A DNA stretch of 64,000 nucleotides from Methylobacterium bullatum (GTDB lineage: Bacteria > Pseudomonadota > Alphaproteobacteria > Rhizobiales > Beijerinckiaceae): assembly GCA_902712845.1 (NCBI GenBank), contig LR743504.1, positions 1,710,001-1,774,000 on the forward strand. The letters run 5' to 3'. Numbering within the stretch: the first letter of the stretch is position 1; each line of letters starts with the position of its first letter. The notes beneath the pieces were generated by a model that searched no databases, was not told the DNA's origin, and saw only the letters and a program-made list of their open reading frames with translations. Below are positions 1-64,000 of the stretch, one piece after another. The translations under genes were made by a program, and so were the position numbers.

Positions 1-326
1 ATCCCGTTGACCCAAAGCGTCAGGGACTTGGTCCGTGGCTTCGGGCGCCGGTCTCACGTCAGGCCATAGATGGTTCCATAATATTAAATATTGATTTGCT
101 TATATAATATACATAGCGCAATATAATTTCTACATACTGAGTACAAATCGATATTAGTATTAGAATAAAAAGGATATTTAAGTTGTAATCCACCGGATCT
201 ATGCGTTCCGTCATCCTCCGGCAACTTGTGCGCCCTCACGGTCACTGATGTTCATGAAGGCCATCGAGACCATCGAGGCGGTCGGAGCACGGGTGCCCCA
301 CGTCCCGCCCTAAAGTCCCGACCTGC
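1..326. other. AT-rich intergenic stretch, no convincing gene
   Basis: No gene is supported here. Bases 1-69 stay open in frame 1 up to a TAG at 67-69 and could be the last codons of a gene outside the window. About 75-190 is strikingly AT-rich (runs of ATA/TTA) in an otherwise GC-rich region, which fits a promoter, an attachment or integration scar, or acquired DNA. A 21-codon frame (248-313) ending just before the next gene is too short to call. Confidence 0.5.
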
Positions 327-1394
327 TCAGAAGGCGTAGCGCACGTGGCAATAGGGCATCAGCTCAGCCAGATGATCCTTGAGGCGCGCGATCCATCGGC
401 CCTTCCAGCCGGTTCGATAGCGCAGGTTGTCGCCGCCTCCCTGCGACCGTTTCCCCTCCTGGATGTCGGGTCGCCAGAGCAGGTCCTCCGCGCGGGGGTG
501 CCAGTTCAGATTGACCGTATGGAGATCCGCATTGTGCGTCAGCAGGATGATCTCGGCCTTGAGCTGCGCCTTGGCCGCCGGGCCGATCCCCTCGTCGATG
601 GCGGTGAACAGGTCGCGCCAATCGGCCTCCCAGCCTTCGTAGAGGATGACCGGCGAGAAGTTCACGTGGACTTCGAAACCGGCCGCCACGAAATCGTCGA
701 TGGCGGCGATGCGCTCATGCATCGGCGCCGTGCGCACATCGACGACCTTGGCGATCCGCTCGGGCATCAGCGAGAAGCGGATACGGGTCTTGCCCCGGGG
801 ATCATAGGTGAGGAGCTCCCGGTTCACGGCCTTCGTGGCGAAGGAAGCCTTGGCGTTGGGGAGATCGCGGAACAGCCCGACCATGTCGCGCACGTTGTCC
901 GACAGGGTCGCGTCCACGGACAGATCGCCATTCTCGCCGAGATCGTAGACCCAATGGGCCGCATCCACCGTATCGGGCTCCGGCAGCGGTCCCTGGCGCG
1001 CGGCGTGGCGGGCGATCGCGGCGCAGACCTGCTCGATGTTCACGAAGAGGGAGATCGGATTGGCGAAGCCCTTGCGCCGGGGGACGTAGCAGTAAGCGCA
1101 GGCCATCGCGCAGCCATTCGAGGTCGAGGGCGCGATGAAGTGGGCGCTGCGCCCGTTCGGCCGCATCGTCAGGCCCTTCTTCACACCGAGCACCAGGGTC
1201 GAGCGTTTGATCCGCAGCCAATCCTCCGCGGAGCCTGCGTTTCCGTGCAGGTTCGGGATGTTCCAGTGCGACGGGACCTCGATCCGCTCGGCGTGGGGAA
1301 AGCGGTCGAGGATCGCGAGCCCGCGCGCGAAATTCGCCACGGCGGGCTCGTGGTAGATCGTGCGGATATCCAGGATGTCGCGGGAAAGGGCCAT
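327..1394 (-). CDS. Spore photoproduct lyase-like radical SAM protein
   Basis: A 355-residue radical SAM enzyme of the spore photoproduct lyase (SPL) family. The [4Fe-4S]/SAM motif CX3CX2C is seen as GCAMACAYCYV at about residues 94-104, followed by the SPL-type PRRKGFANPI segment. SPL repairs the thymine dimer of UV-irradiated Bacillus spore DNA. This organism type does not sporulate, so the substrate is unknown. In classical SPL an H-donor cysteine lies about 50 residues after the first cluster Cys; here that stretch reads YDLGENGDLSVDA with no Cys, which argues for a different or altered reaction. The start at ATG 1394 is preferred over an upstream in-frame ATG at 1421 because homologous sequence begins around MALSRD. 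No operon partner is seen. Confidence 0.85.
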   Translation of the reverse strand: MALSRDILDIRTIYHEPAVANFARGLAILDRFPHAERIEVPSHWNIPNLHGNAGSAEDWLRIKRSTLVLGVKKGLTMRPNGRSAHFIAPSTSNGCAMACAYCYVPRRKGFANPISLFVNIEQVCAAIARHAARQGPLPEPDTVDAAHWVYDLGENGDLSVDATLSDNVRDMVGLFRDLPNAKASFATKAVNRELLTYDPRGKTRIRFSLMPERIAKVVDVRTAPMHERIAAIDDFVAAGFEVHVNFSPVILYEGWEADWRDLFTAIDEGIGPAAKAQLKAEIILLTHNADLHTVNLNWHPRAEDLLWRPDIQEGKRSQGGGDNLRYRTGWKGRWIARLKDHLAELMPYCHVRYAF

Positions 1395-1589
1395 GCGGTG
1401 TCCAGCGGCGCGCCGTTGCACCTCGGCCGGATAGATAGGGCGGTGAGCGCCGGAGAGGATGACGTTCCGGCCGGGGCGCGGCTTCGCGACACGTCGTTAA
1501 CAGGAAGTTGCCGTCCGCCCCTTTGTGGCGGCGCCGAAACATGCGCTGAAGGCGCTTGCGCTCGGATCCCGTCGCAGGAGGTGAAACCA

Positions 1590-1778
1590 TTGCCTTGGCT
1601 GCCGCGTAATCCAGGCATGGTCAGTTTCGACATGCTCATCGATGATCTCGAACGAGAGAAACAGGCGCTCGTGCAGGACACGGCGCGTCGTGGATCTGCG
1701 TCCTATGCCGTCATCGATATGCTGATCGCGCTCGACCTGAAGATTTTCGCCCTGAGAACGCTGAGCGAGGACCGCTGA
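1590..1778 (+). CDS. Small hypothetical protein, TTG start
   Basis: A 62-residue frame read from TTG at 1590, which has a strong ribosome binding site (GGAGG at 1577-1581, 8 bases upstream). An internal ATG at 1617 would give 53 residues (MVSFDMLIDDLEREK...). The C-terminal half (residues ~15-62) is charged and predicted helical, without a signal peptide or membrane segment. I do not recognise the family. It lies between the divergent SPL-like gene and the convergent GGDEF-EAL gene. The well-placed RBS and low-bias composition favour a real gene, but the evidence is modest. Confidence 0.5.
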   Translation: MPWLPRNPGMVSFDMLIDDLEREKQALVQDTARRGSASYAVIDMLIALDLKIFALRTLSEDR

Positions 1779-1952
1779 ATCCGGCCCGGACAGGACCGGG
1801 TGTCTCGTCTCTCTGTCGTCGAAACCGCCGGGTTCTCCCTGCGGCATCGCAAGGTCCGAGCGCCTCGGCCGGCGGCCGGTCGCATCTCGCACACGGTGAA
1901 GATCGTGTTCCGGGCAAGCGTCGGTCGTCGGGTTTCCCGCTCGTGGAGCCTG

Positions 1953-4760
1953 TCAGGCCGCGGCGGCGTCCTTTTTGGCAAAGGCGAACTTGTACGCGTC
2001 TGCGGCGGGTAACGGTTCGCTCAAAAGATAGCCTTGGGCTTCCGTGCAGCCTTCGCGACGGACGCGGGTCAGCTGCTCTTCGTCCTCGATGCCCTCCGCC
2101 GTGATGCTCGCCCCCAGCCGTTCGCCGAGACCGACGATGGCGCGCACGATGGCGGCCGTGTCGGCATCGGCGATCTCGCGAATGAACGAACGGTCGATCT
2201 TGATCTTGTCGAAGGGAAAACGCCGCAGGTAGCTGAGCGACGAGTAGCCGGTGCCGAAATCGTCCAGGGCAATGCGGACCCCGAACGCGCGAAGCCGGTG
2301 GAGGCAGGCGGTCACGCTTTCCACGTCGCCGATCAGCACCCCCTCGGTGATCTCCAGTTCCAGACGGTTCGGCGGCAGGCCGGAGGCGGCCAAAGCCGAT
2401 ATCACGCAATGTTCCAGGCCGGGCTCCGCGAATTGCACCGCCGAGACGTTGACGGCGACCCGCAGATCGCCCGGCCAGGCCGCAGCTTCCCGGCAGGCTT
2501 CCTGCAAGGCCCATGACCCGAGGGGAACGACGAGGCCGGTCTCTTCGGCCAACGGAATGAAATCGGCGGGCGAGACGATGCCGCTCACGGGGTGGTGCCA
2601 GCGCATCAGCGCCTCGAAGCCGCTGGCGGTGTCGGTGGCAAGGTCGATGATCGGCTGATAATGCAGTTCGAACTCGCCGAGCCGCACGGCTTCGCGCATG
2701 TCGAGTTCGAGGACGTTTCGCGCGGCGATCGCCGCATCCATGGCGGGTTCGCAGAATCGAAACGTGCCCCGGCCGGACGCTTTCGCGCGGCCGAGGGCGA
2801 TGTCGGCGTTCTTCAGCAACTGGTCCGGGTCGCCGCCATCCTGAGGCCCGACGGCGATGCCGATGCTGACGCCGACGCTGACCGAACGACCGTCGAGATC
2901 GAAAGGCAGCCTCAGCGCCTCGATGACCTGCTGCGCCGCGGTGCTGGCATTCTGAGGTTGCTCGAGTCCCCTCAGCACGATGGCGAACTCGTCGCCCCCG
3001 AGCCGGGCGACGGTGTCCCCCTCGTGAACGGTCGCCGTCAGGCGGTCGGCGACCTTGCGCAGCAGACTGTCTCCCGTCGGGTGGCCGAGGCTGTCATTGA
3101 TCGCTTTGAAGCGGTCCAGATCGCAGGCGAGAACCGCGAAGATGTGCCCGCGCCGTTCGACATTGTCCACTTCGCGGCCGAGTCTGTCGCGGAACAGCAC
3201 GCGATTGGGCAGGCCGGTCAAGGCGTCGTGCAACGCCAGATGCTCTAGCTGCTGTTCCGCATGCTTGCGCCCACCGATGTCGATATGCGTCCCGACGATG
3301 CGCAAGGGGTGGCCTTCCGCGTCGCGTGTGACCACCTTGCCGCGCGACAGGACCCAGCCATAGGCTCCGGCCTTCGTCCGCATCCGGAGCTCGCATTCGA
3401 AAACCGCCGTCCGTCCGTCGATATGGTCCGACAGGAGCCGCCGGGCCGTCGCGGCATCGGCGGGATGCGTCAGCTGTTCCCAGGCGCCGGTATGTCCCTC
3501 GATCTCGCCCGGTTCGTAGCCGAGCATGCTCTGCCAACGGTCCGAGAACCAGACCTTGCCCGTGGGAATGTCCCAATCCCAAAGGCCGTCGCTGCCGCTG
3601 TCCAGGGCGAAAGCGAGCCGTTCTTCGCTGGACCGTAACGCCGTTTCGGCGGCCTTGCGGTCGGTGACGTCGCGGAGCGACGACACGTAGCCGATGGGCT
3701 CGGAGGAGCCCGGCAGGCGCGTGACCTTGAGGCACGTCTCGATCCATACCCATGACCCGTCCCGCCGACGATGGCGCTGGGTCCTGATGGCCCCTTCGAT
3801 CCGGCCTGCCACGAGATCGGCGAGCACGTGCTCAAGGTCGGCGACATCGTCCGGATGGATGAAATCGAGGGGCCGAGTGCCGATGATCTCCTCCGGGCGA
3901 TAGCCGAGGACGGCCATCGAGGCGGGCGACACATACCGGCGGGTCGTATCGAGATCGGACCAGATGATGACGTCGGTGGTATTCTCGGCGAGGAGCCTGA
4001 AGGCGGCTTCGCTTTCGCGCAAGGCGTGATTGGCCCGGCTCATCCGGTCGACGAACAGAGCGAGCGCCGCGAAACCGAGAATCGTGAGCATGATCGCGGC
4101 GATGCCTGCGGCGAGCGCGAAGTGCGGCAGACTCGATGCGGCGTCCGGCTCGCTCAGGTTGGGGACGAACTCGACCGCGCACATGGCGGCGAAATGCACG
4201 CCCGCAATGGCGACGGTCAGCAGCGTCGCCGCCACGGCGTTCGCGTATCTGAACGTGCCGCGCACGACGACCGCGAATCCGACGGCGGCGACGGACCAGC
4301 CGACGATCAGCGAGGCCGCCAGGAGCGCCCAGTTCCAGGTGAAGGTGGCGGAAACCTGGAGGCTCGCCATGCCCGCGAGGTGCATCGCCACGATGCCTAC
4401 CCCCAGGATCACCCCGGCGCTCGCCGTCGCGACCGGCGTGGTGCCCTGTCGGAAAATGGCGAGCGCCACCACCGACCCGAGAATGGCGACGAGGAGCGAG
4501 AAGAGGGTGAGATTCAGATCGTAGCCGATCGGGAGGCCGGGATCGTAACCCAGCAAGCCGATGAAATGGGTACTCCACAGTCCGGCGCCGGCTGAGAAGC
4601 CCGCTGCCGACAGCCATCCCCACTTTTCGAATCCCTGGCTTCGGTAAGACTGCCGAGCGAGCCGGATACAGGTATGGCTGGATACCCAACATACGAGGGC
4701 AGCCAGTGGCATCACCCACAGGTCATGTTCTTCGGCAAGACATAGAAAGGCACGATACAT
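1953..4760 (-). CDS. MHYT-PAS-PAS-GGDEF-EAL cyclic-di-GMP protein
   Basis: A 935-residue membrane-bound c-di-GMP enzyme. Residues 15-240 form about seven hydrophobic segments with MHYT-like motifs (THFIGLL ~64, MHLAGM ~126, VHFAAM ~188), a family proposed to bind metal and sense O2, CO or NO. Two PAS domains follow (~250-370 and ~375-495). The GGDEF domain (~505-665) has an intact GGDEF at 588-592, but the residues just upstream are HEGD, not the RxxD inhibitory site. The EAL domain (~680-925) has E716, DDFGTGYSS (833-841), KID (854) and AEGIED intact. Both synthesis and hydrolysis therefore look possible. It is monocistronic, ATG 4760, with weak SD AAAGG. Confidence 0.92.
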   Translation of the reverse strand: MYRAFLCLAEEHDLWVMPLAALVCWVSSHTCIRLARQSYRSQGFEKWGWLSAAGFSAGAGLWSTHFIGLLGYDPGLPIGYDLNLTLFSLLVAILGSVVALAIFRQGTTPVATASAGVILGVGIVAMHLAGMASLQVSATFTWNWALLAASLIVGWSVAAVGFAVVVRGTFRYANAVAATLLTVAIAGVHFAAMCAVEFVPNLSEPDAASSLPHFALAAGIAAIMLTILGFAALALFVDRMSRANHALRESEAAFRLLAENTTDVIIWSDLDTTRRYVSPASMAVLGYRPEEIIGTRPLDFIHPDDVADLEHVLADLVAGRIEGAIRTQRHRRRDGSWVWIETCLKVTRLPGSSEPIGYVSSLRDVTDRKAAETALRSSEERLAFALDSGSDGLWDWDIPTGKVWFSDRWQSMLGYEPGEIEGHTGAWEQLTHPADAATARRLLSDHIDGRTAVFECELRMRTKAGAYGWVLSRGKVVTRDAEGHPLRIVGTHIDIGGRKHAEQQLEHLALHDALTGLPNRVLFRDRLGREVDNVERRGHIFAVLACDLDRFKAINDSLGHPTGDSLLRKVADRLTATVHEGDTVARLGGDEFAIVLRGLEQPQNASTAAQQVIEALRLPFDLDGRSVSVGVSIGIAVGPQDGGDPDQLLKNADIALGRAKASGRGTFRFCEPAMDAAIAARNVLELDMREAVRLGEFELHYQPIIDLATDTASGFEALMRWHHPVSGIVSPADFIPLAEETGLVVPLGSWALQEACREAAAWPGDLRVAVNVSAVQFAEPGLEHCVISALAASGLPPNRLELEITEGVLIGDVESVTACLHRLRAFGVRIALDDFGTGYSSLSYLRRFPFDKIKIDRSFIREIADADTAAIVRAIVGLGERLGASITAEGIEDEEQLTRVRREGCTEAQGYLLSEPLPAADAYKFAFAKKDAAAA

Positions 4761-5021
4761 TCAACGACAGCCTTTCGCCACCCTAGAGGTGACACTGCCG
4801 AAGTGTGGTTTAACAAATTCGGAATTTTAGCAGCAAAATAGAATAGAGGTCTATTTGAGGAGTGGATTTCTCCAATAGAGCGGACGCTTCGGCCTCGGCG
4901 CCGACCCGTTCTCGTGCCGGCTGCCGGCCGCGGGCCGTCCACGACGCCCCTCGCCGTGTATGGTGGCGGACGGTGCTCGCTGGACAGCGTGCATCGCCCG
5001 CCTCTCGGAGGGGCGGACCAG

Positions 5022-5330
5022 CTACTTCCAGCCGCCGCCGGGCAGGCGACCGTGATAGGGCGTGTTGCGGCAATGGCCCCACGGCCCGCGCCAGTAACCG
5101 GGAGGGCAGCCATTGCCGGCCCGTGCCTGATACCACCCGCCTGGAAGGCGTCCGACATAGGGTGTCGAGCGGCAATGGCCCCATGGGCCACGCCACGCCC
5201 CGGGGCCGCAGCCGCCGGCGACGCTCAGCACTGGTGCCTCGCTCGCGGGTCTAGGGGCGATGGGAAAGGCCATCGCCGGCAGCGATGCCAGGCTACAGAT
5301 GGCGACCATGGCGGCAAGGCGTGACTTCAC
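5022..5330 (-). CDS. GCG_CRPN-type secreted repeat protein
   Basis: A 102-residue exported protein with a signal peptide (about residues 1-21, ending PAMA). The mature part holds two tandem copies of a Gly/Pro/Trp/Cys motif: GCGPGAWRGPWGHCRSTPY (about residues 40-58) and GCPPGYWRGPWGHCRNTPY (about 74-92). This is the GCG_CRPN prefix-to-repeats pattern common in Methylobacterium and Bradyrhizobium; function unknown. The two cysteines per repeat could form disulfides in the periplasm. GTG 5330 is favoured because AGAGGA sits 7-8 bases upstream; an ATG seven codons inside would damage the signal peptide. Confidence 0.8.
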   Translation of the reverse strand: MKSRLAAMVAICSLASLPAMAFPIAPRPASEAPVLSVAGGCGPGAWRGPWGHCRSTPYVGRLPGGWYQARAGNGCPPGYWRGPWGHCRNTPYHGRLPGGGWK

Positions 5331-5709
5331 GGTGCTGATCCTCTCATGACGAGGGGATTACGCATTGGCGCGGCAGGGTCGGCAACCAACATCGTGAGTG
5401 GCGGTTAGCGAAGACTATCGACAACCTGAACATTCATCGATGTATGTCGCCGAAGCGGACGCGAGTACGCTGGACGTCTCCTGTCGCGGGTCGCGAATTC
5501 CGCTGGAACTTGGATCGAGACGCGCGTCGCACAGGGCGACCATTCCCTCCCCGCCATCCGGCATCGCGGGAGCGCCGCCCCTTCAGGTCCGCGAGCCTGC
5601 GCGGCCATTGCCGTGCATGACTCCCTGCTTTCTCATCACGGTCTTCGGCGAGGGGACGATACGGTTCGAGCGCGCCGGCCAATCCGGACGGACGTGTCGG
5701 CCCTTCGGA
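5331..5709. other. Intergenic region without a clear gene
   Basis: About 380 bases between the start of the repeat protein and the stop of the ABC exporter gene. It should hold the promoter of the repeat protein, but no convincing -35/-10, EcfG or CtrA site and no strong hairpin were seen. No gene is supported on either strand. Confidence 0.5.
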
Positions 5710-7491
5710 TCACGGCGTGGCGCGCTCCAGGACGCCATTCCAGGCGGCTATCCGCACCCGGTTCGCCGCGTCGTCGGCCTGGGCGAATTGCGCATCGTAG
5801 AGGCGCCGGTAGGCCCCGTCCGCCGAAAGGAGCGCCTCGTGCCGTCCCTGCTCGACGATGCCCTCGGAGCCGACGACGACGATCCGGTCCGCCTGGCGGA
5901 TCGTGGCGAGCCGGTGGGCGATGACCAGGGTGGTGCGGCCCTCGGAGAGTTCCACGAGGGAGCCCTGGATCGCCCGTTCGGTCTCGCTGTCGAGGGCCGA
6001 GGTGGCCTCATCCAGGATCAGGATCGGCGGATTCTTGAGGAACACGCGGGCGATGGCGAGGCGCTGTTTCTGGCCGCCCGAGAGTTTGACGCCGCGTTCG
6101 CCGACGACGGTGTCGAGGCCGTTCGGCAGGCCCTCGATCAGCGCGGAGAGCTTGGCCCGTTCCGCCGCCTGCGCGATCTCCGCCTCGGTGGCGTCGAGGC
6201 GGCCATAGGCGATGTTCTCGCGGATCGTGCCCGCGAACAGGAAGACATCCTGCTGCACGATGCCGATCTGCCGGCGCAGGGAGGCGAGGGTGAGGTCGCG
6301 GATGTCGATGCCGTCGATGGTGATGCGCCCGCTCTCCACCTCGTAGAAGCGCGGAATGAGGGAGCACAACGTCGTCTTGCCGGCGCCGGACGGGCCGACG
6401 AAGGCGACGGTCTCCCCGGCCGCGATGGCGAGATCGAGCCCCGACAGGACGGGCTGGCCCGCGGTGTAGCCGAAGCTCACGCCCCCGAAGCGGATGTCCC
6501 CCTTCAGCGCCGGCACGGAGACGGCGCCGGGGCGGTCGACGATGTCGGGTTCGGTGGCGAGGAGCTCGGCGTAGCGCCGGAAGCCGGCGACGCCCTTCGG
6601 GTAGGTCTCCACGACGGCGCCGATCTTCTCGAGCGGCCGGTAGAACACGCCCACCAGCAGCAGGAACCCGATGAACCCGCCGGGCGAGAGCTCGCCGCGC
6701 ACGACGAAGGCCGCGCCGCCCAGCAGCACGACGATCTGCACGAGCCGCATGCCGAGATAGTTGATCGACAGGCTGGCGGCCATGATCCGGTAGGCTTCGA
6801 GCTTGGTCTCGCGGTACTTCCGGTTGTCGGAGGCGAACAGGCGCCGCTCGTGCGGCTCGTTGGCGAAGGCCTGCACCACGCGGATGCCGCCGACATTCTC
6901 CTCGATGCGGGCATTGAAGGCGGCGACACGACCGTATTGCGTCTGCCAGTTGCGCGTCATGCGGCCGCCGTAGCGGAGGGTGACGAAGGCGATCACCGGC
7001 AGGATGGCGGCGGTGAGGAAGGCCAGGGGCGGGTGGACGTAGACCATCAGCGCGAAGGCGCCGACCAAGGTCATCACCGCGATGAAGAGGTCCTCCGGGC
7101 CGTGATGGGCGACTTCGCCGATCTCCTCCAGGTCCTTGGTGACGCGGGCGACGAGGTGGCCCGTCTTCTGGTTGTCGAAATAGCGGAACGAGAGCTTCTG
7201 AAGATGATCGAAGGCACGGCGACGCATCTCGGTCTCGATATTGATGCCGAGCACGTGCCCCCAATAGGTCACCACCACCATGAGGCCGGCATTGGCCACG
7301 TAGATCACCCCGAGGCCGAGGGCGGCGAGCACGATCAACTGCCAATCCTGCCGTGGCAGCAGCACATCGACGAAGGCCTTCACGGCCATGGGAAAGCCGA
7401 GTTCGAGCAGGCCCGACAGGACGGCGCAGCCGAAATCGACGAGGAACAGGGTCCGGTGCGGGCGGTAATAGGCGAGGAAGTCCTTCAGCAT
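5710..7491 (-). CDS. ABC exporter, fused permease-ATPase
   Basis: A 593-residue half-transporter of the MsbA/LmrA type. The N-terminal six-helix exporter domain spans about 1-310. The nucleotide-binding domain follows, with Walker A GPSGAGKTT, Q-loop, signature LSGGQKQR, Walker B ILILDEATS and the H-loop AHRLAT. It would act as a homodimer in the inner membrane; the substrate cannot be read from sequence. Start ATG 7491 lies inside the last codons of fhuF (7 bases shared), so translation is probably coupled. Position after an MFS importer and FhuF suggests a role in siderophore or iron handling, or export of spent siderophore; this is inference. Confidence 0.88.
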   Translation of the reverse strand: MLKDFLAYYRPHRTLFLVDFGCAVLSGLLELGFPMAVKAFVDVLLPRQDWQLIVLAALGLGVIYVANAGLMVVVTYWGHVLGINIETEMRRRAFDHLQKLSFRYFDNQKTGHLVARVTKDLEEIGEVAHHGPEDLFIAVMTLVGAFALMVYVHPPLAFLTAAILPVIAFVTLRYGGRMTRNWQTQYGRVAAFNARIEENVGGIRVVQAFANEPHERRLFASDNRKYRETKLEAYRIMAASLSINYLGMRLVQIVVLLGGAAFVVRGELSPGGFIGFLLLVGVFYRPLEKIGAVVETYPKGVAGFRRYAELLATEPDIVDRPGAVSVPALKGDIRFGGVSFGYTAGQPVLSGLDLAIAAGETVAFVGPSGAGKTTLCSLIPRFYEVESGRITIDGIDIRDLTLASLRRQIGIVQQDVFLFAGTIRENIAYGRLDATEAEIAQAAERAKLSALIEGLPNGLDTVVGERGVKLSGGQKQRLAIARVFLKNPPILILDEATSALDSETERAIQGSLVELSEGRTTLVIAHRLATIRQADRIVVVGSEGIVEQGRHEALLSADGAYRRLYDAQFAQADDAANRVRIAAWNGVLERATP

Positions 7492-8198
7492 GATGCTTTC
7501 GTCAGGTGATCGACGGGGCAGAGGGCACCGCAGGAGGGGACGCCCGGTATGCGGTAGCGCATACAGCAAACCCGCCGCCGCCGCTCCTCGCCGCCTCGGA
7601 AAGCCTGGGCCAGCGGGCAGCGGCCGAACTCATCGCCTCCGCAACGGCCAAGGCACGCTTCGGCGCGAGAGAAGGCCGGAACTGCGTCACGGCTCAACTC
7701 GCGCAGGGCGAAATCGGCGGTCACGCCGGCATTGCACCAGAGGACATGGCGGGAGAGGCCGTAATGGGTCTGGCACAGGTCGAAGAAGGGTCGCAGATGC
7801 CCCTCGATCAGGGGATCGAGCCCGGATTCCGGGCCGGCGCGCCCGTCGTCCTCCTCCGCCACGATGAAGCGGGAGACGATGCCGCCCTCGTCGAGTTCGA
7901 AGCCGACCCGGTCGAACCCGATCGGCAGGGCACGGCCGAGGCGGCTGAGTGCGGTGAAGTAGGGGATGATCAGGGCGGGGAGGTAGTACTGGGTCCAGAG
8001 CGAGACCAGGGCCCGACGGTCGGCGGTCTCGAAGCCGTCGCCTGACGCCCTGCCGAACCCGTCCACCACCTCGTCGAAGGCCGCCTTGCTGGCGAGGATC
8101 GAGAGCGGCCTTGTCCCGGACCAGGACGGAGCCGTGGCGATCCGGCAGCCGAAGGCCGACAGCGACGGCGGAACCAGCGCGGCGAGTCGATCGATCAT
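7485..8198 (-). CDS. fhuF: FhuF-like siderophore-iron reductase
   Basis: A 237-residue cytoplasmic [2Fe-2S] protein of the FhuF family, which reduces ferric siderophores after uptake to release iron. The C-terminal cluster motif is VCCMRYRIPGVPSCGALCP: two adjacent Cys, ten residues, then C-GAL-C. The family pattern is usually CCX10CX2C, so the last spacing is one residue longer here; the codons were read from the DNA and are unambiguous. Start ATG 8198 overlaps the MFS stop (ATGA), and the end overlaps the ABC exporter start, so the three genes are one operon. Confidence 0.87.
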   Translation of the reverse strand: MIDRLAALVPPSLSAFGCRIATAPSWSGTRPLSILASKAAFDEVVDGFGRASGDGFETADRRALVSLWTQYYLPALIIPYFTALSRLGRALPIGFDRVGFELDEGGIVSRFIVAEEDDGRAGPESGLDPLIEGHLRPFFDLCQTHYGLSRHVLWCNAGVTADFALRELSRDAVPAFSRAEACLGRCGGDEFGRCPLAQAFRGGEERRRRVCCMRYRIPGVPSCGALCPVDHLTKASC

Positions 8199-9433
8199 GT
8201 GACCCCCGCGACCCGATCGGCATCGAGGGTCCGGCGGATCGTCGCGCGCAGGGCGGCGAAGGCGACGGCGTAGAATAGGATCGCGGCGGTGAAGTAGGCC
8301 GGCCAGCCCACATGCGCCGCGAGCGCCGGCGCGGCGACGCGCAGGGGCATCGCGGCAAAGAACGCCGCTCCGAACAGGAGCGCGTAATCGGTGGCGGGAC
8401 GGGGCCCCTGCGCCCAGCGATAGATCATGTCGAACACCGGCACTCCGAGCCCTCCGCCGCTGACGATGCCGAGGATCGTCGCGGCGATCGCGAGAGCGGC
8501 CGACCCGGTGGCGGCGCCGGCGATCATCAGCCCGCCGCCGGCGATCACGCCCAGAGCGGAGACCGTGACGAGCCGCAGGGTCCCGACCCGTCGCACGAGG
8601 ACGCCGGAGACCAGGGCCATGACGAGGTTGATGACCGGCGAGAGAGAACCGGTGACGAACCCGACTTCTTGCAATGGCACCCCGAGGTCCAGCAGGGCGA
8701 GATTGTTCAGGCCGGAGAGGGCGAACATGGCCGCGAAATACAGGCCCAGGACCAGGATGCGCGGCGCCAGGAGACGCAGGCGTTCGAACGGGGTCGTCAT
8801 GCGTTCCGCCGGAGCGGCATCGCGGCGGAGCCGGACTTCCGGGTAGCGCAGCATCGGCAGCAGGCAGAGGAGGTTGAGGCCGGCGATGCCCAGCACGGCG
8901 GCCTGCCAGCCGATCGTGTCGTAGTACCCGACCAGCAGGCCCGCGCCGGCGATGCCGCCGAGCGAGGCGCCGGAGAGTTTGGCCGAGGCCACGAAGGGCC
9001 GACGGTCGGCGGGCACCGTCTCGACCACCAGGGCTTCGAGGGCGATGTCCATGGTGGCGACGCAAAAGCAGGTCGCCACTGCGAGACTGAGGAGGAGGCC
9101 GAGCGGCCAGACTTCGCCCTGGCTCAGCACCAGCAGCAATGCGATGGTCGCGCCCTGCATCAGCGCGATCCAGCCGATGCGATGCGGCAGGCCGGGCAGG
9201 TGCAGCCTGTCGATGGCGACGGCCCAGAGAAACGTCAGGCCGACGGGTAAATTGATGAGTTGCAACAGTCCGATCTCGGCGAGTTCGACGCCGCGCGCCC
9301 GCAGGATCAGCGGGGCGCCGCTGGCCAGGAAGCCGAGTGTGGTCCCGAAGGTGATGTAGAGGCAGAAGAACGGCAGCAGGGGCCGCGCCAGGAACAGCAG
9401 TCGGGACGGCCCTTCGAGCCGGATGCCGCTCAT
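8195..9433 (-). CDS. MFS transporter, likely siderophore importer
   Basis: A 412-residue, 12-helix major facilitator protein. The N-terminal LPFFCLYITFGTTLGFL segment and overall pattern recall the RhtX/FptX family, single-subunit inner-membrane siderophore importers. The link to the next gene, fhuF (4-base ATGA overlap), strongly supports that role; substrate identity is unknown. The frame is open upstream to 9712, but ATG 9433 (MSGIRLEGPSR) is where transporter-like sequence begins. No TonB-dependent receptor is in the window, so outer-membrane uptake must be encoded elsewhere. Confidence 0.8.
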   Translation of the reverse strand: MSGIRLEGPSRLLFLARPLLPFFCLYITFGTTLGFLASGAPLILRARGVELAEIGLLQLINLPVGLTFLWAVAIDRLHLPGLPHRIGWIALMQGATIALLLVLSQGEVWPLGLLLSLAVATCFCVATMDIALEALVVETVPADRRPFVASAKLSGASLGGIAGAGLLVGYYDTIGWQAAVLGIAGLNLLCLLPMLRYPEVRLRRDAAPAERMTTPFERLRLLAPRILVLGLYFAAMFALSGLNNLALLDLGVPLQEVGFVTGSLSPVINLVMALVSGVLVRRVGTLRLVTVSALGVIAGGGLMIAGAATGSAALAIAATILGIVSGGGLGVPVFDMIYRWAQGPRPATDYALLFGAAFFAAMPLRVAAPALAAHVGWPAYFTAAILFYAVAFAALRATIRRTLDADRVAGVT

Positions 9434-9764
9434 GCGTTTCGTGTCGCCCGGCCCGGGCGAAGGCCACGAACGGGTATCGCCCACAGGGACCATCCTCCGG
9501 CGTCGTTCATGCCCGTAGCCGAGGTAGGGCGTTTCGACGGGCATGGATGACGCGGGAAGGGATCCGCGATCCGGCACGCGACATGGCATGGCCTCCCTTC
9601 GGGCATCCGGAGCCTTCGTGCGTCTCGGGGCGAAAGCAGTTTGTAATTGGTCTAATCTATTGTAATAATTCGCGTTTTCATGTTGGGTATGCCGTGCCCG
9701 CCTTCCATGCAAGGGCCTTTTGGCCGCAGTGCCACCGGCTCCCGGTCTTCTGATGAAGGGGGCC
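9434..9764. other. Leader of the fhuF operon with AT-rich core
   Basis: About 330 bases between map and the MFS gene, both on the minus strand. The only distinctive part is an AT-rich block at about 9638-9682. Read on the minus strand it contains ATTAGACCAATTAC (9642-9655), a weak partial resemblance to iron-control elements of alphaproteobacteria (Irr/ICE type). The match is too poor to call a site. Promoter activity here is plausible because the operon starts downstream. Confidence 0.35.
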
Positions 9765-10517
9765 CTACTGCCCCGGCATGGTGAGGATCAGCGGCCCGTT
9801 GCGCGAGGCGACGACGGTGTGCTCGTACTGCACGGTCAGCGCCTTCGGCTGGCTGTAGAGGGTCCAGGGGTCGTCGCCGTCCTCGGCGAATGTGGCGCCG
9901 AGGGACAGGAACGGCTCGACGGTGAAGACCAGCCCCTCCTGCATGATGCGTCGCTCGGAGGCGTCGGGCCAGGTGGCGATCTCGGTGGGCTCCTCGTGCA
10001 GTGACAGGCCCACGCCGTGGCTCGCGAGGTTGCGGACCAGGGTGTAGCCGTTCTTCCGGGCGAAGGCCCCGACGGCCCGTCCGATCTCGGCCAGGGGCTT
10101 GCCGGTGCCGACCTGGCGCAGGCCCGTCCACATCGCCCGGCGGCCGTCCCTGCACAGCCGCTCCACCGCCCGCGTCACCGGCGGCACGGCGAAGGACGCG
10201 CCGGTATCGGCGAAGTAGCCGTCCTTCTCGGCGGACACGTCGATATTGACGAGATCGCCCGGATTGATCCTGCGGTCGCTCGGGATGCCGTGGGCGATCT
10301 CCTCGTTGACGCTGATACAGGTGGCTCCGGGGAAGGCGTAGACCAGTTCCGGTGCCGGGCGAGCTCCGGCCGCCTCCATGATCCGCCGCCCGATGCGATC
10401 GAGTTCGAGGGTGGTCATGCCGGGCTCGATGGCCTTGCCCATCGCCTCGAGGGTGTCGGCGACGATGCGCCCGATCTGCTTCAATCCGGCAAGCTCGTCG
10501 TCGTTCGACACCGTCAT
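9765..10517 (-). CDS. map: Methionine aminopeptidase, type I
   Basis: A 250-residue cytosolic metalloprotease that removes the initiator Met from nascent proteins. All five metal ligands of the pita-bread fold are visible: Asp in NIDVSAEKDGYFADTG (two Asp), His in ASHGVGLSLHE, Glu in VFTVEPF and Glu in QYEHTVV. The length is typical of the short type Ia enzyme, and there is no zinc-finger extension. Many alphaproteobacteria carry more than one map gene; this one, not beside ribosomal genes, may be a paralogue. An IS5-like element has inserted about 100 bases upstream of the start and may separate it from or supply part of its promoter. Confidence 0.93.
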   Translation of the reverse strand: MTVSNDDELAGLKQIGRIVADTLEAMGKAIEPGMTTLELDRIGRRIMEAAGARPAPELVYAFPGATCISVNEEIAHGIPSDRRINPGDLVNIDVSAEKDGYFADTGASFAVPPVTRAVERLCRDGRRAMWTGLRQVGTGKPLAEIGRAVGAFARKNGYTLVRNLASHGVGLSLHEEPTEIATWPDASERRIMQEGLVFTVEPFLSLGATFAEDGDDPWTLYSQPKALTVQYEHTVVASRNGPLILTMPGQ

Positions 10518-10617
10518 GTCGTCATCCCTTCATGGCGCCGGAGGCGGCTTCGCTCGCGCGGTTCTGCCATCCTCCGCGTGCCCGGCAAAGCCTGGGCCGC
10601 CCCACACGCCGTTCGCT

Positions 10618-10640
10618 CTAGCAGGCTGCTGCAGAAGTCG
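10618..10640 (+). repeat. IS left terminal inverted repeat
   Basis: Begins CTAGCAGGCTGCTGCAGAAG. It pairs with the right-end repeat at 11930-11952. The first 13 bases are identical to the complement of the right end; position 14 differs (C versus A). Confidence 0.82.
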
Positions 10641-10698
10641 CTGGTCGGCTTGTCTCTAAGATGATTCACTTTGTCCGAGGCAAGAGTGGGGTCGAGCG

Positions 10699-11802
10699 AT
10701 GCGTGGGCGTGAGGAACGGTCGGAGAGCCTGTTCAGCTACGTCCGCCTGGAGGAACGCGTCCCGGCCAATCATCCCCTTCGGCCGATCCGAGCGCTGGCC
10801 GACGAGGTCCTGGCCGGGCTGAACGGACGGTTCGAGGCGCTGTATTCGGGGATGGGGCGGCCCTCGATCCCGCCGGAGATGCTGCTGCGGGCGACGCTGC
10901 TGCAGGCCTTCTTCTCTGTGCGGTCCGAGCGGATGCTGATGGAGCAGATCGACTACAATCTGCTGTTCCGGTGGTTCGTCGGGTTGGAGATGGACGCCGC
11001 GGTCTGGCATCCGACGGTGTTCACGCACAACCGCGACCGGCTGCTGGAGGCGGATGTCGCCGGCGCCTTCCTGTCGGGCTTGATGGCCCTGAGGCCCGTC
11101 AAGCGGCTCCTGTCGAGCGACCACTTTTCCGTCGACGGCACGCTGATCGAGGCCTGGGCGAGCATGAAGAGCTTCCGGCCCAAGGACGGCTCGGGCGAAC
11201 CGCCGGGCCCCGGCCGCAACGGCGAACGCGACTTCCGCAAGGAGACGCGCTCGAACGAGACCCATGCCTCGACCACCGATCCGGACGCCCGGCTCTATCG
11301 CAAGAGCGCCGGCCAGGAGAGCCGGCTGTGTTTCATGGGCCATGCCCTGATGGAGAACCGCAACGGGCTGGTGGTGGACGCGACGCTGACCCATGCCACG
11401 GGGACCGCCGAGCGCGAGGCGACGCTGACGATGCTCGACCGGCGTCCGCGCCGGCATCGGATCACCCTGGGGGCGGACAAGGCCTACGATGTCCGGGCCT
11501 TCGTCGGCGACCTGCGGGCACGCCGCGTCACGCCGCACATCGCGATCAACGGTGCCGTTTCCAAGACTGGCAAGCCGCGCAAAACGGCCATCGACGGTTG
11601 CACCACGCGCCATCCCGGCTACGCGATCAGTCTGCGCTGCCGCAAGCGCGTGGAGGAGGTCTTCGGCTGGATCAAGGCTCAGGCCGGGCTCGCCAAGGTG
11701 AAGGTCCGCTCGAAGCCCAAGGTCGAGGCCGTCTTCACCTTCGCGGCGGCTGCCTACAACCTCGTACGTCTGCCCAAGCTTCTGGCCCAGTCGGCGGGAT
11801 GA
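10699..11802 (+). CDS. IS5-family transposase (DDE)
   Basis: A 367-residue transposase with an N-terminal DUF772-type DNA-binding region (VRLEERVPANHPLRPIR... up to about residue 120) and a C-terminal DDE_Tnp_1 domain. Candidate catalytic residues are Asp in FSVDGTLIEAW, Asp in TLGADKAYD and Glu in RKRVEEVFGWIK, the last fitting the Y/R-E-K signature. A basic, polar linker (about 155-200) precedes the second Asp. The gene is intact and fills most of the element, so the IS is probably still active. The Met at 10699 follows the left repeat by 60 bases. Confidence 0.9.
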   Translation: MRGREERSESLFSYVRLEERVPANHPLRPIRALADEVLAGLNGRFEALYSGMGRPSIPPEMLLRATLLQAFFSVRSERMLMEQIDYNLLFRWFVGLEMDAAVWHPTVFTHNRDRLLEADVAGAFLSGLMALRPVKRLLSSDHFSVDGTLIEAWASMKSFRPKDGSGEPPGPGRNGERDFRKETRSNETHASTTDPDARLYRKSAGQESRLCFMGHALMENRNGLVVDATLTHATGTAEREATLTMLDRRPRRHRITLGADKAYDVRAFVGDLRARRVTPHIAINGAVSKTGKPRKTAIDGCTTRHPGYAISLRCRKRVEEVFGWIKAQAGLAKVKVRSKPKVEAVFTFAAAAYNLVRLPKLLAQSAG

Positions 11803-11929
11803 GGGGTAGGCCCGGGGCCGGGACCCACTTCCGGAAACGGAGGTGCCGCCGAAGGTGACGAACCGAACCGCCTCGAAAGCGCCGGTCCCCTCCACAACAG
11901 CCAACATCATCCATGCAGAGGGCCAAACC

Positions 11930-11952
11930 AGACTTCTTCAGCAGCCTGCTAG
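11930..11952 (-). repeat. IS right terminal inverted repeat
   Basis: Ends CAGCAGCCTGCTAG at 11952, the complement of the left end. The CTAG at 11949-11952 is the possible target duplication partner of 10618-10621. Confidence 0.82.
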
Positions 11953-11985
11953 GGTCTGACGGGCTAATGACGTGCTGGCTCCCGC

Positions 11986-13209
11986 TCAGGCGGCGAAGGC
12001 GCCGCGCGAGCGCAGCGCCTCGATCTGGTCCGCCGAGAGGCCGAATTCCGAGAGCACGTCCGCGGTATGCTCGCCGAGAAGCGGCGCGTGCCTGCGGGCG
12101 CGCTGCGGCGTGCCCGTGAGCTTCACGGGAAAGCCGATATTCGGCACCGTGCCCTCGATCGGGTGGGGAACCTCGATGCGCATCTGCCGGTGCCGGCCAT
12201 GCTCGCTCTCGAACGCTTCCGGATAAGTGTTCATGCGGCCGGCCGGGATTCCGGCATCGAGGAGCAGGGACACCCATTCCTCGGCGGTCCTGGCAGCAAA
12301 GCTCCGCTCCAGCTCCTCGATCAGCTCTTCGCGGTTGGCGAGCCGCGCGGGAATGTCGACGAAGCGGGCATCCTCGAACAGCTCGGCGCGATCGAGCACG
12401 TCGCAGAGCAGGCGCCAGAGCTTCTGGTTCGTGGCCCCCATGACGAAGTAGCCGTCCGAGGCCCGCACCGCCTGGTAGGGTGCGCTCATGCGGTTGGAGG
12501 TACCGAGCGGCTGCGGAATCCGGCCCGTCCCCCAATATTCCGACACGTCCCAGATCGAGAAGGCCAGGGCCGCGTCGAAGAGCGAGGCGTCAATGTATTG
12601 GCCCTCGCCGCTGGCCTGCCGGCCGATATAGGCGGAGAGGATCGCGTAGACGGTGAACAGCGCACAGCCGATATCGGCGACCGGCACGCCGGCCTTCACC
12701 GGCGGACCGCCCGGATGGCCGGTGACGCTCATCACCCCCGACATCGCCTGCGCCATCAGGTCGTAGCCGGGGCGCTTCGCCCAGGGACCCGACTGGCCGA
12801 AGCCCGAGATGCTCGCATAGATGAGCCCCGGATTGCGGGCGCGCATCGCCTCGTATCCGAGGCCGAGGCGCGCCATGACGCCGGGCCGGTAATTCTCCAC
12901 CAGAACGTCCGCATTGGCGGCCATATCGAGAAGAAGGTCGCGCCCGGCATCGGATTTGAGGTTGAGGGCGAGGCTGCGCTTGTTCCGATTCATGTTGAGG
13001 AAGCCCATGCTGTCGGGCCCCTTCATCTTGAACCCCATGGCGCTGCGGGTCTGGTCGCCGGTGCCCGGCGGCTCCACCTTGATGACGTCCGCTCCGAGAT
13101 CGGCGAGCAGCATGCTGCAGAACGGCCCCGCCATCACCTGCGTCACGTCGAGGACGCGGATGCCCGCGAGGGGGAGGGGGCGGGGTTCTTCGTGCACGGA
13201 GTGATCCAT
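11986..13209 (-). CDS. Family III CoA-transferase (CaiB/BaiF type)
   Basis: A 407-residue class III CoA-transferase, moving CoA between carboxylic acids through an aspartyl-CoA intermediate. Seen: the N-terminal LAGIRVLDVTQVMAGPFCSMLLADLGADVIKVEPP block, NRNKRSLALNLK, and GYDLMAQAMSG, where the Asp is the catalytic nucleophile. Substrates (oxalate, succinate, carnitine-like and others) are not predictable from these motifs. Start ATG 13209 (MDHSVHEEP) is chosen because the family begins shortly after it; an upstream frame to 13320 lacks homology. Next upstream on the same strand is the anion MFS gene, about 350 bases away, with a palindromic repeat between. Confidence 0.87.
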   Translation of the reverse strand: MDHSVHEEPRPLPLAGIRVLDVTQVMAGPFCSMLLADLGADVIKVEPPGTGDQTRSAMGFKMKGPDSMGFLNMNRNKRSLALNLKSDAGRDLLLDMAANADVLVENYRPGVMARLGLGYEAMRARNPGLIYASISGFGQSGPWAKRPGYDLMAQAMSGVMSVTGHPGGPPVKAGVPVADIGCALFTVYAILSAYIGRQASGEGQYIDASLFDAALAFSIWDVSEYWGTGRIPQPLGTSNRMSAPYQAVRASDGYFVMGATNQKLWRLLCDVLDRAELFEDARFVDIPARLANREELIEELERSFAARTAEEWVSLLLDAGIPAGRMNTYPEAFESEHGRHRQMRIEVPHPIEGTVPNIGFPVKLTGTPQRARRHAPLLGEHTADVLSEFGLSADQIEALRSRGAFAA

Positions 13210-13323
13210 CGTGCCGGGTTCCTGAGTTGTGCCGGGGCGGGGCGCAGCTCGCCGGCTGGAATTGTCGCTGATGGGGGCAAAGTCTGCCTGCATCTCCTGG
13301 CCTCGCTCGCAGAGCACCACGCC

Positions 13324-13462
13324 GTCATTCCGGGGCGCCGCAGGCGAGCCCGGACCCGAAGGGCCGCGCCAGAGGCGTGCAATCCAGAGCCGCCGACGGT
13401 GTAAAGTCCTGCATCACCTGTGTCTCTGGATCCCGGGCTCCGCTGCGCGGCCCCGGGATGAC
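13324..13462. repeat. Dispersed palindromic repeat
   Basis: Imperfect long palindrome in the gap between the CoA-transferase and MFS genes. The outer arms are GTCATTCCGGGGC at the left and GCCCCGGGATGAC at the right (13450-13462), with a second pair CTGGAT/ATCCAG inside. This GTCAT-CCGGGGC pattern is a common intergenic repeat of Rhizobiales genomes. It could fold as a large RNA hairpin and lower read-through from the MFS gene. Confidence 0.65.
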
Positions 13463-13557
13463 TTGGTGCTGCGCGTGGGTCTCCACCGAGCAGATTGGCA
13501 TCTGCGATCGTCTTCATGCGCAGGCCACTGCCCGTAGCGGGGAGGGTGGAGTGCCCG

Positions 13558-14850
13558 CTATTCCGCTGGCACGGCCCGCCCGAGCGGTACCACCGGCTCC
13601 TCCTCGAACGGGCGCTCCGGGTGCATGGTGAAGGCGAGGCCCGCGCCAAGGAGGCAGAGGCCGATGGAGCCGACGAAGGGGAGGGTCCAGCTGCCCGTCA
13701 TGTCCACGATCATCCCGAACACGATCGGCGAGATGATCGCCGCCACCGCCGAGCCGGTGTTCATCAGGCCCGCCGCAGTGCCCGAATATTTCGGCGCAAT
13801 GTCCATCGGCACCGACCAGATCGGGCCGATCACCAGTTCGGCGAAGAAGAAGCCGGAGCTGAGCAGCAGCGCAACCAAGGTCAGGTCGCGCGTGAAGAAC
13901 ACGCCGGTGAGGCTCGCCGCCGCCCCGAGGAAGCCGATCACGATCACGCTGAGCCGGGCGAGCTTAAGGTCTCCGGTGCGCTTCAGGATGCGGTCGCTGA
14001 ACACGCCGCCGAGGGTGTCGCCGACGACGCCGGCGAAGAACACGCCCGAGGCGAACAGGGCCGAGTTCTTCAGGTCCAACCCGTAGTTGAGCTTGAAGAA
14101 GCTCGGAAGCCAACCGAGAAACAGCCACAGGGTCCAGCCGTAGCAGAAATAGGTCAGTGTCACCGGCAGCATGCGCCGGGTCAGGCGGCCCCACGGCACG
14201 TTCTGCTGGGCGCCCACCTTGCTCGGGGGCGGCAGCACCGCCAGTTCCTCCGGGGTGATCGCCGGATGATCCTTCGGGTCGTCGCGGAAGTAGAGGTACC
14301 AGACCACGACCCAGGCGAAGCTCGCCACCCCTAAGATGACGAAGCCGATACGCCAGCCGAACTGGTAGATCAGGAAGGCCACGATGGGCGGCGCCACCGC
14401 GTTGCCCAGTCGCGCGAAGGCATGCGTGATGCCCTGCGCGAAGCCGCGCTTGCCCGGCGCGGTCCAGTTCTGCATGGCGCGGGTGGCGGTGGGGAAGGTC
14501 GCCCCCTCACCGAAGCCGAGGAGCACCCGGGCGAGGAACAGGCTGATGAGGCCGCCCACCATTCCGGTCAGGATCGTCGCCGAGGCCCAGATCAGGCCGC
14601 AGACGAGAAGGGTCCGCCTCGCGCCGAACTTGTCGCCCACCGAGCCGCCGATGACCTGGAAAATGGCGTAGGGATAGGCGAAGGCGGACAGGATCAGGCC
14701 GAACTGGGTGTTCGAGAGCCCGAGATCCTTCATGATCTCGCCGCCTGCCGTAGCGATGTTCACCCGGTCGAGATAGGTGACGAAATACATCAGGCAGAGC
14801 AGGAACAGCACCATATTCGACGCGGAGACGCGTCTTTTCGCTGGCGTCAT
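13558..14850 (-). CDS. MFS transporter, ACS anion:cation symporter type
   Basis: A 430-residue, 12-helix permease. The opening YFVTYLDRVNIATAG and the GFGEGATFPTATRAMQNW segment are typical of the anion:cation symporter (ACS) family, whose members import organic acids such as glucarate, phthalate or tartrate. Surrounding enzymes (CoA-transferase, aminotransferase, 2-hydroxyacid dehydrogenase) suggest a small hydroxy- or keto-acid as substrate; this is inference. The aminotransferase gene lies 123 bases upstream on the same strand, so cotranscription from the 16.2 kb divergent promoter is possible. Confidence 0.87.
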   Translation of the reverse strand: MTPAKRRVSASNMVLFLLCLMYFVTYLDRVNIATAGGEIMKDLGLSNTQFGLILSAFAYPYAIFQVIGGSVGDKFGARRTLLVCGLIWASATILTGMVGGLISLFLARVLLGFGEGATFPTATRAMQNWTAPGKRGFAQGITHAFARLGNAVAPPIVAFLIYQFGWRIGFVILGVASFAWVVVWYLYFRDDPKDHPAITPEELAVLPPPSKVGAQQNVPWGRLTRRMLPVTLTYFCYGWTLWLFLGWLPSFFKLNYGLDLKNSALFASGVFFAGVVGDTLGGVFSDRILKRTGDLKLARLSVIVIGFLGAAASLTGVFFTRDLTLVALLLSSGFFFAELVIGPIWSVPMDIAPKYSGTAAGLMNTGSAVAAIISPIVFGMIVDMTGSWTLPFVGSIGLCLLGAGLAFTMHPERPFEEEPVVPLGRAVPAE

Positions 14851-14973
14851 CGGGGTTTCCTCGGGTTGAGCGCGCCACCCGCCCCGGTTTGATCACCGGT
14901 TGTTTGTGGGATCACGCGTGGTGGGTATGATCGGCGCGGCTCTCCTCCCCACAAGGGGGAGGGGGCCTGCTAC

Positions 14974-16149
14974 TCAATCGTCGATACCGGCCCGCAGGGC
15001 GTCCATGGCTGCCAGCACGCCGCCGCGCTGGTGAGGGACGCCGCCGGCCTTGAGACCCATTTCGACGCCCGACAGCGCCGCCATCAGCGTCAGGTCGTTG
15101 CATTCGCCGAGATGGCCGATGCGGAAGACCTTGCCCGCCACCTTGGCGAGCCCGGTGCCGAGCGAGAGGTCGTATCTGTCCAGGATCAGAGTGCGCAGGG
15201 CATCCGCGTCATGACCCTCCGGCATCACCACGGCGGTGAGCACGGGCGAGTATTCGGACGGTTCCTGGCACAGAACCTCCAGGCCCCAGCCTTCGACCGC
15301 GGCGCGGGTGGCGGCGGCGAGACGCTGGTGGCGGGCGAAGACCTGGGGCAGGCCTTCCTCCCGCAACATGGCGATGGCTTCGCGCAGGCCGTAGAGGAGG
15401 TTCGTGGCAGGTGTATAAGGGAAGTAGCCGCCGGCATTCGGCTTCAGCATGTCTTCCCAATCCCAGTAGGACCGGGGCAGCGTCGCCGTCTTCGCGGCGG
15501 CCAGAGCCTTGTCCGACAGGGCGACGAGACCGAGACCCGGCGGCAGCATCAGGCCCTTCTGCGAGCAGCTCACCGCGACATCGACGCCCCATTCGTCATG
15601 GGCGTATTCGGCCGAGCCGAGCCCCGAAATCGTATCGACGAGGAAGAGCGCGGGATGGTTCGCCCGGTCGATCGCCTTGCGGATCTCCGCGATCCGGCTC
15701 GTGGCGCCGGTGGAGGTCTCGTTATGGACCACCATCACGGCCTTGATCGACTTGGCGCGGTCCTCGGCCAGGATCGCTTCGACGCGGGCCGGATCCACCC
15801 CGCGGCGCCAGTCGCCGGGGACGAAGTCGACCTCGATGCCCCAGCGTGCCGCCATCTGGCGCCACAGGGTGGCGAAATGGCCCGTCTCGAACATCAACAC
15901 CCGGTCGCCGGCCGAGAGCGTGTTGACGATGGCCGATTCCCAGGCGCCCGTGCCGGAACCCGGATAGATGATCACCGGCGACCGCGTCTGGAAGATGGCC
16001 TGGGCGCCTTCCAGCACCGCCTTGCCGAGTCCGGCGAAATCGGGGCCGCGATGGTCGATCACCGGCATGTCCATGGCGCGCAGGACACGCTCGGGCACCG
16101 GGCTGGGGCCTGGAATATGCAGGAAATGGCGTCCGGTCCGTGTCGTCAT
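14974..16149 (-). CDS. Serine-glyoxylate-type aminotransferase (class V)
   Basis: A 391-residue PLP enzyme of the alanine/serine/aspartate-glyoxylate aminotransferase group, which converts glyoxylate to glycine. Seen: HIPGPSPVPERVLRAMDMP, VIDHRGPDF, PGSGTGAWESA, HNETSTGATS, and the PLP lysine in SCSQKGLMLPPGL. Serine-cycle methylotrophs have a dedicated SgaA elsewhere; this copy is a likely paralogue because its neighbours are not serine-cycle genes. Aspartate- or ureidoglycine-glyoxylate activity are alternatives. Start ATG 16149 has GGAGA upstream. It is divergent from the GntR gene, which probably controls it. Confidence 0.82.
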   Translation of the reverse strand: MTTRTGRHFLHIPGPSPVPERVLRAMDMPVIDHRGPDFAGLGKAVLEGAQAIFQTRSPVIIYPGSGTGAWESAIVNTLSAGDRVLMFETGHFATLWRQMAARWGIEVDFVPGDWRRGVDPARVEAILAEDRAKSIKAVMVVHNETSTGATSRIAEIRKAIDRANHPALFLVDTISGLGSAEYAHDEWGVDVAVSCSQKGLMLPPGLGLVALSDKALAAAKTATLPRSYWDWEDMLKPNAGGYFPYTPATNLLYGLREAIAMLREEGLPQVFARHQRLAAATRAAVEGWGLEVLCQEPSEYSPVLTAVVMPEGHDADALRTLILDRYDLSLGTGLAKVAGKVFRIGHLGECNDLTLMAALSGVEMGLKAGGVPHQRGGVLAAMDALRAGIDD

Positions 16150-16307
16150 CGAGATCTCCGCGATGGCCGGTCGAGGGAAAGCTGCGCCCGGATCGATGAT
16201 CCACGGTGCGGCGAGGCAGAAAATTGCATTCATTTTTTGCGAGGGCAAGCACTATTATGCGAACATCTCGTCTCGACCTTCCTGCTTTCTGCTGCTAGGT
16301 TCGCATT
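16150..16307. promoter_or_regulatory. Divergent promoter, aminotransferase and GntR
   Basis: This 158-base gap separates divergent genes. An AT-rich core (about 16222-16260) has a TATTAT -10-like hexamer at 16252-16257 reading toward the regulator. The small palindrome TTGC-GAGG-GCAA at 16237-16248 overlaps this core and is a candidate operator for the GntR protein. FCD-type regulators usually bind short dyads and repress their own gene and the neighbour. No experimental support. Confidence 0.45.
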
Positions 16308-17066
16308 ATGGTGCTTGAGCCTGTCACTGAGCCGGAGGCCGATGCCGGCCTCGATCCCGCCGATGGGGCGCGTCTCTCCGCGATCCCGTCGCTGGCGAAA
16401 TCCCTCCACGGCGAGCTTCTGGCACGCCTGCGGGACTACATCGTCGAGGGCAATCTGGCCGCCGGCGCGCGGGTGCCGGAGCGGATGCTCTGCGAGCGCT
16501 TCGGCATCTCGCGCACGCCACTGCGCGAGGCGTTGAAGGTTCTGGCTTCGGAGGGGCTGATCGAGCTCCTGCCGAACCGGGGCGCGCGGGTGCGCCAGCT
16601 CGGCGCCGAGGAACTCGTGGACCTGTTCGACGTCATGGGTGGGCTCGAGGCCCTGGCCGGACGCCTCGCCTGCGAGAAGATCACACCCGCCGCCTATGAC
16701 GAGATCGAGCGGCTGCATCACGAGATGTACGGCTGCTACATGCGGCGCGACCTGCACGGCTACTTCGCCTGCAACCAGGCGATCCACGACCGGATCGTGC
16801 AGGCGGCGGACAACGAGCCGTTGCGGGCGAGCTACGCCAATTTCGCCGGGCGCCTGCGCCGTGTGCGCTACTCGGCCAATCTCGACGAGAATCGCGACCG
16901 CTGGGGCGAGGCGATGCGCGAGCATGAGGAAATCCTCGATGCGTTGCGTAGGCGCGCCGGCAATGAGCTCAGCGACATCCTGTTCGGGCATCTGCGCAAC
17001 AAGCGCCGGGCGGCGGCCGGGCGCGAGACGGCGTGCCCGCCGGACGTCGCCTCCGCCGCATCGTGA
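16308..17066 (+). CDS. GntR/FCD (FadR-type) transcriptional regulator
   Basis: A 252-residue regulator. The winged helix (about 30-100) contains RVPERMLCERFGISRTPLREALKVLASEGLIELL, the classical GntR signature. The C-terminal FCD effector domain (about 110-230) has conserved polar and His residues for metal and ligand binding (NQAIHDRIVQAADN, REHEEILDAL, FGHLRNK). Such regulators respond to small carboxylates. It is divergent from the aminotransferase-MFS genes and convergent (7 bases) with the threonine-aldolase-like gene, so it is the likely switch for this metabolic group. Confidence 0.9.
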   Translation: MVLEPVTEPEADAGLDPADGARLSAIPSLAKSLHGELLARLRDYIVEGNLAAGARVPERMLCERFGISRTPLREALKVLASEGLIELLPNRGARVRQLGAEELVDLFDVMGGLEALAGRLACEKITPAAYDEIERLHHEMYGCYMRRDLHGYFACNQAIHDRIVQAADNEPLRASYANFAGRLRRVRYSANLDENRDRWGEAMREHEEILDALRRRAGNELSDILFGHLRNKRRAAAGRETACPPDVASAAS

Positions 17067-17073
17067 CGGCGGC

Positions 17074-18120
17074 TCAGCGGCGCGCCTCATGAAAGCGTGC
17101 GGCCTGCGCCCGGATCACCTCTGCCGCGGTCAGGATGCCGGCCCGGTCGACGTCGAGATGGGTGGTCGCCCGGATCTGATGCGCGCCGATGGCGCGGATA
17201 CGCACATCTTCAGCGAGACACGCCTCGGCGAAGGCGGTTGCGGTGATGCCCAGCGGCTCCACCGAGAAGCACAGGATGTTGGACTGGGCCGCATCGGGCG
17301 CGATGGTAAGGCCCGGCGCGCCGGTGATGCGGGCCTTCAACTCGCCGGCATTGGCGTTGTCGAGCTCCAGCTGGTCCACATGGTGGTCGAGGGCGTAGAG
17401 CCCGGCCGCGGCGAGGATTCCCGACTGGCGCATGGCGCCACCGAGCCGGTACTTCCACTGCCACGCCTCGGCGATGAAGTGCTTCGAGCCGCACAGGACG
17501 GCACCGACCGGGCAGCCGAGTCCCTTGCTCAGATCGATCCAGACGCTGTCGAAGCCTTTGGCATAATCCCTGGCCGAGATGTCGGTGGCGGCCACTGCGT
17601 TGAGCAGGCGCGCGCCGTCGATATGCGCCTTCATGCCCTTGTGATGGGCGAGGTCGCGGATGCGGCGCATGTCGGTGAGCGGCCAGACCGAGCCCCCCGA
17701 AAAGCTCGTGGTCTGCTCCACCGAGACCAGGGCCGAGCGCGGCGCCGTGCGGGCGGGCGGGCGGATCGCCGCCTCGAACGCCTCGGGCGTATAGAGGCCG
17801 GCCGGGGTGGCCAGAGCCTTCACCGAGACGCCGCCGATGGCCGCCGAGCCGGCGGCCTCGGTGTTGTAGATATGGGACTGATCGTCGACCACGATCTCGT
17901 CGCCGGGCCGGGTCTGGACCAGGATCGAGACGAGGTTGCACATCGTGCCCGAGGGCATGAACACCCCCGCCTCCTTACCCAGGAGGTCGGCGACGCGCTC
18001 GCACAAGGCCAGGGTCGTCGGATCGGAATCGGATTGCTCGTCACCCACCTCCGCGCGGGCCATAGCCTCACGCATGCCGGGCGTTGGCCGCGTCTGCGTG
18101 TCGCTATACAAATCGATCAT
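17074..18120 (-). CDS. Threonine aldolase-like PLP lyase
   Basis: A 348-residue fold-type I PLP enzyme of the beta-eliminating lyase/L-threonine aldolase family, splitting beta-hydroxy amino acids to glycine plus an aldehyde. Seen: MIDLYSDTQTRPTPGMR start, VGDEQSDSDPT, HIDGARLLNA and the PLP lysine in WIDLSKGLGCPVG. Next to a glyoxylate aminotransferase, a beta-hydroxyaspartate aldolase role (giving glycine and glyoxylate) is possible as well as Thr/allo-Thr cleavage. Start ATG 18120 is chosen by family alignment; an ATG at 18144 adds eight residues. It is divergent from the FAD/Fe-S dehydrogenase. Confidence 0.85.
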   Translation of the reverse strand: MIDLYSDTQTRPTPGMREAMARAEVGDEQSDSDPTTLALCERVADLLGKEAGVFMPSGTMCNLVSILVQTRPGDEIVVDDQSHIYNTEAAGSAAIGGVSVKALATPAGLYTPEAFEAAIRPPARTAPRSALVSVEQTTSFSGGSVWPLTDMRRIRDLAHHKGMKAHIDGARLLNAVAATDISARDYAKGFDSVWIDLSKGLGCPVGAVLCGSKHFIAEAWQWKYRLGGAMRQSGILAAAGLYALDHHVDQLELDNANAGELKARITGAPGLTIAPDAAQSNILCFSVEPLGITATAFAEACLAEDVRIRAIGAHQIRATTHLDVDRAGILTAAEVIRAQAARFHEARR

Positions 18121-18246
18121 CTGCCGGCCCTGTTTTGCATGCAATCCGTGTGGGCCATTCTAGCCGGTCGGGACGATCCCGCCACCCTACCGGAACCCGC
18201 ATCGCTTTGAAGCCGGCCCACGGCACTCCCACGAGGACGATGGATC

Positions 18247-21200
18247 ATGACCGCAACGGCTGAGCCCGCCACCGGCCCGAATCCCGCTCCGTCGCCCGTC
18301 GCCGGGCCGGGGCCGGTCAGTCCGCGTGCCGCCAACCGCCAGGGCGCCGGCCTGCCGCGCCGCCTCGCCGAGGCGCTGAGTGGCGAGGCGAAGTTCGACG
18401 CCTTCACGCGGGGGCGCTATGCCAACGACGCCTCGATCTACCAGATCATGCCGGTGGGCGTGGTCCTGCCCCGCAGCGCCGCCGACATCGCCGCCACCCT
18501 GAAGATCGCGGCCGAGCACGACGTGCCGGTGATCCTGCGCGGCGGCGGCACCTCCCAGAACGGCCAGCCCATCGGGCGCGGCCTCGTGGTCGATTGCTCA
18601 CGCCATTTCAACGGGATCATCGCCTACGACCCAGAGGCCGGAACCATCACCGTCGAGCCCGGCATGGTGCTGGAACGGTTGAACACGCGGGTGAAGGCCG
18701 ATGGCTGGTTCTTCCCCGTGGAGCCCTCCACCGCCACCCGCTGCACCATCGGCGGCATGGCCGGCAACAATTCCTGCGGCGCCCGCTCCCTGCGCTTCGG
18801 CAAGATGAGCGACAACGTGCTCAGGCTTGAAGCTCTGTTCCATGACGGCGAGCCTTTCGGTTTCGGTCTCACCGGAAACGAGGCGACGGGCGTCACCGGC
18901 TCGCGGCGGGCGGACGACCTCGCCGCCGCCATGCGGGCTCTGGCCGAATCCGAGCGCGACGAGATCCTGCGAATGTACCCGAGGGTGCAGCGTCGGGTGG
19001 GCGGCTACAATCTCGATGCGCTGATCGAGGCGCGGCCGAACCTCGCCCATCTCCTCGTCGGCTCGGAGGGCACGCTCGCCGCGACCACCAGCGTGACGTT
19101 GAAGCTGTCGCGCCTGCCGACGCACCGGATCATGGGCGTCTGCCACTTCCCCTCGTTCCGCTCCGCCATGGAGACGACGAAGGCGATCGTCGATCTCGAT
19201 CCCGTGGCGGTGGAACTCGTGGACAACAACGTGCTGGTGCTCGGCGCCGACATCCCGCTGTTCCGGGCGACGCTGGCCGACATCACCCGTGGCACGCCGA
19301 ACTGCCTGCTGCTGGTGGAATTCGCCGGCGACGACCGGGATGCGCTCCTGGCCGATCTTCGGCGTCTCGACGCGTGCATGGCCGATAACGGCCATGTGGA
19401 CGCCGTCGTGGAGGTGCCGGAGCCGATCCGCCAGAAATCGGTGTGGGAGGTGCGCGAGGCCTGCCTCAACATCATGATGTCGATGAAGGGGGATGCGAAG
19501 CCCGTCTCCTTCATCGAGGATTGCGCGGTGCCGCTGGAGCATCTCGCCGACTACACCGACGCGGTGACGGAGGTGTTCACCCGCCACGGCACGCGCGGCA
19601 CCTGGTACGCCCATGCCTCCGTCGGCTGTCTGCATGTGCGCCCGATCCTCGACATGAAGCAGGGCGGGGACGTCGCCAAGATGCGCGCCATCGCGGAGGC
19701 CGCGAGCGAACAGGTCCGCCGCTTCAAGGGCTCCTATTCGGGCGAGCATGGCGACGGCATCTCGCGCTCGGAATACATCGCGCCGATGTTCGGCGAACGC
19801 CTGACCCGCGCCTTCGAACAGGTGAAGGACGCGTTCGACCCGGAGAACCGGCTCAACCCCGGCAAGATCGTCCGACCGCTCAAGATGGACGACCGCTCGC
19901 TGATGCGGTTCCAGCCGGGCTATACGGTGAGCCAGCCGAAGAAGACCGCTCTCGACTGGTCGGAATGGGGCGGTTTCGGCGGCGCCGTCGAGATGTGCAA
20001 CAACAACGGCACCTGCCGGAAGCTCGCGGGCGGGGCGATGTGCCCGTCCTACCGTGCCACGAAAGACGAGCAGCACCTTACCCGTGGCCGGGCGAACTCC
20101 CTGCGGCTCGCGATCTCGGGGCAGCTCGGCGCCGACGCCTTCACCAGCCCCGAGATGAAGCGGACCCTGGATCTCTGCGTCTCGTGCAAGGCCTGCCGCC
20201 GCGAATGCCCCACCGGCATCGACATGGCGAAGATGAAGGTCGAGTTCCTGCACCATTACCATGCCCGCCACGGCCTGCCCCTGAAGGAGCGGCTGGTGGC
20301 GGCCCTGCCGCTCTATGCCGGCACCGCCGCCTGGCTGGCGCCGCTCCTCAACCTGCGCGACCGGGTGCCCGCCTTGGCGAGGCTGTCGGAGCGGGTCGCC
20401 GGGCTCTCGGCGCGGCGGACCCTGCCGCGCTGGCGCAGGCCCTGGGTCGAGCAGGGCGAGCCGGCCCATCCCGGTGATGTGACCGGCGATTTCCGCGACG
20501 TCGTGCTGTTCGGCGACACGTTCAACCGCGCCTTCGAGCGGGAGAACCTGGAGGCGGCCGAGCGTGTGCTGATCGCCGCCGGTTACCGTCTGCATCGGGT
20601 CTTCCCCAACCGTGGACGACGCCCCCTCTGCTGCGGCCGCACCTACCTCGCCTCCGGCCAGACCGACCGGGCCCGCGAGGAGGCAAGGCGCACGCTCACC
20701 ACGCTCTTGCCCTTCATCCGGGCCGGTGCCCGGATCGTCGGGCTCGAACCCTCCTGCCTGCTGACCTTCCGGGACGAGTTCGCATCCCTGCTTCCCGGCC
20801 CGGAGGCGGGGGAGTTGAGCAAAGCGAGCCTGCTGTTCGAGGAACTGCTCGCCGTCGACCTCGATGCCGGGCGGATCGCCCTGCCTCTGGCGGACCAGGG
20901 CGGGCGCGTCGCCCATCTGCACGGCCATTGCCACCAGAAGGCCTTCGCCGCCATGGGCGCGGTGGAGACGGTGCTGCGCGCGGTGCCGGGGCTCGACGTG
21001 CGGGTGATCGAGTCGAGTTGCTGCGGCATGGCGGGCGTCTTCGGCTACGGCGCCGAGACCATCGACGTGTCGCTCGCCATGGCCGAGCTCTCGCTGTTCC
21101 CGGCCCTGCGCAAGGCCGGCCCGGACGATCTCGTCGTGGCCGACGGCACCAGCTGCCGGCACCAGATCCATGACGGCCTCGGCCTGCAGACGCTCCACGT

Positions 21201-21249
21201 CGCGCGCGTGCTGGACGCGGCGATGGCGGCGTCGGCCGACCGTCACTGA
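18247..21249 (+). CDS. FAD/Fe-S 2-hydroxyacid dehydrogenase, YdiJ-like
   Basis: A 1000-residue fused oxidoreductase resembling E. coli YdiJ and D-2-hydroxyglutarate/D-lactate dehydrogenases. An N-terminal FAD_binding_4 domain (about 70-260) has RGGGTSQNGQPIG. The FAD-oxidase C-terminal domain (to about 560) contains SGEHGDGISRSEY. Then come two cysteine clusters (CNNNGTCRK...C and CVSCKACRRECPTG) for Fe-S centres, and CCG domains (CCGRTY, ESSCCGMAG). It likely oxidises a D-2-hydroxyacid (D-2-hydroxyglutarate, D-lactate or glycolate) and passes electrons to quinone. Monocistronic with a hairpin 50 bases after the stop. Confidence 0.88.
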   Translation: MTATAEPATGPNPAPSPVAGPGPVSPRAANRQGAGLPRRLAEALSGEAKFDAFTRGRYANDASIYQIMPVGVVLPRSAADIAATLKIAAEHDVPVILRGGGTSQNGQPIGRGLVVDCSRHFNGIIAYDPEAGTITVEPGMVLERLNTRVKADGWFFPVEPSTATRCTIGGMAGNNSCGARSLRFGKMSDNVLRLEALFHDGEPFGFGLTGNEATGVTGSRRADDLAAAMRALAESERDEILRMYPRVQRRVGGYNLDALIEARPNLAHLLVGSEGTLAATTSVTLKLSRLPTHRIMGVCHFPSFRSAMETTKAIVDLDPVAVELVDNNVLVLGADIPLFRATLADITRGTPNCLLLVEFAGDDRDALLADLRRLDACMADNGHVDAVVEVPEPIRQKSVWEVREACLNIMMSMKGDAKPVSFIEDCAVPLEHLADYTDAVTEVFTRHGTRGTWYAHASVGCLHVRPILDMKQGGDVAKMRAIAEAASEQVRRFKGSYSGEHGDGISRSEYIAPMFGERLTRAFEQVKDAFDPENRLNPGKIVRPLKMDDRSLMRFQPGYTVSQPKKTALDWSEWGGFGGAVEMCNNNGTCRKLAGGAMCPSYRATKDEQHLTRGRANSLRLAISGQLGADAFTSPEMKRTLDLCVSCKACRRECPTGIDMAKMKVEFLHHYHARHGLPLKERLVAALPLYAGTAAWLAPLLNLRDRVPALARLSERVAGLSARRTLPRWRRPWVEQGEPAHPGDVTGDFRDVVLFGDTFNRAFERENLEAAERVLIAAGYRLHRVFPNRGRRPLCCGRTYLASGQTDRAREEARRTLTTLLPFIRAGARIVGLEPSCLLTFRDEFASLLPGPEAGELSKASLLFEELLAVDLDAGRIALPLADQGGRVAHLHGHCHQKAFAAMGAVETVLRAVPGLDVRVIESSCCGMAGVFGYGAETIDVSLAMAELSLFPALRKAGPDDLVVADGTSCRHQIHDGLGLQTLHVARVLDAAMAASADRH

Positions 21250-21299
21250 CGGCCGGGCCGGGCGGCTGGTCATGGTTGTAAGGACATGATGGATGGTAT

Positions 21300-21324
21300 C
21301 GAGAAAGGCGGGCCGCCTTTCTCG
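21300..21324 (+). terminator. Strong hairpin after the FAD/Fe-S gene
   Basis: Perfect 11-bp stem CGAGAAAGGCG / CGCCTTTCTCG with a GGC loop, 50 bases downstream of the stop. No T-run follows, so it may act as a stabilising hairpin or a weak terminator rather than a canonical intrinsic one. Confidence 0.55.
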
Positions 21325-21353
21325 CGTGGGATCCGCCTCGCTCAGGGGACGAC

Positions 21354-21737
21354 ATGACCGACCTGGAGCAGAACAAAGCGAACGTGATCGCTTTCTATCG
21401 GCTGATGTTCGACGCGTGTCGGCCGCGCGAAGCCATCGAGCGTTATGCCGGGGACGACTACATCCAGCACAATCCGCATGTGGCGAATGGCAAGGATGGC
21501 TTCATCGCCTATTTCGAGCGCATGGCGCGTGAATGGCCGGGCAAGCGGGTGGAGGTGAAGCGGGCGGTCGCTGAGGGGGATCTCGTAGTGCTGCATTGCC
21601 TGCAGCACTGGCCGGGCGATCACGATTATGCGGCCATCGATATCTTCCGGCTCGATGAAGGCGGCAGAATCATCGAGCATTGGGACGTGCTGCAGATCCT
21701 GCCGGATTCTTCCGCCAATCCGAACGGGATGTTCTGA
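21354..21737 (+). CDS. SnoaL/NTF2-like protein
   Basis: A 127-residue single-domain protein of the SnoaL-like (nuclear transport factor 2 fold) superfamily. Seen: NVIAFYRLMFD, the YIQHNPHVANGKDGF block (typical of bacterial SnoaL-like proteins, with the His-Asn pocket), and a C-terminal IDIFRLDEGGRIIEHWDVLQ. The fold hosts isomerases, cyclases and hydrolases acting on small hydrophobic compounds; no substrate can be assigned. It sits alone, 104 bases after the 2-hydroxyacid dehydrogenase, with a hairpin between, so it is likely a separate unit. Confidence 0.8.
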   Translation: MTDLEQNKANVIAFYRLMFDACRPREAIERYAGDDYIQHNPHVANGKDGFIAYFERMAREWPGKRVEVKRAVAEGDLVVLHCLQHWPGDHDYAAIDIFRLDEGGRIIEHWDVLQILPDSSANPNGMF

Positions 21738-22200
21738 TCCTCGGGATCGCTGACCTTCCCGGCCACGCACCCGTCCAGACCCGGCTGGCCGCCGACGCGT
21801 TGGGACCGCCGGCCGAGCTCACCGCGAACTGCGTCGCATCCTCCGGGTCATGGCGACGAGTTCGTCACGCGCGGTCGAGTGCGGCATCCTCGGTGCTGGG
21901 CGTTCCGGAGGTGCCTGTGGGGAAGGGACGGATTCGCCCGATGAATGCCGTCCTGTCCGCTCTTGCCGAAGCAACCGGCTCTTCGCGGTGAATGGTCTTC
22001 TCGCCGATATCTGCGGCATCAGCCCCATGAGGCGAGACACCGGGAGATCCAAGGGCCGCTTCCTTGCCATCCGCCCCAGACCACCCAGCAAGGTGTAGAA
22101 TTGCTTGAATTACAATAGAAATATTGTCTCTTCAAGATCAAGAGTAATCAATTATACATTTTTTGGACTGATAATGCCAGTACCATTTGCAGGTTATGAT
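21738..22200. other. Intergenic region upstream of the chemoreceptor
   Basis: About 460 bases. The first 350 hold no credible gene. The last 110 turn AT-rich and include the two-tier dyad listed separately (22104-22136). The chemoreceptor frame stays open back to 22105, but the sequence there is low-complexity AT and without a ribosome binding site, so it is treated as leader. Confidence 0.5.
22104..22136 (+). promoter_or_regulatory. Nested dyad in chemoreceptor leader
   Basis: Inner stem ACAATA-GAAA-TATTGT (22112-22127) is nested in an outer pair CTTGAA (22104-22109) / TTCAAG (22131-22136). The double symmetry in an AT-rich leader, 65-97 bases before ATG 22201, could be an operator or an mRNA hairpin. 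No regulator is assignable. Confidence 0.4.
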
Positions 22201-23886
22201 ATGAATCTCGGAAAGTTTAAAATAATTCACAAGGTTTGTGCAGTAATAGCGCTCATCGGTGTGATCGTCAGCGGCTGCGTCTGGTATGCGCAAACACGCA
22301 TGACAACAATCGATGATGCCTACAGTTCGTTCATCACACGAGAGGCGCGCGCGGTTGCCAATCTGCGGCGGATCAACCGGCTCGTCGTTGATCTCAACTA
22401 CAACGTCTATCGGCTGATCGCCGAGACGGATCGTAAGCAGATGGATGACGCATCCGCGCATTTCGACGCCTCTGCCGAAAAGCTCAGAATCATGTTCAAG
22501 ATCCTGCCCGAGCAGGCTCCGACATTCGCCGCGCAGCTGGCCGAGCAAACGGCCATGATCGAAAATTACATCCGACAGATCACAGAGGTGCGTAACCTGG
22601 CGCTAAAGAACGATAACGCTGCGGCCTTGGCGATCGTCCATGACAAGATCGACCCGATCTACTTGGGAGTCATCGCATTCGGCATCAAGCTGTCCGACGA
22701 TGTCGAGACATACGTGTCCACTGCCTCCGACGACCTGACCGCGCAGACCATTGCGACACGCTACGCTCTGATCCTCATCAGCGGCCTCGGCCTGGGCCTG
22801 GGAATGATCGTCGCGATCCTCGTCGTCATCGTCGGCGTCACCCGTCCGATCGGACGCCTCACGGGCATCATGGGCCGTCTGGCCAAGGGCGACGTCACCA
22901 CCGAGGTCGACCTGCAGGATCGCCGCGACGAGGTCGGGACGATGGCCGGCGCGGTGCAGGTGTTCAAGGACGGCATGATCCAGGCGCGCGTCTTGGAAGC
23001 TGAGACCGTCCAGGCCCGCCTGGCGGCAGAAGAGCAGCGCAAGCTCGGGATGCTCCAGATGGCGGATTCCTTCGAGGCGGCGATCGGTGGGATCGTCGGC
23101 ATGGTCTCGTCCTCGGCCACGGAGTTGCAGGCGACGGCGCAGACCATGACCTCCACCGCCACCGAGACCGCGAGCCAATCCACCACCGTGGCCGCCGCCG
23201 CCGAGGAAGCCGCCACCAACGTCAACACGGTCGCCGCCGCCGCCGAGGAGCTCGGCGTCTCGGTCCAGGAGATCGCCCGCCAGGTGAGCGGGTCGGCCGA
23301 TCTCGCCCAACGTGCCGTCGTGGAGGCCGATCAGACCGGTGTCCTCGTCCAGACCCTGAGCCAGGCCGCCGCCCGCATCGGCGACGTCGTCGTCCTGATC
23401 GCGAACATCGCGAGCCAGACGAACCTGCTGGCGCTCAACGCCACGATTGAGGCGGCCCGCGCCGGAGAGGCCGGCCGTGGCTTCGCGGTGGTGGCCACGG
23501 AGGTGAAGGAACTGGCGAGCCAGACCGCGCGGGCGACGCAGGAGATCTCCGAGCAGATCACCCAGATGCAGGGGGCGACCGGACAGGCGGTCTCGGCGAT
23601 CGCCGCCATCACCACCCGCATCCGCGACATCGACGCCGTGGCCACGACGATCGCCGCGGCGGTGGAGGAGCAGGGCGCCGCGACCCAGGAGATCGTCCGC
23701 AACGTGGCTCAGGCGGCCACGGGTACCAGCGAGGTGACGAGCAACATCTCCGGGGTCGCGGGAGCCGCCGAGGAGACCGGGGCCGCGGCGAACCAGGTCC
23801 TGACCTCCGCATCGGAACTCTCGCATCAATCCGAGCACCTCACCGCCGAGGTCAAGCGGTTCCTGGCCACCGTCCGGGCCGCCTGA
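22201..23886 (+). CDS. Methyl-accepting chemotaxis protein
   Basis: A 561-residue transmembrane chemoreceptor. It has TM1 (about 10-30), a helical periplasmic four-helix-bundle-type sensor (about 31-185) with no recognised small-molecule domain, TM2 (about 187-213), HAMP (about 212-265), then a long methylation/kinase-control coiled coil. The signalling hairpin [31 protein letters not shown] is intact, so it should control CheA. There is no C-terminal pentapeptide tether for CheR/CheB. ATG 22201 (MNLGKFKI, with CAGG 8 bases upstream) is chosen over a start at 22105. No che genes are adjacent. Confidence 0.92.
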
Positions 23887-24185
23887 GGCCGGCACGACGA
23901 GCAGGGACGGTCCGGCGGGTGCGGGGCTCGGCGGACCATGAACCGAGGATTTCGGAGGTGAGGCTCCTGTATCTCCGAGCCTGGGGGGCGATCGGGAAGC
24001 GAGCCCCGGGAATGCCGTCTTGACAGCGGAGCTCGCCGGCTCGACCTCTCCATGAGACGGCGAGCCGCCTCTGATCGAGTTTTCAAACCCATGGCAATAG
24101 ACCTGTCACCGGCCGGCGCCGGCCATTCCGGACTCGCGCCGCGAGGTTCTTTCGAGACGGCCTCCGGACGGGCCGGAGGCCGGGC

Positions 24186-24602
24186 ATGAGTACCTTCCTG
24201 TCCGCTCTTGCCGGTGGTGCCCTGATCGGGACCTCCGCCGCCCTGCTCCTCATCCTCAACGGTCGCATCGCCGGGATCAGCGGCATCGCCGCCGGGGCGA
24301 TGCCGCCGTTGAGCCGGGACACGCCGTGGCGCTGGGCCTTCCTCGCCGGCCTCCTGTTCGGCCCGGTCCTGTATCGCCTCGCCTTCGGTGCATGGCCGGT
24401 CGTGCAACTCGACGCACCGTGGAGTCTCATCGTCCTCGGCGGCCTCCTCGTCGGCTACGGGACGCGGCTGGGCGGGGGCTGCACCAGCGGCCACGGCGTC
24501 TGCGGCCTCGCCCGGCTGTCGCCCCGCTCCATCGCGGCGGTGGCGACCTTCATGGCCGCCGCCGCCGGGACGGTGTTCCTCGTCCGCCACGGAGGATGGT
24601 GA
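24186..24602 (+). CDS. YeeE/YedE sulfur-compound transporter, N-half
   Basis: A 138-residue membrane protein, first half of a split YeeE/YedE (DUF395) transporter; family members import thiosulfate or related sulfur species. It has about four hydrophobic segments, and the hallmark loop GGGCTSGHGVCGLARLS carries the conserved Cys residues that relay the substrate. Its stop (TGA 24600-24602) overlaps the next start by one base, so the two halves are translationally coupled. The pair resembles PmpA/PmpB of other proteobacteria. It converges on the encapsulin-desulfurase operon, consistent with a sulfur role. Confidence 0.87.
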   Translation: MSTFLSALAGGALIGTSAALLLILNGRIAGISGIAAGAMPPLSRDTPWRWAFLAGLLFGPVLYRLAFGAWPVVQLDAPWSLIVLGGLLVGYGTRLGGGCTSGHGVCGLARLSPRSIAAVATFMAAAAGTVFLVRHGGW

Positions 24603-25030
24603 TGGAAGCCTTGCGTTCCGCGGTGGGCTTGCTCGCCGGCCTCCTGTTCGGATTCGGCCTCGCTCTGTCGGGCATGATGGACCCGTCCCGTGTCCTCGGC
24701 TTCCTCGACGTGGCCGGGGCCTGGGATCCGAGCCTCGCCTTCGTGCTGGCCGGCGCGGTCGCCGTCTCGGCGCTCGGCTATCTTCTCGTGTCGCGGATGC
24801 GCAGGCCCGTGCTGGCCCAGCGCTTCGAGATTCCCCACAACCGTCCCATCACGGCGAGCCTGGTCGGTGGCGCCGCCTTGTTCGGCATCGGCTGGGGCCT
24901 CGTCGGCCTTTGCCCCGGCCCGGCGCTGGCGGGCCTGACGCTGGGCCTGCCGCAGGTGATCGGATTCGTGGCGGCGATGGTGGCCGGCATGCTGCTCCAC
25001 CGCTTCACCGCCGCCGCATCCCGCAAGTGA
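24602..25030 (+). CDS. YeeE/YedE sulfur-compound transporter, C-half
   Basis: A 142-residue membrane protein, second half of the split transporter. It has GLLFGFGLALSGMMDPSRVLGFLDV, the family signature for the opening of the second repeat, and LVGLCPGPALAGL with the conserved Cys. ATG 24602 is preferred because GGAGG (24591-24595) lies six bases upstream; ATG 24596 and GTG 24599 in the same frame are too close to the RBS. A strong bidirectional terminator follows at 25123. Confidence 0.87.
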   Translation: MEALRSAVGLLAGLLFGFGLALSGMMDPSRVLGFLDVAGAWDPSLAFVLAGAVAVSALGYLLVSRMRRPVLAQRFEIPHNRPITASLVGGAALFGIGWGLVGLCPGPALAGLTLGLPQVIGFVAAMVAGMLLHRFTAAASRK

Positions 25031-25122
25031 TACCGGCCGACTGCGCGGCGGCGGGCGTCCGCCGAACGCGCTGAGGGCGACCATCGGTCGGGATCAGCGC
25101 GGCTTGGTATGAGACGCAAAGG

Positions 25123-25158
25123 CATTCGGCCCGGTCGGAGAACCGACCGGGCCGAATG
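25123..25158. terminator. Bidirectional terminator
   Basis: Perfect 16-bp stem CATTCGGCCCGGTCGG / CCGACCGGGCCGAATG with an AGAA loop, between two convergent units (YeeE/YedE pair and encapsulin-desulfurase). Very stable. T-richness on either side is weak (ATTTCAC to the right; CTTTGCGTC when read on the other strand), but the position supports termination for both. Confidence 0.8.
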
Positions 25159-25187
25159 ATTTCACATCGCGTTCTCGGATCCCGATC

Positions 25188-27176
25188 CTACCGGCGCGGC
25201 AGGCTGTGGAGCCCCTTCAGGAAGGCGTCGACGTCCGCGCGGGTGTTGTAGAAGGCCAGCGAGGCGCGCACCGACTGGTCGACGCCAAAGCGGCGCAGGG
25301 CCGGCAGGGCGCAATGGTGGCCCGAGCGCACGGCGATGCCGCGAGCGTCGAGGTGCTTGGCCACCGCTTCGTTGTCATGCCCGTCGACGACGAAGGACAT
25401 GACGCTGGCTTTCTGTCGCGCGGTTCCGATCAGGCGCAGGCCCTTCACCTCGGCAAGGCCGGCTTGCGCATATTCGAGCAGGTCGTGCTCGTAGGCCGCG
25501 ATGCCGGGCAGCCCGACGCTCTCGAGGTAGTCCAGAGCCGCGCCGAGCCCCACCGCTCCCGCGATGTCCGGCGTGCCCGCCTCGAACTTCTCGGGAACGC
25601 CCTTGTAGACCGTCTTCGAGAAGGTGACGTCCTCGATCATGTGGCCGCCGCCCTGCCACGGGGGCATCGCCTCCAGCAGCGCGCGCTTGCCGTAGAGGGC
25701 GCCGATGCCCGTCGGCCCGAACACCTTGTGCCCGGAGAAGACGAGGAAGTCGGCGTCCAGCGCCTGCACGTCCAGGGGGATGTGCGGCGATGATTGCGCC
25801 GCATCCACCAGCACCGGCACCCCGTAGGCATGCGACAGGGCGATGATCTCACGGACCGGGTTGATGGTGCCCAGAGCGTTGGCGACATGGGTGATCGAGA
25901 CGATCTTGGTGCGGCCCGACAGGAGGGTCGCGAACTGCTCGAAGATGATCTCGCCGCGATCGTCCACGGGAATCACGCGCAGGGTCGCCCCGGTCGCCTG
26001 GGTCAGGAGCTGCCAGGGGACGATGTTAGCGTGATGCTCGATGGTCGAGATGATGATCTCGTCGCCCGGGCCGATATTGGTGCGACCGTAGGAATTAGCG
26101 ACGAGGTTGATCGCTTCCGTGGTGCCCCGGAGGAAGATGATCTCGTCCGTCGAGGCGGCGTTGATGAAGCGACGCACCTTCTCGCGCCCGCCCTCGAACA
26201 GGTCCGTGGAGCGCGCCGCCAGGCTGTGCGCGGCCCGGTGAATGTTCGAGTTGTGGCGAGCGTAGAACTCGGACGTCGCGTCGATGACGCTCTGCGGCTT
26301 GTGGGTGGTGGCCGCATTGTCGAGCCAGACCAGCGGATGCCCGTTGATGCTCTGGTGCAGGGCAGGGAAGTCCTTGCGCACCCGCTCCACGTCGAAGGGT
26401 GCCGCCACCGGGCTGGAGCCCTGCGACGAGACGTGGGGCGCGTGGCCGGGGCGAGGCTCGTGGTGAGTCGACGGGGCGGGCGCGGCGTTGCCCGTCCGGC
26501 TGCGGTCGGCCAGGAAGTAGTACTCGCCCGACGAGAACGGCTCGTCGGCGATCTCCACTGTCCGGCCGGCGCGGGAGGCCGTCTCTTGCGACGCGTCCTT
26601 ACCCTTATGGCCGGGCGCTTCCGGCACCAGGGACGGCGCGAACCCATGCGCGAAGGCATTGGCGCGCGGGTGGTCCTTGGCGATCGTGGCGTGGAGATCG
26701 TGGCCGCCGGGGAGGAAGGCGGCGACATCGGCGACGCTCGGCACGAAGAACTCGGGCAGGCCCCCACGGGGAGCCTGCGCCTCGGGATGGACCGAGGGAA
26801 ACGCCGAGGCTTGAGCGAAGCCCGGACCGGTGAGGCCGGGAAGGCCGACCGGGGGCGCTCCGAACGAGCGGGCGGCCAGCGCCGAGGCGTCGGGCTGAAG
26901 GCCCGACGGCGCGGAGCCCGAGGGGATCGACGGCGTGCCGAGATCCGCTTTGGGGGCGAAGGACTGGGGGGCGATCGGGTGGCCGAAGCCCTGGGGAATG
27001 TTCTCCAGAGCTTGCGGTGCTTGCGGCGTCGACGGCAGGTTCGGGGTCAGGGGCGCGGACGCCGCCTGACCCTGACCGTAGATCTCGCGGGCGAGGCGCC
27101 CGACGAGATCCGCATGCGCCGTGTCGCCGAACACCCCGGTGGGGAGGCCGACCGACGGCGCGTTAGGCGTAGTCAT
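25188..27176 (-). CDS. Encapsulin-cargo cysteine desulfurase
   Basis: A 662-residue SufS-type (group II) PLP cysteine desulfurase with a ~260-residue N-terminal extension, predicted cargo of the adjacent encapsulin. It takes sulfur from cysteine, leaving alanine. The catalytic domain (about 261-662) has FDVERVRKDFPAL, LDNAATTHKP, EHHANIVPW, the PLP lysine in FSGHKVFGPTG (~483) and active-site Cys in RSGHHCALP (~621). The extension is rich in Pro, Gly, Ala, Ser and likely disordered. It carries LVGRLAREIY (24-33) and EYYFLADR (218-225), resembling the conserved motifs I recall from encapsulated desulfurases. Its start overlaps the shell gene by 14 bases. Confidence 0.92.
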   Translation of the reverse strand: MTTPNAPSVGLPTGVFGDTAHADLVGRLAREIYGQGQAASAPLTPNLPSTPQAPQALENIPQGFGHPIAPQSFAPKADLGTPSIPSGSAPSGLQPDASALAARSFGAPPVGLPGLTGPGFAQASAFPSVHPEAQAPRGGLPEFFVPSVADVAAFLPGGHDLHATIAKDHPRANAFAHGFAPSLVPEAPGHKGKDASQETASRAGRTVEIADEPFSSGEYYFLADRSRTGNAAPAPSTHHEPRPGHAPHVSSQGSSPVAAPFDVERVRKDFPALHQSINGHPLVWLDNAATTHKPQSVIDATSEFYARHNSNIHRAAHSLAARSTDLFEGGREKVRRFINAASTDEIIFLRGTTEAINLVANSYGRTNIGPGDEIIISTIEHHANIVPWQLLTQATGATLRVIPVDDRGEIIFEQFATLLSGRTKIVSITHVANALGTINPVREIIALSHAYGVPVLVDAAQSSPHIPLDVQALDADFLVFSGHKVFGPTGIGALYGKRALLEAMPPWQGGGHMIEDVTFSKTVYKGVPEKFEAGTPDIAGAVGLGAALDYLESVGLPGIAAYEHDLLEYAQAGLAEVKGLRLIGTARQKASVMSFVVDGHDNEAVAKHLDARGIAVRSGHHCALPALRRFGVDQSVRASLAFYNTRADVDAFLKGLHSLPRR

Positions 27177-28554
27177 GGTAGTTGCCCAGCAGCACGTTAT
27201 CGAGGCGTGCGATGGCGTCTTCCACCAGCACCGCGGCCGAGAAGTAGCGGGTCACGAGGTGCGAGGCGATGGAATGGTCGTTGGTGCCCATGTAGCGCAC
27301 CGACAGGCCGGTCTCGATCTCGCCGGTGACGCCGGACTTCTGCAGGCCGACCACGCCCTGTTCGCCTTCGCCGACGCGGAGCAGCAGGATCGAGGTGGTC
27401 TGGGCGCCGGTCACCGGATCGATGTCGATGGGCAGCTTGTCGCTGGGCACGATCGGCACGCCGCGCCAGGTGATGAAGGGGGAGCCGAACAGGTGGATCA
27501 CCACCGGCGGCACGCCGCGACGCGTGGCTTCACGGCCGAAGGCCGCGATGGCGCGGGGATGGGCCACGAAGAAGGCGGGCTTCTTCCAGACCAGGGTCAG
27601 GAGCTCGTCGAGGTCGTCGGGGGTGGGCGGTCCGCCGCGCGTCGGGATGCGCTGGCGCTGGCTGACTTCGTGGAGCAGGCCGAACTCGGAATTGTTGAAC
27701 AGCTCCCACTCTTCCCGCTCCTTCACGGCATCGACCGTGAGGCGGATCTGCTCGCGCAGCTGGTCGATCTCGTTGGAGTAGAGATCGGTGACGCGGGTGT
27801 GGGTGTGCAGGATCGTCTGGATCGTGGAGAGGTGGTACTCGCGCGGGTCGACCTCGTAATCGACATAGGTCGTGGGCAGGCGCGGCTCGCCGGTATGGAC
27901 CGCCAGAAGCTCGATGCCCTGCTCGCCCTCGCTGTTGGTGTGGCCCTTGAGGCGGTCACGCTCTTCCACGAACTGGGAGATGCGCGAGCGGATGCCCTCG
28001 TCCTCGATGGCGGAGCGGTCCAGGGTGAGCAGCGTCACCGCCGAGAGCGCCTTCACGGCGGGGGCGGGGGCGTTCTCGCTCACCAGATCGTCGTCGCCGA
28101 AATAGTCGCCGCCGGTGGCGAGACCCTGGCGCAGGCGGTTCTTGAACGGGCCCGACAGGGTCAGTTCGACGGTGCCCTCGGCCACGACGGTGAGGCTGCG
28201 GCCGGTGGAGCCCTCCTCGGCGATGATCTCGCCCGCCTTGTGCTGGGAGACGGTGAACTTGGAGGCCAGCGCCGACAGTTCGTTGTCGCCGAGACGGCTG
28301 AACAGCGGGACGCTGCGCAGGGAGGCCGGGCGCACGGTGCGGGTGCCGCCGTCATTGGCGAGCTCGATGCGGCCGGGCTTGGCCAGCACTACGGCGCGGC
28401 GGTTGACCCGGTAGACGCCGCCGGCGACGTCGACGAAGGGCAGCAGGCGGTGGAACCAGCGGGGGGTGTTGGCCGCGTTCTGGACCGACGTGACGGTCGC
28501 CGTTGCAAGATTGCGTGCCGCCGAGGCGCTCACGCTCAGACCGGGTCCACTCAT
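27163..28554 (-). CDS. Family 2 encapsulin shell with cNMP-like domain (2B type)
   Basis: A 463-residue shell protein of family 2 encapsulins, HK97-fold proteins that assemble into protein nanocompartments. The segment about 75-200 is a cyclic-nucleotide-binding-like domain (SVPLFSRLGDNELSALASKF ... ATGGDYFGDDDLV). The rest is the shell: an N-terminal arm, then TTYVDYEVDPREYHLSTIQT, EEWELFNNSEFGLL and RRGVPPVVIHLFGSPFITWRG. Shells with this insert are called 2B, those without 2A. Start ATG 28554 has CGGAG 9 bases upstream. The 3' end overlaps the desulfurase gene (cargo), giving a two-gene operon. Confidence 0.92.
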   Translation of the reverse strand: MSGPGLSVSASAARNLATATVTSVQNAANTPRWFHRLLPFVDVAGGVYRVNRRAVVLAKPGRIELANDGGTRTVRPASLRSVPLFSRLGDNELSALASKFTVSQHKAGEIIAEEGSTGRSLTVVAEGTVELTLSGPFKNRLRQGLATGGDYFGDDDLVSENAPAPAVKALSAVTLLTLDRSAIEDEGIRSRISQFVEERDRLKGHTNSEGEQGIELLAVHTGEPRLPTTYVDYEVDPREYHLSTIQTILHTHTRVTDLYSNEIDQLREQIRLTVDAVKEREEWELFNNSEFGLLHEVSQRQRIPTRGGPPTPDDLDELLTLVWKKPAFFVAHPRAIAAFGREATRRGVPPVVIHLFGSPFITWRGVPIVPSDKLPIDIDPVTGAQTTSILLLRVGEGEQGVVGLQKSGVTGEIETGLSVRYMGTNDHSIASHLVTRYFSAAVLVEDAIARLDNVLLGNYHDYA

Positions 28555-28904
28555 GGGGGTTCGTCTCCGTATTGCGGCAGGAGGCGTCGGCCGGCCGTGA
28601 CGCGGCGCATGCCGCATCGTAGCCGCGCCTGTCACGCGTCCGCTCTCGCTCGATGATGATCTTGGACTGATCTTGGTCGGCCCCCGCCGCCTCAGACAAA
28701 GCGTCACTACGGGGACGGGTTGTTTCTAACGCTCGATCTTGAAGAGGGTCAATGAAATTCTGTTCTATAAATTTACGGTATCAGAGAATGGGTATTCTAT
28801 TTTTCATCGTCTAAGCTAATTTTTTTCTATATTATACGACTATAGGAGATATTTTATCTCTACCTGCAAGGTAGGGCGGGAGAAGAAGAGTTGAAAAATC
28901 GTTC
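28555..28904. promoter_or_regulatory. AT-rich leader of the encapsulin operon
   Basis: About 350 bases between cysE and the shell gene, both minus strand. The portion 28735-28885 is strongly AT-rich and holds three hairpins: AGAAT-GGGT-ATTCT (28785-28798), GAGATA-TTT-TATCTC (28846-28860) and CTACCT-GCA-AGGTAG (28860-28874). The last two may end the cysE transcript; the rest probably contains the encapsulin promoter and operators. No known sulfur-regulator motif was recognised. Confidence 0.5.
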
Positions 28905-29771
28905 CTAAATCCCATCACCGAAAAACTGGTCCATGCTGAGGGCGGGGTCCTCGGTGGGGCTGATCCGCGACACGACGCGGGCCGGCACGCCCGCGACGGT
29001 GGTGTGGGCGGGCACGTCGTGCAGCACCACGGCGGCGGCGGCGACCTTCGCGCCCTCGCCGACCCGAATGTTGCCCAGCACCTTCGCGCCGACGCTGAGC
29101 AGGACCCCGCGTTCGATCTTCGGATGGCGGTCGCCGCTCTCCTTGCCGTTGCCCCCCAGCGTCACCGATTGCAGGATCGAGACATCGTCTGCGATCACCG
29201 TTGTCTCGCCGATGACGACGCCGGTGGCGTGATCGATGAAGACGCCCGAGCCGATTCGCGCGGCGGGATGGATATCGGCCCCGAACACCTCAGAGATCCG
29301 GCTCTGGATGTGGAGCGCCAGGGTGGCGCGGCCCTGGTGCCAGAGCCAATGGGCCACCCGGTAGCCCTCCAGAGAGGCCAGCCCCTTGTAGAACAGGAAG
29401 GGATCGAGATAGCGGCGGCAGGTGGGGTCGCGCTCGCGGATGGCGACGATGTCGCGGACCGCGTGACCGCCCGCATGCGGGTCCGCCTGGAAGGCGGCTA
29501 GGCAGAGGTCGCGGGTGGACAGGCGAGAGAGATCGCCGTCGCCGAGGCGATGGGCGAGCCGGTAGGCAAGGGCATGAACTAGGCTCGGCTGATCCAGGAC
29601 CGTCGCCTGGATGATGCCGGCATAGAGCGGCTCTTCGATCAACGCGGCTTCGGCCTCGGCGCGCATGGCACGCCAGAGGTCGGCTTCGACGGTGGTCTGG
29701 CTCACTGTGCGCAGGGGCGGACGGAGGATATTGGTGGGAACGCTGCGCGTCGCCAGGCTGCCCGCTGTCAT
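28905..29771 (-). CDS. cysE: Serine O-acetyltransferase
   Basis: A 288-residue left-handed beta-helix acetyltransferase making O-acetylserine, the first committed step of cysteine synthesis. An alpha-helical N-domain (about 30-160) precedes hexapeptide repeats with the catalytic His/Asp region GADIHPAARIGSGVFIDHATGVVIGE and the DRHPKI His. The C-terminal tail is short. Being just upstream of the encapsulin shell and desulfurase on the same strand, it could supply precursor for cysteine whose sulfur is then mobilised in the compartment, a pairing also seen with other desulfurase encapsulins. Confidence 0.93.
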   Translation of the reverse strand: MTAGSLATRSVPTNILRPPLRTVSQTTVEADLWRAMRAEAEAALIEEPLYAGIIQATVLDQPSLVHALAYRLAHRLGDGDLSRLSTRDLCLAAFQADPHAGGHAVRDIVAIRERDPTCRRYLDPFLFYKGLASLEGYRVAHWLWHQGRATLALHIQSRISEVFGADIHPAARIGSGVFIDHATGVVIGETTVIADDVSILQSVTLGGNGKESGDRHPKIERGVLLSVGAKVLGNIRVGEGAKVAAAAVVLHDVPAHTTVAGVPARVVSRISPTEDPALSMDQFFGDGI

Positions 29772-29837
29772 GATCGGTCTTTCACTCCTCGCGCCCGGCT
29801 CGCGAGAGCCTGCATTTTACCCCCGCGGACCGCGCGC

Positions 29838-30029
29838 TCAGCCGATGCGTTGGAACAGCGTCGCGATGTAGCCGACCAGCAGGCCGTGGCCCTCGAACTG
29901 AACGTTCACCGCCTCTGCCCCGTCGGGGCCGGATACGATGTCGACGATACGCCCCGTGGCGTGACGCCAGATGCCCAGCGCCTCGGCGACATCGAGTCTC
30001 GCGAACACGACCTGATCTCCGAGAACCAT
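29838..30029 (-). CDS. Small conserved-looking protein, 63 residues
   Basis: A 63-residue protein (MVLGDQVVFARLDVAEALG... LFQRIG) with alternating hydrophobic beta-strand pattern, resembling a small barrel or SH3-like module, and no signal peptide. ATG 30029 has an excellent ribosome binding site (GGAGGAGG, 5 bases away); a longer reading to 30080 has none. It is 66 bases upstream of cysE on the same strand, so a joint sulfur-related transcript is likely. I do not recognise the family. Confidence 0.65.
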   Translation of the reverse strand: MVLGDQVVFARLDVAEALGIWRHATGRIVDIVSGPDGAEAVNVQFEGHGLLVGYIATLFQRIG

Positions 30030-30502
30030 CGTTCCCTCCTCCGGGTACCGTTTTTCAGTGTTGGGGGCTCGTCTGAGCACCTGACGGCCAATGCCGGTCA
30101 GGGCCTCACAGGTGTCGAACCGCTCGTCTCATGGGGCCGAGGCTATGAGCTTTCGCCGAGGATCGGCATTCGTGCGAGGCGAGGCGTGCACTCGGCATGC
30201 GCCGGGTGGATCGTCACGTGGGCGGGTAACAGTCCAAGGCGTAACGACACGGATTTCCAATCCAAGCATTGCCTGCGGACAAACATGTCTCGGTAGGCAT
30301 GGTGCAGGCAGGTGCTGCTGTCTTTTGTCTTCCTGCATTGTGCATATCTTGGCCCGTTCGGGTCAACGAGAGTGATTTTCAAAGACCAAGCGCTTCCCGA
30401 AAGATCCTTCCCTTGAGTCCGGCGCGAGGAGCAGGCTTGTCCTTCCGCTTCGATTCCCAGCCGTCGGCCTCCGGGGCCGGCATCGCCGGTGCGTGACTGC
30501 GG
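30030..30502. other. Intergenic region, no gene seen
   Basis: About 470 bases between the small protein and the molybdoenzyme gene. It should hold the promoter of the small protein-cysE unit. No convincing ORF, repeat, EcfG or CtrA site was seen. Confidence 0.45.
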
Positions 30503-31282
30503 TCAAATTCCGCTGAACCAGTTGTAGCCCTGGTCCTCCCAGTAGCCGCCGGGATAATCGTTGGTCACGAAGACCGAGACGATGTGCTTGGGGCTCTTGA
30601 AGCCGAGCTTCGTTGGCATGCGTACCCGGAGGGGGTAGCCGTATTCGAGTGGCAGGGCGCTGCCTCCGAAATCCAGGGCCAGCACCGTCTGCGGATGGAG
30701 GGCGCTCGGCATGTCGAGGCTGCCGTAATAGCGGTCGGCGCATTTGAAGCCGACGTATTTGGCGGTGAGGTCGGCCCCGACCCGCTCTAGGAAGGCCTTC
30801 AGCGGCACGCCGCTCCACTGGCCGATCTGGCTCCAGCCCTCGATGCAGATGTGACGGGTGATCTGACTTTCCTGCGGCAGGGCGCGCAGTCGCGGTAGGG
30901 TCCAGGGCGTCTTGTCGGCGACGAGGCCCGACACGTCGAGCTTCCAGGTCGCCTCGTCGATCTCGGGGATGTTGTCCGGCGGGTAGTAGGCGTTGAAGCG
31001 GAACGGCGTGTCGATCATGCTCGCGGGATAGGTCGGTGCCAGCGTGTTTGGGTCGAATAGCCAGGCCTGGACCCGGTCGTTGGCACGCGACATCGCCCAC
31101 AGCGTCCGGTCGATCAGCGTGCCGTTGGTGCCGGTGGAGAGGTCGCAGCCCGAGAGCAGCGACAGGGCGCCGAGGGACAGGCCCGAGCGCAGGAACAAGC
31201 GGCGCTCCAGCGTCACCAGCTCCGGCTGAATCTCCCGGCGAAGCCCGCGCAGGCGTTTCGCCTCGGTCTCGTCCCGGCTCAT
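30503..31282 (-). CDS. Tat-exported molybdopterin oxidoreductase, MsrP/YedY-like
   Basis: A 259-residue sulfite-oxidase-fold molybdoenzyme. The N-terminus bears a twin-arginine signal (ERRLFLRSGLSLG) followed by a lipobox-like LLSGC at about 49, so it may be a lipid-anchored periplasmic protein. The Mo-ligand Cys is in YVGFKCADRYYG. Related enzymes reduce methionine sulfoxide or S-/N-oxides with electrons from a heme membrane partner. Its start (ATG 31282) overlaps the upstream cytochrome b stop by 4 bases, so the two form the complex. Substrate not readable. Confidence 0.88.
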   Translation of the reverse strand: MSRDETEAKRLRGLRREIQPELVTLERRLFLRSGLSLGALSLLSGCDLSTGTNGTLIDRTLWAMSRANDRVQAWLFDPNTLAPTYPASMIDTPFRFNAYYPPDNIPEIDEATWKLDVSGLVADKTPWTLPRLRALPQESQITRHICIEGWSQIGQWSGVPLKAFLERVGADLTAKYVGFKCADRYYGSLDMPSALHPQTVLALDFGGSALPLEYGYPLRVRMPTKLGFKSPKHIVSVFVTNDYPGGYWEDQGYNWFSGI

Positions 31283-31926
31283 GAGCGTGTCTCCAATGGG
31301 TCGACGGGAATGCGGGCGCGGCCTGTGACCATCGCGACGAGAGTACGCGGCACGAGGATGACCAGCGCGAGATGAAGCAGGATGAAGCCGACGAGGCCGG
31401 ACATGGCGAGGAAATGCACGCGCCGCGCCCATTCATAGCCGCCGAATAAAGCGGCGAGTCCCTGCAACTGGACCGGTTTCCACAAAGCGAGGCCGGAGGC
31501 GACGAGCAGGATGCCGAGAAGGAACGCCACCAGATAGGCGACCCTCTGCACCGCGTTGTACTCGCCGATCCGGTGGGCGAGGCGCAGCCTGACGGCGTTC
31601 CCGGCGTCGCGCCAGAACGCCCTCGGGCTCAGCGGCAGGAACGATTTGGCGAAATGCCGCGCGAACAGGCCGTAGAGGACATAAGCGAGGCCGTTCAGGG
31701 CGAACAGCCACATGGCGGCGAAGTGCCAGGCGAGCGCCCCGCCCAGCCATCCGCCCAACGTTGCCCATTTCGGGAAGACGAAGGGAAAGAACGGCGAGGC
31801 GTTGTAGATCGCCCAGCCGCTGAACAGCATGCAGAACACCGCGACCGCGTTGATCCAGTGGGTCACGCGCACGACGAGCGGGTGGATCACCGTGATGCGA
31901 AATTGCGTGTTCGAGGAGACGGGCAT
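31279..31926 (-). CDS. Membrane cytochrome b of the molybdoenzyme
   Basis: A 215-residue, four-helix b-type cytochrome of the cytochrome b561/YedZ-like class. Heme ligand His candidates are in RVTHWINAVAVF, LAWHFAAMWLF and VHFLAMSGLVGFILLHLAL. It would take electrons from quinol and feed the exported molybdoenzyme. ATG 31926 (MPVSSN) is preferred because AGGA lies 8 bases upstream; the in-frame ATG 31935 directly abuts that SD. The 4-base overlap with the molybdoenzyme indicates coupling. Confidence 0.82.
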   Translation of the reverse strand: MPVSSNTQFRITVIHPLVVRVTHWINAVAVFCMLFSGWAIYNASPFFPFVFPKWATLGGWLGGALAWHFAAMWLFALNGLAYVLYGLFARHFAKSFLPLSPRAFWRDAGNAVRLRLAHRIGEYNAVQRVAYLVAFLLGILLVASGLALWKPVQLQGLAALFGGYEWARRVHFLAMSGLVGFILLHLALVILVPRTLVAMVTGRARIPVDPLETRS

Positions 31927-31975
31927 CCAGAACATCCTATGAGCGGTGGCGTCTCGGTCCCTGCTCCCATCCGCG

Positions 31976-32088
31976 ACCTCATCCTGAGGTACCGTAGGGA
32001 AGCGAAGGCCTCGAAGGAGATCTCCAGATGTCGCTATGCGTTCTGGAGGGCTCCTTCGAGGCCGCTTCGCGGCACCTCAGGATGAGGT
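31976..32088. repeat. Dispersed long inverted repeat (hairpin)
   Basis: Imperfect palindrome of about 113 bases. The left arm starts ACCTCATCCTGAGGT (31976-31990), the right arm ends ACCTCAGGATGAGGT (32074-32088), and an inner CCTCGAAGGAG pairs with CTCCTTCGAGG. This CCTCATCCTGAGG element is a well known intergenic repeat of Hyphomicrobiales. It lies between the paralogue tandem and the cytochrome b gene and may fold as a large RNA hairpin that separates their transcripts. Confidence 0.75.
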
Positions 32089-32147
32089 GTCTGGGTGGGG
32101 GAAGCGGTCGACGAGGCCTGTGAACAGCCTCATTGACGTTGCCTCAC

Positions 32148-32747
32148 TCACATCGACGGGACAGTCCCGTTGCGGCCGACGATGAGGATCACGGCGGTGG
32201 GCTTGCCGTCCGTGCCCTTCTTCGTGAAGGCCACGACCTTCGCTCCGTCGACGACGATGGACTTGTCGCCCGGATCGACCAGGGTCACCGGCACGTCCTC
32301 GGGGACATTCACCTTCTTCTCACCGCCCTGGTACTTGACCAGCAGGGTCCGCCCCTCGCTGCCGGAGATGGTGCCGATGGCGCCGTTGGTCATGGTGGAG
32401 TTGGAGCCGAGATCCCACGGGTAATGCCCGTCCGCCGTGCCACGCAGGGACGAAGCGAAGACGGTGACCTGGAGCGCCTTCTGCGATCCGTCCGGCTGCG
32501 GGATCGCCGCGGTGCCGATGTAGCTGTCGGGCTTGATGTCGGTGAGCTTGCCGGTGGAGGCCGCCAGCACCTTCACGTCGGGTGTGATGCTGACCGTCAG
32601 CGCCTCGCCCACGCGCGGCTTGATCGTCATGGCCGTGCCGTCGACCTTCTCGATGGTGCCGCGATAGCGCGTGATGTCGTCGGCCTGGGCGGCGGTGGCC
32701 GTCACGGCGAGGGTCAGGGTGAGCGTCGTCAGGAAGGATTTCAGCAT
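32148..32747 (-). CDS. Secreted hypothetical, paralogue B
   Basis: A 199-residue exported protein with a clear signal peptide (MLKSFLTTLTLTLAVTATAAQA). The mature part is beta-rich with RGTIEKVDGTAMTIKPRVGEALTV, an OB/DUF5666-like opening seen in small metal- or nucleotide-associated proteins, and a GTADGHYPWDLGSNSTMTNGA motif shared with the upstream neighbour. It is a tandem duplicate of 32860-33465 (similar length, order and motifs). Function unknown; located just upstream of the molybdoenzyme/cytochrome pair with only a repeat between. Confidence 0.75.
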   Translation of the reverse strand: MLKSFLTTLTLTLAVTATAAQADDITRYRGTIEKVDGTAMTIKPRVGEALTVSITPDVKVLAASTGKLTDIKPDSYIGTAAIPQPDGSQKALQVTVFASSLRGTADGHYPWDLGSNSTMTNGAIGTISGSEGRTLLVKYQGGEKKVNVPEDVPVTLVDPGDKSIVVDGAKVVAFTKKGTDGKPTAVILIVGRNGTVPSM

Positions 32748-32859
32748 GGCGGTTCCTCGATGGTTCGGCGTCGTTGTGGTCGGGGCGGATTCATGAGGTC
32801 CGGCCCCGATGCCGGGGCTGCGCCGCCGCCCCGGAATGGCGTGTTCGCGGATCGGCCGC

Positions 32860-33465
32860 CTACATCGGCGGGACGGTGCCGTTCTCGCCGACGATCATCC
32901 GGTCGGCGACCATCGTGCCGGCGGCATCCGCCTTGGTGATCGCAACCACGCGCGCACCGACCTTGATAACGGATGTGTCGGACGGGTTGAGGGAGACGAT
33001 CGGCACGTCCTCCGGGACCGTGATGGTCTTCTCGCCGCCCTTGTAGGTCACGGTGATCGTGCGGCCGGTAGTGCCCGCGAGGGCGCCCACGGCGCCGTTC
33101 GTCATCGTGTTCTCCTTCTCGAGGTCCCACGGATAATGGCCGTCGCCAGTGCCGCGCATGCTCGGGGCGAAGACGGCGACTTCGAGGGCCTTGAGGGTGC
33201 CGTCGGCCTGGGGCGTCGCGGCGGTGCCGACGTAGCTGTCGGGCTTGATGTCGCCGATCTCGGCCTTGCTGGCGGCGGCCACCCTCATCGCATCGGCGAA
33301 CTTCACCGAGACGGCCTGACCGATGCGGGGCTTGATCGTGACGTGATCGGCCGCAACGGATTCGATCGTTCCGCGCACGCGGACCAGTGGAGAATCGGCC
33401 AGGACGGGCAGGCTGGAAGACAGGCCGACGCACAGGGTTGCGGCCGCGATGATCCGTCGTGTCAT
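32860..33465 (-). CDS. Secreted hypothetical, paralogue A
   Basis: A 201-residue exported protein with signal peptide (MTRRIIAAATLCVGLSSSLPVLA). It shares with the next gene RGTIESVAADHVTIKPRIGQAVSV, SYVGTAATPQADGTLKAL, GDGHYPWDLEKENTMTNGA and a C-terminal VGENGTVPPM (VGRNGTVPSM in the other). The identity is obvious by eye along the whole length, so this is a tandem duplication; 112 bases separate the two. ATG 33465 is the start because upstream residues lack signal-peptide character. I cannot name a function. Confidence 0.75.
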   Translation of the reverse strand: MTRRIIAAATLCVGLSSSLPVLADSPLVRVRGTIESVAADHVTIKPRIGQAVSVKFADAMRVAAASKAEIGDIKPDSYVGTAATPQADGTLKALEVAVFAPSMRGTGDGHYPWDLEKENTMTNGAVGALAGTTGRTITVTYKGGEKTITVPEDVPIVSLNPSDTSVIKVGARVVAITKADAAGTMVADRMIVGENGTVPPM

Positions 33466-33608
33466 GGAATGCCTTGCGCTGGAGCGATCCGGGCTGTCGG
33501 GACCCTCGCCGGACGCTTCCGCCTGCACGGCGGGAAGCGCTCGGACAACGCGCGATGTGGCATCGGGTCCGTATGCGCACAAATCAATTGCGCGCTATCG
33601 TGGACCTG

Positions 33609-34469
33609 TCAGTGGGCCATTAGCATCGGCATGGTGGCATGGGCCAGCACGTGACTGGTGGCGCCTCCGAAGATCATCTGGCGCAGGCGGCTCTGGGTAT
33701 AGGCACCCTTGATCAGGAGATCGCAGCCGAATTCCTGCGCCTCGTTGAGGAAGACCTCGCCGGGTGTGCGCCGGCCTTCGGTGAAGGCCTTGTGGTCTGC
33801 GAAGATGCCTTCGCAGGCGAGCGCCTTGGCCAGATCCTCCGCGCTCGGCCCAGGTACCATGCCGCCCTCCGCGCTGACGACGCGGATACGCGAGGCCTTG
33901 CGCAGGAAGGGCATGGCGAAGGCCACGGCCCGCGCGGTCTCGCTCGACCCGTTCCAGGCGATCAGGATCGCCTCGCCGAGGCTCGTCGGAGGAGTGGGGG
34001 GCGCCAGCAGGATCGGCCGGCCGCTCTCGAACAGGGCCGTCTCGAACGTGGTCATGCGCGGGGCGCCGTCGCCGGAGCCGGGCCGGCCCACCACTGTGGC
34101 GGTGAACAGGCGGGCGTAATGTCCTAGGAAGGCGTCGCCTGCCGGCACGTCCGGGCGCCAGCGGTAGCGGGTTCCGGCGGCGGCCACGAATTCCGGGGTG
34201 CACGGCCCTTCCGTGGCGACGGGAATGCCGGCGCCGGCGAGGAAGTCGACGAAGCGCTTGCCGGCATCCTCGGCCTCGGCCTTGTCGGCCTCCTCGTCTC
34301 GCAGCCACGTCATGCCGCCGACCATGTCCACCGGAACGTATTCGGCGAGCGCCGGGCGCAGGGACACGCCTTCGATCAGGCTGCCGAAGCGGCGTCCCAC
34401 CAGGAGCGTGGTCGCGAAGACGGAGGGCAGCGCATCGTGGAGCGCCACCGGAACGAGCAGGGTCTTCAT
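33609..34469 (-). CDS. Universal stress protein family
   Basis: A 286-residue protein with a UspA domain in its C-terminal half (about 145-286): LIAWNGSSETARAVAFAM, then the family end GGATSHVLAHATMPMLMAH with the nucleotide-binding glycine/Ser-Thr pattern. The N-terminal half is a degenerate repeat of the same fold (MKTLLVPVALHD... GVSLRPALAE). Typically ATP- or AMP-binding stress proteins; role in survival under starvation or oxidative stress. No EcfG promoter was found in the 34470-34600 leader. Single gene, convergent with nothing close. Confidence 0.85.
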   Translation of the reverse strand: MKTLLVPVALHDALPSVFATTLLVGRRFGSLIEGVSLRPALAEYVPVDMVGGMTWLRDEEADKAEAEDAGKRFVDFLAGAGIPVATEGPCTPEFVAAAGTRYRWRPDVPAGDAFLGHYARLFTATVVGRPGSGDGAPRMTTFETALFESGRPILLAPPTPPTSLGEAILIAWNGSSETARAVAFAMPFLRKASRIRVVSAEGGMVPGPSAEDLAKALACEGIFADHKAFTEGRRTPGEVFLNEAQEFGCDLLIKGAYTQSRLRQMIFGGATSHVLAHATMPMLMAH

Positions 34470-34852
34470 CGCCGGGAGCCTCCATCCGCGCCATCGCCGC
34501 CGACGGGCAGGCTAGTGCGGTTTCGCGTTCCGGAAAACTCCGGCTAGTCGTCAACGCACGCTTTTCTGCGGCCGTCGCGGACCGCGTCGTGCATCCGTCG
34601 CGGAGCGATGCTTTCGCCTAGCCAGCGAGGCTAAAACGACAGGTGAAGCTTGGCAATAGGGACGTGCCGATCATCATCGTGCTCCGGACGATATCAGTAG
34701 AATGGCCCGCATTACGATGACATTCTTCGGGAACCCAATGGAGGGGCTGTCGTTGTCCGGCAAACGTGGCGTTGTCGGATACGCCGATCCGCAGAGATGT
34801 GGTCCAATCCGCCGCCTTTGCGTTTTCAAGATCATATCCAGAGGTCAGAATC
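34470..34852. other. Divergent intergenic region
   Basis: About 380 bases between the divergent universal stress protein and DUF4142 genes. The clearest signal is the EcfG-type promoter at 34730-34754 described separately. No gene or strong repeat was seen. Confidence 0.5.
34730..34754 (+). promoter_or_regulatory. EcfG-type general stress promoter
   Basis: GGAAC (34730-34734), a 16-base spacer, then CGTT (34751-34754). This matches the EcfG consensus GGAAC-N16/17-CGTT used by the PhyR/NepR/EcfG general stress response of alphaproteobacteria. Transcription would start about 34760, giving a ~90-base leader to the DUF4142 gene at 34853. Confidence 0.7.
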
Positions 34853-35551
34853 ATGAATAAGTACGTTGCGCTGTCCGCCATTGCCGTCGTCATGGCGACC
34901 CCCGCCGCCGCGCAGACCATGTCCGGCGATTTCCGGCTCCAGGCGATGCAAGCCAATGCGTTCGAGGTCCAGTCGAGCCAGATCGCGCTGTCGAAGAGCC
35001 GCAACCCGCAGGTCATCCGCTTCGCCCGTGACGCCGTGCGTGACCACCGGGCCGCGAACGTGGCCCTGGCCGGCGGCGAGCGGACCTATGCCGGCAACGG
35101 TGGTCCCGGCGGCTTGATCGGCGCACCCCTGGCGATCGCCGGTAGCGCGGTGGGCGCGGCCACGGGAGCCGCTACGGGTGTCGTGGCCGGTACGCTGAGC
35201 GGCGGCCCTGTCGGCGCCGTCGAGGGGATCGGCAGCGGCGCGAGCCGTGGCGCCGCCGCCGGAAGCCAAGCCTTCAACGGCGATGTCGACACCACCGCCG
35301 GCACCACCATGGTCCCGGTCGATCCGCAGCAGCAGGCCATGCTTTCCGAGCTCGCCGCCGCTCCGGCCGGCCCGCGCTTCGACCGTCTCTACGGCCAGAT
35401 CCAGGTGCGCTCGCACGAGGCGGCCATCGGCATGTACCAGTCCTACGCCCAGACCGGCACGAACCCGGCCCTGCGCGCCCATGCCGAGCAGGCGCTGCCG
35501 GTGCTCCAGCAGCATTATCAGATGGCGCAGCGCCTCCCCGGCGCCCGCTAA
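34853..35551 (+). CDS. DUF4142-like exported protein
   Basis: A 232-residue exported protein (signal MNKYVALSAIAVVMATPAAAQ) of the DUF4142 ferritin-like helical family. An N-terminal helical pair (DFRLQAMQANAFEVQSSQIALSKS...VIRFARDAVRDHRAAN) and a C-terminal pair (RFDRLYGQIQVRSHEAAIGMY...ALRAHAEQALPVLQQHYQM) carry Glu/His positions that could bind metal. Between them is an unusual Gly/Ala-rich insert (about 80-140: GAATGAATGVVAGTLSGG...). Predicted EcfG promoter upstream ties it to the general stress regulon, where DUF4142 genes often belong. A terminator follows. Confidence 0.82.
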   Translation: MNKYVALSAIAVVMATPAAAQTMSGDFRLQAMQANAFEVQSSQIALSKSRNPQVIRFARDAVRDHRAANVALAGGERTYAGNGGPGGLIGAPLAIAGSAVGAATGAATGVVAGTLSGGPVGAVEGIGSGASRGAAAGSQAFNGDVDTTAGTTMVPVDPQQQAMLSELAAAPAGPRFDRLYGQIQVRSHEAAIGMYQSYAQTGTNPALRAHAEQALPVLQQHYQMAQRLPGAR

Positions 35552-35608
35552 AGGGTCGGATCCTGCCGCCGCTTCACGGAGCGGCGGCGAGGCTGATGAA
35601 CACAAAAA

Positions 35609-35633
35609 ACGCCGGGCTGGCGAAGCCCGGCGT
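35609..35633. terminator. Bidirectional intrinsic terminator
   Basis: Stem ACGCCGGGCT / AGCCCGGCGT with a GGCGA loop, followed by CTTTCTT to the right and preceded by AAAAAA (T-run for the minus strand). It can end the DUF4142 transcript and, on the other strand, that of the carbonic anhydrase. Confidence 0.85.
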
Positions 35634-35667
35634 CTTTCTTTGCGCGGTTCTGAAGGTTCCGGCCGGC

Positions 35668-35699
35668 GAGCCCCCGCATCCGATGGAATGCGGGGGCTC
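35668..35699 (-). terminator. Hairpin after carbonic anhydrase
   Basis: Perfect 12-bp stem GAGCCCCCGCAT / ATGCGGGGGCTC with an 8-base loop, just after the carbonic anhydrase stop on the minus strand. No T-run; a strong stabiliser placed ahead of the intrinsic terminator at 35609. Confidence 0.7.
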
Positions 35700-35706
35700 T
35701 GTCGGT

Positions 35707-36378
35707 TCAGACTTCGCTGCTGTGCATCAGGGAGGCCGGGGTCATCGTCTTTCCGCCGCCATCGACGGCGGGCTCAAAATCCCCGGTCTCGGGATTGCGC
35801 AGGAGAAGCTCGCCATGGGCGATGCCGAAATGGGCGCCGTGGAGCGCCAGGCGGCCGTCGGCGACGCGCTCGCGCACGAAGGGGAACGTCATCAGGTTCT
35901 CGAGGCTCTGCGCCACGGTGGCGTATTCGAGGCGCGTCAGGTGGTCCGGCCCCTTCTGCACCTTGAGTTTCTCCTCGGCGCCCTTCACCAGGGAGACCCA
36001 CTTGCCGATGAAGTCGCTCGTCGAGAGCGGGCCCGGCGGGTTGGCGTAGGCCTTGATGCCGCCGCAGGTGGCATGACCGAGAACGACGATGTGCTTCACT
36101 TCCAGGGCCTGGACGGCGAACTCGATGGCCGCCGAGGTGCCGTGATACTCGCCGCCCTCCTCGAAGGGGGGCACGAGATTGGCCACGTTGCGGATGATGA
36201 AGAGTTCGCCCGGTCCGGTATCGAAGATCACTTCCGGCGAAACGCGGCTGTCACAGCAGCCGATCAGCAGGACTTCCGGGCTCTGCCCTTGTGCCAGGGC
36301 GGCGTAGCGTTTGGCCTCGTGGGACAAGCGTCCATCGAGGAACGACCGGTATCCTGAGGTCAGCTTTTGTGGGAACAT
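35707..36378 (-). CDS. Beta-carbonic anhydrase
   Basis: A 223-residue zinc enzyme that interconverts CO2 and bicarbonate in the cytosol, for carboxylations in C1 and fatty-acid metabolism. Zn ligands are Cys in LIGCCDSRVSP, and His and Cys in VLGHATCGGIKA, with the Asp-Arg dyad (CDSR) intact. It is of the common bacterial beta class. ATG 36378 (MFPQKLTSG) is chosen because GGAAGG lies 7 bases upstream; an in-frame ATG at 36393 has no SD. Confidence 0.93.
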   Translation of the reverse strand: MFPQKLTSGYRSFLDGRLSHEAKRYAALAQGQSPEVLLIGCCDSRVSPEVIFDTGPGELFIIRNVANLVPPFEEGGEYHGTSAAIEFAVQALEVKHIVVLGHATCGGIKAYANPPGPLSTSDFIGKWVSLVKGAEEKLKVQKGPDHLTRLEYATVAQSLENLMTFPFVRERVADGRLALHGAHFGIAHGELLLRNPETGDFEPAVDGGGKTMTPASLMHSSEV

Positions 36379-36522
36379 GCGTTTTCCTTCCATGAGCGTT
36401 GTTGTTGGGGGTCGCCGTGACGACCCGGTTCTCGACATTCAGCCTCGACTAGCGAGACCTGTGCCGTATCTGGTTCCGAGCCCCTATTTGGCCCAGTCTC
36501 GGGCCGGTGGCCCAGTGCGGGT

Positions 36523-37083
36523 TCACACCTGATGCCAGGCCAGGGTGACGGGTGGCTCGGGCCGCTCGCCCGACGCGATGCGCCTGGCCAGGCGGGCGAG
36601 GCCCGCGGGCTCGATCCGCTCACCGCTGGCGTCCAACTCGTCGAGCGTCCACCAGCGCGTGCCGAGGACCGTGCTGTCCTCGGTCTCGGCGAGGCGGCTG
36701 GTATCGACCTCGTCGCTGGGCAGACGCACGACGAAATAGCGTTCGCGGGCATCACGCGGCTTCGGAAACAGAAAGAACGGACCGTCGCAGGCAGCGACCT
36801 GCGGCCCGATCTCGGCATCGAAAACCCCGATTTCCTCTCCGAGTTCCCGAAGGCAGGCTTGCGCGTGGCTTTCGCCGGGCTCCAACCCGCCACCGGGCAT
36901 GAACCAGAAGGTCCGCTCGTCCGGCCTCGACGGATCGATGGGGCGTTGCGCCTCGTAGGCGATCAGGAGCAGCCGGTCCTGCGGGTCGAAGACGAGGGCA
37001 CGGGCGACGTGGCGCAGGGGAGGCGCACCGGTCCCTTGGATGGGCTTGCGTTCGGGGGGCTGGGTCGACGAGGGAAGAATCAT
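36523..37083 (-). CDS. Nudix hydrolase
   Basis: A 186-residue Nudix enzyme hydrolysing a nucleoside diphosphate-linked substrate. The Nudix box GX5EX7REUXEEXGU is seen: GGGLEPGESHAQACLRELGEEIG, with all the metal-binding Glu residues. Substrate unknown. It lies 9 bases downstream of the DUF429 gene (same strand), so the two are one operon. Confidence 0.88.
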   Translation of the reverse strand: MILPSSTQPPERKPIQGTGAPPLRHVARALVFDPQDRLLLIAYEAQRPIDPSRPDERTFWFMPGGGLEPGESHAQACLRELGEEIGVFDAEIGPQVAACDGPFFLFPKPRDARERYFVVRLPSDEVDTSRLAETEDSTVLGTRWWTLDELDASGERIEPAGLARLARRIASGERPEPPVTLAWHQV

Positions 37084-37092
37084 GACGACGGT

Positions 37093-37845
37093 CTAACAGG
37101 GAATCGGACCCTCGCCAGCAGGCGCCCAGATCACCACGGGCAGGCCGTGACTGTCGCGACCCGGCGGGTCGGGCATCGGGACGGCGCGTCCGAGGACGAT
37201 GTCGCGGGCGACGACCAGGGCGGCGAGGGCGTCGAGGTGATCGTCGGCCCCCACGCCCGCCGGTCTGCCTGCGTCCACCAGCATCGCGGGTAGACCGGCC
37301 CTGCGCAGGAGCGCGCGGCGCTCCTCCAGCCCTTCCCGACGCCCCGGCCCCTTCTTGGCCGATGCCAGCGGACGGTCGCCGTTGAGGCGGCGGAACGCCA
37401 CTTCCGGGTGAGCCTCGTGAACCCGCTCGCGCAGCGGCGGCCGCGCGAGGAGTAGATCGTCCACCTCGCGGATGTAGCGGGTGATGTTCCAGCACTGAAT
37501 CGAGGGCGCGAAGGGAGGGACGCTGGCGGCGCGGGAGAGCGCCTTGGCCTCCTCGTAGCTTCCCGCATGGATTGCTGCCCGTGGCGGAACCGGGAAGACG
37601 CTGGATCGCCCGCCCGCGAGATAGGCCCTGGCCGCGCGGTCGGCGACCCGGCCGCCGCCCTCGACGCGGTCGGGCAGGCCGATCGGGACGTCGATCCCGA
37701 CGCAGACCGGGGCTTCCGTCCCGTCCAGGATATCGCAGACGCGGGCAAAACGCCCGGCGCGGTATCGGCCGGGGTCGTCGAGATCGAGGAGGGCTCCGGC
37801 CCAGGCGCCGCGGCAGCCGTCGAGTCCGGCGATCCAGCGTGTCAT
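37093..37845 (-). CDS. DUF429 family protein
   Basis: A 250-residue protein of the DUF429 (RNase H-like, putative nuclease) family. Seen: WIAGLDGCRGAWAGALLD (Asp), CVGIDVPIGLPD (Asp), FPVPPRAAIHAGSYEEAKAL, HEAHPEVAFRRLNG, and late GADDHLDALAALVVAR (paired Asp). The Asp pattern suggests a metal-dependent RNase H-like active site; biochemical role unknown. It is followed by the Nudix gene, so a nucleotide-clean-up role can be guessed but not shown. ATG 37845 is chosen because homologous sequence begins at MTRWIAGLDG. Confidence 0.82.
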   Translation of the reverse strand: MTRWIAGLDGCRGAWAGALLDLDDPGRYRAGRFARVCDILDGTEAPVCVGIDVPIGLPDRVEGGGRVADRAARAYLAGGRSSVFPVPPRAAIHAGSYEEAKALSRAASVPPFAPSIQCWNITRYIREVDDLLLARPPLRERVHEAHPEVAFRRLNGDRPLASAKKGPGRREGLEERRALLRRAGLPAMLVDAGRPAGVGADDHLDALAALVVARDIVLGRAVPMPDPPGRDSHGLPVVIWAPAGEGPIPC

Positions 37846-37968
37846 GCGAGCCCCGCGAACCGCGACGGCTCTGGCGGGTTGACGCTGCTCAAGGACGGCC
37901 GGCTTCGAGGGCCGTCCCGTCGCACCGGGTAACGCCGCCGCCGGCGGCACGCTTCACAGGATCGTTCC

Positions 37969-38367
37969 ATGGACATCGCCGTCGACAAGGTCACCGAGAT
38001 CATCCTCCGGGTCAGGGCGCTCGACGTGAAGGAAGGTGCCACCGACCCCGATTCAGGCTCCAACCCGATCGATGACGGCTCCACCGACGTGCTCACTTCG
38101 GGCACCGACGATGCCACCGAGTCGGAGGTCCGCTCGATGATCTCCGGCCTCAACGACGACGAGCGGGCCAACCTCCTCGCCCTTCTCTATGTCGGGCGCG
38201 GCGACATGGAGGCGGAGGAATGGGGCGAGGCCGTGCGCTTCGCCCGCGAACGCGAGGCGGTGGGCGAGGGGGCGCTGCACGAGATCATGGCCTCGCCCGA
38301 TGCGGGTGATCTCCTCGACGAAGGGCTTGCCGCTCTCGGGATCAGCCAGGACGTCTCGGAGGCATGA
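37969..38367 (+). CDS. DUF3775 protein
   Basis: A 132-residue acidic protein of the DUF3775 family, found in Hyphomicrobiales. Helical N-terminus (DKVTEIILRVRALDVKEG), a Asp/Ser/Thr-rich linker (about 25-50), and a conserved C-terminal block (EVRSMISGLNDDERANLLALLYVGRGD). Function unknown. It is divergent from the DUF429-Nudix operon and has no close partner. Confidence 0.78.
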   Translation: MDIAVDKVTEIILRVRALDVKEGATDPDSGSNPIDDGSTDVLTSGTDDATESEVRSMISGLNDDERANLLALLYVGRGDMEAEEWGEAVRFAREREAVGEGALHEIMASPDAGDLLDEGLAALGISQDVSEA

Positions 38368-38513
38368 GACCGAAGGGTGGTGAGCCGGCTCACCACCCTC
38401 CGCCCGCGCGGTGGCTCGTGTCCGCCGTGCCCGGCCGTCGGCTGGGGCGGTTCGGCGAGGCGCCGGGGGCAACGATCGCCCGTTTCCGCCACAATGCCCC
38501 GAAATCCACAGCG

Positions 38514-38528
38514 TTAACCTTTTATTAA
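38514..38528 (+). promoter_or_regulatory. CtrA box 1
   Basis: TTAA-CCTTTTA-TTAA, an exact match to the CtrA full-site consensus TTAA-N7-TTAA, 72 bases before the BTLCP start. Confidence 0.7.
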
Positions 38529-38567
38529 CCCGACGATTGCCGTTCCAGCGTGGCCGTGAGACGTTCG

Positions 38568-38582
38568 TTAACAACAGATTAA
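38568..38582 (+). promoter_or_regulatory. CtrA box 2
   Basis: TTAA-CAACAGA-TTAA, a second exact CtrA consensus match, 54 bases after box 1 and 18 bases before the ATG. The site near the start may act as a repressing site. Confidence 0.65.
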
Positions 38583-38599
38583 CGGGACGAGCGGCGGCC

Positions 38600-39277
38600 A
38601 TGCGGATCGCGATTTCGAAGTTCCACGATGCGGTGCACGCCCTCAAGCGCGGCATCGGCGGTTTGGGTCTGCTCTCCGGCCTGGCGGTCGCGTCCCTTGC
38701 CGCCATGCCGACCCTCGCCTCCGCTCAGACCTTAGCCTCACTCCCCAGCGTGGCGAGCACCATCTCCACCACCGGCGCCGCCCGCCCGATCAGCGCCTGG
38801 ATCACCTTCTGCGAGACCTACGCCGCCGAATGCGCGGTGAATGTCTCGGAGCCCGCCACGATCAGCCTGACGCCAGGTGTCTGGAATACCATCGTCTCGG
38901 TGAACCGCCGCGTGAACAAGTCCATCCGTGCCGTCACTGACATGGAGCAGCTCGGCATGGCCGACCGCTGGGATCTGGCCGAATCCGGTGCCGGCGATTG
39001 CGAGGATTTCCAGCTCCTGAAGCGCAAGCTCCTCGCCGAGGCCGGCCTGCCGCGCCGGGCCATGCGGATGACGGTGGTCATCGATGAGAAGGGGGAGGGG
39101 CATGCCGTCCTCACCCTGATCACCGACCGGGGCGACCTCATCCTCGACAACAAGACCAACAGCGTGCTGCCCTGGCGCCAGACCGGCTACACCTTCATCA
39201 AACGCGAGAGCCAGAACGCCATGGCCTGGGTGTCCCTCGGCCGTGCCGCGTCGCCGGTGACCACCGCCAACCGCTGA
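38600..39277 (+). CDS. Transglutaminase-like cysteine peptidase (BTLCP)
   Basis: A 225-residue exported protein with a long N-terminal signal (about 1-36). It belongs to the bacterial transglutaminase-like cysteine proteinase family. Cys in AGDCEDFQLLKRKLL, His in GEGHAVLTL and Asp in LILDNKTN form the catalytic triad. Family members (LapG type) can cleave surface adhesins, or act in cell-envelope turnover. The promoter carries two perfect CtrA boxes, linking expression to cell cycle or polarity. ATG 38600 is preferred; upstream frame lacks signal-peptide logic. Confidence 0.85.
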   Translation: MRIAISKFHDAVHALKRGIGGLGLLSGLAVASLAAMPTLASAQTLASLPSVASTISTTGAARPISAWITFCETYAAECAVNVSEPATISLTPGVWNTIVSVNRRVNKSIRAVTDMEQLGMADRWDLAESGAGDCEDFQLLKRKLLAEAGLPRRAMRMTVVIDEKGEGHAVLTLITDRGDLILDNKTNSVLPWRQTGYTFIKRESQNAMAWVSLGRAASPVTTANR

Positions 39278-39323
39278 GCAGGTTCGGCAAAAGCGGTCAC
39301 CGGTTTTGCGTCCCAGAACCTGC
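39278..39323. repeat. Palindromic intergenic repeat
   Basis: Outer stem GCAGGTTC (39278-39285) / GAACCTGC (39316-39323) with an inner GCAAAA / TTTTGC stem around GCGGTCACCG. The motif AAGCGGTCACCGGTTTT is a typical dispersed Rhizobiales element. It begins one base after the BTLCP stop, so it may also act as a terminator. Confidence 0.65.
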
Positions 39324-39427
39324 GACACTTCAAAGCTTGAACGAGGTGAAGCGTTGGCTTGCCAATGCGAGCCTGCTCGGGAGCGAGATGTGCCGTCCCG
39401 GAGGGAGATCGCATCAAAGGCGATACA

Positions 39428-39442
39428 TTAGCGACTTGTTAA
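39428..39442 (+). promoter_or_regulatory. CtrA-like site (one mismatch)
   Basis: TTAG-CGACTTG-TTAA differs from the CtrA consensus by one base. It lies 43 bases upstream of the small secreted protein at 39485. Confidence 0.35.
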
Positions 39443-39484
39443 GCGCGTGCGGGTGAGGGTCGCCGGGTTCGGGAATCTCTCGCC

Positions 39485-39829
39485 ATGACGACGCTGAGCC
39501 GCTTGCCCGCAGCCTTGCTGCTGGCCGCCATCCTGCCCCTGTGCTGCACGGCCCCCGCCTCGGCCCTGAATTCCGACGTCGGTACCCTGCACGCCTCCTG
39601 GCGCGGATGCCTGCATCGGAATTTTGACCTGCAGGCACTCGTTACGAGCCGGACACTCGCCGTGGAGTCGGCCGTGAAATCCTGCCGCGCCAGCGAAGCG
39701 GCTTATCTCGCCGCCCTGTCGACGTCCCCCCTGGTGGATGACGAGGATGTGTCCCGGGTCCGACCGGCCCTGATCCAGCGCGCCAAGGGCTGGCTTCTCC
39801 AGAAGGCCAGCGCGGCGCGTCCGCTCTGA
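39485..39829 (+). CDS. Small secreted protein, unknown
   Basis: A 114-residue exported protein (signal MTTLSRLPAALLLAAILPLCCTAPASA). The mature part is helical, about 85 residues, with two Cys (WRGCLHRNF, VKSCRAS) that could form a disulfide. I do not recognise the family. The stop is 8 bases from the end of the convergent GGDEF-EAL gene. A weak CtrA-like site sits upstream. Confidence 0.65.
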   Translation: MTTLSRLPAALLLAAILPLCCTAPASALNSDVGTLHASWRGCLHRNFDLQALVTSRTLAVESAVKSCRASEAAYLAALSTSPLVDDEDVSRVRPALIQRAKGWLLQKASAARPL

Positions 39830-39836
39830 CGTCTCG

Positions 39837-42050
39837 TCAGGCCGCTTTCGGACCCCGCCGGCCTTCGAGCCGGCCGCCCATGACCAGGGCAGCCAGCGCC
39901 TCGGCGGTCATGGCCCGGCCGTAGAGATAGCCCTGGCCCTCGCGGCAGCCCATGATGCGCAGCATCGTGTCCTGCTCGATCGTCTCGATTCCCTCCGCGA
40001 TGACATCCAGGCCGAAGCTCTGAGCCATGCCGAGCACGGCCCGGACGATCTCCGCGTCGTGCCGATCCGTGAGGATGTCCCGCACGAAGCCGCGGTCGAT
40101 CTTCAGGCGCGTCAGCGGGAAACGCTTGAGCGAACTCAGCGAGGCGTAGCCGGTGCCGAAATCGTCGAAGGCGATGGAGACGCCGTGCCGATGGAGCTCG
40201 CGCAACGGGTCCAGCAGGGAATCGTCGGTCTGAAGGGCGATCCGCTCCGTGACCTCGATTTCGAGCAGGCTCGGCGGCAAGGCGTGGCGTTCCAGGGCGC
40301 CGATCACCTCGCGAGCCAGCCGCCCCGTCCTGAGATGAGCCCCGAACAGGTTCACGGCGACCCGCAAGGGAGGCAGGCCGAGGGTGCGCCAGAGCGCGGA
40401 TTGCCGGCAGGCATCGTCGACGATCCATCGGCCGACGGAGGCGGCGAGGGGATGCGCTTCGAGGGCGTCGATGAAGGCGGCCGGCAACAGCAGGCCGCGG
40501 GTGGGATGCTGCCACCTCACCAGGGCTTCGGCACCGATCACCTGTCCCGAATCCAGCTCGACCTGCGGCTGGTAGTGCAGCACCAGTTCGGCACGCTCCA
40601 CCGCTCGGGTCAGCTCGTCGTGGAGTGTCCGCCGGGCGACGACCGCATTGCGCATGGATTGTTCGAACAGGCGAAAGCAGCGCCGCCCGTCACGCTTGGC
40701 CTGGTAGAGGGCCAGATCCGCATCGGCGATCAGCTCGTCCCGGACGGTTCCCGGCCCGCCTATCGCCGCGCCGATGCTGAGACCCACATGGAAGACGTGC
40801 CCTGCCACCGGGAACGGGGTCTGGAACGCCTCTAGGATCTGCGCGGCCAGGGCGCCCGCATCGAGCGGGTTGCCCCGGCCCGGCAGGAGCAGCGCGAACT
40901 CGTCCCCACCGAACCGGGCCACCGTGATCTGGGAGGTGACCCAGGACGAGAGCCGAACCGCCACGGCCTGGAGCAGCACGTCCCCGACGGCGTGACCCAG
41001 GCTGTCGTTGACCTCCTTGAAGCCGTCGAGATCGAGCAGCATCACCGTGGCGTGCTGGTCCGTCGCGAGGATGGCGTCCAGGCGCTCGTCGAAGAGGGCG
41101 CGGTTGGTGAGGCCGGTCAGCTTGTCGTGGTGAGCCAGTTGGACCAGCTTGGCGTCGCGGGCGCGCCACTCGCTGATGTCGCGGATGACGGCGCCCATCC
41201 CGATCCCGCCGGGTCCCTGCCAGATCGACATCGAGAACTCGATCGGGAACGTGCGACCGTCGCGGTGCAGGGCCGTCAACTCGATGGTGCGGCCGGCCAA
41301 TTGTGATGCCCCTCCGGAGACGATCCGGCGAAGCCCCGCTCTGTGGGCGGCGCGGAGCGGCTCGGGAATGATGATCTCCACGGGCCAGCCGACCATCCCG
41401 CCCGCGCCATAGCCGAACAAGGCCTCGGCCGAGGGATTGCAGAAGGTGATCGTGCCCGTCCCATCCACGACGAGCAGAGCATATTCGGCGGCCTGAGCGA
41501 AGCCGATCGCCGCCGCGTTGGCCAGTTGCGCCCGGCGAATCTCCAGCCGGTCCATGACGAGGTCGGCGAAAGCGGCGAGCTTCGACCGCTCGGCATCGTC
41601 GAAACCGCCGCGCGGCGTCGTGTCGAGAACGCAGAGCGAGCCGATGCAATGCCCCTCGGCCGTGATCAGAGGCGCGCCGGCATGGAACCTGACGCTCGGC
41701 AGATCGCGGAAGAGGAGGCCGTCCTCGTCCGCGTTCGCCACCACGATCCCGGATTGTGTGAGGACGCGCTCGTAGGGCAGGCCGTGTCGCGGCAGCCGGT
41801 GGAGATCGACGCCGATCCGGGCCACCAGCCAGGAGACCTCGTCGTCCACGAGGGAAACCCAGGCCATCGGCGTTCCGAGGCTCGCCGCCGTCACCGCGAC
41901 GATGCGTTCGAGGCCGGCATCGGGGGCGGTGCCGATCATGCGGGAGGGATGCAAAGCGGCCAGGCGCTCGGCATCGTCCGTCGGGGCCGGTCGGTCGTCG
42001 GTTCCGGCGGGTGCCGATGGTGGAGGATTCATGGTGTCGGCACCGAGCAT
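39837..42050 (-). CDS. GAF-PAS-GGDEF-EAL cyclic-di-GMP protein
   Basis: A 737-residue cytosolic c-di-GMP enzyme. The order is GAF (about 45-170, RFHAGAPLIT..GSLCVLDT), PAS (about 180-300), GGDEF (about 305-460, intact GGDEF at 381-385, no RxxD I-site in front) and EAL (about 475-720: GAEALVRWQHP, FDDFGTGYASL, KIDRGFV, AEGIET intact). Both synthesis and breakdown are possible. The GAF domain may bind a small ligand or heme. Start ATG 42050 or the in-frame ATG 42032 (MNPPPS); neither has a clear SD. Monocistronic. Confidence 0.9.
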   Translation of the reverse strand: MLGADTMNPPPSAPAGTDDRPAPTDDAERLAALHPSRMIGTAPDAGLERIVAVTAASLGTPMAWVSLVDDEVSWLVARIGVDLHRLPRHGLPYERVLTQSGIVVANADEDGLLFRDLPSVRFHAGAPLITAEGHCIGSLCVLDTTPRGGFDDAERSKLAAFADLVMDRLEIRRAQLANAAAIGFAQAAEYALLVVDGTGTITFCNPSAEALFGYGAGGMVGWPVEIIIPEPLRAAHRAGLRRIVSGGASQLAGRTIELTALHRDGRTFPIEFSMSIWQGPGGIGMGAVIRDISEWRARDAKLVQLAHHDKLTGLTNRALFDERLDAILATDQHATVMLLDLDGFKEVNDSLGHAVGDVLLQAVAVRLSSWVTSQITVARFGGDEFALLLPGRGNPLDAGALAAQILEAFQTPFPVAGHVFHVGLSIGAAIGGPGTVRDELIADADLALYQAKRDGRRCFRLFEQSMRNAVVARRTLHDELTRAVERAELVLHYQPQVELDSGQVIGAEALVRWQHPTRGLLLPAAFIDALEAHPLAASVGRWIVDDACRQSALWRTLGLPPLRVAVNLFGAHLRTGRLAREVIGALERHALPPSLLEIEVTERIALQTDDSLLDPLRELHRHGVSIAFDDFGTGYASLSSLKRFPLTRLKIDRGFVRDILTDRHDAEIVRAVLGMAQSFGLDVIAEGIETIEQDTMLRIMGCREGQGYLYGRAMTAEALAALVMGGRLEGRRGPKAA

Positions 42051-42483
42051 GAGCGGTTTCAGTGGAAATACTCTATCAAATGCTAACAGACCGTGCGGCC
42101 AGGGCTCGGACGTATCGATGTCGTTGGCGTGTTGAAGATTCCGCCTTCATGGGGCGAAGGCCGGACAATCGGCAGTCTTGAAAAGAACAGGTCAACAATC
42201 CTGACGGATATTGCGAAATCTCTCGGGAGGCGGTCGACGATACCTCAAACATCAGATGTGGCTACGGTTCCACCCATGGGCCGACTTGAGGCGACATTGG
42301 TCACGTGCGTCGTTTTTCAGACCGAGAGACGTCTGGGTAAATGCTGCGCGATGATCAATCAAATATCCGAAATCCTATTAAAATCTCTTAACCATTTCGA
42401 AAAATCACCGCAAACCAAAACTTTGATAATGGCTTGATGTATATCTATCGTTCCATCAGATTTCGATCCGACGGAGGTCAATC
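42051..42483. other. Divergent intergenic region
   Basis: About 430 bases between GGDEF-EAL (minus) and the interrupted small gene (plus). The last 130 bases are AT-rich and contain the leader of the small gene with its SD (GGAGG at 42473-42477). A 114-codon frame (42093-42437) lacks any RBS or recognisable protein character and is not called. Confidence 0.5.
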
Positions 42484-42699
42484 ATGGCGCATTCGATCTA
42501 CGTGAGGAAGATCGGCGAGGGCTGCGAGAGTTCCTGGAAGACTCTGGCCCATGCCATCCAGACCCGGAGCGAGGCGGTCATGCTCGCCCGGAGACTGGCA
42601 TCGTCCTATCCGTAGTCGGGTGCGGATCCCTTCAAGCGGGTGTTCTGGTTCCGCGACCGGACCGGGCTGCACGAGATCCGGGCCTCCCCCGAAAGCTAA
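42484..42699 (+). pseudogene. Small gene interrupted by an in-frame TAG
   Basis: ATG 42484 follows a strong SD (GGAGG, 6 bases). The frame encodes 43 residues (MAHSIYVRKIGEGCESSWKT...LASSYP) and stops at TAG 42613-42615. Directly in frame after the TAG come 27 more codons (SGADPFKRVFWFRDRTG...SPES) ending in TAA 42697-42699. The continuation, rich in Trp, Phe and Arg, looks like genuine protein, so either a nonsense mutation truncated a 71-residue protein or the TAG is read through. If the short form is real it is a 43-residue protein. Family not recognised. Confidence 0.6.
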
Positions 42700-42805
42700 T
42701 TCCGGATCGCTCTTCCTGTGCGGTGAGAGCTTGAAACGGGAGGGGGGCGGCGGTATCGCCGGGCGGCCGGTGCATCGAGCCACGGCGTCAGGAGATCGCC
42801 GCGCC

Positions 42806-43693
42806 ATGACCGAGATCCGTCCGCGTCGCAGCGTCCTTGCCATGCCCGGCTCCAATCCACGGGTCCTGGAGAAGGCGCGCGGCCTTCCCACCGACGTCGT
42901 GATGATCGATCTGGAGGATGGCGTCGCCCCCGAAATGAAGGCGGAGGGACGGGACGCCGTCGCCGCCACGGTGGCTTCCCGGCCCTACGGGCGGCGCGAG
43001 GTCGTGGTCCGCATCAATGGCCTCGACACGCCATGGGGGGAGGCCGATCTCGCGCGCATCGCCCCTGCCGGGCCGGACGCGATCGTGATCCCGAAGGTCT
43101 CCGGACCCGATGCCCTCGTGGCGGTCGGCTCGCGCCTGCGCCGCCTCGGCGCGCCGGACCATACCCGCGTCTGGGCGATGATCGAGACGCCGCTGGCGAT
43201 CCTCCACATCGCCGAGATCGCCAGCGCCGCCCGCGACGTGGATACGCGCCTGTCGTGCCTGCTCGTCGGGCCGAACGACCTCGCCAAGTCCAGCCGGGTC
43301 CGGCTCGGAATGCCGGGCCGTCCGGCCCTGATGCCGTGGCTGATGAACGTGGTCATGGCAGCCCGAGCCTACGAGGTCGACGTGATCGACGGCATCTACA
43401 ATGCTTTTCGCGATGAGAGCGGGTTCAGGGGCGAGTGCGAGCAGGGCCGCGACAGCGGCTTCGACGGCAAGATGCTGATTCATCCCGGCCAGATCGCCAC
43501 CGCCAACGAATTGTTCGGTCCCTCGGAGGCCGAGATCGAGGAGGCGCGGGCGATCATCGCCGTCTTCGCGGAGCCGGAGAACCGGACGCGCGGGGCCATC
43601 GCCTTTCGCGGCCGGATGATCGAGCGGCTCCATGCCGTGGAGGCGTCCCGGATCGTCGCCCTCGCCGACGCCATCGCGGCACGGGCGGCGTGA
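42806..43693 (+). CDS. CitE/HpcH-like lyase
   Basis: A 295-residue TIM-barrel protein of the HpcH/HpaI-CitE family, acting on CoA-thioesters such as malyl-CoA or citramalyl-CoA or cleaving 2-keto-acids. Seen: RRSVLAMPGSNPRVLEKARGL, VVMIDLEDGVAP (metal Glu and Asp), VVVRINGLDTPWGEADL, MIETPLAILHIAEI, LLVGPNDLAKSSRV and GKMLIHPGQIATAN. Methylotrophs carry several such genes (malyl-CoA lyase and thioesterase); this one's substrate cannot be assigned. The stop is overlapped by the GTG of dut (GTGA). Confidence 0.86.
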   Translation: MTEIRPRRSVLAMPGSNPRVLEKARGLPTDVVMIDLEDGVAPEMKAEGRDAVAATVASRPYGRREVVVRINGLDTPWGEADLARIAPAGPDAIVIPKVSGPDALVAVGSRLRRLGAPDHTRVWAMIETPLAILHIAEIASAARDVDTRLSCLLVGPNDLAKSSRVRLGMPGRPALMPWLMNVVMAARAYEVDVIDGIYNAFRDESGFRGECEQGRDSGFDGKMLIHPGQIATANELFGPSEAEIEEARAIIAVFAEPENRTRGAIAFRGRMIERLHAVEASRIVALADAIAARAA

Positions 43694-44196
43694 GCGGCGC
43701 GCCTCCGGCTGTCCCCCCGGCGGTCGATCTGCGAATCCGCGACCCGCGATTGCGGGAATGGGGCTTCCCGCGCTGGGGCTCGGCGGCGGCGGCGGGGCTC
43801 GACCTCCATGCCTGCCTCGACGAGCCCGTGACCCTGGCGCCGCAGGCCCCCGCAATCCTGATCCCGGCGGGGTTCAGTGTGCTGATCCGGGATCCGGACT
43901 GGTGCGGCCTCGTCTTCCCGCGTTCCGGCCTCGGTCACCGCGACGGCCTCGTCCTGGGCAACGGGACCGGAGTCATCGATGCGGATTACGAGGGGCCCCT
44001 CATGATCTCCGCCTGGAACCGCAACGCCGATCCGGCCGCGACGATCGTCGTTCGTCCCGGCGACAGGATCGCGCAACTGGTCTTCACCCGCGTAACGCGG
44101 CCGGCCTTCACCATCGTCGACGCCCTCGATCTCGACGGACCCGGCCCGCAATCCGGGCGCGGGCAGGGCGGCTTCGGATCGACGGGCCGACGCTAG
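43690..44196 (+). CDS. dut: dUTP pyrophosphatase
   Basis: A 168-residue trimeric dUTPase hydrolysing dUTP to dUMP and PPi. All five conserved motifs are visible: SAAAAGLDLHA, PRSGLG, GVIDADYEGPL, RIAQLVF and RGQGGFGSTG. It starts at GTG 43690, sharing four bases (GTGA) with the lyase stop, so translation is coupled to the preceding gene. The enzyme prevents uracil incorporation; the operon partner is unusual (see findings). The stop overlaps a dispersed hairpin. Confidence 0.92.
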   Translation: MSGAPPAVPPAVDLRIRDPRLREWGFPRWGSAAAAGLDLHACLDEPVTLAPQAPAILIPAGFSVLIRDPDWCGLVFPRSGLGHRDGLVLGNGTGVIDADYEGPLMISAWNRNADPAATIVVRPGDRIAQLVFTRVTRPAFTIVDALDLDGPGPQSGRGQGGFGSTGRR

Positions 44197-44197
44197 A

Positions 44198-44241
44198 GCG
44201 CTCTCCGCCGAAGTGGATGCCGGTTCGGCGAAGAAGAGCGC
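44198..44241. repeat. Dispersed hairpin repeat after dut
   Basis: Two-part stem: GCGCTCT (44198-44204) / AGAGCGC (44235-44241) and CGCCGAA (44206-44212) / TTCGGCG (44224-44230). The GCGCT..CCGCCGAAGTGGAT..CCGGTTCGGCG pattern recurs in Methylobacterium genomes. It is close enough after dut to act as its terminator. Confidence 0.65.
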
Positions 44242-44493
44242 GGCAAAACAAAGGCCCAGAGATGTGCCCCGACCCAACGTGGTCGGGCGCAGTTCTAGCC
44301 GGGATGGGGCGTCGCACCGCGAAGTCAGAGAACTGAGGCCCGCTCCTCAGCCGCAATTTCCGTTTATGAGCCTTGTGTCCGGCCTGCCGGCGATGGACCT
44401 TGCATCCATCGCGGTCTGGCTCAATTGCGTCCCGTCTTCCGGATCGTCCGGCAGTCGCCGCGGCTTTCGATGGTCGGGAGAGACCGTGTCCTG

Positions 44494-45564
44494 ATGCCTG
44501 CCATGCCCGCATCCGTAGAAACGGCTTCGGCCCTCATCGCCATCGTCTGCTCCTCCGCGCCCGTTCATCTCGTCCTGAACCTGCGAAGCCTCGATTGCGC
44601 CATCCGGCTGGTCACCGGGGCGAAGGCCGCCGCGAGCGACGAGCTGTTTCACCCGGCCGATCTCGTCATCGTGATGCACGATCCCCATAGCGGGATCGAC
44701 GGTCCGACCGTGATCCGGGACCTGCGCGGTCACGATGGACATGCCCGCACGGCGATCCTGTTACTCGGGGCCTCTTCCGCTCTGCGGCGGTCGGGGGTCG
44801 AGGCCGGTGCCACCGACGTGATGACCGGCCCCGTCGATCCCCTCGACCTGCAGATCCGGGTCTGCAACCTGCTCGAACTCGCCCTGGCGCGTCAGGTCCT
44901 CCACCGGCAATCGGTCGCGATGTGCCGCGACGTGGACCGGGCGGGCGCCGAAGCGGCCTCGCGGGAGCGGGAGATCATCCGCCGCCTGATGCTGGCGGCC
45001 GAGTTCCGCGACGATCAGGCGGGAGATCACCTTACGCGGGTCGCCGGCTGCGCCATCGCCATCGCCGAAGGGCTCGGCCTGTCGGAGGGGGACGCGAACG
45101 ACATTGCCCTGGCCTCGACGATGCACGACATCGGCAAGATCAGCATCCCCGACAGCATCCTGATGAAGCCGGGGCCCCTCAGCGACAGTGAACGCGAGGA
45201 GATGAAGCACCACGCGATCCGCGGCTACCGCATGCTCTACGACAGCCCCTCGCATCTGCTGCAACTCGCCTCCGACATCGCCCTGACCCATCACGAGCGC
45301 TGGGATGGCGGCGGCTATCCGCAGGGATTGAGCACGACGCAGATCCCGCTCGCGGGCCGCATCGTCGCCGTCGCCGACGTGTTCGATGCCCTGATTTCGG
45401 AGCGGGTCTACAAGAAGGCCTGGACCCCAGAGGCGGCGCGCCGGCATCTCGAAGAGCATGCCGGCACCCATTTCGACCCGGATTGCGTGGCCGCCTTCGT
45501 GGCCCGCTGGGACGACATCCTCGGGCTGGTGGAGAGCAACCCGCCGGAATCCGCCACCGTCTGA
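44494..45564 (+). CDS. HD-GYP phosphodiesterase with degenerate receiver
   Basis: A 356-residue protein. The N-terminal domain (about 10-125) looks like a two-component receiver, but the acidic pair is CSS, the phospho-Asp position reads VIVMHDPHSGID, and the switch Lys is replaced (MTGPVDP), so it may not be phosphorylated. A coiled linker precedes the C-terminal HD-GYP domain (about 165-345) with H179, HDIGK (211-215), HH (239-240), HHERWDGGGYPQG (266-278); the ligands for a c-di-GMP phosphodiesterase look intact. ATG 44494 is favoured over ATG 44470 or TTG 44425 (GGGAG upstream). Confidence 0.87.
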   Translation: MPAMPASVETASALIAIVCSSAPVHLVLNLRSLDCAIRLVTGAKAAASDELFHPADLVIVMHDPHSGIDGPTVIRDLRGHDGHARTAILLLGASSALRRSGVEAGATDVMTGPVDPLDLQIRVCNLLELALARQVLHRQSVAMCRDVDRAGAEAASREREIIRRLMLAAEFRDDQAGDHLTRVAGCAIAIAEGLGLSEGDANDIALASTMHDIGKISIPDSILMKPGPLSDSEREEMKHHAIRGYRMLYDSPSHLLQLASDIALTHHERWDGGGYPQGLSTTQIPLAGRIVAVADVFDALISERVYKKAWTPEAARRHLEEHAGTHFDPDCVAAFVARWDDILGLVESNPPESATV

Positions 45565-45577
45565 GCCGCCTGGAGAA

Positions 45578-46405
45578 TCAGGCGTCGGCGACGCCGGCCT
45601 CGTCCTGTGCCTGGAGCACGTCAGGCCGGGGCATCGAGATGATGTTGTAGCCGGAATCGACGAAATGGACTTCGCCGGTGACGCCGCCGGACAGGTCCGA
45701 GAGCAGATAGACCGCCGACCCGCCGACTTCTTCCAGCGTTACCGTGCGCCGCAGGGGGGCGTGGGCGCGCTGGTGATTGAACATCAGGCGCGCATCGGCG
45801 ATGCCGGCGCCGGCCAGGGTCCGCATCGGGCCCGCCGAAAGGGCATTGACGCGGATTCCCTCCGGGCCGAGATCGCCCGCGAGATAGCGCACGGACGCTT
45901 CCAGTGCGGCCTTGGCGACGCCCATGACGTTGTAGTTCGGCATGATCCGGGTCGAGCCGCCATAGGTGAGCGTCAGCATCGAGCCGCCACGGCGCATGCG
46001 CTTGGCCGCCCGCTGCGCGATCTCCGTGAAGGAGAAGCACGAGATCACCATGGTCCGCGAGAAGTTCTCGCGGCTGGTCACGTCGACATAGCGGCCCTTG
46101 AGCTGGGCCTTGTCCGAGAAGCCGATGGCGTGGACGACGAAATCGATCCCATCGGTGAAGCGCTCGTCGAGGGCGGCGAACAGCGCGTCCACGCTGGCGA
46201 TGTCCTCCACGTCGCAGGGGATGACGATGTCGGAGCCGAGGGACGCGGCGAGCGGCTTGACGCGCCGCCCGAGGGCGTCCCCCTGATAGGTGAACGCGAG
46301 TTCCGCCCCGTGGTCGTGCAGGGACTTGGCGATGCCCCAGGCGATGGAATGATCGTTGGCGACCCCAAGAATCAGGCCGCGCTTGCCTGCCATCAAACCC
46401 GTCAT
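45578..46405 (-). CDS. fabI: Enoyl-ACP reductase
   Basis: A 275-residue NADH-dependent short-chain reductase catalysing the last reduction of fatty-acid elongation. Seen: GKRGLILGVANDHSIAWGIAKSL (NAD-binding), FVVHAIGFSDKAQLKG, and the catalytic YNVMGVAKAALEA (Tyr-X6-Lys). It ends the fabA-fabB-fabI series, typical of alphaproteobacteria. It is the usual target of triclosan-like inhibitors in bacteria that have FabI. Confidence 0.95.
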   Translation of the reverse strand: MTGLMAGKRGLILGVANDHSIAWGIAKSLHDHGAELAFTYQGDALGRRVKPLAASLGSDIVIPCDVEDIASVDALFAALDERFTDGIDFVVHAIGFSDKAQLKGRYVDVTSRENFSRTMVISCFSFTEIAQRAAKRMRRGGSMLTLTYGGSTRIMPNYNVMGVAKAALEASVRYLAGDLGPEGIRVNALSAGPMRTLAGAGIADARLMFNHQRAHAPLRRTVTLEEVGGSAVYLLSDLSGGVTGEVHFVDSGYNIISMPRPDVLQAQDEAGVADA

Positions 46406-46559
46406 ACGTGTCCCCGCATCCGTAACGCCGAAATGTCAGACAGTTCCGGCCATTGCGAGGACGCTTAGCGCGTGCATTGACGCACTGTCCAATCCGGCAT
46501 CGAACGGGTGACGGGTTCAACCGGCCCGGTGCGGGAACGCTCCAAGAAACAAGTGACGA

Positions 46560-46682
46560 TCAGAAATAGCCGCGCGTCTCGTCCAGAGCCGTATCGACGA
46601 GAGCCTGTTTGGCCCGGATGCAGGCTGTGGCCACGATACCGAGGCCGGCAAGAGCGCTCAGGGAAATCAGGATCATCACCAT
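46560..46682 (-). CDS. Small putative membrane protein between fabB and fabI
   Basis: A 40-residue frame (MVMILISLSALAGLGIVATACIRAK...TRGYF) with one hydrophobic helix (about 2-20) and a charged C-terminal tail. It is in the 380-base gap between fabB and fabI on the same strand. No strong SD is seen (GAAAG at about 10 bases). Composition fits a small membrane protein, but length alone allows chance; no family recognised. Confidence 0.4.
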   Translation of the reverse strand: MVMILISLSALAGLGIVATACIRAKQALVDTALDETRGYF

Positions 46683-46791
46683 CGTCGACTTTCGGCTTCA
46701 TTCAGGAAACGCGATGTCGAATCCGCGGTTCCGTAAAAGAAGCCGGCGTCACGCCAGCAAGGCCAAAGTCAATCTCAGGAAGCTTGGCCGT

Positions 46792-48018
46792 TCAGGCGTC
46801 GATATTCTTGAGGACGAGGGTGGAATTGGTTCCGCCGAAGCCGAAGGAATTCGACACGACATGACCGAGTTGGACGTTGTCGCGGCGCTGCCGGAGGATC
46901 GGCATGTCGGCGAAGGCCGGATCGATCTCGTCGATATGCGCGCTCTCGCAGATGAACCCGTTCTGCATCATGAGAAGGGAATAGATCGCCTCGTGCACGC
47001 CGGTGGCGCCGAGGGAATGCCCGGTGAGCGACTTCGTGCCCGAAATCGGCGGACAATCGTCACCGCGGCCGAAAACTTCGCGGATCGCCTCGATCTCCTT
47101 GAGATCGCCCACCGGCGTCGCTGTGGCATGGGGGTTGATGTAGTCGATCCGGGCGCCTTTCAGCCCTTCCATCGCCTGCTTCATGCAGCGCACGGCGCCT
47201 TCACCGGAGGGGGCGACCATGTCGTGGCCGTCCGAGGTGGCACCGTAGCCGGCGAGCTCGCCATAGATCCGTGCGCCGCGCGCCTTGGCATGTTCCAACT
47301 CCTCGAGGACGAGGACGCCGGCGCCCCCCGCGATGACGAACCCGTCGCGGTTGACGTCATAGGCGCGCGAGGCACGGGCGGGGGTATCGTTGTAGCGCGA
47401 GGACATCGCCCCCATCGCGTCGAACAGGACGGAAAGCGTCCAGTCCAGATCCTCGCAGCCGCCGGCGAAGATGATGTCCTGGCGTCCGCTCTGGATCACC
47501 TCGCCGGCATTGCCGATGCAGTGGTTGGACGTGGCGCAGGCTGAGGAGATCGAATAGTTCACGCCCTTGATCTTGAAGAAGGTCGCGAGCGTCGCCGAGG
47601 CCGTCGAGCACATGGCCTTGGGGACGGCGAAGGGGCCGACGCGCTTGGGACCTTTCTCGCGGGCGAGATTGGCGGATTCGACGATCGCCTTCGTGGAAGG
47701 GCCGCCGGACCCCATGATGATCCCGGTGCGGTCGTTCGAGACGTCACCTGCCTCGAGGCCGGCATCGCGGATCGCCTGATCCATTGCGATGTGGTTCCAG
47801 GCGGTGCCGCCGCCGTGGAAGCGCATGGCGCGCCGGTCGACGAGGCCCTCGGGGTCGACGCTCGGGCGTCCCTCGACCTGGCTGCGGAAGCCGAGTTCGG
47901 CATAGGAGGCCGAGTGGCCGATGCCCGACTTGGCCTCGCGCAGGGAGGCAAGGACTTCCTGGGTGTTGTTGCCGATGGACGAGACGATGCCCATCCCGGT
48001 GATCACGACACGCCGCAT
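46792..48018 (-). CDS. fabB: 3-oxoacyl-ACP synthase I
   Basis: A 408-residue condensing enzyme elongating acyl-ACP, needed with FabA for unsaturated fatty acids. Active-site Cys in [13 protein letters not shown], the two His in [15 protein letters not shown] and [14 protein letters not shown], and the Lys in ISGTKSLTG are present. Note NPHATATP rather than the usual HGTGTP/HGTSTP, a FabB-like substitution. It lies 95 bases downstream of fabA, so operon with fabA. Start ATG 48018 ([10 protein letters not shown]). Confidence 0.94.
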
Positions 48019-48113
48019 GGAAACGCTCTTCTCTTTCGCCGAAGCGCCGTCGCACCGACGCGTGTCAGGTAGGATGATGCCGGGGCAATCTCAACCACCG
48101 GCGGGCCGGAGGG

Positions 48114-48671
48114 CTAGCCTTGTGCCTGGAACAGGGCAACCCTCAGATCCTTGGCGTCATAGATCCTGGCACCGTCCGCTTCCAGCCAGCCATCGGCGAT
48201 GCCGAGGACGAGCTTGCCCTGGCGCACGCGCTTGATGTCGATGCCGTAGACGACCTTGCGCACAGTCGGCAGCACCTGGTCGCTGAACTTCACCTCGCCG
48301 ACGCCGAGCGCCCGGCCCCGGCCCGGCGCGCCGAGCCAGCCGAGATGAAAGCCCACGAGCTGCCACAGCGCGTCGAGGCCGAGGCAGCCCGGCATCACTG
48401 GATCGTTCTTGAAATGGCAGTCGAAGAACCAGAGATCCGGCCGCACGTCGAATTCCGCCAGGACATGGCCCTTGCCGTAGGCGCCGCCCTCGGTCCCGAT
48501 CGAGGTGATGCGGTCGAACATCAGCATCGGCGGCAGGGGGAGCTGCGCGTTGCCGGCGCCGAACAGTTCGCCCCGGCCGCAGGCCAGCAACTCCTCATGG
48601 GAGTAGTGGGAGGCGCGGGGCACGGTCTGGTCTGAACCGGCGGCGGCGGGCGATTCGGAATCGGAAGACAT
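48114..48671 (-). CDS. fabA: 3-hydroxydecanoyl-ACP dehydratase/isomerase
   Basis: A 185-residue bifunctional hot-dog enzyme that dehydrates beta-hydroxydecanoyl-ACP and isomerises it to the cis-3 form, the branch point to unsaturated fatty acids. Catalytic His in [14 protein letters not shown] and Asp in [10 protein letters not shown] are intact. ATG 48671 (MSSDSESP) is favoured; the extra N-terminal reading lacks similarity. Divergent from irr across 338 bases, a synteny conserved in rhizobia. Confidence 0.94.
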
Positions 48672-49009
48672 GATCGGTGTGTCGGTCCTTGGTGGAGGGC
48701 GCGTTCGAAACGCCGGACATCGCCCACGAACGCCGGAACGGTCGTGGCCATCGCGGGTCCACGACATCGTCCGAACCCGCGAGCGGCGCTTCGTTAACAC
48801 ACCGCCCGAGCGGCACAAAACACCTCGTCTCCATATGAGTCGATGGACGAGCCGCGAAGTTGGTCGCAGGGCTCGTTGCCTGCCCTGTTGAATGGAATGA
48901 CTTCAAACAAGCCGCATGTTCACACTGCGTAGCTACTCAGCACCGACTTGGGTTGCGACGAGGGGGGAGGTTCGTATAGGGTTGTCTTGTACTTTGTTGG
49001 TTCCGTGAG
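48672..49009. promoter_or_regulatory. Divergent promoter region, fabA-irr
   Basis: 338 bases between divergent fabA and irr. It contains the starts of both transcripts. No perfect iron-control (ICE) dyad was seen. A GTTAACACACCG stretch near 48792 and a G-rich run (GAGGGGGGAGG) near 48959-48969 are the only notable bits. Confidence 0.4.
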
Positions 49010-49531
49010 ATGTCAGTACCGCCGATGTCCAATCCGCTGCCGCTGCAGGCCATGCTGAACGCACGTGGCGCTTCCCTCGATATCGCTTCGGTCGCGGGGC
49101 GCCGGGGATGCCCCCTGTCCGACCTGCGTGACCGTCTCCGCCGCTCCGGCCTCCGTCCGACCCGCCAGCGCCTGTCGCTCGGCTGGCTGCTGTTCGGGCG
49201 TGGCGACCGCCACCTCACGGCGGAAATGCTCTATGACGAGGCCATGCGCGCCAAGGTGCCGGTCTCGCTCGCCACGGTCTACAACACCCTGCATCAGTTC
49301 ACCGAGGCCGGGCTTCTGCGCCAGCTGGCCCTCGACGGGTCCAAGGCCTATTTCGACACCAACCCGAGCGAGCACCACCACTTCTTCCTCGAAGACGAGG
49401 GGCAGGTGCTGGACATGCCCGATTGCGGCATCACCGTCGATTCGCTGCCCGATGCCCCCGAGGGCATGGAAATCGCCGGCGTCGAGGTCATCGTCCGCCT
49501 GCGTCGCCGGCACGGTTCGCGCCAGTCCTGA
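49010..49531 (+). CDS. irr: Iron response regulator Irr (Fur family)
   Basis: A 173-residue Fur-superfamily regulator that represses or activates genes under iron/heme control in alphaproteobacteria. The Irr hallmark is seen: GCPLSDLRDRLRRSGLRPTRQRLSLGWLLFGRGDRHLTAEMLYDEA, with the Cys-Pro of a heme-regulatory motif at residue ~34. The HHHFF metal/heme-binding His cluster follows (~125). It should be degraded or inactivated on heme binding. Divergent from fabA, as in rhizobia. Start ATG 49010; an ATG at 49025 is also possible. Confidence 0.93.
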   Translation: MSVPPMSNPLPLQAMLNARGASLDIASVAGRRGCPLSDLRDRLRRSGLRPTRQRLSLGWLLFGRGDRHLTAEMLYDEAMRAKVPVSLATVYNTLHQFTEAGLLRQLALDGSKAYFDTNPSEHHHFFLEDEGQVLDMPDCGITVDSLPDAPEGMEIAGVEVIVRLRRRHGSRQS

Positions 49532-49561
49532 GACGGGCTTCTTTCCCTTCGCATTCCACGA

Positions 49562-49588
49562 AAAAGGCCCGGCTCAGCCGGGCCTTTT
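49562..49588. terminator. Intrinsic terminator after irr
   Basis: Perfect 13-bp palindrome AAAAGGCCCGGCT-C-AGCCGGGCCTTTT, classic GC stem with flanking A-run and T-run. Works on both strands. Confidence 0.93.
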
Positions 49589-49697
49589 CATGTGGCGCTG
49601 CCTATGCTGCCGCGCTCGGAGTGCCTCACGAAACTCCCAATCACGGTCGGTTCTCGCTCCGAGCATGACGGCGCAGCGGAAGTTTCGCGAGAAACAC

Positions 49698-50273
49698 TCA
49701 GTCGATCTTCTCGTTCGGGTAGACGCCCCAGAGCCGGTCCTGGCGGATGTACCCGTCCACGTCGCCGCTCCTCTGGGGTAGCGCGACGATGACCCGGCAC
49801 CAGCTTCCGGTGCAGCTCTTCACGCTGCCGATGACGCCGGGCTGGAGCTTGGCCTCCACGCCCGACCCCTCTTCCGCCCGTGAATGGAGCGGGATCGCGG
49901 CGTCGCCGCCCCTGGCCGCCATGACGATGGACGTGCGCCGGCCGGAGAGCAGGGAATGGAGCACCCAGCCTTCGGTCCCCTCGGAATCGCGGATGCGCCG
50001 CCAGGTCTCGAACTCGGCGACGATTTCGATGGGAAGGCCGGCCCGCTGGAACACCCACAGCGTGCGGTGGTCCTTCGACGGGCCCTCGCGCAGGTTGACC
50101 CGATCGGTCTTCAGGCTCGCATAGCGTGGCAGGGGCAGGCCCGTGGCCGGGCCGCGATTCGCGTCCGACGCGCCTCCCGCCGCCGGGGCGGCCAGCGCCG
50201 GGGAGAGCGGCACCACGAGGGAGGCGGCCGCCGTCAGGCACGTCAAGAACAGAAGTCCAGGCAGGCGCGTCAT
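49698..50273 (-). CDS. Exported SH3-domain protein
   Basis: A 191-residue exported protein (signal about 1-30, ending ALA). The mature part has two SH3-like domains: RVNLREGPSKDHRTLWVFQRAGLPIEIVAEFETWRRIRDSEGTEGWV and a second half with IPLHSRAEEGSGVEAKLQPGVIGSVKSC-GSWCRVIV..DGYIRQDRLWGVYPNE. Such bacterial SH3 pairs bind peptidoglycan or outer-membrane partners. ATG 50273 is chosen (GGGAAGA upstream). The stop lies 110 bases from the irr terminator on the opposite strand. Confidence 0.85.
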   Translation of the reverse strand: MTRLPGLLFLTCLTAAASLVVPLSPALAAPAAGGASDANRGPATGLPLPRYASLKTDRVNLREGPSKDHRTLWVFQRAGLPIEIVAEFETWRRIRDSEGTEGWVLHSLLSGRRTSIVMAARGGDAAIPLHSRAEEGSGVEAKLQPGVIGSVKSCTGSWCRVIVALPQRSGDVDGYIRQDRLWGVYPNEKID

Positions 50274-50539
50274 CGGTCTTCCCAAAGGTTCACGATCGTC
50301 ATGGCCACGATCGCCATCGTCAATCCTCGTCTAGCGATCCCTCGCGCGCGATGTTTCGGGCGCGGGGGGCACGTTGTGTTCCGTGCCCTCTCTGGTAGAG
50401 AAGCCTCAAGAACCGGCAGCCGAGGCGTCGGGGCTATGGGACCTGTCTGGCCGATGCGTGGTTAATGCCGGGTCAAGCCTCGGCATGAACCGTCGCTCCC
50501 GGCGGCGGCCGGCCTGGCAGAAACGTTCGCGGAGGGTGC

Positions 50540-51544
50540 ATGTCGTCGTTGAAGCGCAAGCCACTCGTTGTGGTCACGCGTCGCCTCCCCGAGGTGGTCG
50601 AGGCGCGCATGCGCGAGTTGTTCGATATCCGCCTCAATCCCGATGACGCGCCGATGGGCAGCGAGGCGCTGGCCGCCGCGTTGCGCGAGGCCGATGTGCT
50701 CGTTCCCACCGTCACCGACAAGATCGATTCCGGTCTCCTCGCCCAGGCCGGGCCGAACCTTCGCCTGATCGCGAATTTCGGCAACGGCGTCGACCACATC
50801 GATGTGGCGGGGGCGCTGGAGCGGGGCATCACCGTCACCAACACCCCCGGCGTCCTCACCGAGGACACCGCCGACATGACCATGGCGCTTATCCTCGCCG
50901 TGGCCCGCCGCGTGGCGGAAGGGGCGCGCATCATCCCGGACGACAATTGGGACGCGGGCTGGTCCCCCACCTGGATGCTCGGCCGCCGTATCACCGGCAA
51001 GCGCCTGGGCATCGTCGGCATGGGCCGGATCGGCCAGGCGCTGGCGCGCCGAGCCAAGGCGTTCGGCCTGCAGATCCACTATCACAACCGGCGCAGGGTG
51101 CCGGTGCAGATCGAGCGTGAGCTCGACGCGACCTATTGGGAATCCCTCGACCAGATGCTGGCGCGGGTGGATATCGTGTCGGTGAACTGCCCACACACCC
51201 CGGCGACCTATCACCTGCTCTCGGCCCGCCGCCTCAAGCTGCTCAAGCCGGAGGCGATCGTGGTGAACACGGCTCGCGGTGAAGTGATCGACGAGAACGC
51301 CCTCGCGCGTCTGATCGAAGCGGGCGAGATTTCGGCGGCCGGCCTCGACGTGTTCGAGCAGGAACCGGCCGTGAGCCCCCGCCTCGTTAAGCTCGCCCGG
51401 TCCGGTAAGGTCGTTCTCCTTCCGCATATGGGATCGGCCACCCACGAGAGCCGCACCGATATGGGCGAGAAGGTCATCATCAACATCAAGACCTTCATGG
51501 ACGGACACCGTCCGCCGGACCGGATCCTGCCGAGCATGCTCTGA
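50540..51544 (+). CDS. D-isomer 2-hydroxyacid dehydrogenase
   Basis: A 334-residue NAD(P)-dependent dehydrogenase of the glyoxylate/hydroxypyruvate reductase type. Rossmann motif GIVGMGRIGQALARRAKAFG is followed by HNRRR (the Arg after the second strand favours NADP). Catalytic Arg in VNTARGEVIDE, Glu in DVFEQEPAV and His in LPHMGSATHESR. In a methylotroph it may reduce glyoxylate or hydroxypyruvate. Start ATG 50540 with GGAGGG 5 bases upstream. Confidence 0.9.
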   Translation: MSSLKRKPLVVVTRRLPEVVEARMRELFDIRLNPDDAPMGSEALAAALREADVLVPTVTDKIDSGLLAQAGPNLRLIANFGNGVDHIDVAGALERGITVTNTPGVLTEDTADMTMALILAVARRVAEGARIIPDDNWDAGWSPTWMLGRRITGKRLGIVGMGRIGQALARRAKAFGLQIHYHNRRRVPVQIERELDATYWESLDQMLARVDIVSVNCPHTPATYHLLSARRLKLLKPEAIVVNTARGEVIDENALARLIEAGEISAAGLDVFEQEPAVSPRLVKLARSGKVVLLPHMGSATHESRTDMGEKVIINIKTFMDGHRPPDRILPSML

Positions 51545-51654
51545 CGGCCGGCAGCCGGCCCTCCCCCGGGTCGATTCCGGCGCCCGGCGCGGGGCCGGTT
51601 TGCACAATGTTTGCAGGGCCGTTGATCTATGTGCATTCGCATACCGAGGCCGTA

Positions 51655-51679
51655 GGAACGGCGTCATGTTCGATACGTT
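51655..51679 (+). promoter_or_regulatory. EcfG-type general stress promoter
   Basis: GGAAC (51655-51659), 16-base spacer, CGTT (51676-51679): full match to the EcfG consensus GGAAC-N16/17-CGTT. About 56 bases before the ATG (51735) of the HRXXN kinase gene. Confidence 0.7.
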
Positions 51680-51734
51680 GACCGGCGCCGATGGAGATCA
51701 TCGGTTGTCGCGTATCGGGTAGAGTGGGAGCAAC

Positions 51735-52775
51735 ATGGCCGCGGAGACAGAGTCGACCGAGGCGAGCGTCGGAGAGGCCGTGCCGTGTGACGAGTTTCGT
51801 CGCTTCGCGGATTTCGTGCCCCTGATGATGTGGCGTTCCGACATCGAAGGCGCGGCGGTCCATCACAACGAGTGCTGGCTCGATTTCACCGGCCGGAGCC
51901 GCGAAGACGAACTCGGCCATGGCTGGCGGCGTGGGCTGCACCCGGACGATTTCGACCGTCATGCCGCCCTGGTCGAGGATGCCTTCGCCTCGCGCAGTCC
52001 CTACTCCATCGAGTTTCGCCTGCGCCGTCACGACGGTGCCTACCGCTGGCTCCTGAACAACGCCCGTCCCCTCACCGAGAACGGCACGTTTCAGGGCTAT
52101 CTGGGCTCGTGCTTCGACATCACCGATCGGAAGCGGGCCGAGGAGCATGCCGAGCATGCCCTCGTGGAGAAGGAGGCCCTTCTCGCCGAGGTCTACCACC
52201 GGGTGCGCAACAACCTGCAGGTGATGGTGAGCCTGATCGGTCTCTACGGCCGCGCCGCGCCGCCGCCGTGCCGCGGAAGCTTCGAGGCGCTCGGCCAGCG
52301 CGTGCGTGCCATCGCCCTCGTTCAGCAGCATCTGCACGAGGCGCCGCACATCGCCTCCATCGACCTGCGCGATTACTTACACCGGCTCGCCTCCGGCCTC
52401 GGCCAGTTGCGGCGGGCGGGCCGTATCAGCGTGGCAGTGGGCGGCCGCGGCACGAGCTTGGTGGAACCGCGCACCGCCAACGCCCTCGGCATGATCGTGG
52501 CCGAAGTCGTGGCCGAATGCCTCGACGCCACCGCCGATTCCGTCTCCTGCACGATCGCGATCACCATCGACGCCCAGGCCGGTGCGCCGGTCCGTCTCAC
52601 CATCGTATCGGGCGGCGATCAGACGGGGGACCATGCCACGGACGTGCCCAATCTCGGTCCTCGGCTGGTGGCGGCCTATGCCGCTCAGGCCGAAATCGCC
52701 GTTCGGGGCACCGGCACGCAGGCCGATCCGATGGAACTGCAGCTGCCCGAAGCCCTGGTACATCCGTCGGAGTAG
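51735..52775 (+). CDS. PAS HWE/HRXXN-type sensor kinase with degenerate ATPase domain
   Basis: A 346-residue soluble sensor kinase of the HWE/HisKA_2 superfamily, HRXXN subgroup. The PAS domain (about 22-135) is followed by the dimerisation/phosphoacceptor region EVYHRVRNNLQVMVSLI (His 155). The C-terminal ATPase domain is degraded: the N-box NE...N reads IVAEVVAECLDATA (no Asn), and the expected DxGxGxP loop reads SGGDQTGDHA. Hence kinase activity is doubtful; a phosphatase or regulator role is possible. The EcfG promoter upstream ties it to the general stress response that such kinases often feed. Confidence 0.83.
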   Translation: MAAETESTEASVGEAVPCDEFRRFADFVPLMMWRSDIEGAAVHHNECWLDFTGRSREDELGHGWRRGLHPDDFDRHAALVEDAFASRSPYSIEFRLRRHDGAYRWLLNNARPLTENGTFQGYLGSCFDITDRKRAEEHAEHALVEKEALLAEVYHRVRNNLQVMVSLIGLYGRAAPPPCRGSFEALGQRVRAIALVQQHLHEAPHIASIDLRDYLHRLASGLGQLRRAGRISVAVGGRGTSLVEPRTANALGMIVAEVVAECLDATADSVSCTIAITIDAQAGAPVRLTIVSGGDQTGDHATDVPNLGPRLVAAYAAQAEIAVRGTGTQADPMELQLPEALVHPSE

Positions 52776-52877
52776 CGGACATCGACGCTCGCCGGACGGC
52801 GGGCCGCTCCCTATATCGATGAGGCGAGGAAGTGCCGCCGCTTCGCTCGATCGTCGCCGAGAGTTCAGCCTGACACC

Positions 52878-53300
52878 ATGCTTCCACCCATCGCAACGAT
52901 CATCGACAATTTCGAAATCCTCGACGACGGGCCGGACCAGCTCGAGTATCTGATGGAACTCGGCCGTGCCCTGCCGCCCTTTCCGGACGAATTGCTCACT
53001 GAGCAGAATCGGGTCCATGGCTGCGAAAGCCAGGTCTGGGTCGATTCGCAGGTCGATCATTCGCAGTCGCCGCCGCGCCTGCATCTGCGCGGCACGAGCG
53101 ATTCCTTCATCACCAAGGGATTGATCGCCCTGGTGATGGCCCTGCACGACGGGAGGACGCCGACCGAGATCGCGGATGTCGACGTCTTCCAAGTCTTCAA
53201 GCAGATCGGACTCGGCGCCCACCTGACGTCGAAGCGTTCCAACGGGGTCAGGGCCATGGCCGAGCGCATCCATCGGGATGCGGCCCGGCTTGCGGCCTGA
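52878..53300 (+). CDS. sufE: SufE family sulfur acceptor
   Basis: A 140-residue SufE protein that accepts persulfide sulfur from a SufS-type cysteine desulfurase. Active-site Cys in RVHGCESQVWV (about 51), with the family blocks DNFEILDDGPDQLEYLMELGR and TSDSFITKGLIALVMALHDGRTPTEIADVD. It lies outside any suf operon here; the partner SufS is not in the window except the encapsulin-bound desulfurase 25 kb away, and a link is only a guess. Confidence 0.93.
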   Translation: MLPPIATIIDNFEILDDGPDQLEYLMELGRALPPFPDELLTEQNRVHGCESQVWVDSQVDHSQSPPRLHLRGTSDSFITKGLIALVMALHDGRTPTEIADVDVFQVFKQIGLGAHLTSKRSNGVRAMAERIHRDAARLAA

Positions 53301-53315
53301 AACAGGCTCGAGGCT

Positions 53316-54170
53316 TCAGGCCCGCTCGCGCCATAGGCGCAGGCGCGACCGGCTCGGACCCACCGCTTCCCGTTCCATACCGTAATGCTCGGCAAGCCGC
53401 GCCAGGGCGATGCGGATGACGACCTTGGCCGAGCGCGCCGGCCAGCGGCGCTCCGCCTCGATGGTCTCGAGGCCTTTCACGAAACCGCACAGGTCGATCA
53501 GCAATCCGGACAGGTCGCTCCCCACCGCTGACAGGGCCGCGCGGACGCGTTGTCGGGCCGCCAGCATGGCATCCGACCCGGCCGAGGGATCGCGGGGGCC
53601 GCCGCCATCGACTTTGACCCCGCTCCAGTCCGACCCCAGGCGCGGCATCAGCGCCCCCATGGTCATGTCGCGGCGCAGGCGCTCGCCCGCCTCGAAACAG
53701 GCGGCGTCGATCAGGGGGCTTCCATCGCGGTCGCGGCGCCGTGCCATCCAGGCGAGGGGACTCTCTGAGGCGTCACGGACCGGCCGGGTCGGCTCGGCTG
53801 TGCCTTCGAGGTCGAGATGCTGGGCGAGATAGGGCGTGTCCCGGCCGGCCCGGTCCCGCCGCAGCCTCGCCCGCCCGGCGGCGCTGATGGTGAGCCGGGC
53901 GCGCCGTCCCGCCGCCTGTTCGGCGAGATCGTGGGAGAGGAGAGCCTGTCCCGCTTGCGCGCCATAGCGTCCGCTGCTCACCGAGATCCCATCGCCGCCG
54001 CTCCGCACGATGATCTCGCCCTCCGTCAGCGGATCGGGCAGGGCATAGGCTCCCTCTTCGTCGAGGGCCGCGAGGAGCCGAGCCGCATCGCGACCGAGTT
54101 CCGCCTGGCCTCGGACCGGCATGGACCGCCGCCCCATACCGTGAATCGCCGCATTCCGGGTTTTGTTCAT
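53316..54170 (-). CDS. DUF6456-like protein
   Basis: A 284-residue protein of the DUF6456 family common in Hyphomicrobiales. The N-terminal part (about 25-95) has a winged-helix-like pattern ([19 protein letters not shown]... [28 protein letters not shown]), consistent with DNA binding. The conserved C-terminal block (about 125-275) includes [41 protein letters not shown] and [24 protein letters not shown]. Likely a regulator, but unproven. ATG 54170 is chosen over 54212 (AGGGAA at 7-8 bases). Confidence 0.8.
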
Positions 54171-54320
54171 GATATGTTCCCTGGCGCATTGAGGCGGCAA
54201 TCGCCGCGGCACCGGGGATTTTATAAGAAACTAGTCCTAGCGCAAGTCCCAATCGCCAGTTCGTCGAAGACGGGGGAGGACCGGGCGGCGAGAGTTCACC
54301 GGCGCCCGGTCCCGCTTCCT

Positions 54321-54755
54321 TTAAGCGGCTTCGTCGTAGGTCCCGTTGCGGGTCTGGCCGAGGCCGATGGCCTTGGCGAGGTCCGAACGCGCCTTGGCGT
54401 AGTTCGGAGCGACCATCGGATAATCCGAGGGCAGGCCCCACTTCGCGCGATACTGTTCCGGGCTCATGTCGTACTTCGCGCGCAGGTGGCGCTTGAGCGA
54501 TTTGAATACGCGCCCGTCTTCGAGACAAATGATGTGATCGGCTGTCACCGACTTCTTCACGGGGACGGCGGGCTGCTGCGGCGCGGAAGCGACCTTGGCC
54601 TCGGCCTCACCGCTCGCGACCTGGGTCAGCGAGCTATGGACGCGGGTAATGAGCTGCGCGAGCTCGCCGACCGGCACCGGGTTGTTACTCACATAGGCCG
54701 AGACGATATCGACCGTCAGTTCCACGAAGTCGGCCGAATTCTCAATGTCGCTCAT
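54321..54755 (-). CDS. mucR: MucR/Ros-family regulator
   Basis: A 144-residue transcriptional regulator of the MucR/Ros family, controlling exopolysaccharide, motility and cell-cycle genes. The N-terminal helical oligomerisation segment ([30 protein letters not shown]) and the zinc-finger-like DNA-binding domain are clear, but the finger is altered: [22 protein letters not shown]. The second Cys is Asp, and the second His pair (HH in Ros) is KY. Zn-free Ros-like proteins are known in Mesorhizobium. It is expected to repress its own gene (leader 54756-55260). Confidence 0.9.
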
Positions 54756-55260
54756 TGTCTAAACAGTTCCTTTTAGCACGATGCCGGACGCGGTCTGTTG
54801 AGTATGCCGGTCATGGGCCATGGGACAGTTTGGCAATCCATGGCTGGACTTCCGGCATCGTGGCTTCATCCAGTGGCGCTCTACGATGGTGGGCGACGAT
54901 AATCGCCATATCTCTCATTTAAGATATTCAAATTGATCTCGCAAGACGGGAGTCAGTCATGACGGGCCGCCGAATCAACCGTTCTGAACGATATTTCAAT
55001 TTAACGTGAGTTCGCATCGACGCAGGGAAAGTCGACGCGCTGTCAACGCGGCCTCTCAAGGATAGAGAACCAGTTGCATTCATGATGCCATGACCTGTCG
55101 TCGGTCGAGCGGTCCGGCACCGCGTGGAAAAGACTTCCATCTCGACCTTGCCCATGGCCTCCGGCTGGGACACATGCAGGCATTGAAGGCGACCGGTAAA
55201 CGGATCGATCGCCGCTACGCTATTCAGCCGACGGTGGTTGGCAACCTTACAGGTCTATCC
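54756..55260. other. Divergent intergenic region, mucR-ptrB
   Basis: About 500 bases, AT-enriched around 54890-55010 (AT runs). MucR binds AT-rich DNA with T-A steps, so autoregulation here is plausible. A frame open from 55090 into ptrB lacks similarity and an RBS, and is treated as leader. No EcfG or CtrA site was seen. Confidence 0.5.
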
Positions 55261-57429
55261 ATGGACGATCTTTTCCACTTGGAAAGCAAGCCACCCGTCG
55301 CCGAGGTGCGCCCGCACACATTCACCGTGCATGGCCGAGCAATTTCCGACAATTATTCTTGGCTGAAGGCCGAGAACTGGCGCGACGTGCTCAAGGATCC
55401 CGCTGCGCTCCCGCCCGATATCCATGCATATCTCGACGCCGAGAATGCCTATACCGAAGCGGCGCTCGGCGATCTGGTTTCTTTACGCAAGACCCTGGTC
55501 GCGGAGATGCGCGGGCGCATCCGCGAAGACGATAGCGGTGTTCCCGAGCCGGACGGCGCCTTCGCCTATTACACCCGCCATCGCGAGGGCGGGCAGCATC
55601 CCCTCGTCTGCCGCCGTCCGCGCACGGTGGTGGTGATCCCCGGACAGGGGGCCGAGACGGCCGGGACGGGCGGTCCGGAAGAGGGCGAGGAGATCCTTCT
55701 CGACGGTGACGAGGAGGGCAAGGGATTGCCCTTCTTCGAACTCGCCGCGGCGGTTCACGCGGACGATCACACCCGCCTCGCCTGGAGCGCGGATTCCAAG
55801 GGGTCCGAACTCCACACCATCCGTGTCCGCGACCTCGGCACCGGGCGGGATCTCCCGGACAGCATCGAGGCGACCACCGGCGAGGTGGTCTGGTCCGCCG
55901 ACGGGCTGTCGTTCCACTACGTCGCCGTGGACGAGAACCATCGTCCCGCCCGCGTTATGCATCACGTGCTGGGCACGGAGCAGGCCGCCGATACGTTGCT
56001 CTACGAGGAGCGGGATTCCGGATTCTTCGTCCATATCGAGACGACGCAATCGCGCGATTACCTCGCCATCACGGCGAGCGACCACGAAACCTCGGAAGTG
56101 CATCTCCTCGATCGCAAGTCTCCAGACGCAACCCTGCTATGCGTTCAGCCGCGGGAGCCGCTACTGATCTACTCCGTGGAGAATTGGGGAAACCACCTTT
56201 TCATCCTGACCAATGCGGACGGGGCCGAAGACTTCAAGATCGTCACAACCCGCATCGGCGCGTCGGGCCGCGCCCATTGGAACGACCTCATCCCGCACCG
56301 GCGCGGCGTGATGATTCGCCACCAGCACGTCATCGCCCAGCACCTCGTGCGCCTCGAGATCGAGAATGCGCGGCCCCGCATCGTCGTCCGCGACACGCAG
56401 GGCAACGAGCATGTCGTGGCCTTCGCCGAGGAGGCTTATTCCCTCGGCCTCCAGCCGGGGCACGAGTTCGAGACGGCGGTGATCCGCTTCACTTACTCGT
56501 CGATGACGACGCCGGCCGAGACCTACGATTACGATTGCACGACCCGCGCGCGACAGTTGCGCAAGCGCCAGACGGTCCCGAGCGGGCACGATGCCGCCGC
56601 CTATGTGACGCGCCGGATTTTCGCCACGGCCCCGGACGGGGAGAGCGTGCCGATCTCGCTCCTCCACCGCCGCGACCTCGTCCTCGACGGCTCGTCTCCG
56701 CTGCTGCTCTATGGCTACGGGTCCTACGGCACGCTGATGCCGGCCGCGTTCCGCACCAACCTGCTGTCGCTGGTGGATCGCGGCTTCGTCTATGCCATCG
56801 CCCATGTCCGCGGCGGCACCGAGAAGGGCTGGCACTGGTACATGGACGGCAAGCGCGCGAAGAAGCCCAACACCTTCACCGATTTCGTCGCCTGCGGCCG
56901 CGCCCTGGCGGAAGCCGGATACACCACGCCCGGCCGTATCGTCGCCCATGGCGGGTCGGCCGGCGGGATGTTGATGGGGGCGGTGGCCAACCTCGCGCCG
57001 GAACTCTTCGCGGGGATCGTCGCCGACGTGCCCTTCGTCGACGTGCTCAACACCATGCTCGACGGCGACCTGCCCCTGACCCCGCCGGAATGGCCGGAAT
57101 GGGGCAATCCCGGCGCGAGTGCCGAGGATTTCGAGACCATTCTGTCCTACTCGCCCTACGACAACGTCTCGGCCCAGAACTATCCGGCGATCCTCGCGCT
57201 CGGCGGCCTCACCGATCCGCGCGTGACCTATTGGGAGCCGGCGAAATGGGTGGCGCGTCTGCGCGCCACGATGACCGGCGGCGGCCCCGTCCTGATGCGG
57301 ATCAACATGGAAGCCGGCCATGGCGGGGCGGCGGGACGATTCGACCGGCTGGAGGAAGTGGCATTGATCTATGCCTTCGCCCTGCGGGCGGTGGGACGGG
57401 CCGAAGCCGGCGAGGAGCCGCAATCGTGA
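55261..57429 (+). CDS. ptrB: Oligopeptidase B
   Basis: A 722-residue serine peptidase of clan S9A that cleaves after Arg/Lys in short peptides. A beta-propeller (about 1-420) precedes the alpha/beta hydrolase domain. The nucleophile Ser is in VAHGGSAGGMLMGAV, the acid Asp in LGGLTDPRVTYWEP, and the His in MEAGHGGAAGRFDRL. The sequence RGGTEKGWHWYMDGK is typical of PtrB. No signal peptide; cytosolic. ATG 55261 (MDDLFHLE) is favoured; upstream frame lacks similarity. Overlaps the next gene by 4 bases. Confidence 0.92.
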   Translation: MDDLFHLESKPPVAEVRPHTFTVHGRAISDNYSWLKAENWRDVLKDPAALPPDIHAYLDAENAYTEAALGDLVSLRKTLVAEMRGRIREDDSGVPEPDGAFAYYTRHREGGQHPLVCRRPRTVVVIPGQGAETAGTGGPEEGEEILLDGDEEGKGLPFFELAAAVHADDHTRLAWSADSKGSELHTIRVRDLGTGRDLPDSIEATTGEVVWSADGLSFHYVAVDENHRPARVMHHVLGTEQAADTLLYEERDSGFFVHIETTQSRDYLAITASDHETSEVHLLDRKSPDATLLCVQPREPLLIYSVENWGNHLFILTNADGAEDFKIVTTRIGASGRAHWNDLIPHRRGVMIRHQHVIAQHLVRLEIENARPRIVVRDTQGNEHVVAFAEEAYSLGLQPGHEFETAVIRFTYSSMTTPAETYDYDCTTRARQLRKRQTVPSGHDAAAYVTRRIFATAPDGESVPISLLHRRDLVLDGSSPLLLYGYGSYGTLMPAAFRTNLLSLVDRGFVYAIAHVRGGTEKGWHWYMDGKRAKKPNTFTDFVACGRALAEAGYTTPGRIVAHGGSAGGMLMGAVANLAPELFAGIVADVPFVDVLNTMLDGDLPLTPPEWPEWGNPGASAEDFETILSYSPYDNVSAQNYPAILALGGLTDPRVTYWEPAKWVARLRATMTGGGPVLMRINMEAGHGGAAGRFDRLEEVALIYAFALRAVGRAEAGEEPQS

Positions 57430-58211
57430 CGGCCTTCGCCCGCACCGCCACCGCCGCCGCGTGTCTGCTGGCGACCTTAGGCCCGGGCGCGGCGGCGGAC
57501 AGGGCGGTGTCCCTCGAGGTCCCCCCCGATCTCTCCAAGGATCTGTCGGCGATGCCGCGGATCGCCAACCCCGTCGACGACGCGGAACGGCGGATCAACG
57601 CCGCCGTGCAGCGCCTCGACAAAGCGGTGCTGAAAGCCGCCGCCGAATGTCTGGCCGAGGGAGGCAAACATGCCGATTACGGCCGGCACATCGATGTGAC
57701 CATGCGGGGGCCCCGCTTCCTCGGCTACACGATGACGGACAGCGCCTTCTGCGGCGGCGCGCATCCCAATACCGGCACCTCGGCGATCGTCTACGACCTC
57801 GTCTCCGGTGCTCCCGTCGATTGGACCGCGCTGCTTCCGCCCGCCCTCACCGGCAAGGTGGCGCTTCAGACAGAGATGGATGGAAGCAGGATGGTGTCCC
57901 TGTCCTCCAAGCGGCTCTTCGACCTCTACCTCAAGGCTTATCGCCCCAGGACCGGCCAGGCGAAGGCGGATGCCGATGACGACGAGTGCCGCGAGGCGGT
58001 CGCCATGCCGAATGGCGACGGGCCTCCGGCCATGACCGTCTGGCCCGATGCGAAGGCGGGCGGCCTCGCGGTGCAGTTCGACCTCGCCCACGTGGTCCAG
58101 GCCTGCGCCGACGTGGTGGTCGTTCCGGTGGCGAACCTCAAGGCCGAGGGCGCCAATCCGGTGCTCACCGATGCGATTGACGCCGCCCGGGCCGCGCGGC
58201 CGGCTCCCTGA
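57426..58211 (+). CDS. Exported hypothetical protein, coupled to ptrB
   Basis: A 261-residue exported protein (signal about 1-24, VTAFARTATAAACLLATLGPGAAA) starting at GTG 57426, which shares four bases with the ptrB stop (GTGA). The mature part has paired Cys (AAECLAEG, DSAFCGGAHPNTGTSAIVYDLVSGAPVDW, DDECREAV, VVQACADV), so a disulfide-linked periplasmic domain is likely. The FCGGAHPN segment followed by a VYDL strand recalls DUF3298/RsiV-like proteins, but weakly. The translational coupling suggests a shared task, unusual for a cytosolic peptidase. Confidence 0.7.
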   Translation: MTAFARTATAAACLLATLGPGAAADRAVSLEVPPDLSKDLSAMPRIANPVDDAERRINAAVQRLDKAVLKAAAECLAEGGKHADYGRHIDVTMRGPRFLGYTMTDSAFCGGAHPNTGTSAIVYDLVSGAPVDWTALLPPALTGKVALQTEMDGSRMVSLSSKRLFDLYLKAYRPRTGQAKADADDDECREAVAMPNGDGPPAMTVWPDAKAGGLAVQFDLAHVVQACADVVVVPVANLKAEGANPVLTDAIDAARAARPAP

Positions 58212-58239
58212 TCGTCTTACGCATCGACACCGTCCGCGA

Positions 58240-61200
58240 TCAGGGCTGCGGCGCGGTCGGATCGACGGCGCGGCCTGGAACCTCCAACACCGGCAGCCCG
58301 TCGGCGGCACGGCGCGCGGCATCCTCCAGGCCCGGTGCCAGGGCGCGGATGCGCGCCTGACGAGCGGCTTCCTCGGCGGCCGCCTTCTCCGCTGCCGCTT
58401 TCTCGGCCGCGGCTTTCTCCGCTGCGGCCTTGTCGGCCGCCGCCTTGATGGCGGCGGCGCGGGCCCTGTCCATCTCGATCCGTGCGCGACGCCGCTGGCG
58501 CTCGATCTGATCCGCCTCGAACAGCTCGATCTTGTCGAGTTCGCGCTGCAGGACCACGGCGGCGAGGCCGTTGGTCAGCGGGCCGGCATCGACGCTGCGC
58601 TCGGGTTTGCTGAGCGGGCCGGAATAGACGAGTTGCACCGACGGAACCCCGCCCGTCCAGCCCTTCGGCGAGCCTCCCCCCGTCAATGTCCCACGCGCAT
58701 CGAACCGCCCGGTATTCAGGTCGATGCCGAGGGTGCCGGCCCAGCGCGGTCCACCGAGATCGAAGGCGAGGGGTGCTGCGCGGAGCGACCCGCCGGAGAG
58801 GGTCGCGGGCGCCTTCACGGTCCCCTTCACCGCCATCGGCGCGGCGCCGAGCTCCTCGGCGACGAGGGCCTGGAGCCGTCCGTCCCGCAGCGGATCGTCT
58901 TCTGCCAGCGCCCTGGCCAGGGCGCGCTCGATCCCGCCCGGATCGCCACCGGGCAGCACGAGATCGGTCAGGGCGATATCACCGCTGCCACCGAGATTGT
59001 TCGCCATGTTCGTCACGCTCTGGCCCGAGGCACCGAACCGCAGGGTCGCGCTGGCGCGGCCGGAGATCGGTCCCGGACCGACGAGATCGACGATGGAAGC
59101 GTCGCTCAGACTCCCTTCCCCGGTGATCGCCGCCGCTCCGCCCTGCCGGGATAGCGTGAGGGTCCCCATGAGTCGGCCCCCGGCGAGGCGGCCGCTGAGG
59201 TCGCGAATCGAGAGGACGCCGTTGTCGAGACGGGCACCGAAGGCCGCGCCCTCGGCGGTGAAGCGACGGCCGAGATCGAGGGCGTCCACCCGCACGTCGA
59301 GGTCGATGGGCGGCCGGTCCGCCGGCGGGGCGCCGAACCGGGCGCCGTCCCCGGCCTCTTGCTTCTTCCCGTCCGGGGGAATCACCAGGGCCGCGGCGAG
59401 CCAGGGCAGCGACAGCCGCCCCAGCGCCACGCTTCCGAAGATGTCGCCCGCCGGCGACCGGTTGACGTTGGCGAGGATCGTGGCCCCGGCGATCCGCCCG
59501 GCCACATCCGCATGGGCATCCCGCCCCGCCCGCGACAACCCCACCAGCAAGTCCGCCGGTAGCGGCGAAGGCAGGGCGGAGGTGCTGCCGGCGAGGAGAA
59601 GGAAGGGCGCGATGTCGGGGGTCTTGACCCGGATCTCGCCGGCCTCCGGCGGGGTCTGCCCAGGACCGGGCACGACCGGCTTCATCGTCGAGAGGGTGAG
59701 GTCGGCGATGGTGCCGGAGATGTCGAGGCCGAGGGGCGGAACCGCGCCGTCGGCGCCGGCCTGCCCGCGTGTCCCGGTGATGCGCAGGGCGGCGGGCTTG
59801 CGCAGGGCGATCATGTCCTCGCGCTCGAACCAGCGCCCGGCGAGCGGGGTCGTCAATCCAAGGGAGAGGCTATCGATGCGGCCGCTTCGCGACAGCAGGT
59901 CGAGGTCGAGGCTGCCGCCCGCCGCGATCCCGTCGGCGCTGGTGCGCAGGGTGTCGGCGTCCCCGGCCTCGCGCTCCAGGGTCACCGCGAGATCGAGGGC
60001 ACCGGCCCGGAGGAAGCCGGGGATCATCCGGGCCTCGGCGATCCAGGTCCTGTCGAGGAGGGCGATGAGGGGGGCGGCCACCGGCGCCCACATCCGGCCG
60101 GCGATGCGGCCGGACCCGTCAGGGGCGATGCGGCCGGAGAGCTTGGCGTTGGCGCCGGCCACATCCGTGACGTCGAGGCTGCCGACATTGAGGCTCGCCC
60201 CGTCCGATTGGATGCTCGCGGCGATGGTCCCATTGCCCGAACGCGCCCCGGCCGGCCCGTAGCGCACGTCCCGAGCCTGGATCGTCAGGCCGATATCGTG
60301 GTCGTGGAGGCCGGACAGGGCACTACCGAAGGAGGGCAGGGCGGCGATGTCGATGCCCTGCGCCGAGAGCTGCGCGTCGAAGCGGCCGCGCCCGCCCGCC
60401 TCCGCTTGGGTGTAGCGGGCGTTGCCGGTGATCCGCGCCTCGCCGAGCGAGAGCCGCAGGTTGCGCAGCGACAGCGACGGGCTCGCCGTCGAGAGGTCCG
60501 CGGATGCCTGGATCGGGCGCCCGTCCATCACCGCGACGGCCGGGCCGCCGAGGCCGAACTTGCGCAGGTAGCGTCCGAACCCGTCCGAGGCGGCGGCGTC
60601 GAGGGAAACGTTGCCCGTGAACCGGAGGGCAGGCTGCGTATCGAACTCACCGGATGCGGTGAGCGCGGCCTCGCCCGGTGCTGTCACCGAGAAGCGCCGG
60701 AGGGCGAGCCCCCCCGTCCGGTCGAACGTGCCGGACAGTTGAAGCTTCGTCCAATCGTCGAGACCGAGGGCGACGCTCTCGATGCCGAGATCGAGATCGA
60801 CCATCATCGGCAACTCGGAACTTGCCCGCGGCATCCCGCGCGCCAGGAGAGCCTGTCCTCCCGTCGAGATCAGGAAGGCATCAAGGTCCAGGCGGCGCGT
60901 CTCGAGGGTCAGTGCCGCCCGCCAGGCCCGCAGGTCGATCCGCCCGGTGCCGGCGAGGCGCATGGCCTGACCGCCGGGATCGATCTCGGCCTTCAAGTCG
61001 GAGAAGCGCACGATGGGGCCACGCGCCTTGAACGTTCCGCCCAGCGAGAACGGCAGGTAGGCGCCCGCCGCCTGGACCGGCGGCCCGACCACGACCCGCG
61101 CCGTGCCTTCCGCCTTCGGGATCATCGCGCGCAGAGCGTCCCCGGCCGCCTCAGGCTCGCCCGGCATCGCATCGAGGCGGATGCGGGCATCGGCCTCGAA

Positions 61201-61896
61201 ACGCGGATGGGTGTCGCCGCCGCCCGAGATCTTCACCGCGACGCTGCCGTCCTCCGCGGGCTCGCCGGTGGCGACCCGGAAGGCGACCGCGCCGCTCACC
61301 CCCTCGATCCGCCAGGGGCCGAGCAGCCGGGGTGCCGAGAGGTGCACCGTCTCGGCGCGGACCTGATCGGTGCGGCCGCTCTGCGGCACGAGGGTCGTCA
61401 ACACGACCTGTCCGATCGTCAGGTCCTCGATGGCGAGGTCCTGGTCGGCGAGGGTCCGGTAGAGGTCGGCGGGCAGGCGGATCGCGTCGTCGTTGCTGAT
61501 CGGAAGCTTGATCTCGGCCCGGCCGATCCGCGTCTCGGTGAAGCGGATGTCTCCCGTCAGCAGCGGCGTGAGGCCGATCTCGGCCCCGACGGACTGGAGG
61601 TCGAGGGCGGGCTTGTCGGCCTGTCCGCCGATGCGGAGGCGATCGACGCTCAAGCGCGGCGAGGGCAGGAGCCTGACGCCGATCCGTCCTTCGGTCCGTG
61701 CGTCGAGGCCGAGGGATCGTCCGATCGCCCGGTCCACCAGCGTGCGGTAGCTTTCCCAGGCCACGAGGGGCGGGACCGCGAGGGCCGCGACGAGTATCAG
61801 GATGACGGCGCCCGCCAGCGCGGTCAGGATGTCTCGCACCGTCTTGGTTTCCGCCTCGCTCCGGCCCGGTCTCGGGGCCTGCCATGGGGCGGGCAC
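58240..61896 (-). CDS. AsmA-family protein, large
   Basis: A 1218-residue inner-membrane-anchored AsmA-like protein. N-terminal TM (about 22-45, ILTALAGAVILILVAALAVPPLVAW) precedes the AsmA signature WESYRTLVDRAIGRSLGLDARTEGRIGVRLLPSPRLSVDRLRIGG and a long repetitive beta-taco body. Near the C-terminus comes FGASGQSVTNMANNLGGSGDIALTD (AsmA-like C block). The last ~70 residues hold an Ala/Lys/Glu coiled coil (about 1145-1185, AAAEK repeats). Such bridge-like lipid transfer proteins link envelope membranes. Start GTG 61896 or an internal GTG (61839). Confidence 0.85.
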   Translation of the reverse strand: MPAPWQAPRPGRSEAETKTVRDILTALAGAVILILVAALAVPPLVAWESYRTLVDRAIGRSLGLDARTEGRIGVRLLPSPRLSVDRLRIGGQADKPALDLQSVGAEIGLTPLLTGDIRFTETRIGRAEIKLPISNDDAIRLPADLYRTLADQDLAIEDLTIGQVVLTTLVPQSGRTDQVRAETVHLSAPRLLGPWRIEGVSGAVAFRVATGEPAEDGSVAVKISGGGDTHPRFEADARIRLDAMPGEPEAAGDALRAMIPKAEGTARVVVGPPVQAAGAYLPFSLGGTFKARGPIVRFSDLKAEIDPGGQAMRLAGTGRIDLRAWRAALTLETRRLDLDAFLISTGGQALLARGMPRASSELPMMVDLDLGIESVALGLDDWTKLQLSGTFDRTGGLALRRFSVTAPGEAALTASGEFDTQPALRFTGNVSLDAAASDGFGRYLRKFGLGGPAVAVMDGRPIQASADLSTASPSLSLRNLRLSLGEARITGNARYTQAEAGGRGRFDAQLSAQGIDIAALPSFGSALSGLHDHDIGLTIQARDVRYGPAGARSGNGTIAASIQSDGASLNVGSLDVTDVAGANAKLSGRIAPDGSGRIAGRMWAPVAAPLIALLDRTWIAEARMIPGFLRAGALDLAVTLEREAGDADTLRTSADGIAAGGSLDLDLLSRSGRIDSLSLGLTTPLAGRWFEREDMIALRKPAALRITGTRGQAGADGAVPPLGLDISGTIADLTLSTMKPVVPGPGQTPPEAGEIRVKTPDIAPFLLLAGSTSALPSPLPADLLVGLSRAGRDAHADVAGRIAGATILANVNRSPAGDIFGSVALGRLSLPWLAAALVIPPDGKKQEAGDGARFGAPPADRPPIDLDVRVDALDLGRRFTAEGAAFGARLDNGVLSIRDLSGRLAGGRLMGTLTLSRQGGAAAITGEGSLSDASIVDLVGPGPISGRASATLRFGASGQSVTNMANNLGGSGDIALTDLVLPGGDPGGIERALARALAEDDPLRDGRLQALVAEELGAAPMAVKGTVKAPATLSGGSLRAAPLAFDLGGPRWAGTLGIDLNTGRFDARGTLTGGGSPKGWTGGVPSVQLVYSGPLSKPERSVDAGPLTNGLAAVVLQRELDKIELFEADQIERQRRRARIEMDRARAAAIKAAADKAAAEKAAAEKAAAEKAAAEEAARQARIRALAPGLEDAARRAADGLPVLEVPGRAVDPTAPQP

Positions 61897-62026
61897 GTGG
61901 TCTCAACCGGACGTCATGCCCGGTTCGTGCCCCCACCCCATGCGGCATAGCACACCGATCCCGGATGCGCGCCAGGGTCGAACCCTGCGGTCAACAGGTG
62001 CCGGGCTTCACGCTCGACCGGTCGGA

Positions 62027-62278
62027 TCAGCGGCGCGGGCCGATGCCGGGGCCGATCGGCGCCGGACGGGTGACCTCATTGCGCTGCATCTGCATGCGGA
62101 TCTGGTTGTTCTCGAACTGCTGCTGGTGCCGGACCCCGCGAATCTCGCTCTGTCTGGCAAGACGGTCATTGGTCTCGTTCAGCGACCGCGTGCCGGGCGA
62201 TTGGGCCATGGCCGGAGAGAGGGCGAGACCGCCGGCCAGGGCCGCGAGGGAGAGGACGGACAAGGAACTCGTGCGCAT
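62027..62278 (-). CDS. Small exported protein
   Basis: An 83-residue exported protein (signal MRTSSLSVLSLAALAGGLALSPAMAQ). The mature ~57 residues are polar with Gln/Arg/Asn (TRSLNETNDRLARQSEIRGVRHQQQFENNQIRMQMQRNE), and resemble small periplasmic coiled-coil proteins. AAGGG is 7 bases upstream of ATG 62278. Family not recognised; no clear partner. Confidence 0.65.
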   Translation of the reverse strand: MRTSSLSVLSLAALAGGLALSPAMAQSPGTRSLNETNDRLARQSEIRGVRHQQQFENNQIRMQMQRNEVTRPAPIGPGIGPRR

Positions 62279-62419
62279 GGCGGACCCTTCTGTGATGACG
62301 GCCGGGATATGGTGAGACGACGCCCGAAATGAAGCCGGAGTTCCGTTTGCGGGCGAGAGCGGGGCGACCCCCTTGTCCCGACCCTCGACGCCGTTCGCGT
62401 TTTGGTCCAGGGAGGCAGC

Positions 62420-64000
62420 ATGAAACAGCATCCCGACGCAGCGGCGGCGTCCGTGCCGGCGCCGGCCTCCGGCGTGGCGGCCGAGGCCGCGCAGAGCTCC
62501 ATCACCGCCCGCGCCATGGCCTCCCTCAGGCCGCAGGGCTCTCCCTATCTCGAAGGGCTGAACCCCGAGCAGCGCCGCGCCGTCGAGACGACGGAAGGGC
62601 CCGTCCTCGTCCTTGCGGGCGCGGGCACCGGCAAGACCCGGGTGCTCACCACGCGAATCGCCCATCTGGTCTCGACGGGTAAGGCGCGGCCTTTCGACAT
62701 CCTGTCGGTGACCTTCACCAACAAGGCCGCCCGCGAGATGAAGCACCGCATCGGTGCCCTCATCGGCCCGGCCGGCGAGGGAATGCCCTGGCTCGGCACG
62801 TTCCATTCCATCGGCACCAAGATCCTGCGCCGGCACGCCGAGATGGTGGGCCTGAAATCCGACTTCACAATTCTCGGGATGGACGATCAGCTTCGCCTGA
62901 TGAAGCAGGTCATCGTCGACCAGAACATCGACGAGAAGCGCTGGCCCGCCCGCGCCCTGTCCTCGGCCATCGACGGATGGAAGAATCGCGGGCTCCTGCC
63001 CGAGCAGGTGCCTCCCGGCGAAGCGAGCGCCTTCGCCTTCGGCAAGGGCGGCGCTCTCTACACCGCCTATCAGGCCCGGCTCCTGACCCTGAACGCCGCC
63101 GATTTCGGCGATCTTCTGCTGCTCTGCCTCAAGTTGTGGCGCGAGAACCCGGACGTGCTCGCCAATTACCAGCAGCGCTTCCGCTACATCCTGGTGGACG
63201 AGTACCAGGACACCAACGTCGCCCAGTATCTCTGGCTGCGCCTGCTCGCGCAGGGCCACCGCAACGTCGCCTGCGTCGGCGACGACGACCAGTCGATCTA
63301 CGGCTGGCGCGGGGCGGAGGTCGACAACATCCTGCGGTTCGAGCACGATTTTCCCGGCGCGACCGTGGTGAGGCTGGAGCGCAACTACCGCTCCACCGGC
63401 CACATCCTCGCCGCCGCCTCGGGGCTCATCGCCAGGAACGAGGGGCGCCTCGGCAAGACCCTTCGCACCGAGGACGTGGCCGGCGAGAAGGTGACGGTGT
63501 CCGGTGCCTGGGATTCGGAGGAAGAGGCGCGCCAGCTCGGCGAATCCATCGAGAGCCTGCAGGCCAGGCAGCATCCGCTCTCCGAGATCGCCGTGCTCGT
63601 GCGCATCTCGGCCCAGATGCGCGAGATCGAGGACCGGTTCGTCCAGCTCGGCCTGCCGTATCGCGTCATCGGCGGCCCGCGCTTCTACGAGCGCGCCGAG
63701 ATCCGCGATGCCCTGGCCTATCTGCGCGTCACCATGAACCCGGCCGACGACCTCGCCTTCGAGCGCATCTTCAACACCCCCAAGCGCGGCCTGGGCGATG
63801 CCACCCTGCAGATCCTGCACGGCTATTCCCGCTCGCAGCGCGTGCCGCTGCTCCAGGCGGCGCGCAGCCTGATCGAGACCGACGAGCTGAAGCCCCGCGC
63901 CCGCTCCGGCGTCCGCGCCCTGGTGGAGAGTTTCTCGCGGTGGACGCGGATGGTCGGCACCCAGCCCCATTCCGAGGTGGCCCAGACCGTCCTGGAGGAA
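62420..64000 (+). CDS. uvrD: UvrD/PcrA-type DNA helicase (5' part)
   Basis: The first 527 codons of a superfamily 1A helicase; the gene runs past the window end. Walker A in VLAGAGTGKTRVL, motif Ia TFTNKAAREMKHRI, motif II LVDEYQDTN, motif III GDDDQSIYGWRGAEV, motif IV-type NYRST. A low-complexity Ala/Ser/Pro N-terminus (about 1-40) is added before the helicase. It serves nucleotide excision repair and replication-fork clearing. Start ATG 62420 has GGGAGG 4 bases upstream. Confidence 0.92.
   Translation, partial: MKQHPDAAAASVPAPASGVAAEAAQSSITARAMASLRPQGSPYLEGLNPEQRRAVETTEGPVLVLAGAGTGKTRVLTTRIAHLVSTGKARPFDILSVTFTNKAAREMKHRIGALIGPAGEGMPWLGTFHSIGTKILRRHAEMVGLKSDFTILGMDDQLRLMKQVIVDQNIDEKRWPARALSSAIDGWKNRGLLPEQVPPGEASAFAFGKGGALYTAYQARLLTLNAADFGDLLLLCLKLWRENPDVLANYQQRFRYILVDEYQDTNVAQYLWLRLLAQGHRNVACVGDDDQSIYGWRGAEVDNILRFEHDFPGATVVRLERNYRSTGHILAAASGLIARNEGRLGKTLRTEDVAGEKVTVSGAWDSEEEARQLGESIESLQARQHPLSEIAVLVRISAQMREIEDRFVQLGLPYRVIGGPRFYERAEIRDALAYLRVTMNPADDLAFERIFNTPKRGLGDATLQILHGYSRSQRVPLLQAARSLIETDELKPRARSGVRALVESFSRWTRMVGTQPHSEVAQTVLEE

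Follow-up and report, generated by a model that had tools for sequence, protein, structure and literature searches.

A gene of Methylobacterium bullatum encodes a protein with a PAS input domain, an invariant phosphoacceptor helix and an ATPase domain that has lost its ATP-binding motifs, lies behind an EcfG-type promoter, and probably acts in the general stress response (GSR) as a relay or brake rather than as a kinase. The protein of M. bullatum LMG 24788 is 98% identical to it, and no earlier description was found in the open-access literature searched. The gene and its surroundings were analyzed in a window of 64,000 nucleotides (the whole stretch of DNA under study), in which position 51655 is the first base of the promoter motif GGAAC and position 52775 the final base of the stop codon. 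The features, all on the + strand, are as follows:

51655..51679, +, EcfG-type promoter found in 81/81 genomes: -35 element GGAAC (51655-51659), 16-nt spacer, -10 element CGTT (51676-51679)
51680..51688, +, conserved block GACCGGCGC immediately following the -10 element
51735..52775, +, subject gene, a PAS-HisKA_2 protein of 346 aa with a degenerate ATPase domain (from the sequence and its orthologues)
51789..52145, +, PAS domain, residues 19-137 (PAS_3, 56.6 bits)
52146..52442, +, DHp domain, residues 138-236, the most conserved part
52197..52214, +, phosphoacceptor HRVRNN, residues 155-160 (codon of His155, 52197-52199)
52443..52772, +, degenerate CA (Bergerat-fold) domain, residues 237-346, with a short lid region of low model confidence
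52500..52532, +, former N-box helix AEVVAECLDAT, with Asn replaced by Glu261
52608..52622, +, former G1 site SGGDQ, with the Asp lost and the loop variable in the alignment of 81
52653..52667, +, G2-like remnant LGPRL (Gly308-Leu311 invariant, Leu307 in 78/81)
52878..53300, +, sufE, whose adjacency to the subject gene is conserved

The host genome (G000, genus Methylobacterium; 4.84 Mb in three contigs) carries a 2-hydroxyacid dehydrogenase gene upstream of the subject gene and sufE downstream. Among 80 orthologous loci, five of which have little upstream room and three little downstream room, the dehydrogenase adjoins the gene in 19, and sufE lies at most 700 nt downstream in 75, despite the changing upstream neighbor. 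sufE has no role in the mechanism argued here, and its adjacency is without obvious reason. The genome also encodes PhyR and NepR, adjacent to each other (locus L182). The subject gene lies at 1,761,735 and phyR at 2,683,545, both on contig 1, and the gene is therefore not phyR-linked. EcfG-like motifs cluster on both strands of the phyR-nepR locus itself (G000:C1:2677000-2692000), where seven of the matches listed lie at 2,682,473-2,685,599 of contig 1.

The sequence GGAAC-N16/17-[CG]GTT occurs upstream of the subject gene in all 81 genomes of the alignment used for both motifs and promoter (the window sequence plus loci L044-L123), and it agrees with the M. extorquens EcfG consensus GAAC-N16,17-C/GGTT given in PMC4814048, as the original prediction had claimed. 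GGAACG and ACGTTG are invariant across the 81 promoters, the spacer edges and position -1 carry about 1.0-1.7 bits, and the spacer middle and upstream flank 0.0-0.9 bits. The distance from the end of the -10 element to the most upstream following in-frame ATG is 45-69 nt in 80 genomes and 22 nt in one. Chance was rejected as the source of the promoter, since none of 158 different scrambles of the motif was found in more than 6/81 genomes (median 0). Taken alone, the loose consensus would be unconvincing, as it is only mildly enriched genome-wide (116 matches vs 77 for the reversed control). From this EcfG-type footprint we infer EcfG-dependent expression. Among the other HRXXN kinases of the genome, the motif was not found in the 300 nt upstream or the first 240 nt of the frame of 11 (300 nt of upstream sequence were available for 11/17, 69 nt for one and none for five). 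The block GACCGGCGC consists of nine columns of 1.3-2.0 bits in 81 genomes, followed by a drop to 0.1 bits; possible roles are those of an operator or of a signal in the initial transcript of the subject gene. The genome contains five copies of CGTTGACCGGCG vs three of the reversed control, with no clear excess.

The PAS block (residues 21-140) was modeled by AlphaFold with a pLDDT of 84-96. The phosphoacceptor HRVRNN was predicted to be intact and is invariant in 81/81 sequences. The accompanying assignment to the HWE/HisKA_2 type held for HisKA_2 (55.7 bits in Pfam, above the curated cut-off of 22.3), whereas an HWE kinase identity was rejected, HWE_HK scoring 18.1 bits against a curated cut-off of 22.8. 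None of the 81 orthologues has a membrane segment (no 19-residue window above 1.8 on the Kyte-Doolittle scale). With the NCBIfam PhyK profile NF051872, the protein scores 56.6 bits vs an equivalog cut-off of 750, a profile that discriminates little, the own-genome kinases L001-L004 scoring 103-144 bits and the intact kinase L192 of another genus 91, so that none of the six reaches 750. The LovK equivalog NF052306 (blue-light LOV kinase) gives 40.6 bits vs a cut-off of 450, and the LOV-like L001 and L003 are also below it (251 and 259).

The motifs of ATP binding have been lost from the CA domain, as was predicted for both the N-box Asn residues and the G1 loop. The first N-box Asn is Ala in 80 of the 81 aligned sequences and Ser in one, and the second, which we take to be the metal-binding residue, is Glu261 in all of them; relatives read xELxTNAxKH where the subject protein has AEVVAECLD. 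The Asp/Gly loop of G1 has become SGG followed by a variable, partly gapped stretch in the 81 sequences. Thirty of 30 partly overlapping further loci also have the invariant His motif and the N-box Glu. Two combined searches of the subject's own genome gave 18 HRXXN proteins, and the 17 others all keep the N-box Asn. HATPase_c was absent from the subject protein at E ≤ 1 and from both orthologues checked, L059 and L113, at E ≤ 0.1, and was detected in five intact relatives (L001-L004 and L192; Pfam in all cases).

In two AlphaFold models (mean pLDDT 80.0 and 81.9), the alpha/beta sandwich is preserved, and the lid region of the CA domain has a pLDDT below 50. Because fold matches of the whole protein were mostly PAS/LOV domains, the DHp and CA domains were modeled separately. 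This DHp+CA model matched the HisKA_2 kinases 5epv_B (Z 11.6, rmsd 4.5 over 179) and 4r39_C (Z 11.4, rmsd 4.4 over 162), with the ATP-binding domains of other kinases, PrrB (1ysr_C, 11.4) and HK853, tied within 1 Z. The top Foldseek match was 4r39_B (E 9.6e-11), and ChpT was not among the 50 fold matches listed. On these models, the CA domain has lost its motifs, not its fold. The protein should work without ATP, and ATP use via other residues appears unlikely, since the N-box and G1 are both lost.

An orthologue was found in 111/111 genomes of the genus at an identity of at least 59%, three of the 111 rows (G030, G049 and G050) having one TGA within the matched stretch. Invariant columns number 65/99 in the DHp domain, 28/119 in the PAS domain, 30/110 in the CA domain and 0/18 at the N-terminus. 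The dN/dS values against the five nearest orthologues rank likewise (DHp 0.014-0.038, PAS 0.038-0.080, CA 0.060-0.177), and the order is unchanged, at high dS, against the distant L050, L059 and L121 (DHp 0.04-0.18, PAS 0.17-0.57, CA 0.23-0.58), eight rows having been computed in all. Only the order was used, because with the Biopython NG86 method dN comes out slightly above zero even for identical proteins. By these measures, the CA domain is more variable, yet under purifying selection. A decaying pseudogene was rejected given the presence in 111/111 genomes, the invariant motifs and the purifying selection, and the sequences indicate that the protein is selected and genus-wide.

In a search of the order, 24/397 genomes matched at E ≤ 1e-30, eight of them within the genus. 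Five of the 16 matches outside it were read (L192, L193, L194, L197 and L199), and all keep the N-box Asn; the remaining 11, judged by their matched range, cover mostly the PAS stretch. Twelve listed genomes belong to other genera of the same family, of which 11 gave no match and G325 matched in the PAS stretch only. The best relative outside the genus is L192 (genome G383), with 48.6% identity over residues 20-226. In the simplest history, ATP binding would have been lost once, ahead of the radiation of the genus.

PhyT (formerly PhyP) of Sphingomonas melonis Fr1 is described in PMC5898713 as an HRxxN protein with a degenerate ATPase domain that passes phosphate from SdrG to PhyR via its His and binds and sequesters PhyR; a phosphatase activity was once proposed, and none on PhyR was detected in vitro according to that account. 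PhyT expression depends on EcfG, as stated in PMC6599016. The subject protein is likewise an HRxxN protein with a degenerate ATPase domain, and has an EcfG-type promoter. However, PhyT is described as anchored in the membrane, with a putative periplasmic domain, and its gene as lying at the phyR locus, whereas the subject protein has a PAS domain, no membrane segment and a distant locus; by both position and topology, it is no orthologue of PhyT. In Caulobacter crescentus, PhyK and LovK are reported to be phosphotransferases that accept phosphate from MrrA even with G1 or G2 mutated; SigT positively affects the expression of both, and LovK with LovR forms a SigT-controlled phosphate sink (PMC5964349). 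The subject protein resembles these two as an HRXXN protein of a kind for which the ATP-binding residues are dispensable there (PMC5964349). Their CA motifs, however, are still present and had to be mutated, while those of the subject protein are lost in 81/81. The subject protein also has neither the putative periplasmic domain described for PhyK nor the LOV domain described for LovK.

L192 shares the PAS and HisKA_2 domains and a similar length with the subject protein but has an intact N-box and G1 (MNAARHAF, DDGVGLP). EL346 (4r39/4r3a) and Brucella LOV-HK (5epv), which are described as active light-regulated kinases, are among the best structural and sequence matches of its DHp and CA domains, and differ from the subject protein, which is without the N-box Asn and G1. 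ChpT and Spo0B serve other pathways and have to our knowledge no sensory PAS domain. PMC5898713 names both as histidine phosphotransferases that presumably arose from kinases whose ATPase domain had degenerated.

An HRXXN protein was found within about 5 kb at 18/20 phyR loci of other alphaproteobacterial families, with an HRXXN profile built partly from those same loci, and at 0/21 phyR loci of the genus within about 6 kb (21 of 110 being covered). The 20 loci come from 29 returned for 31 matching genomes (190 searched, the others giving no PhyR match at 1e-25), exclude G635, G645 and all ranked below G541, and include some windows cut by contig ends. Four hits at phyR loci were kept out of the tree by hand, L254_8467 and L265_2493 as second HRXXN proteins and L266_480 and L256_2 as proteins other than HRXXN kinases. 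The tree holds 18 phyR-locus rows, of which 13 share the HisKA_2 side with the subject DHp domain and five are placed among the HWE kinases. The HisKA_2 side also holds L001-L004 and L192, so this grouping is not specific to PhyR partners. All 13 HisKA_2 proteins from phyR loci have at least two hydrophobic segments, and the subject protein and its orthologues have none. Two of the 13, L256 and L263, have lost the N-box Asn, which means that PhyT-like proteins are present in the sample. A clade of the subject protein with L256 (AU p 0.33) was not rejected, nor was one with both L256 and L263 (AU p 0.20). The tree joins the subject protein to the intact L192 with an unstarred support of 93/93, a join flagged as a long-branch one, and places its DHp domain far from every own-genome paralogue, on a long stem branch. 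Descent from PhyT-type proteins and independent loss are both compatible with the tree.

The extent of ATPase decay varies among the phyR-locus proteins, G1 being altered, by eye, in L254 and L270 as well as in the two that lost the Asn; this gradation hints at repeated loss. An aromatic-Ala-x-Gln motif in the last helix is shared by the subject protein and 8/13 of the phyR-locus HisKA_2 proteins, and is seen in 0/4 own-genome HisKA_2 kinases and not in L192, a post hoc count by eye that was not used as proof.

For a protein that has given up its ATP motifs but keeps a frozen phosphoacceptor helix, the best explanation is that it either exchanges phosphoryl groups with a response regulator or docks one. 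By analogy with PhyT, PhyK and LovK, we give a slightly better than even chance to the protein being an ATP-independent histidine phosphotransferase and PhyR-docking node of the GSR. In the scheme that we infer for its partners (PhyR included), for the direction of phosphate flow and for what the PAS domain senses, stress kinases would phosphorylate a receiver, either that of an SdrG-type single-domain regulator or a hybrid kinase's own. One single-domain regulator of M. extorquens, Mext_0407, has been noted in the GSR (PMC13344952). His155 would take the phosphoryl group and exchange it with PhyR, and the DHp domain would hold unphosphorylated PhyR while the PAS domain is in its resting state. 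If the protein is made under EcfG, its level would rise with the response and provide feedback, as relay gain or as a brake, depending on the PAS state. The protein would take the place of a membrane-bound HRXXN protein linked to phyR, which most phyR loci covered from other alphaproteobacteria have and the 21 genus loci lack. The further idea that in Methylobacterium the phosphotransferase node moved off the membrane and away from phyR into an EcfG-made PAS protein is put forward tentatively, as a possibility of less than even chance.

Candidate partners were sought beside the gene with a profile of five own-genome receivers, scanned against ORFs of at least 80 aa at E ≤ 1e-3 in the 80 loci and the window. 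The scan found no receiver between positions 45000 and 59000 of the window. Receivers were found in 21/80 loci: as long ORFs directly upstream in 11 (L071, L082, L084, L085, L087, L088, L090, L092, L095, L107 and L112), as CheY-like proteins in five, and as weaker or farther matches in five (L108, L099, L064, L083 and L080), with none in the other 59. Hence, no general partner gene lies beside the subject gene. Examples of both kinds are:

L095:1-2763, same strand as the subject gene, receiver-bearing ORF upstream
L112:1-2838, same strand as the subject gene, receiver-bearing ORF upstream
L085:3-521, same strand as the subject gene, receiver-bearing ORF upstream
L063:1984-2367, CheY-like regulator
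L066:2115-2498, CheY-like regulator

The 11 upstream ORFs start at or near the locus edge on the same strand; ten are 921-946 aa long and another is truncated at 173 aa. Their end was measured in L095, L112 and L085 and lies 152-165 nt before the subject ATG. That of L095, the only one scanned whole with Pfam, is a PAS/GAF-HisKA-HATPase_c-receiver hybrid kinase. Such a hybrid kinase is a donor of the type that needs a histidine phosphotransferase, which supports a relay, and it is a possible phosphate donor in this set of loci. A gene behind a hybrid kinase fits a histidine phosphotransferase and leaves a target other than PhyR possible. The CheY-like single-domain regulators (DDSPSIRQMI type) lie 418-656 nt upstream in L063, L066, L067, L076 and L120.

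The original prediction saw in the protein a feedback element of the general stress cascade, acting as a phosphatase, decoy or scaffold rather than as a kinase. A GSR feedback element that is not a kinase is likely from the promoter and the loss of the ATP motifs. The phosphatase is less likely among the proposed options, as the characterized ATP-free precedents in the GSR (PhyT, PhyK and LovK) are phosphotransferases. A phosphatase acting on PhyR or on a single-domain regulator through the HRXXN helix without ATP would be consistent with the conserved DHp domain and lost CA motifs, and kinases can retain phosphatase function in the DHp domain. The nearest characterized analogue, PhyT/PhyP, is nevertheless reported to have shown no such activity in vitro (PMC5898713), and we regard this function as quite improbable. 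The decoy or sink is a live rival to the relay, albeit one that we rate as unlikely: after induction, the protein would drain phosphate in the manner of LovK/LovR or sequester PhyR, with no net positive relay. The EcfG-type promoter in 81/81 genomes would suit such negative feedback, as would the SigT control described for the LovK/LovR sink (PMC5964349) and the sequestration of PhyR described for PhyT (PMC5898713). However, no LovR-like single regulator is conserved beside the subject gene, and PhyT, as described, combines sequestration and relay in one protein, so that the two readings are not mutually exclusive.

The protein could also act in a heterodimer or complex, in which the CA domain of another kinase phosphorylates His155 or is held back. 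Seventeen own-genome HRXXN kinases with an intact N-box could supply that domain, and the fold matches include the RetS-GacS co-complex 7n0e, but the DHp domain is distant from all own-genome paralogues and no HRXXN kinase gene is known to adjoin the subject gene, the upstream hybrid kinase of L095 being of the HisKA type; we consider such a complex very unlikely. The least probable case is an EcfG-made protein whose receiver partner is not PhyR, for instance the upstream hybrid kinase. HRXXN phosphate flow in Caulobacter is reported to reach non-GSR outputs (PMC5964349), 29 single-domain regulators are attributed to M. extorquens (PMC13344952), and a receiver-bearing ORF is directly upstream in the 11 loci above. 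Against this, the upstream neighbor varies by locus, leaving no general partner of that kind, and the precedents of the same anatomy feed PhyR as far as they are described.

The favored reading, a phosphotransferase and docking node, would bear on how many kinases meet at PhyR. M. extorquens has the largest set of HRXXN kinases of any alphaproteobacterium known to the authors of PMC4814048, and according to them all potentially act on PhyR. An HRXXN protein that is present across the genus, has no ATP motifs and lies behind an EcfG-type promoter is an obvious candidate for the point at which these kinases converge upon PhyR. If the node did leave the membrane and phyR in the way suggested above, sensing would take place on the relay protein as well as on the kinases, and EcfG would adjust the very relay that feeds it, a sensory, inducible phosphotransferase found throughout the genus. 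The protein would also be a third case, beside PhyT and PhyK/LovK, suggesting that HRXXN proteins of the GSR often work ATP-free.

Two further PhyR-sigma-like matches exceed the family cut-off of 28.5 bits, and one of them (L183, G000:C1:3617678-3620369) adjoins two HWE kinases, making it a possible paralogous PhyR module. The LOV-like HisKA_2 kinases L001 and L003 are each adjoined by a PhyR-receiver-like regulator (41% and 37% identity), which indicates that receivers other than PhyR exist.
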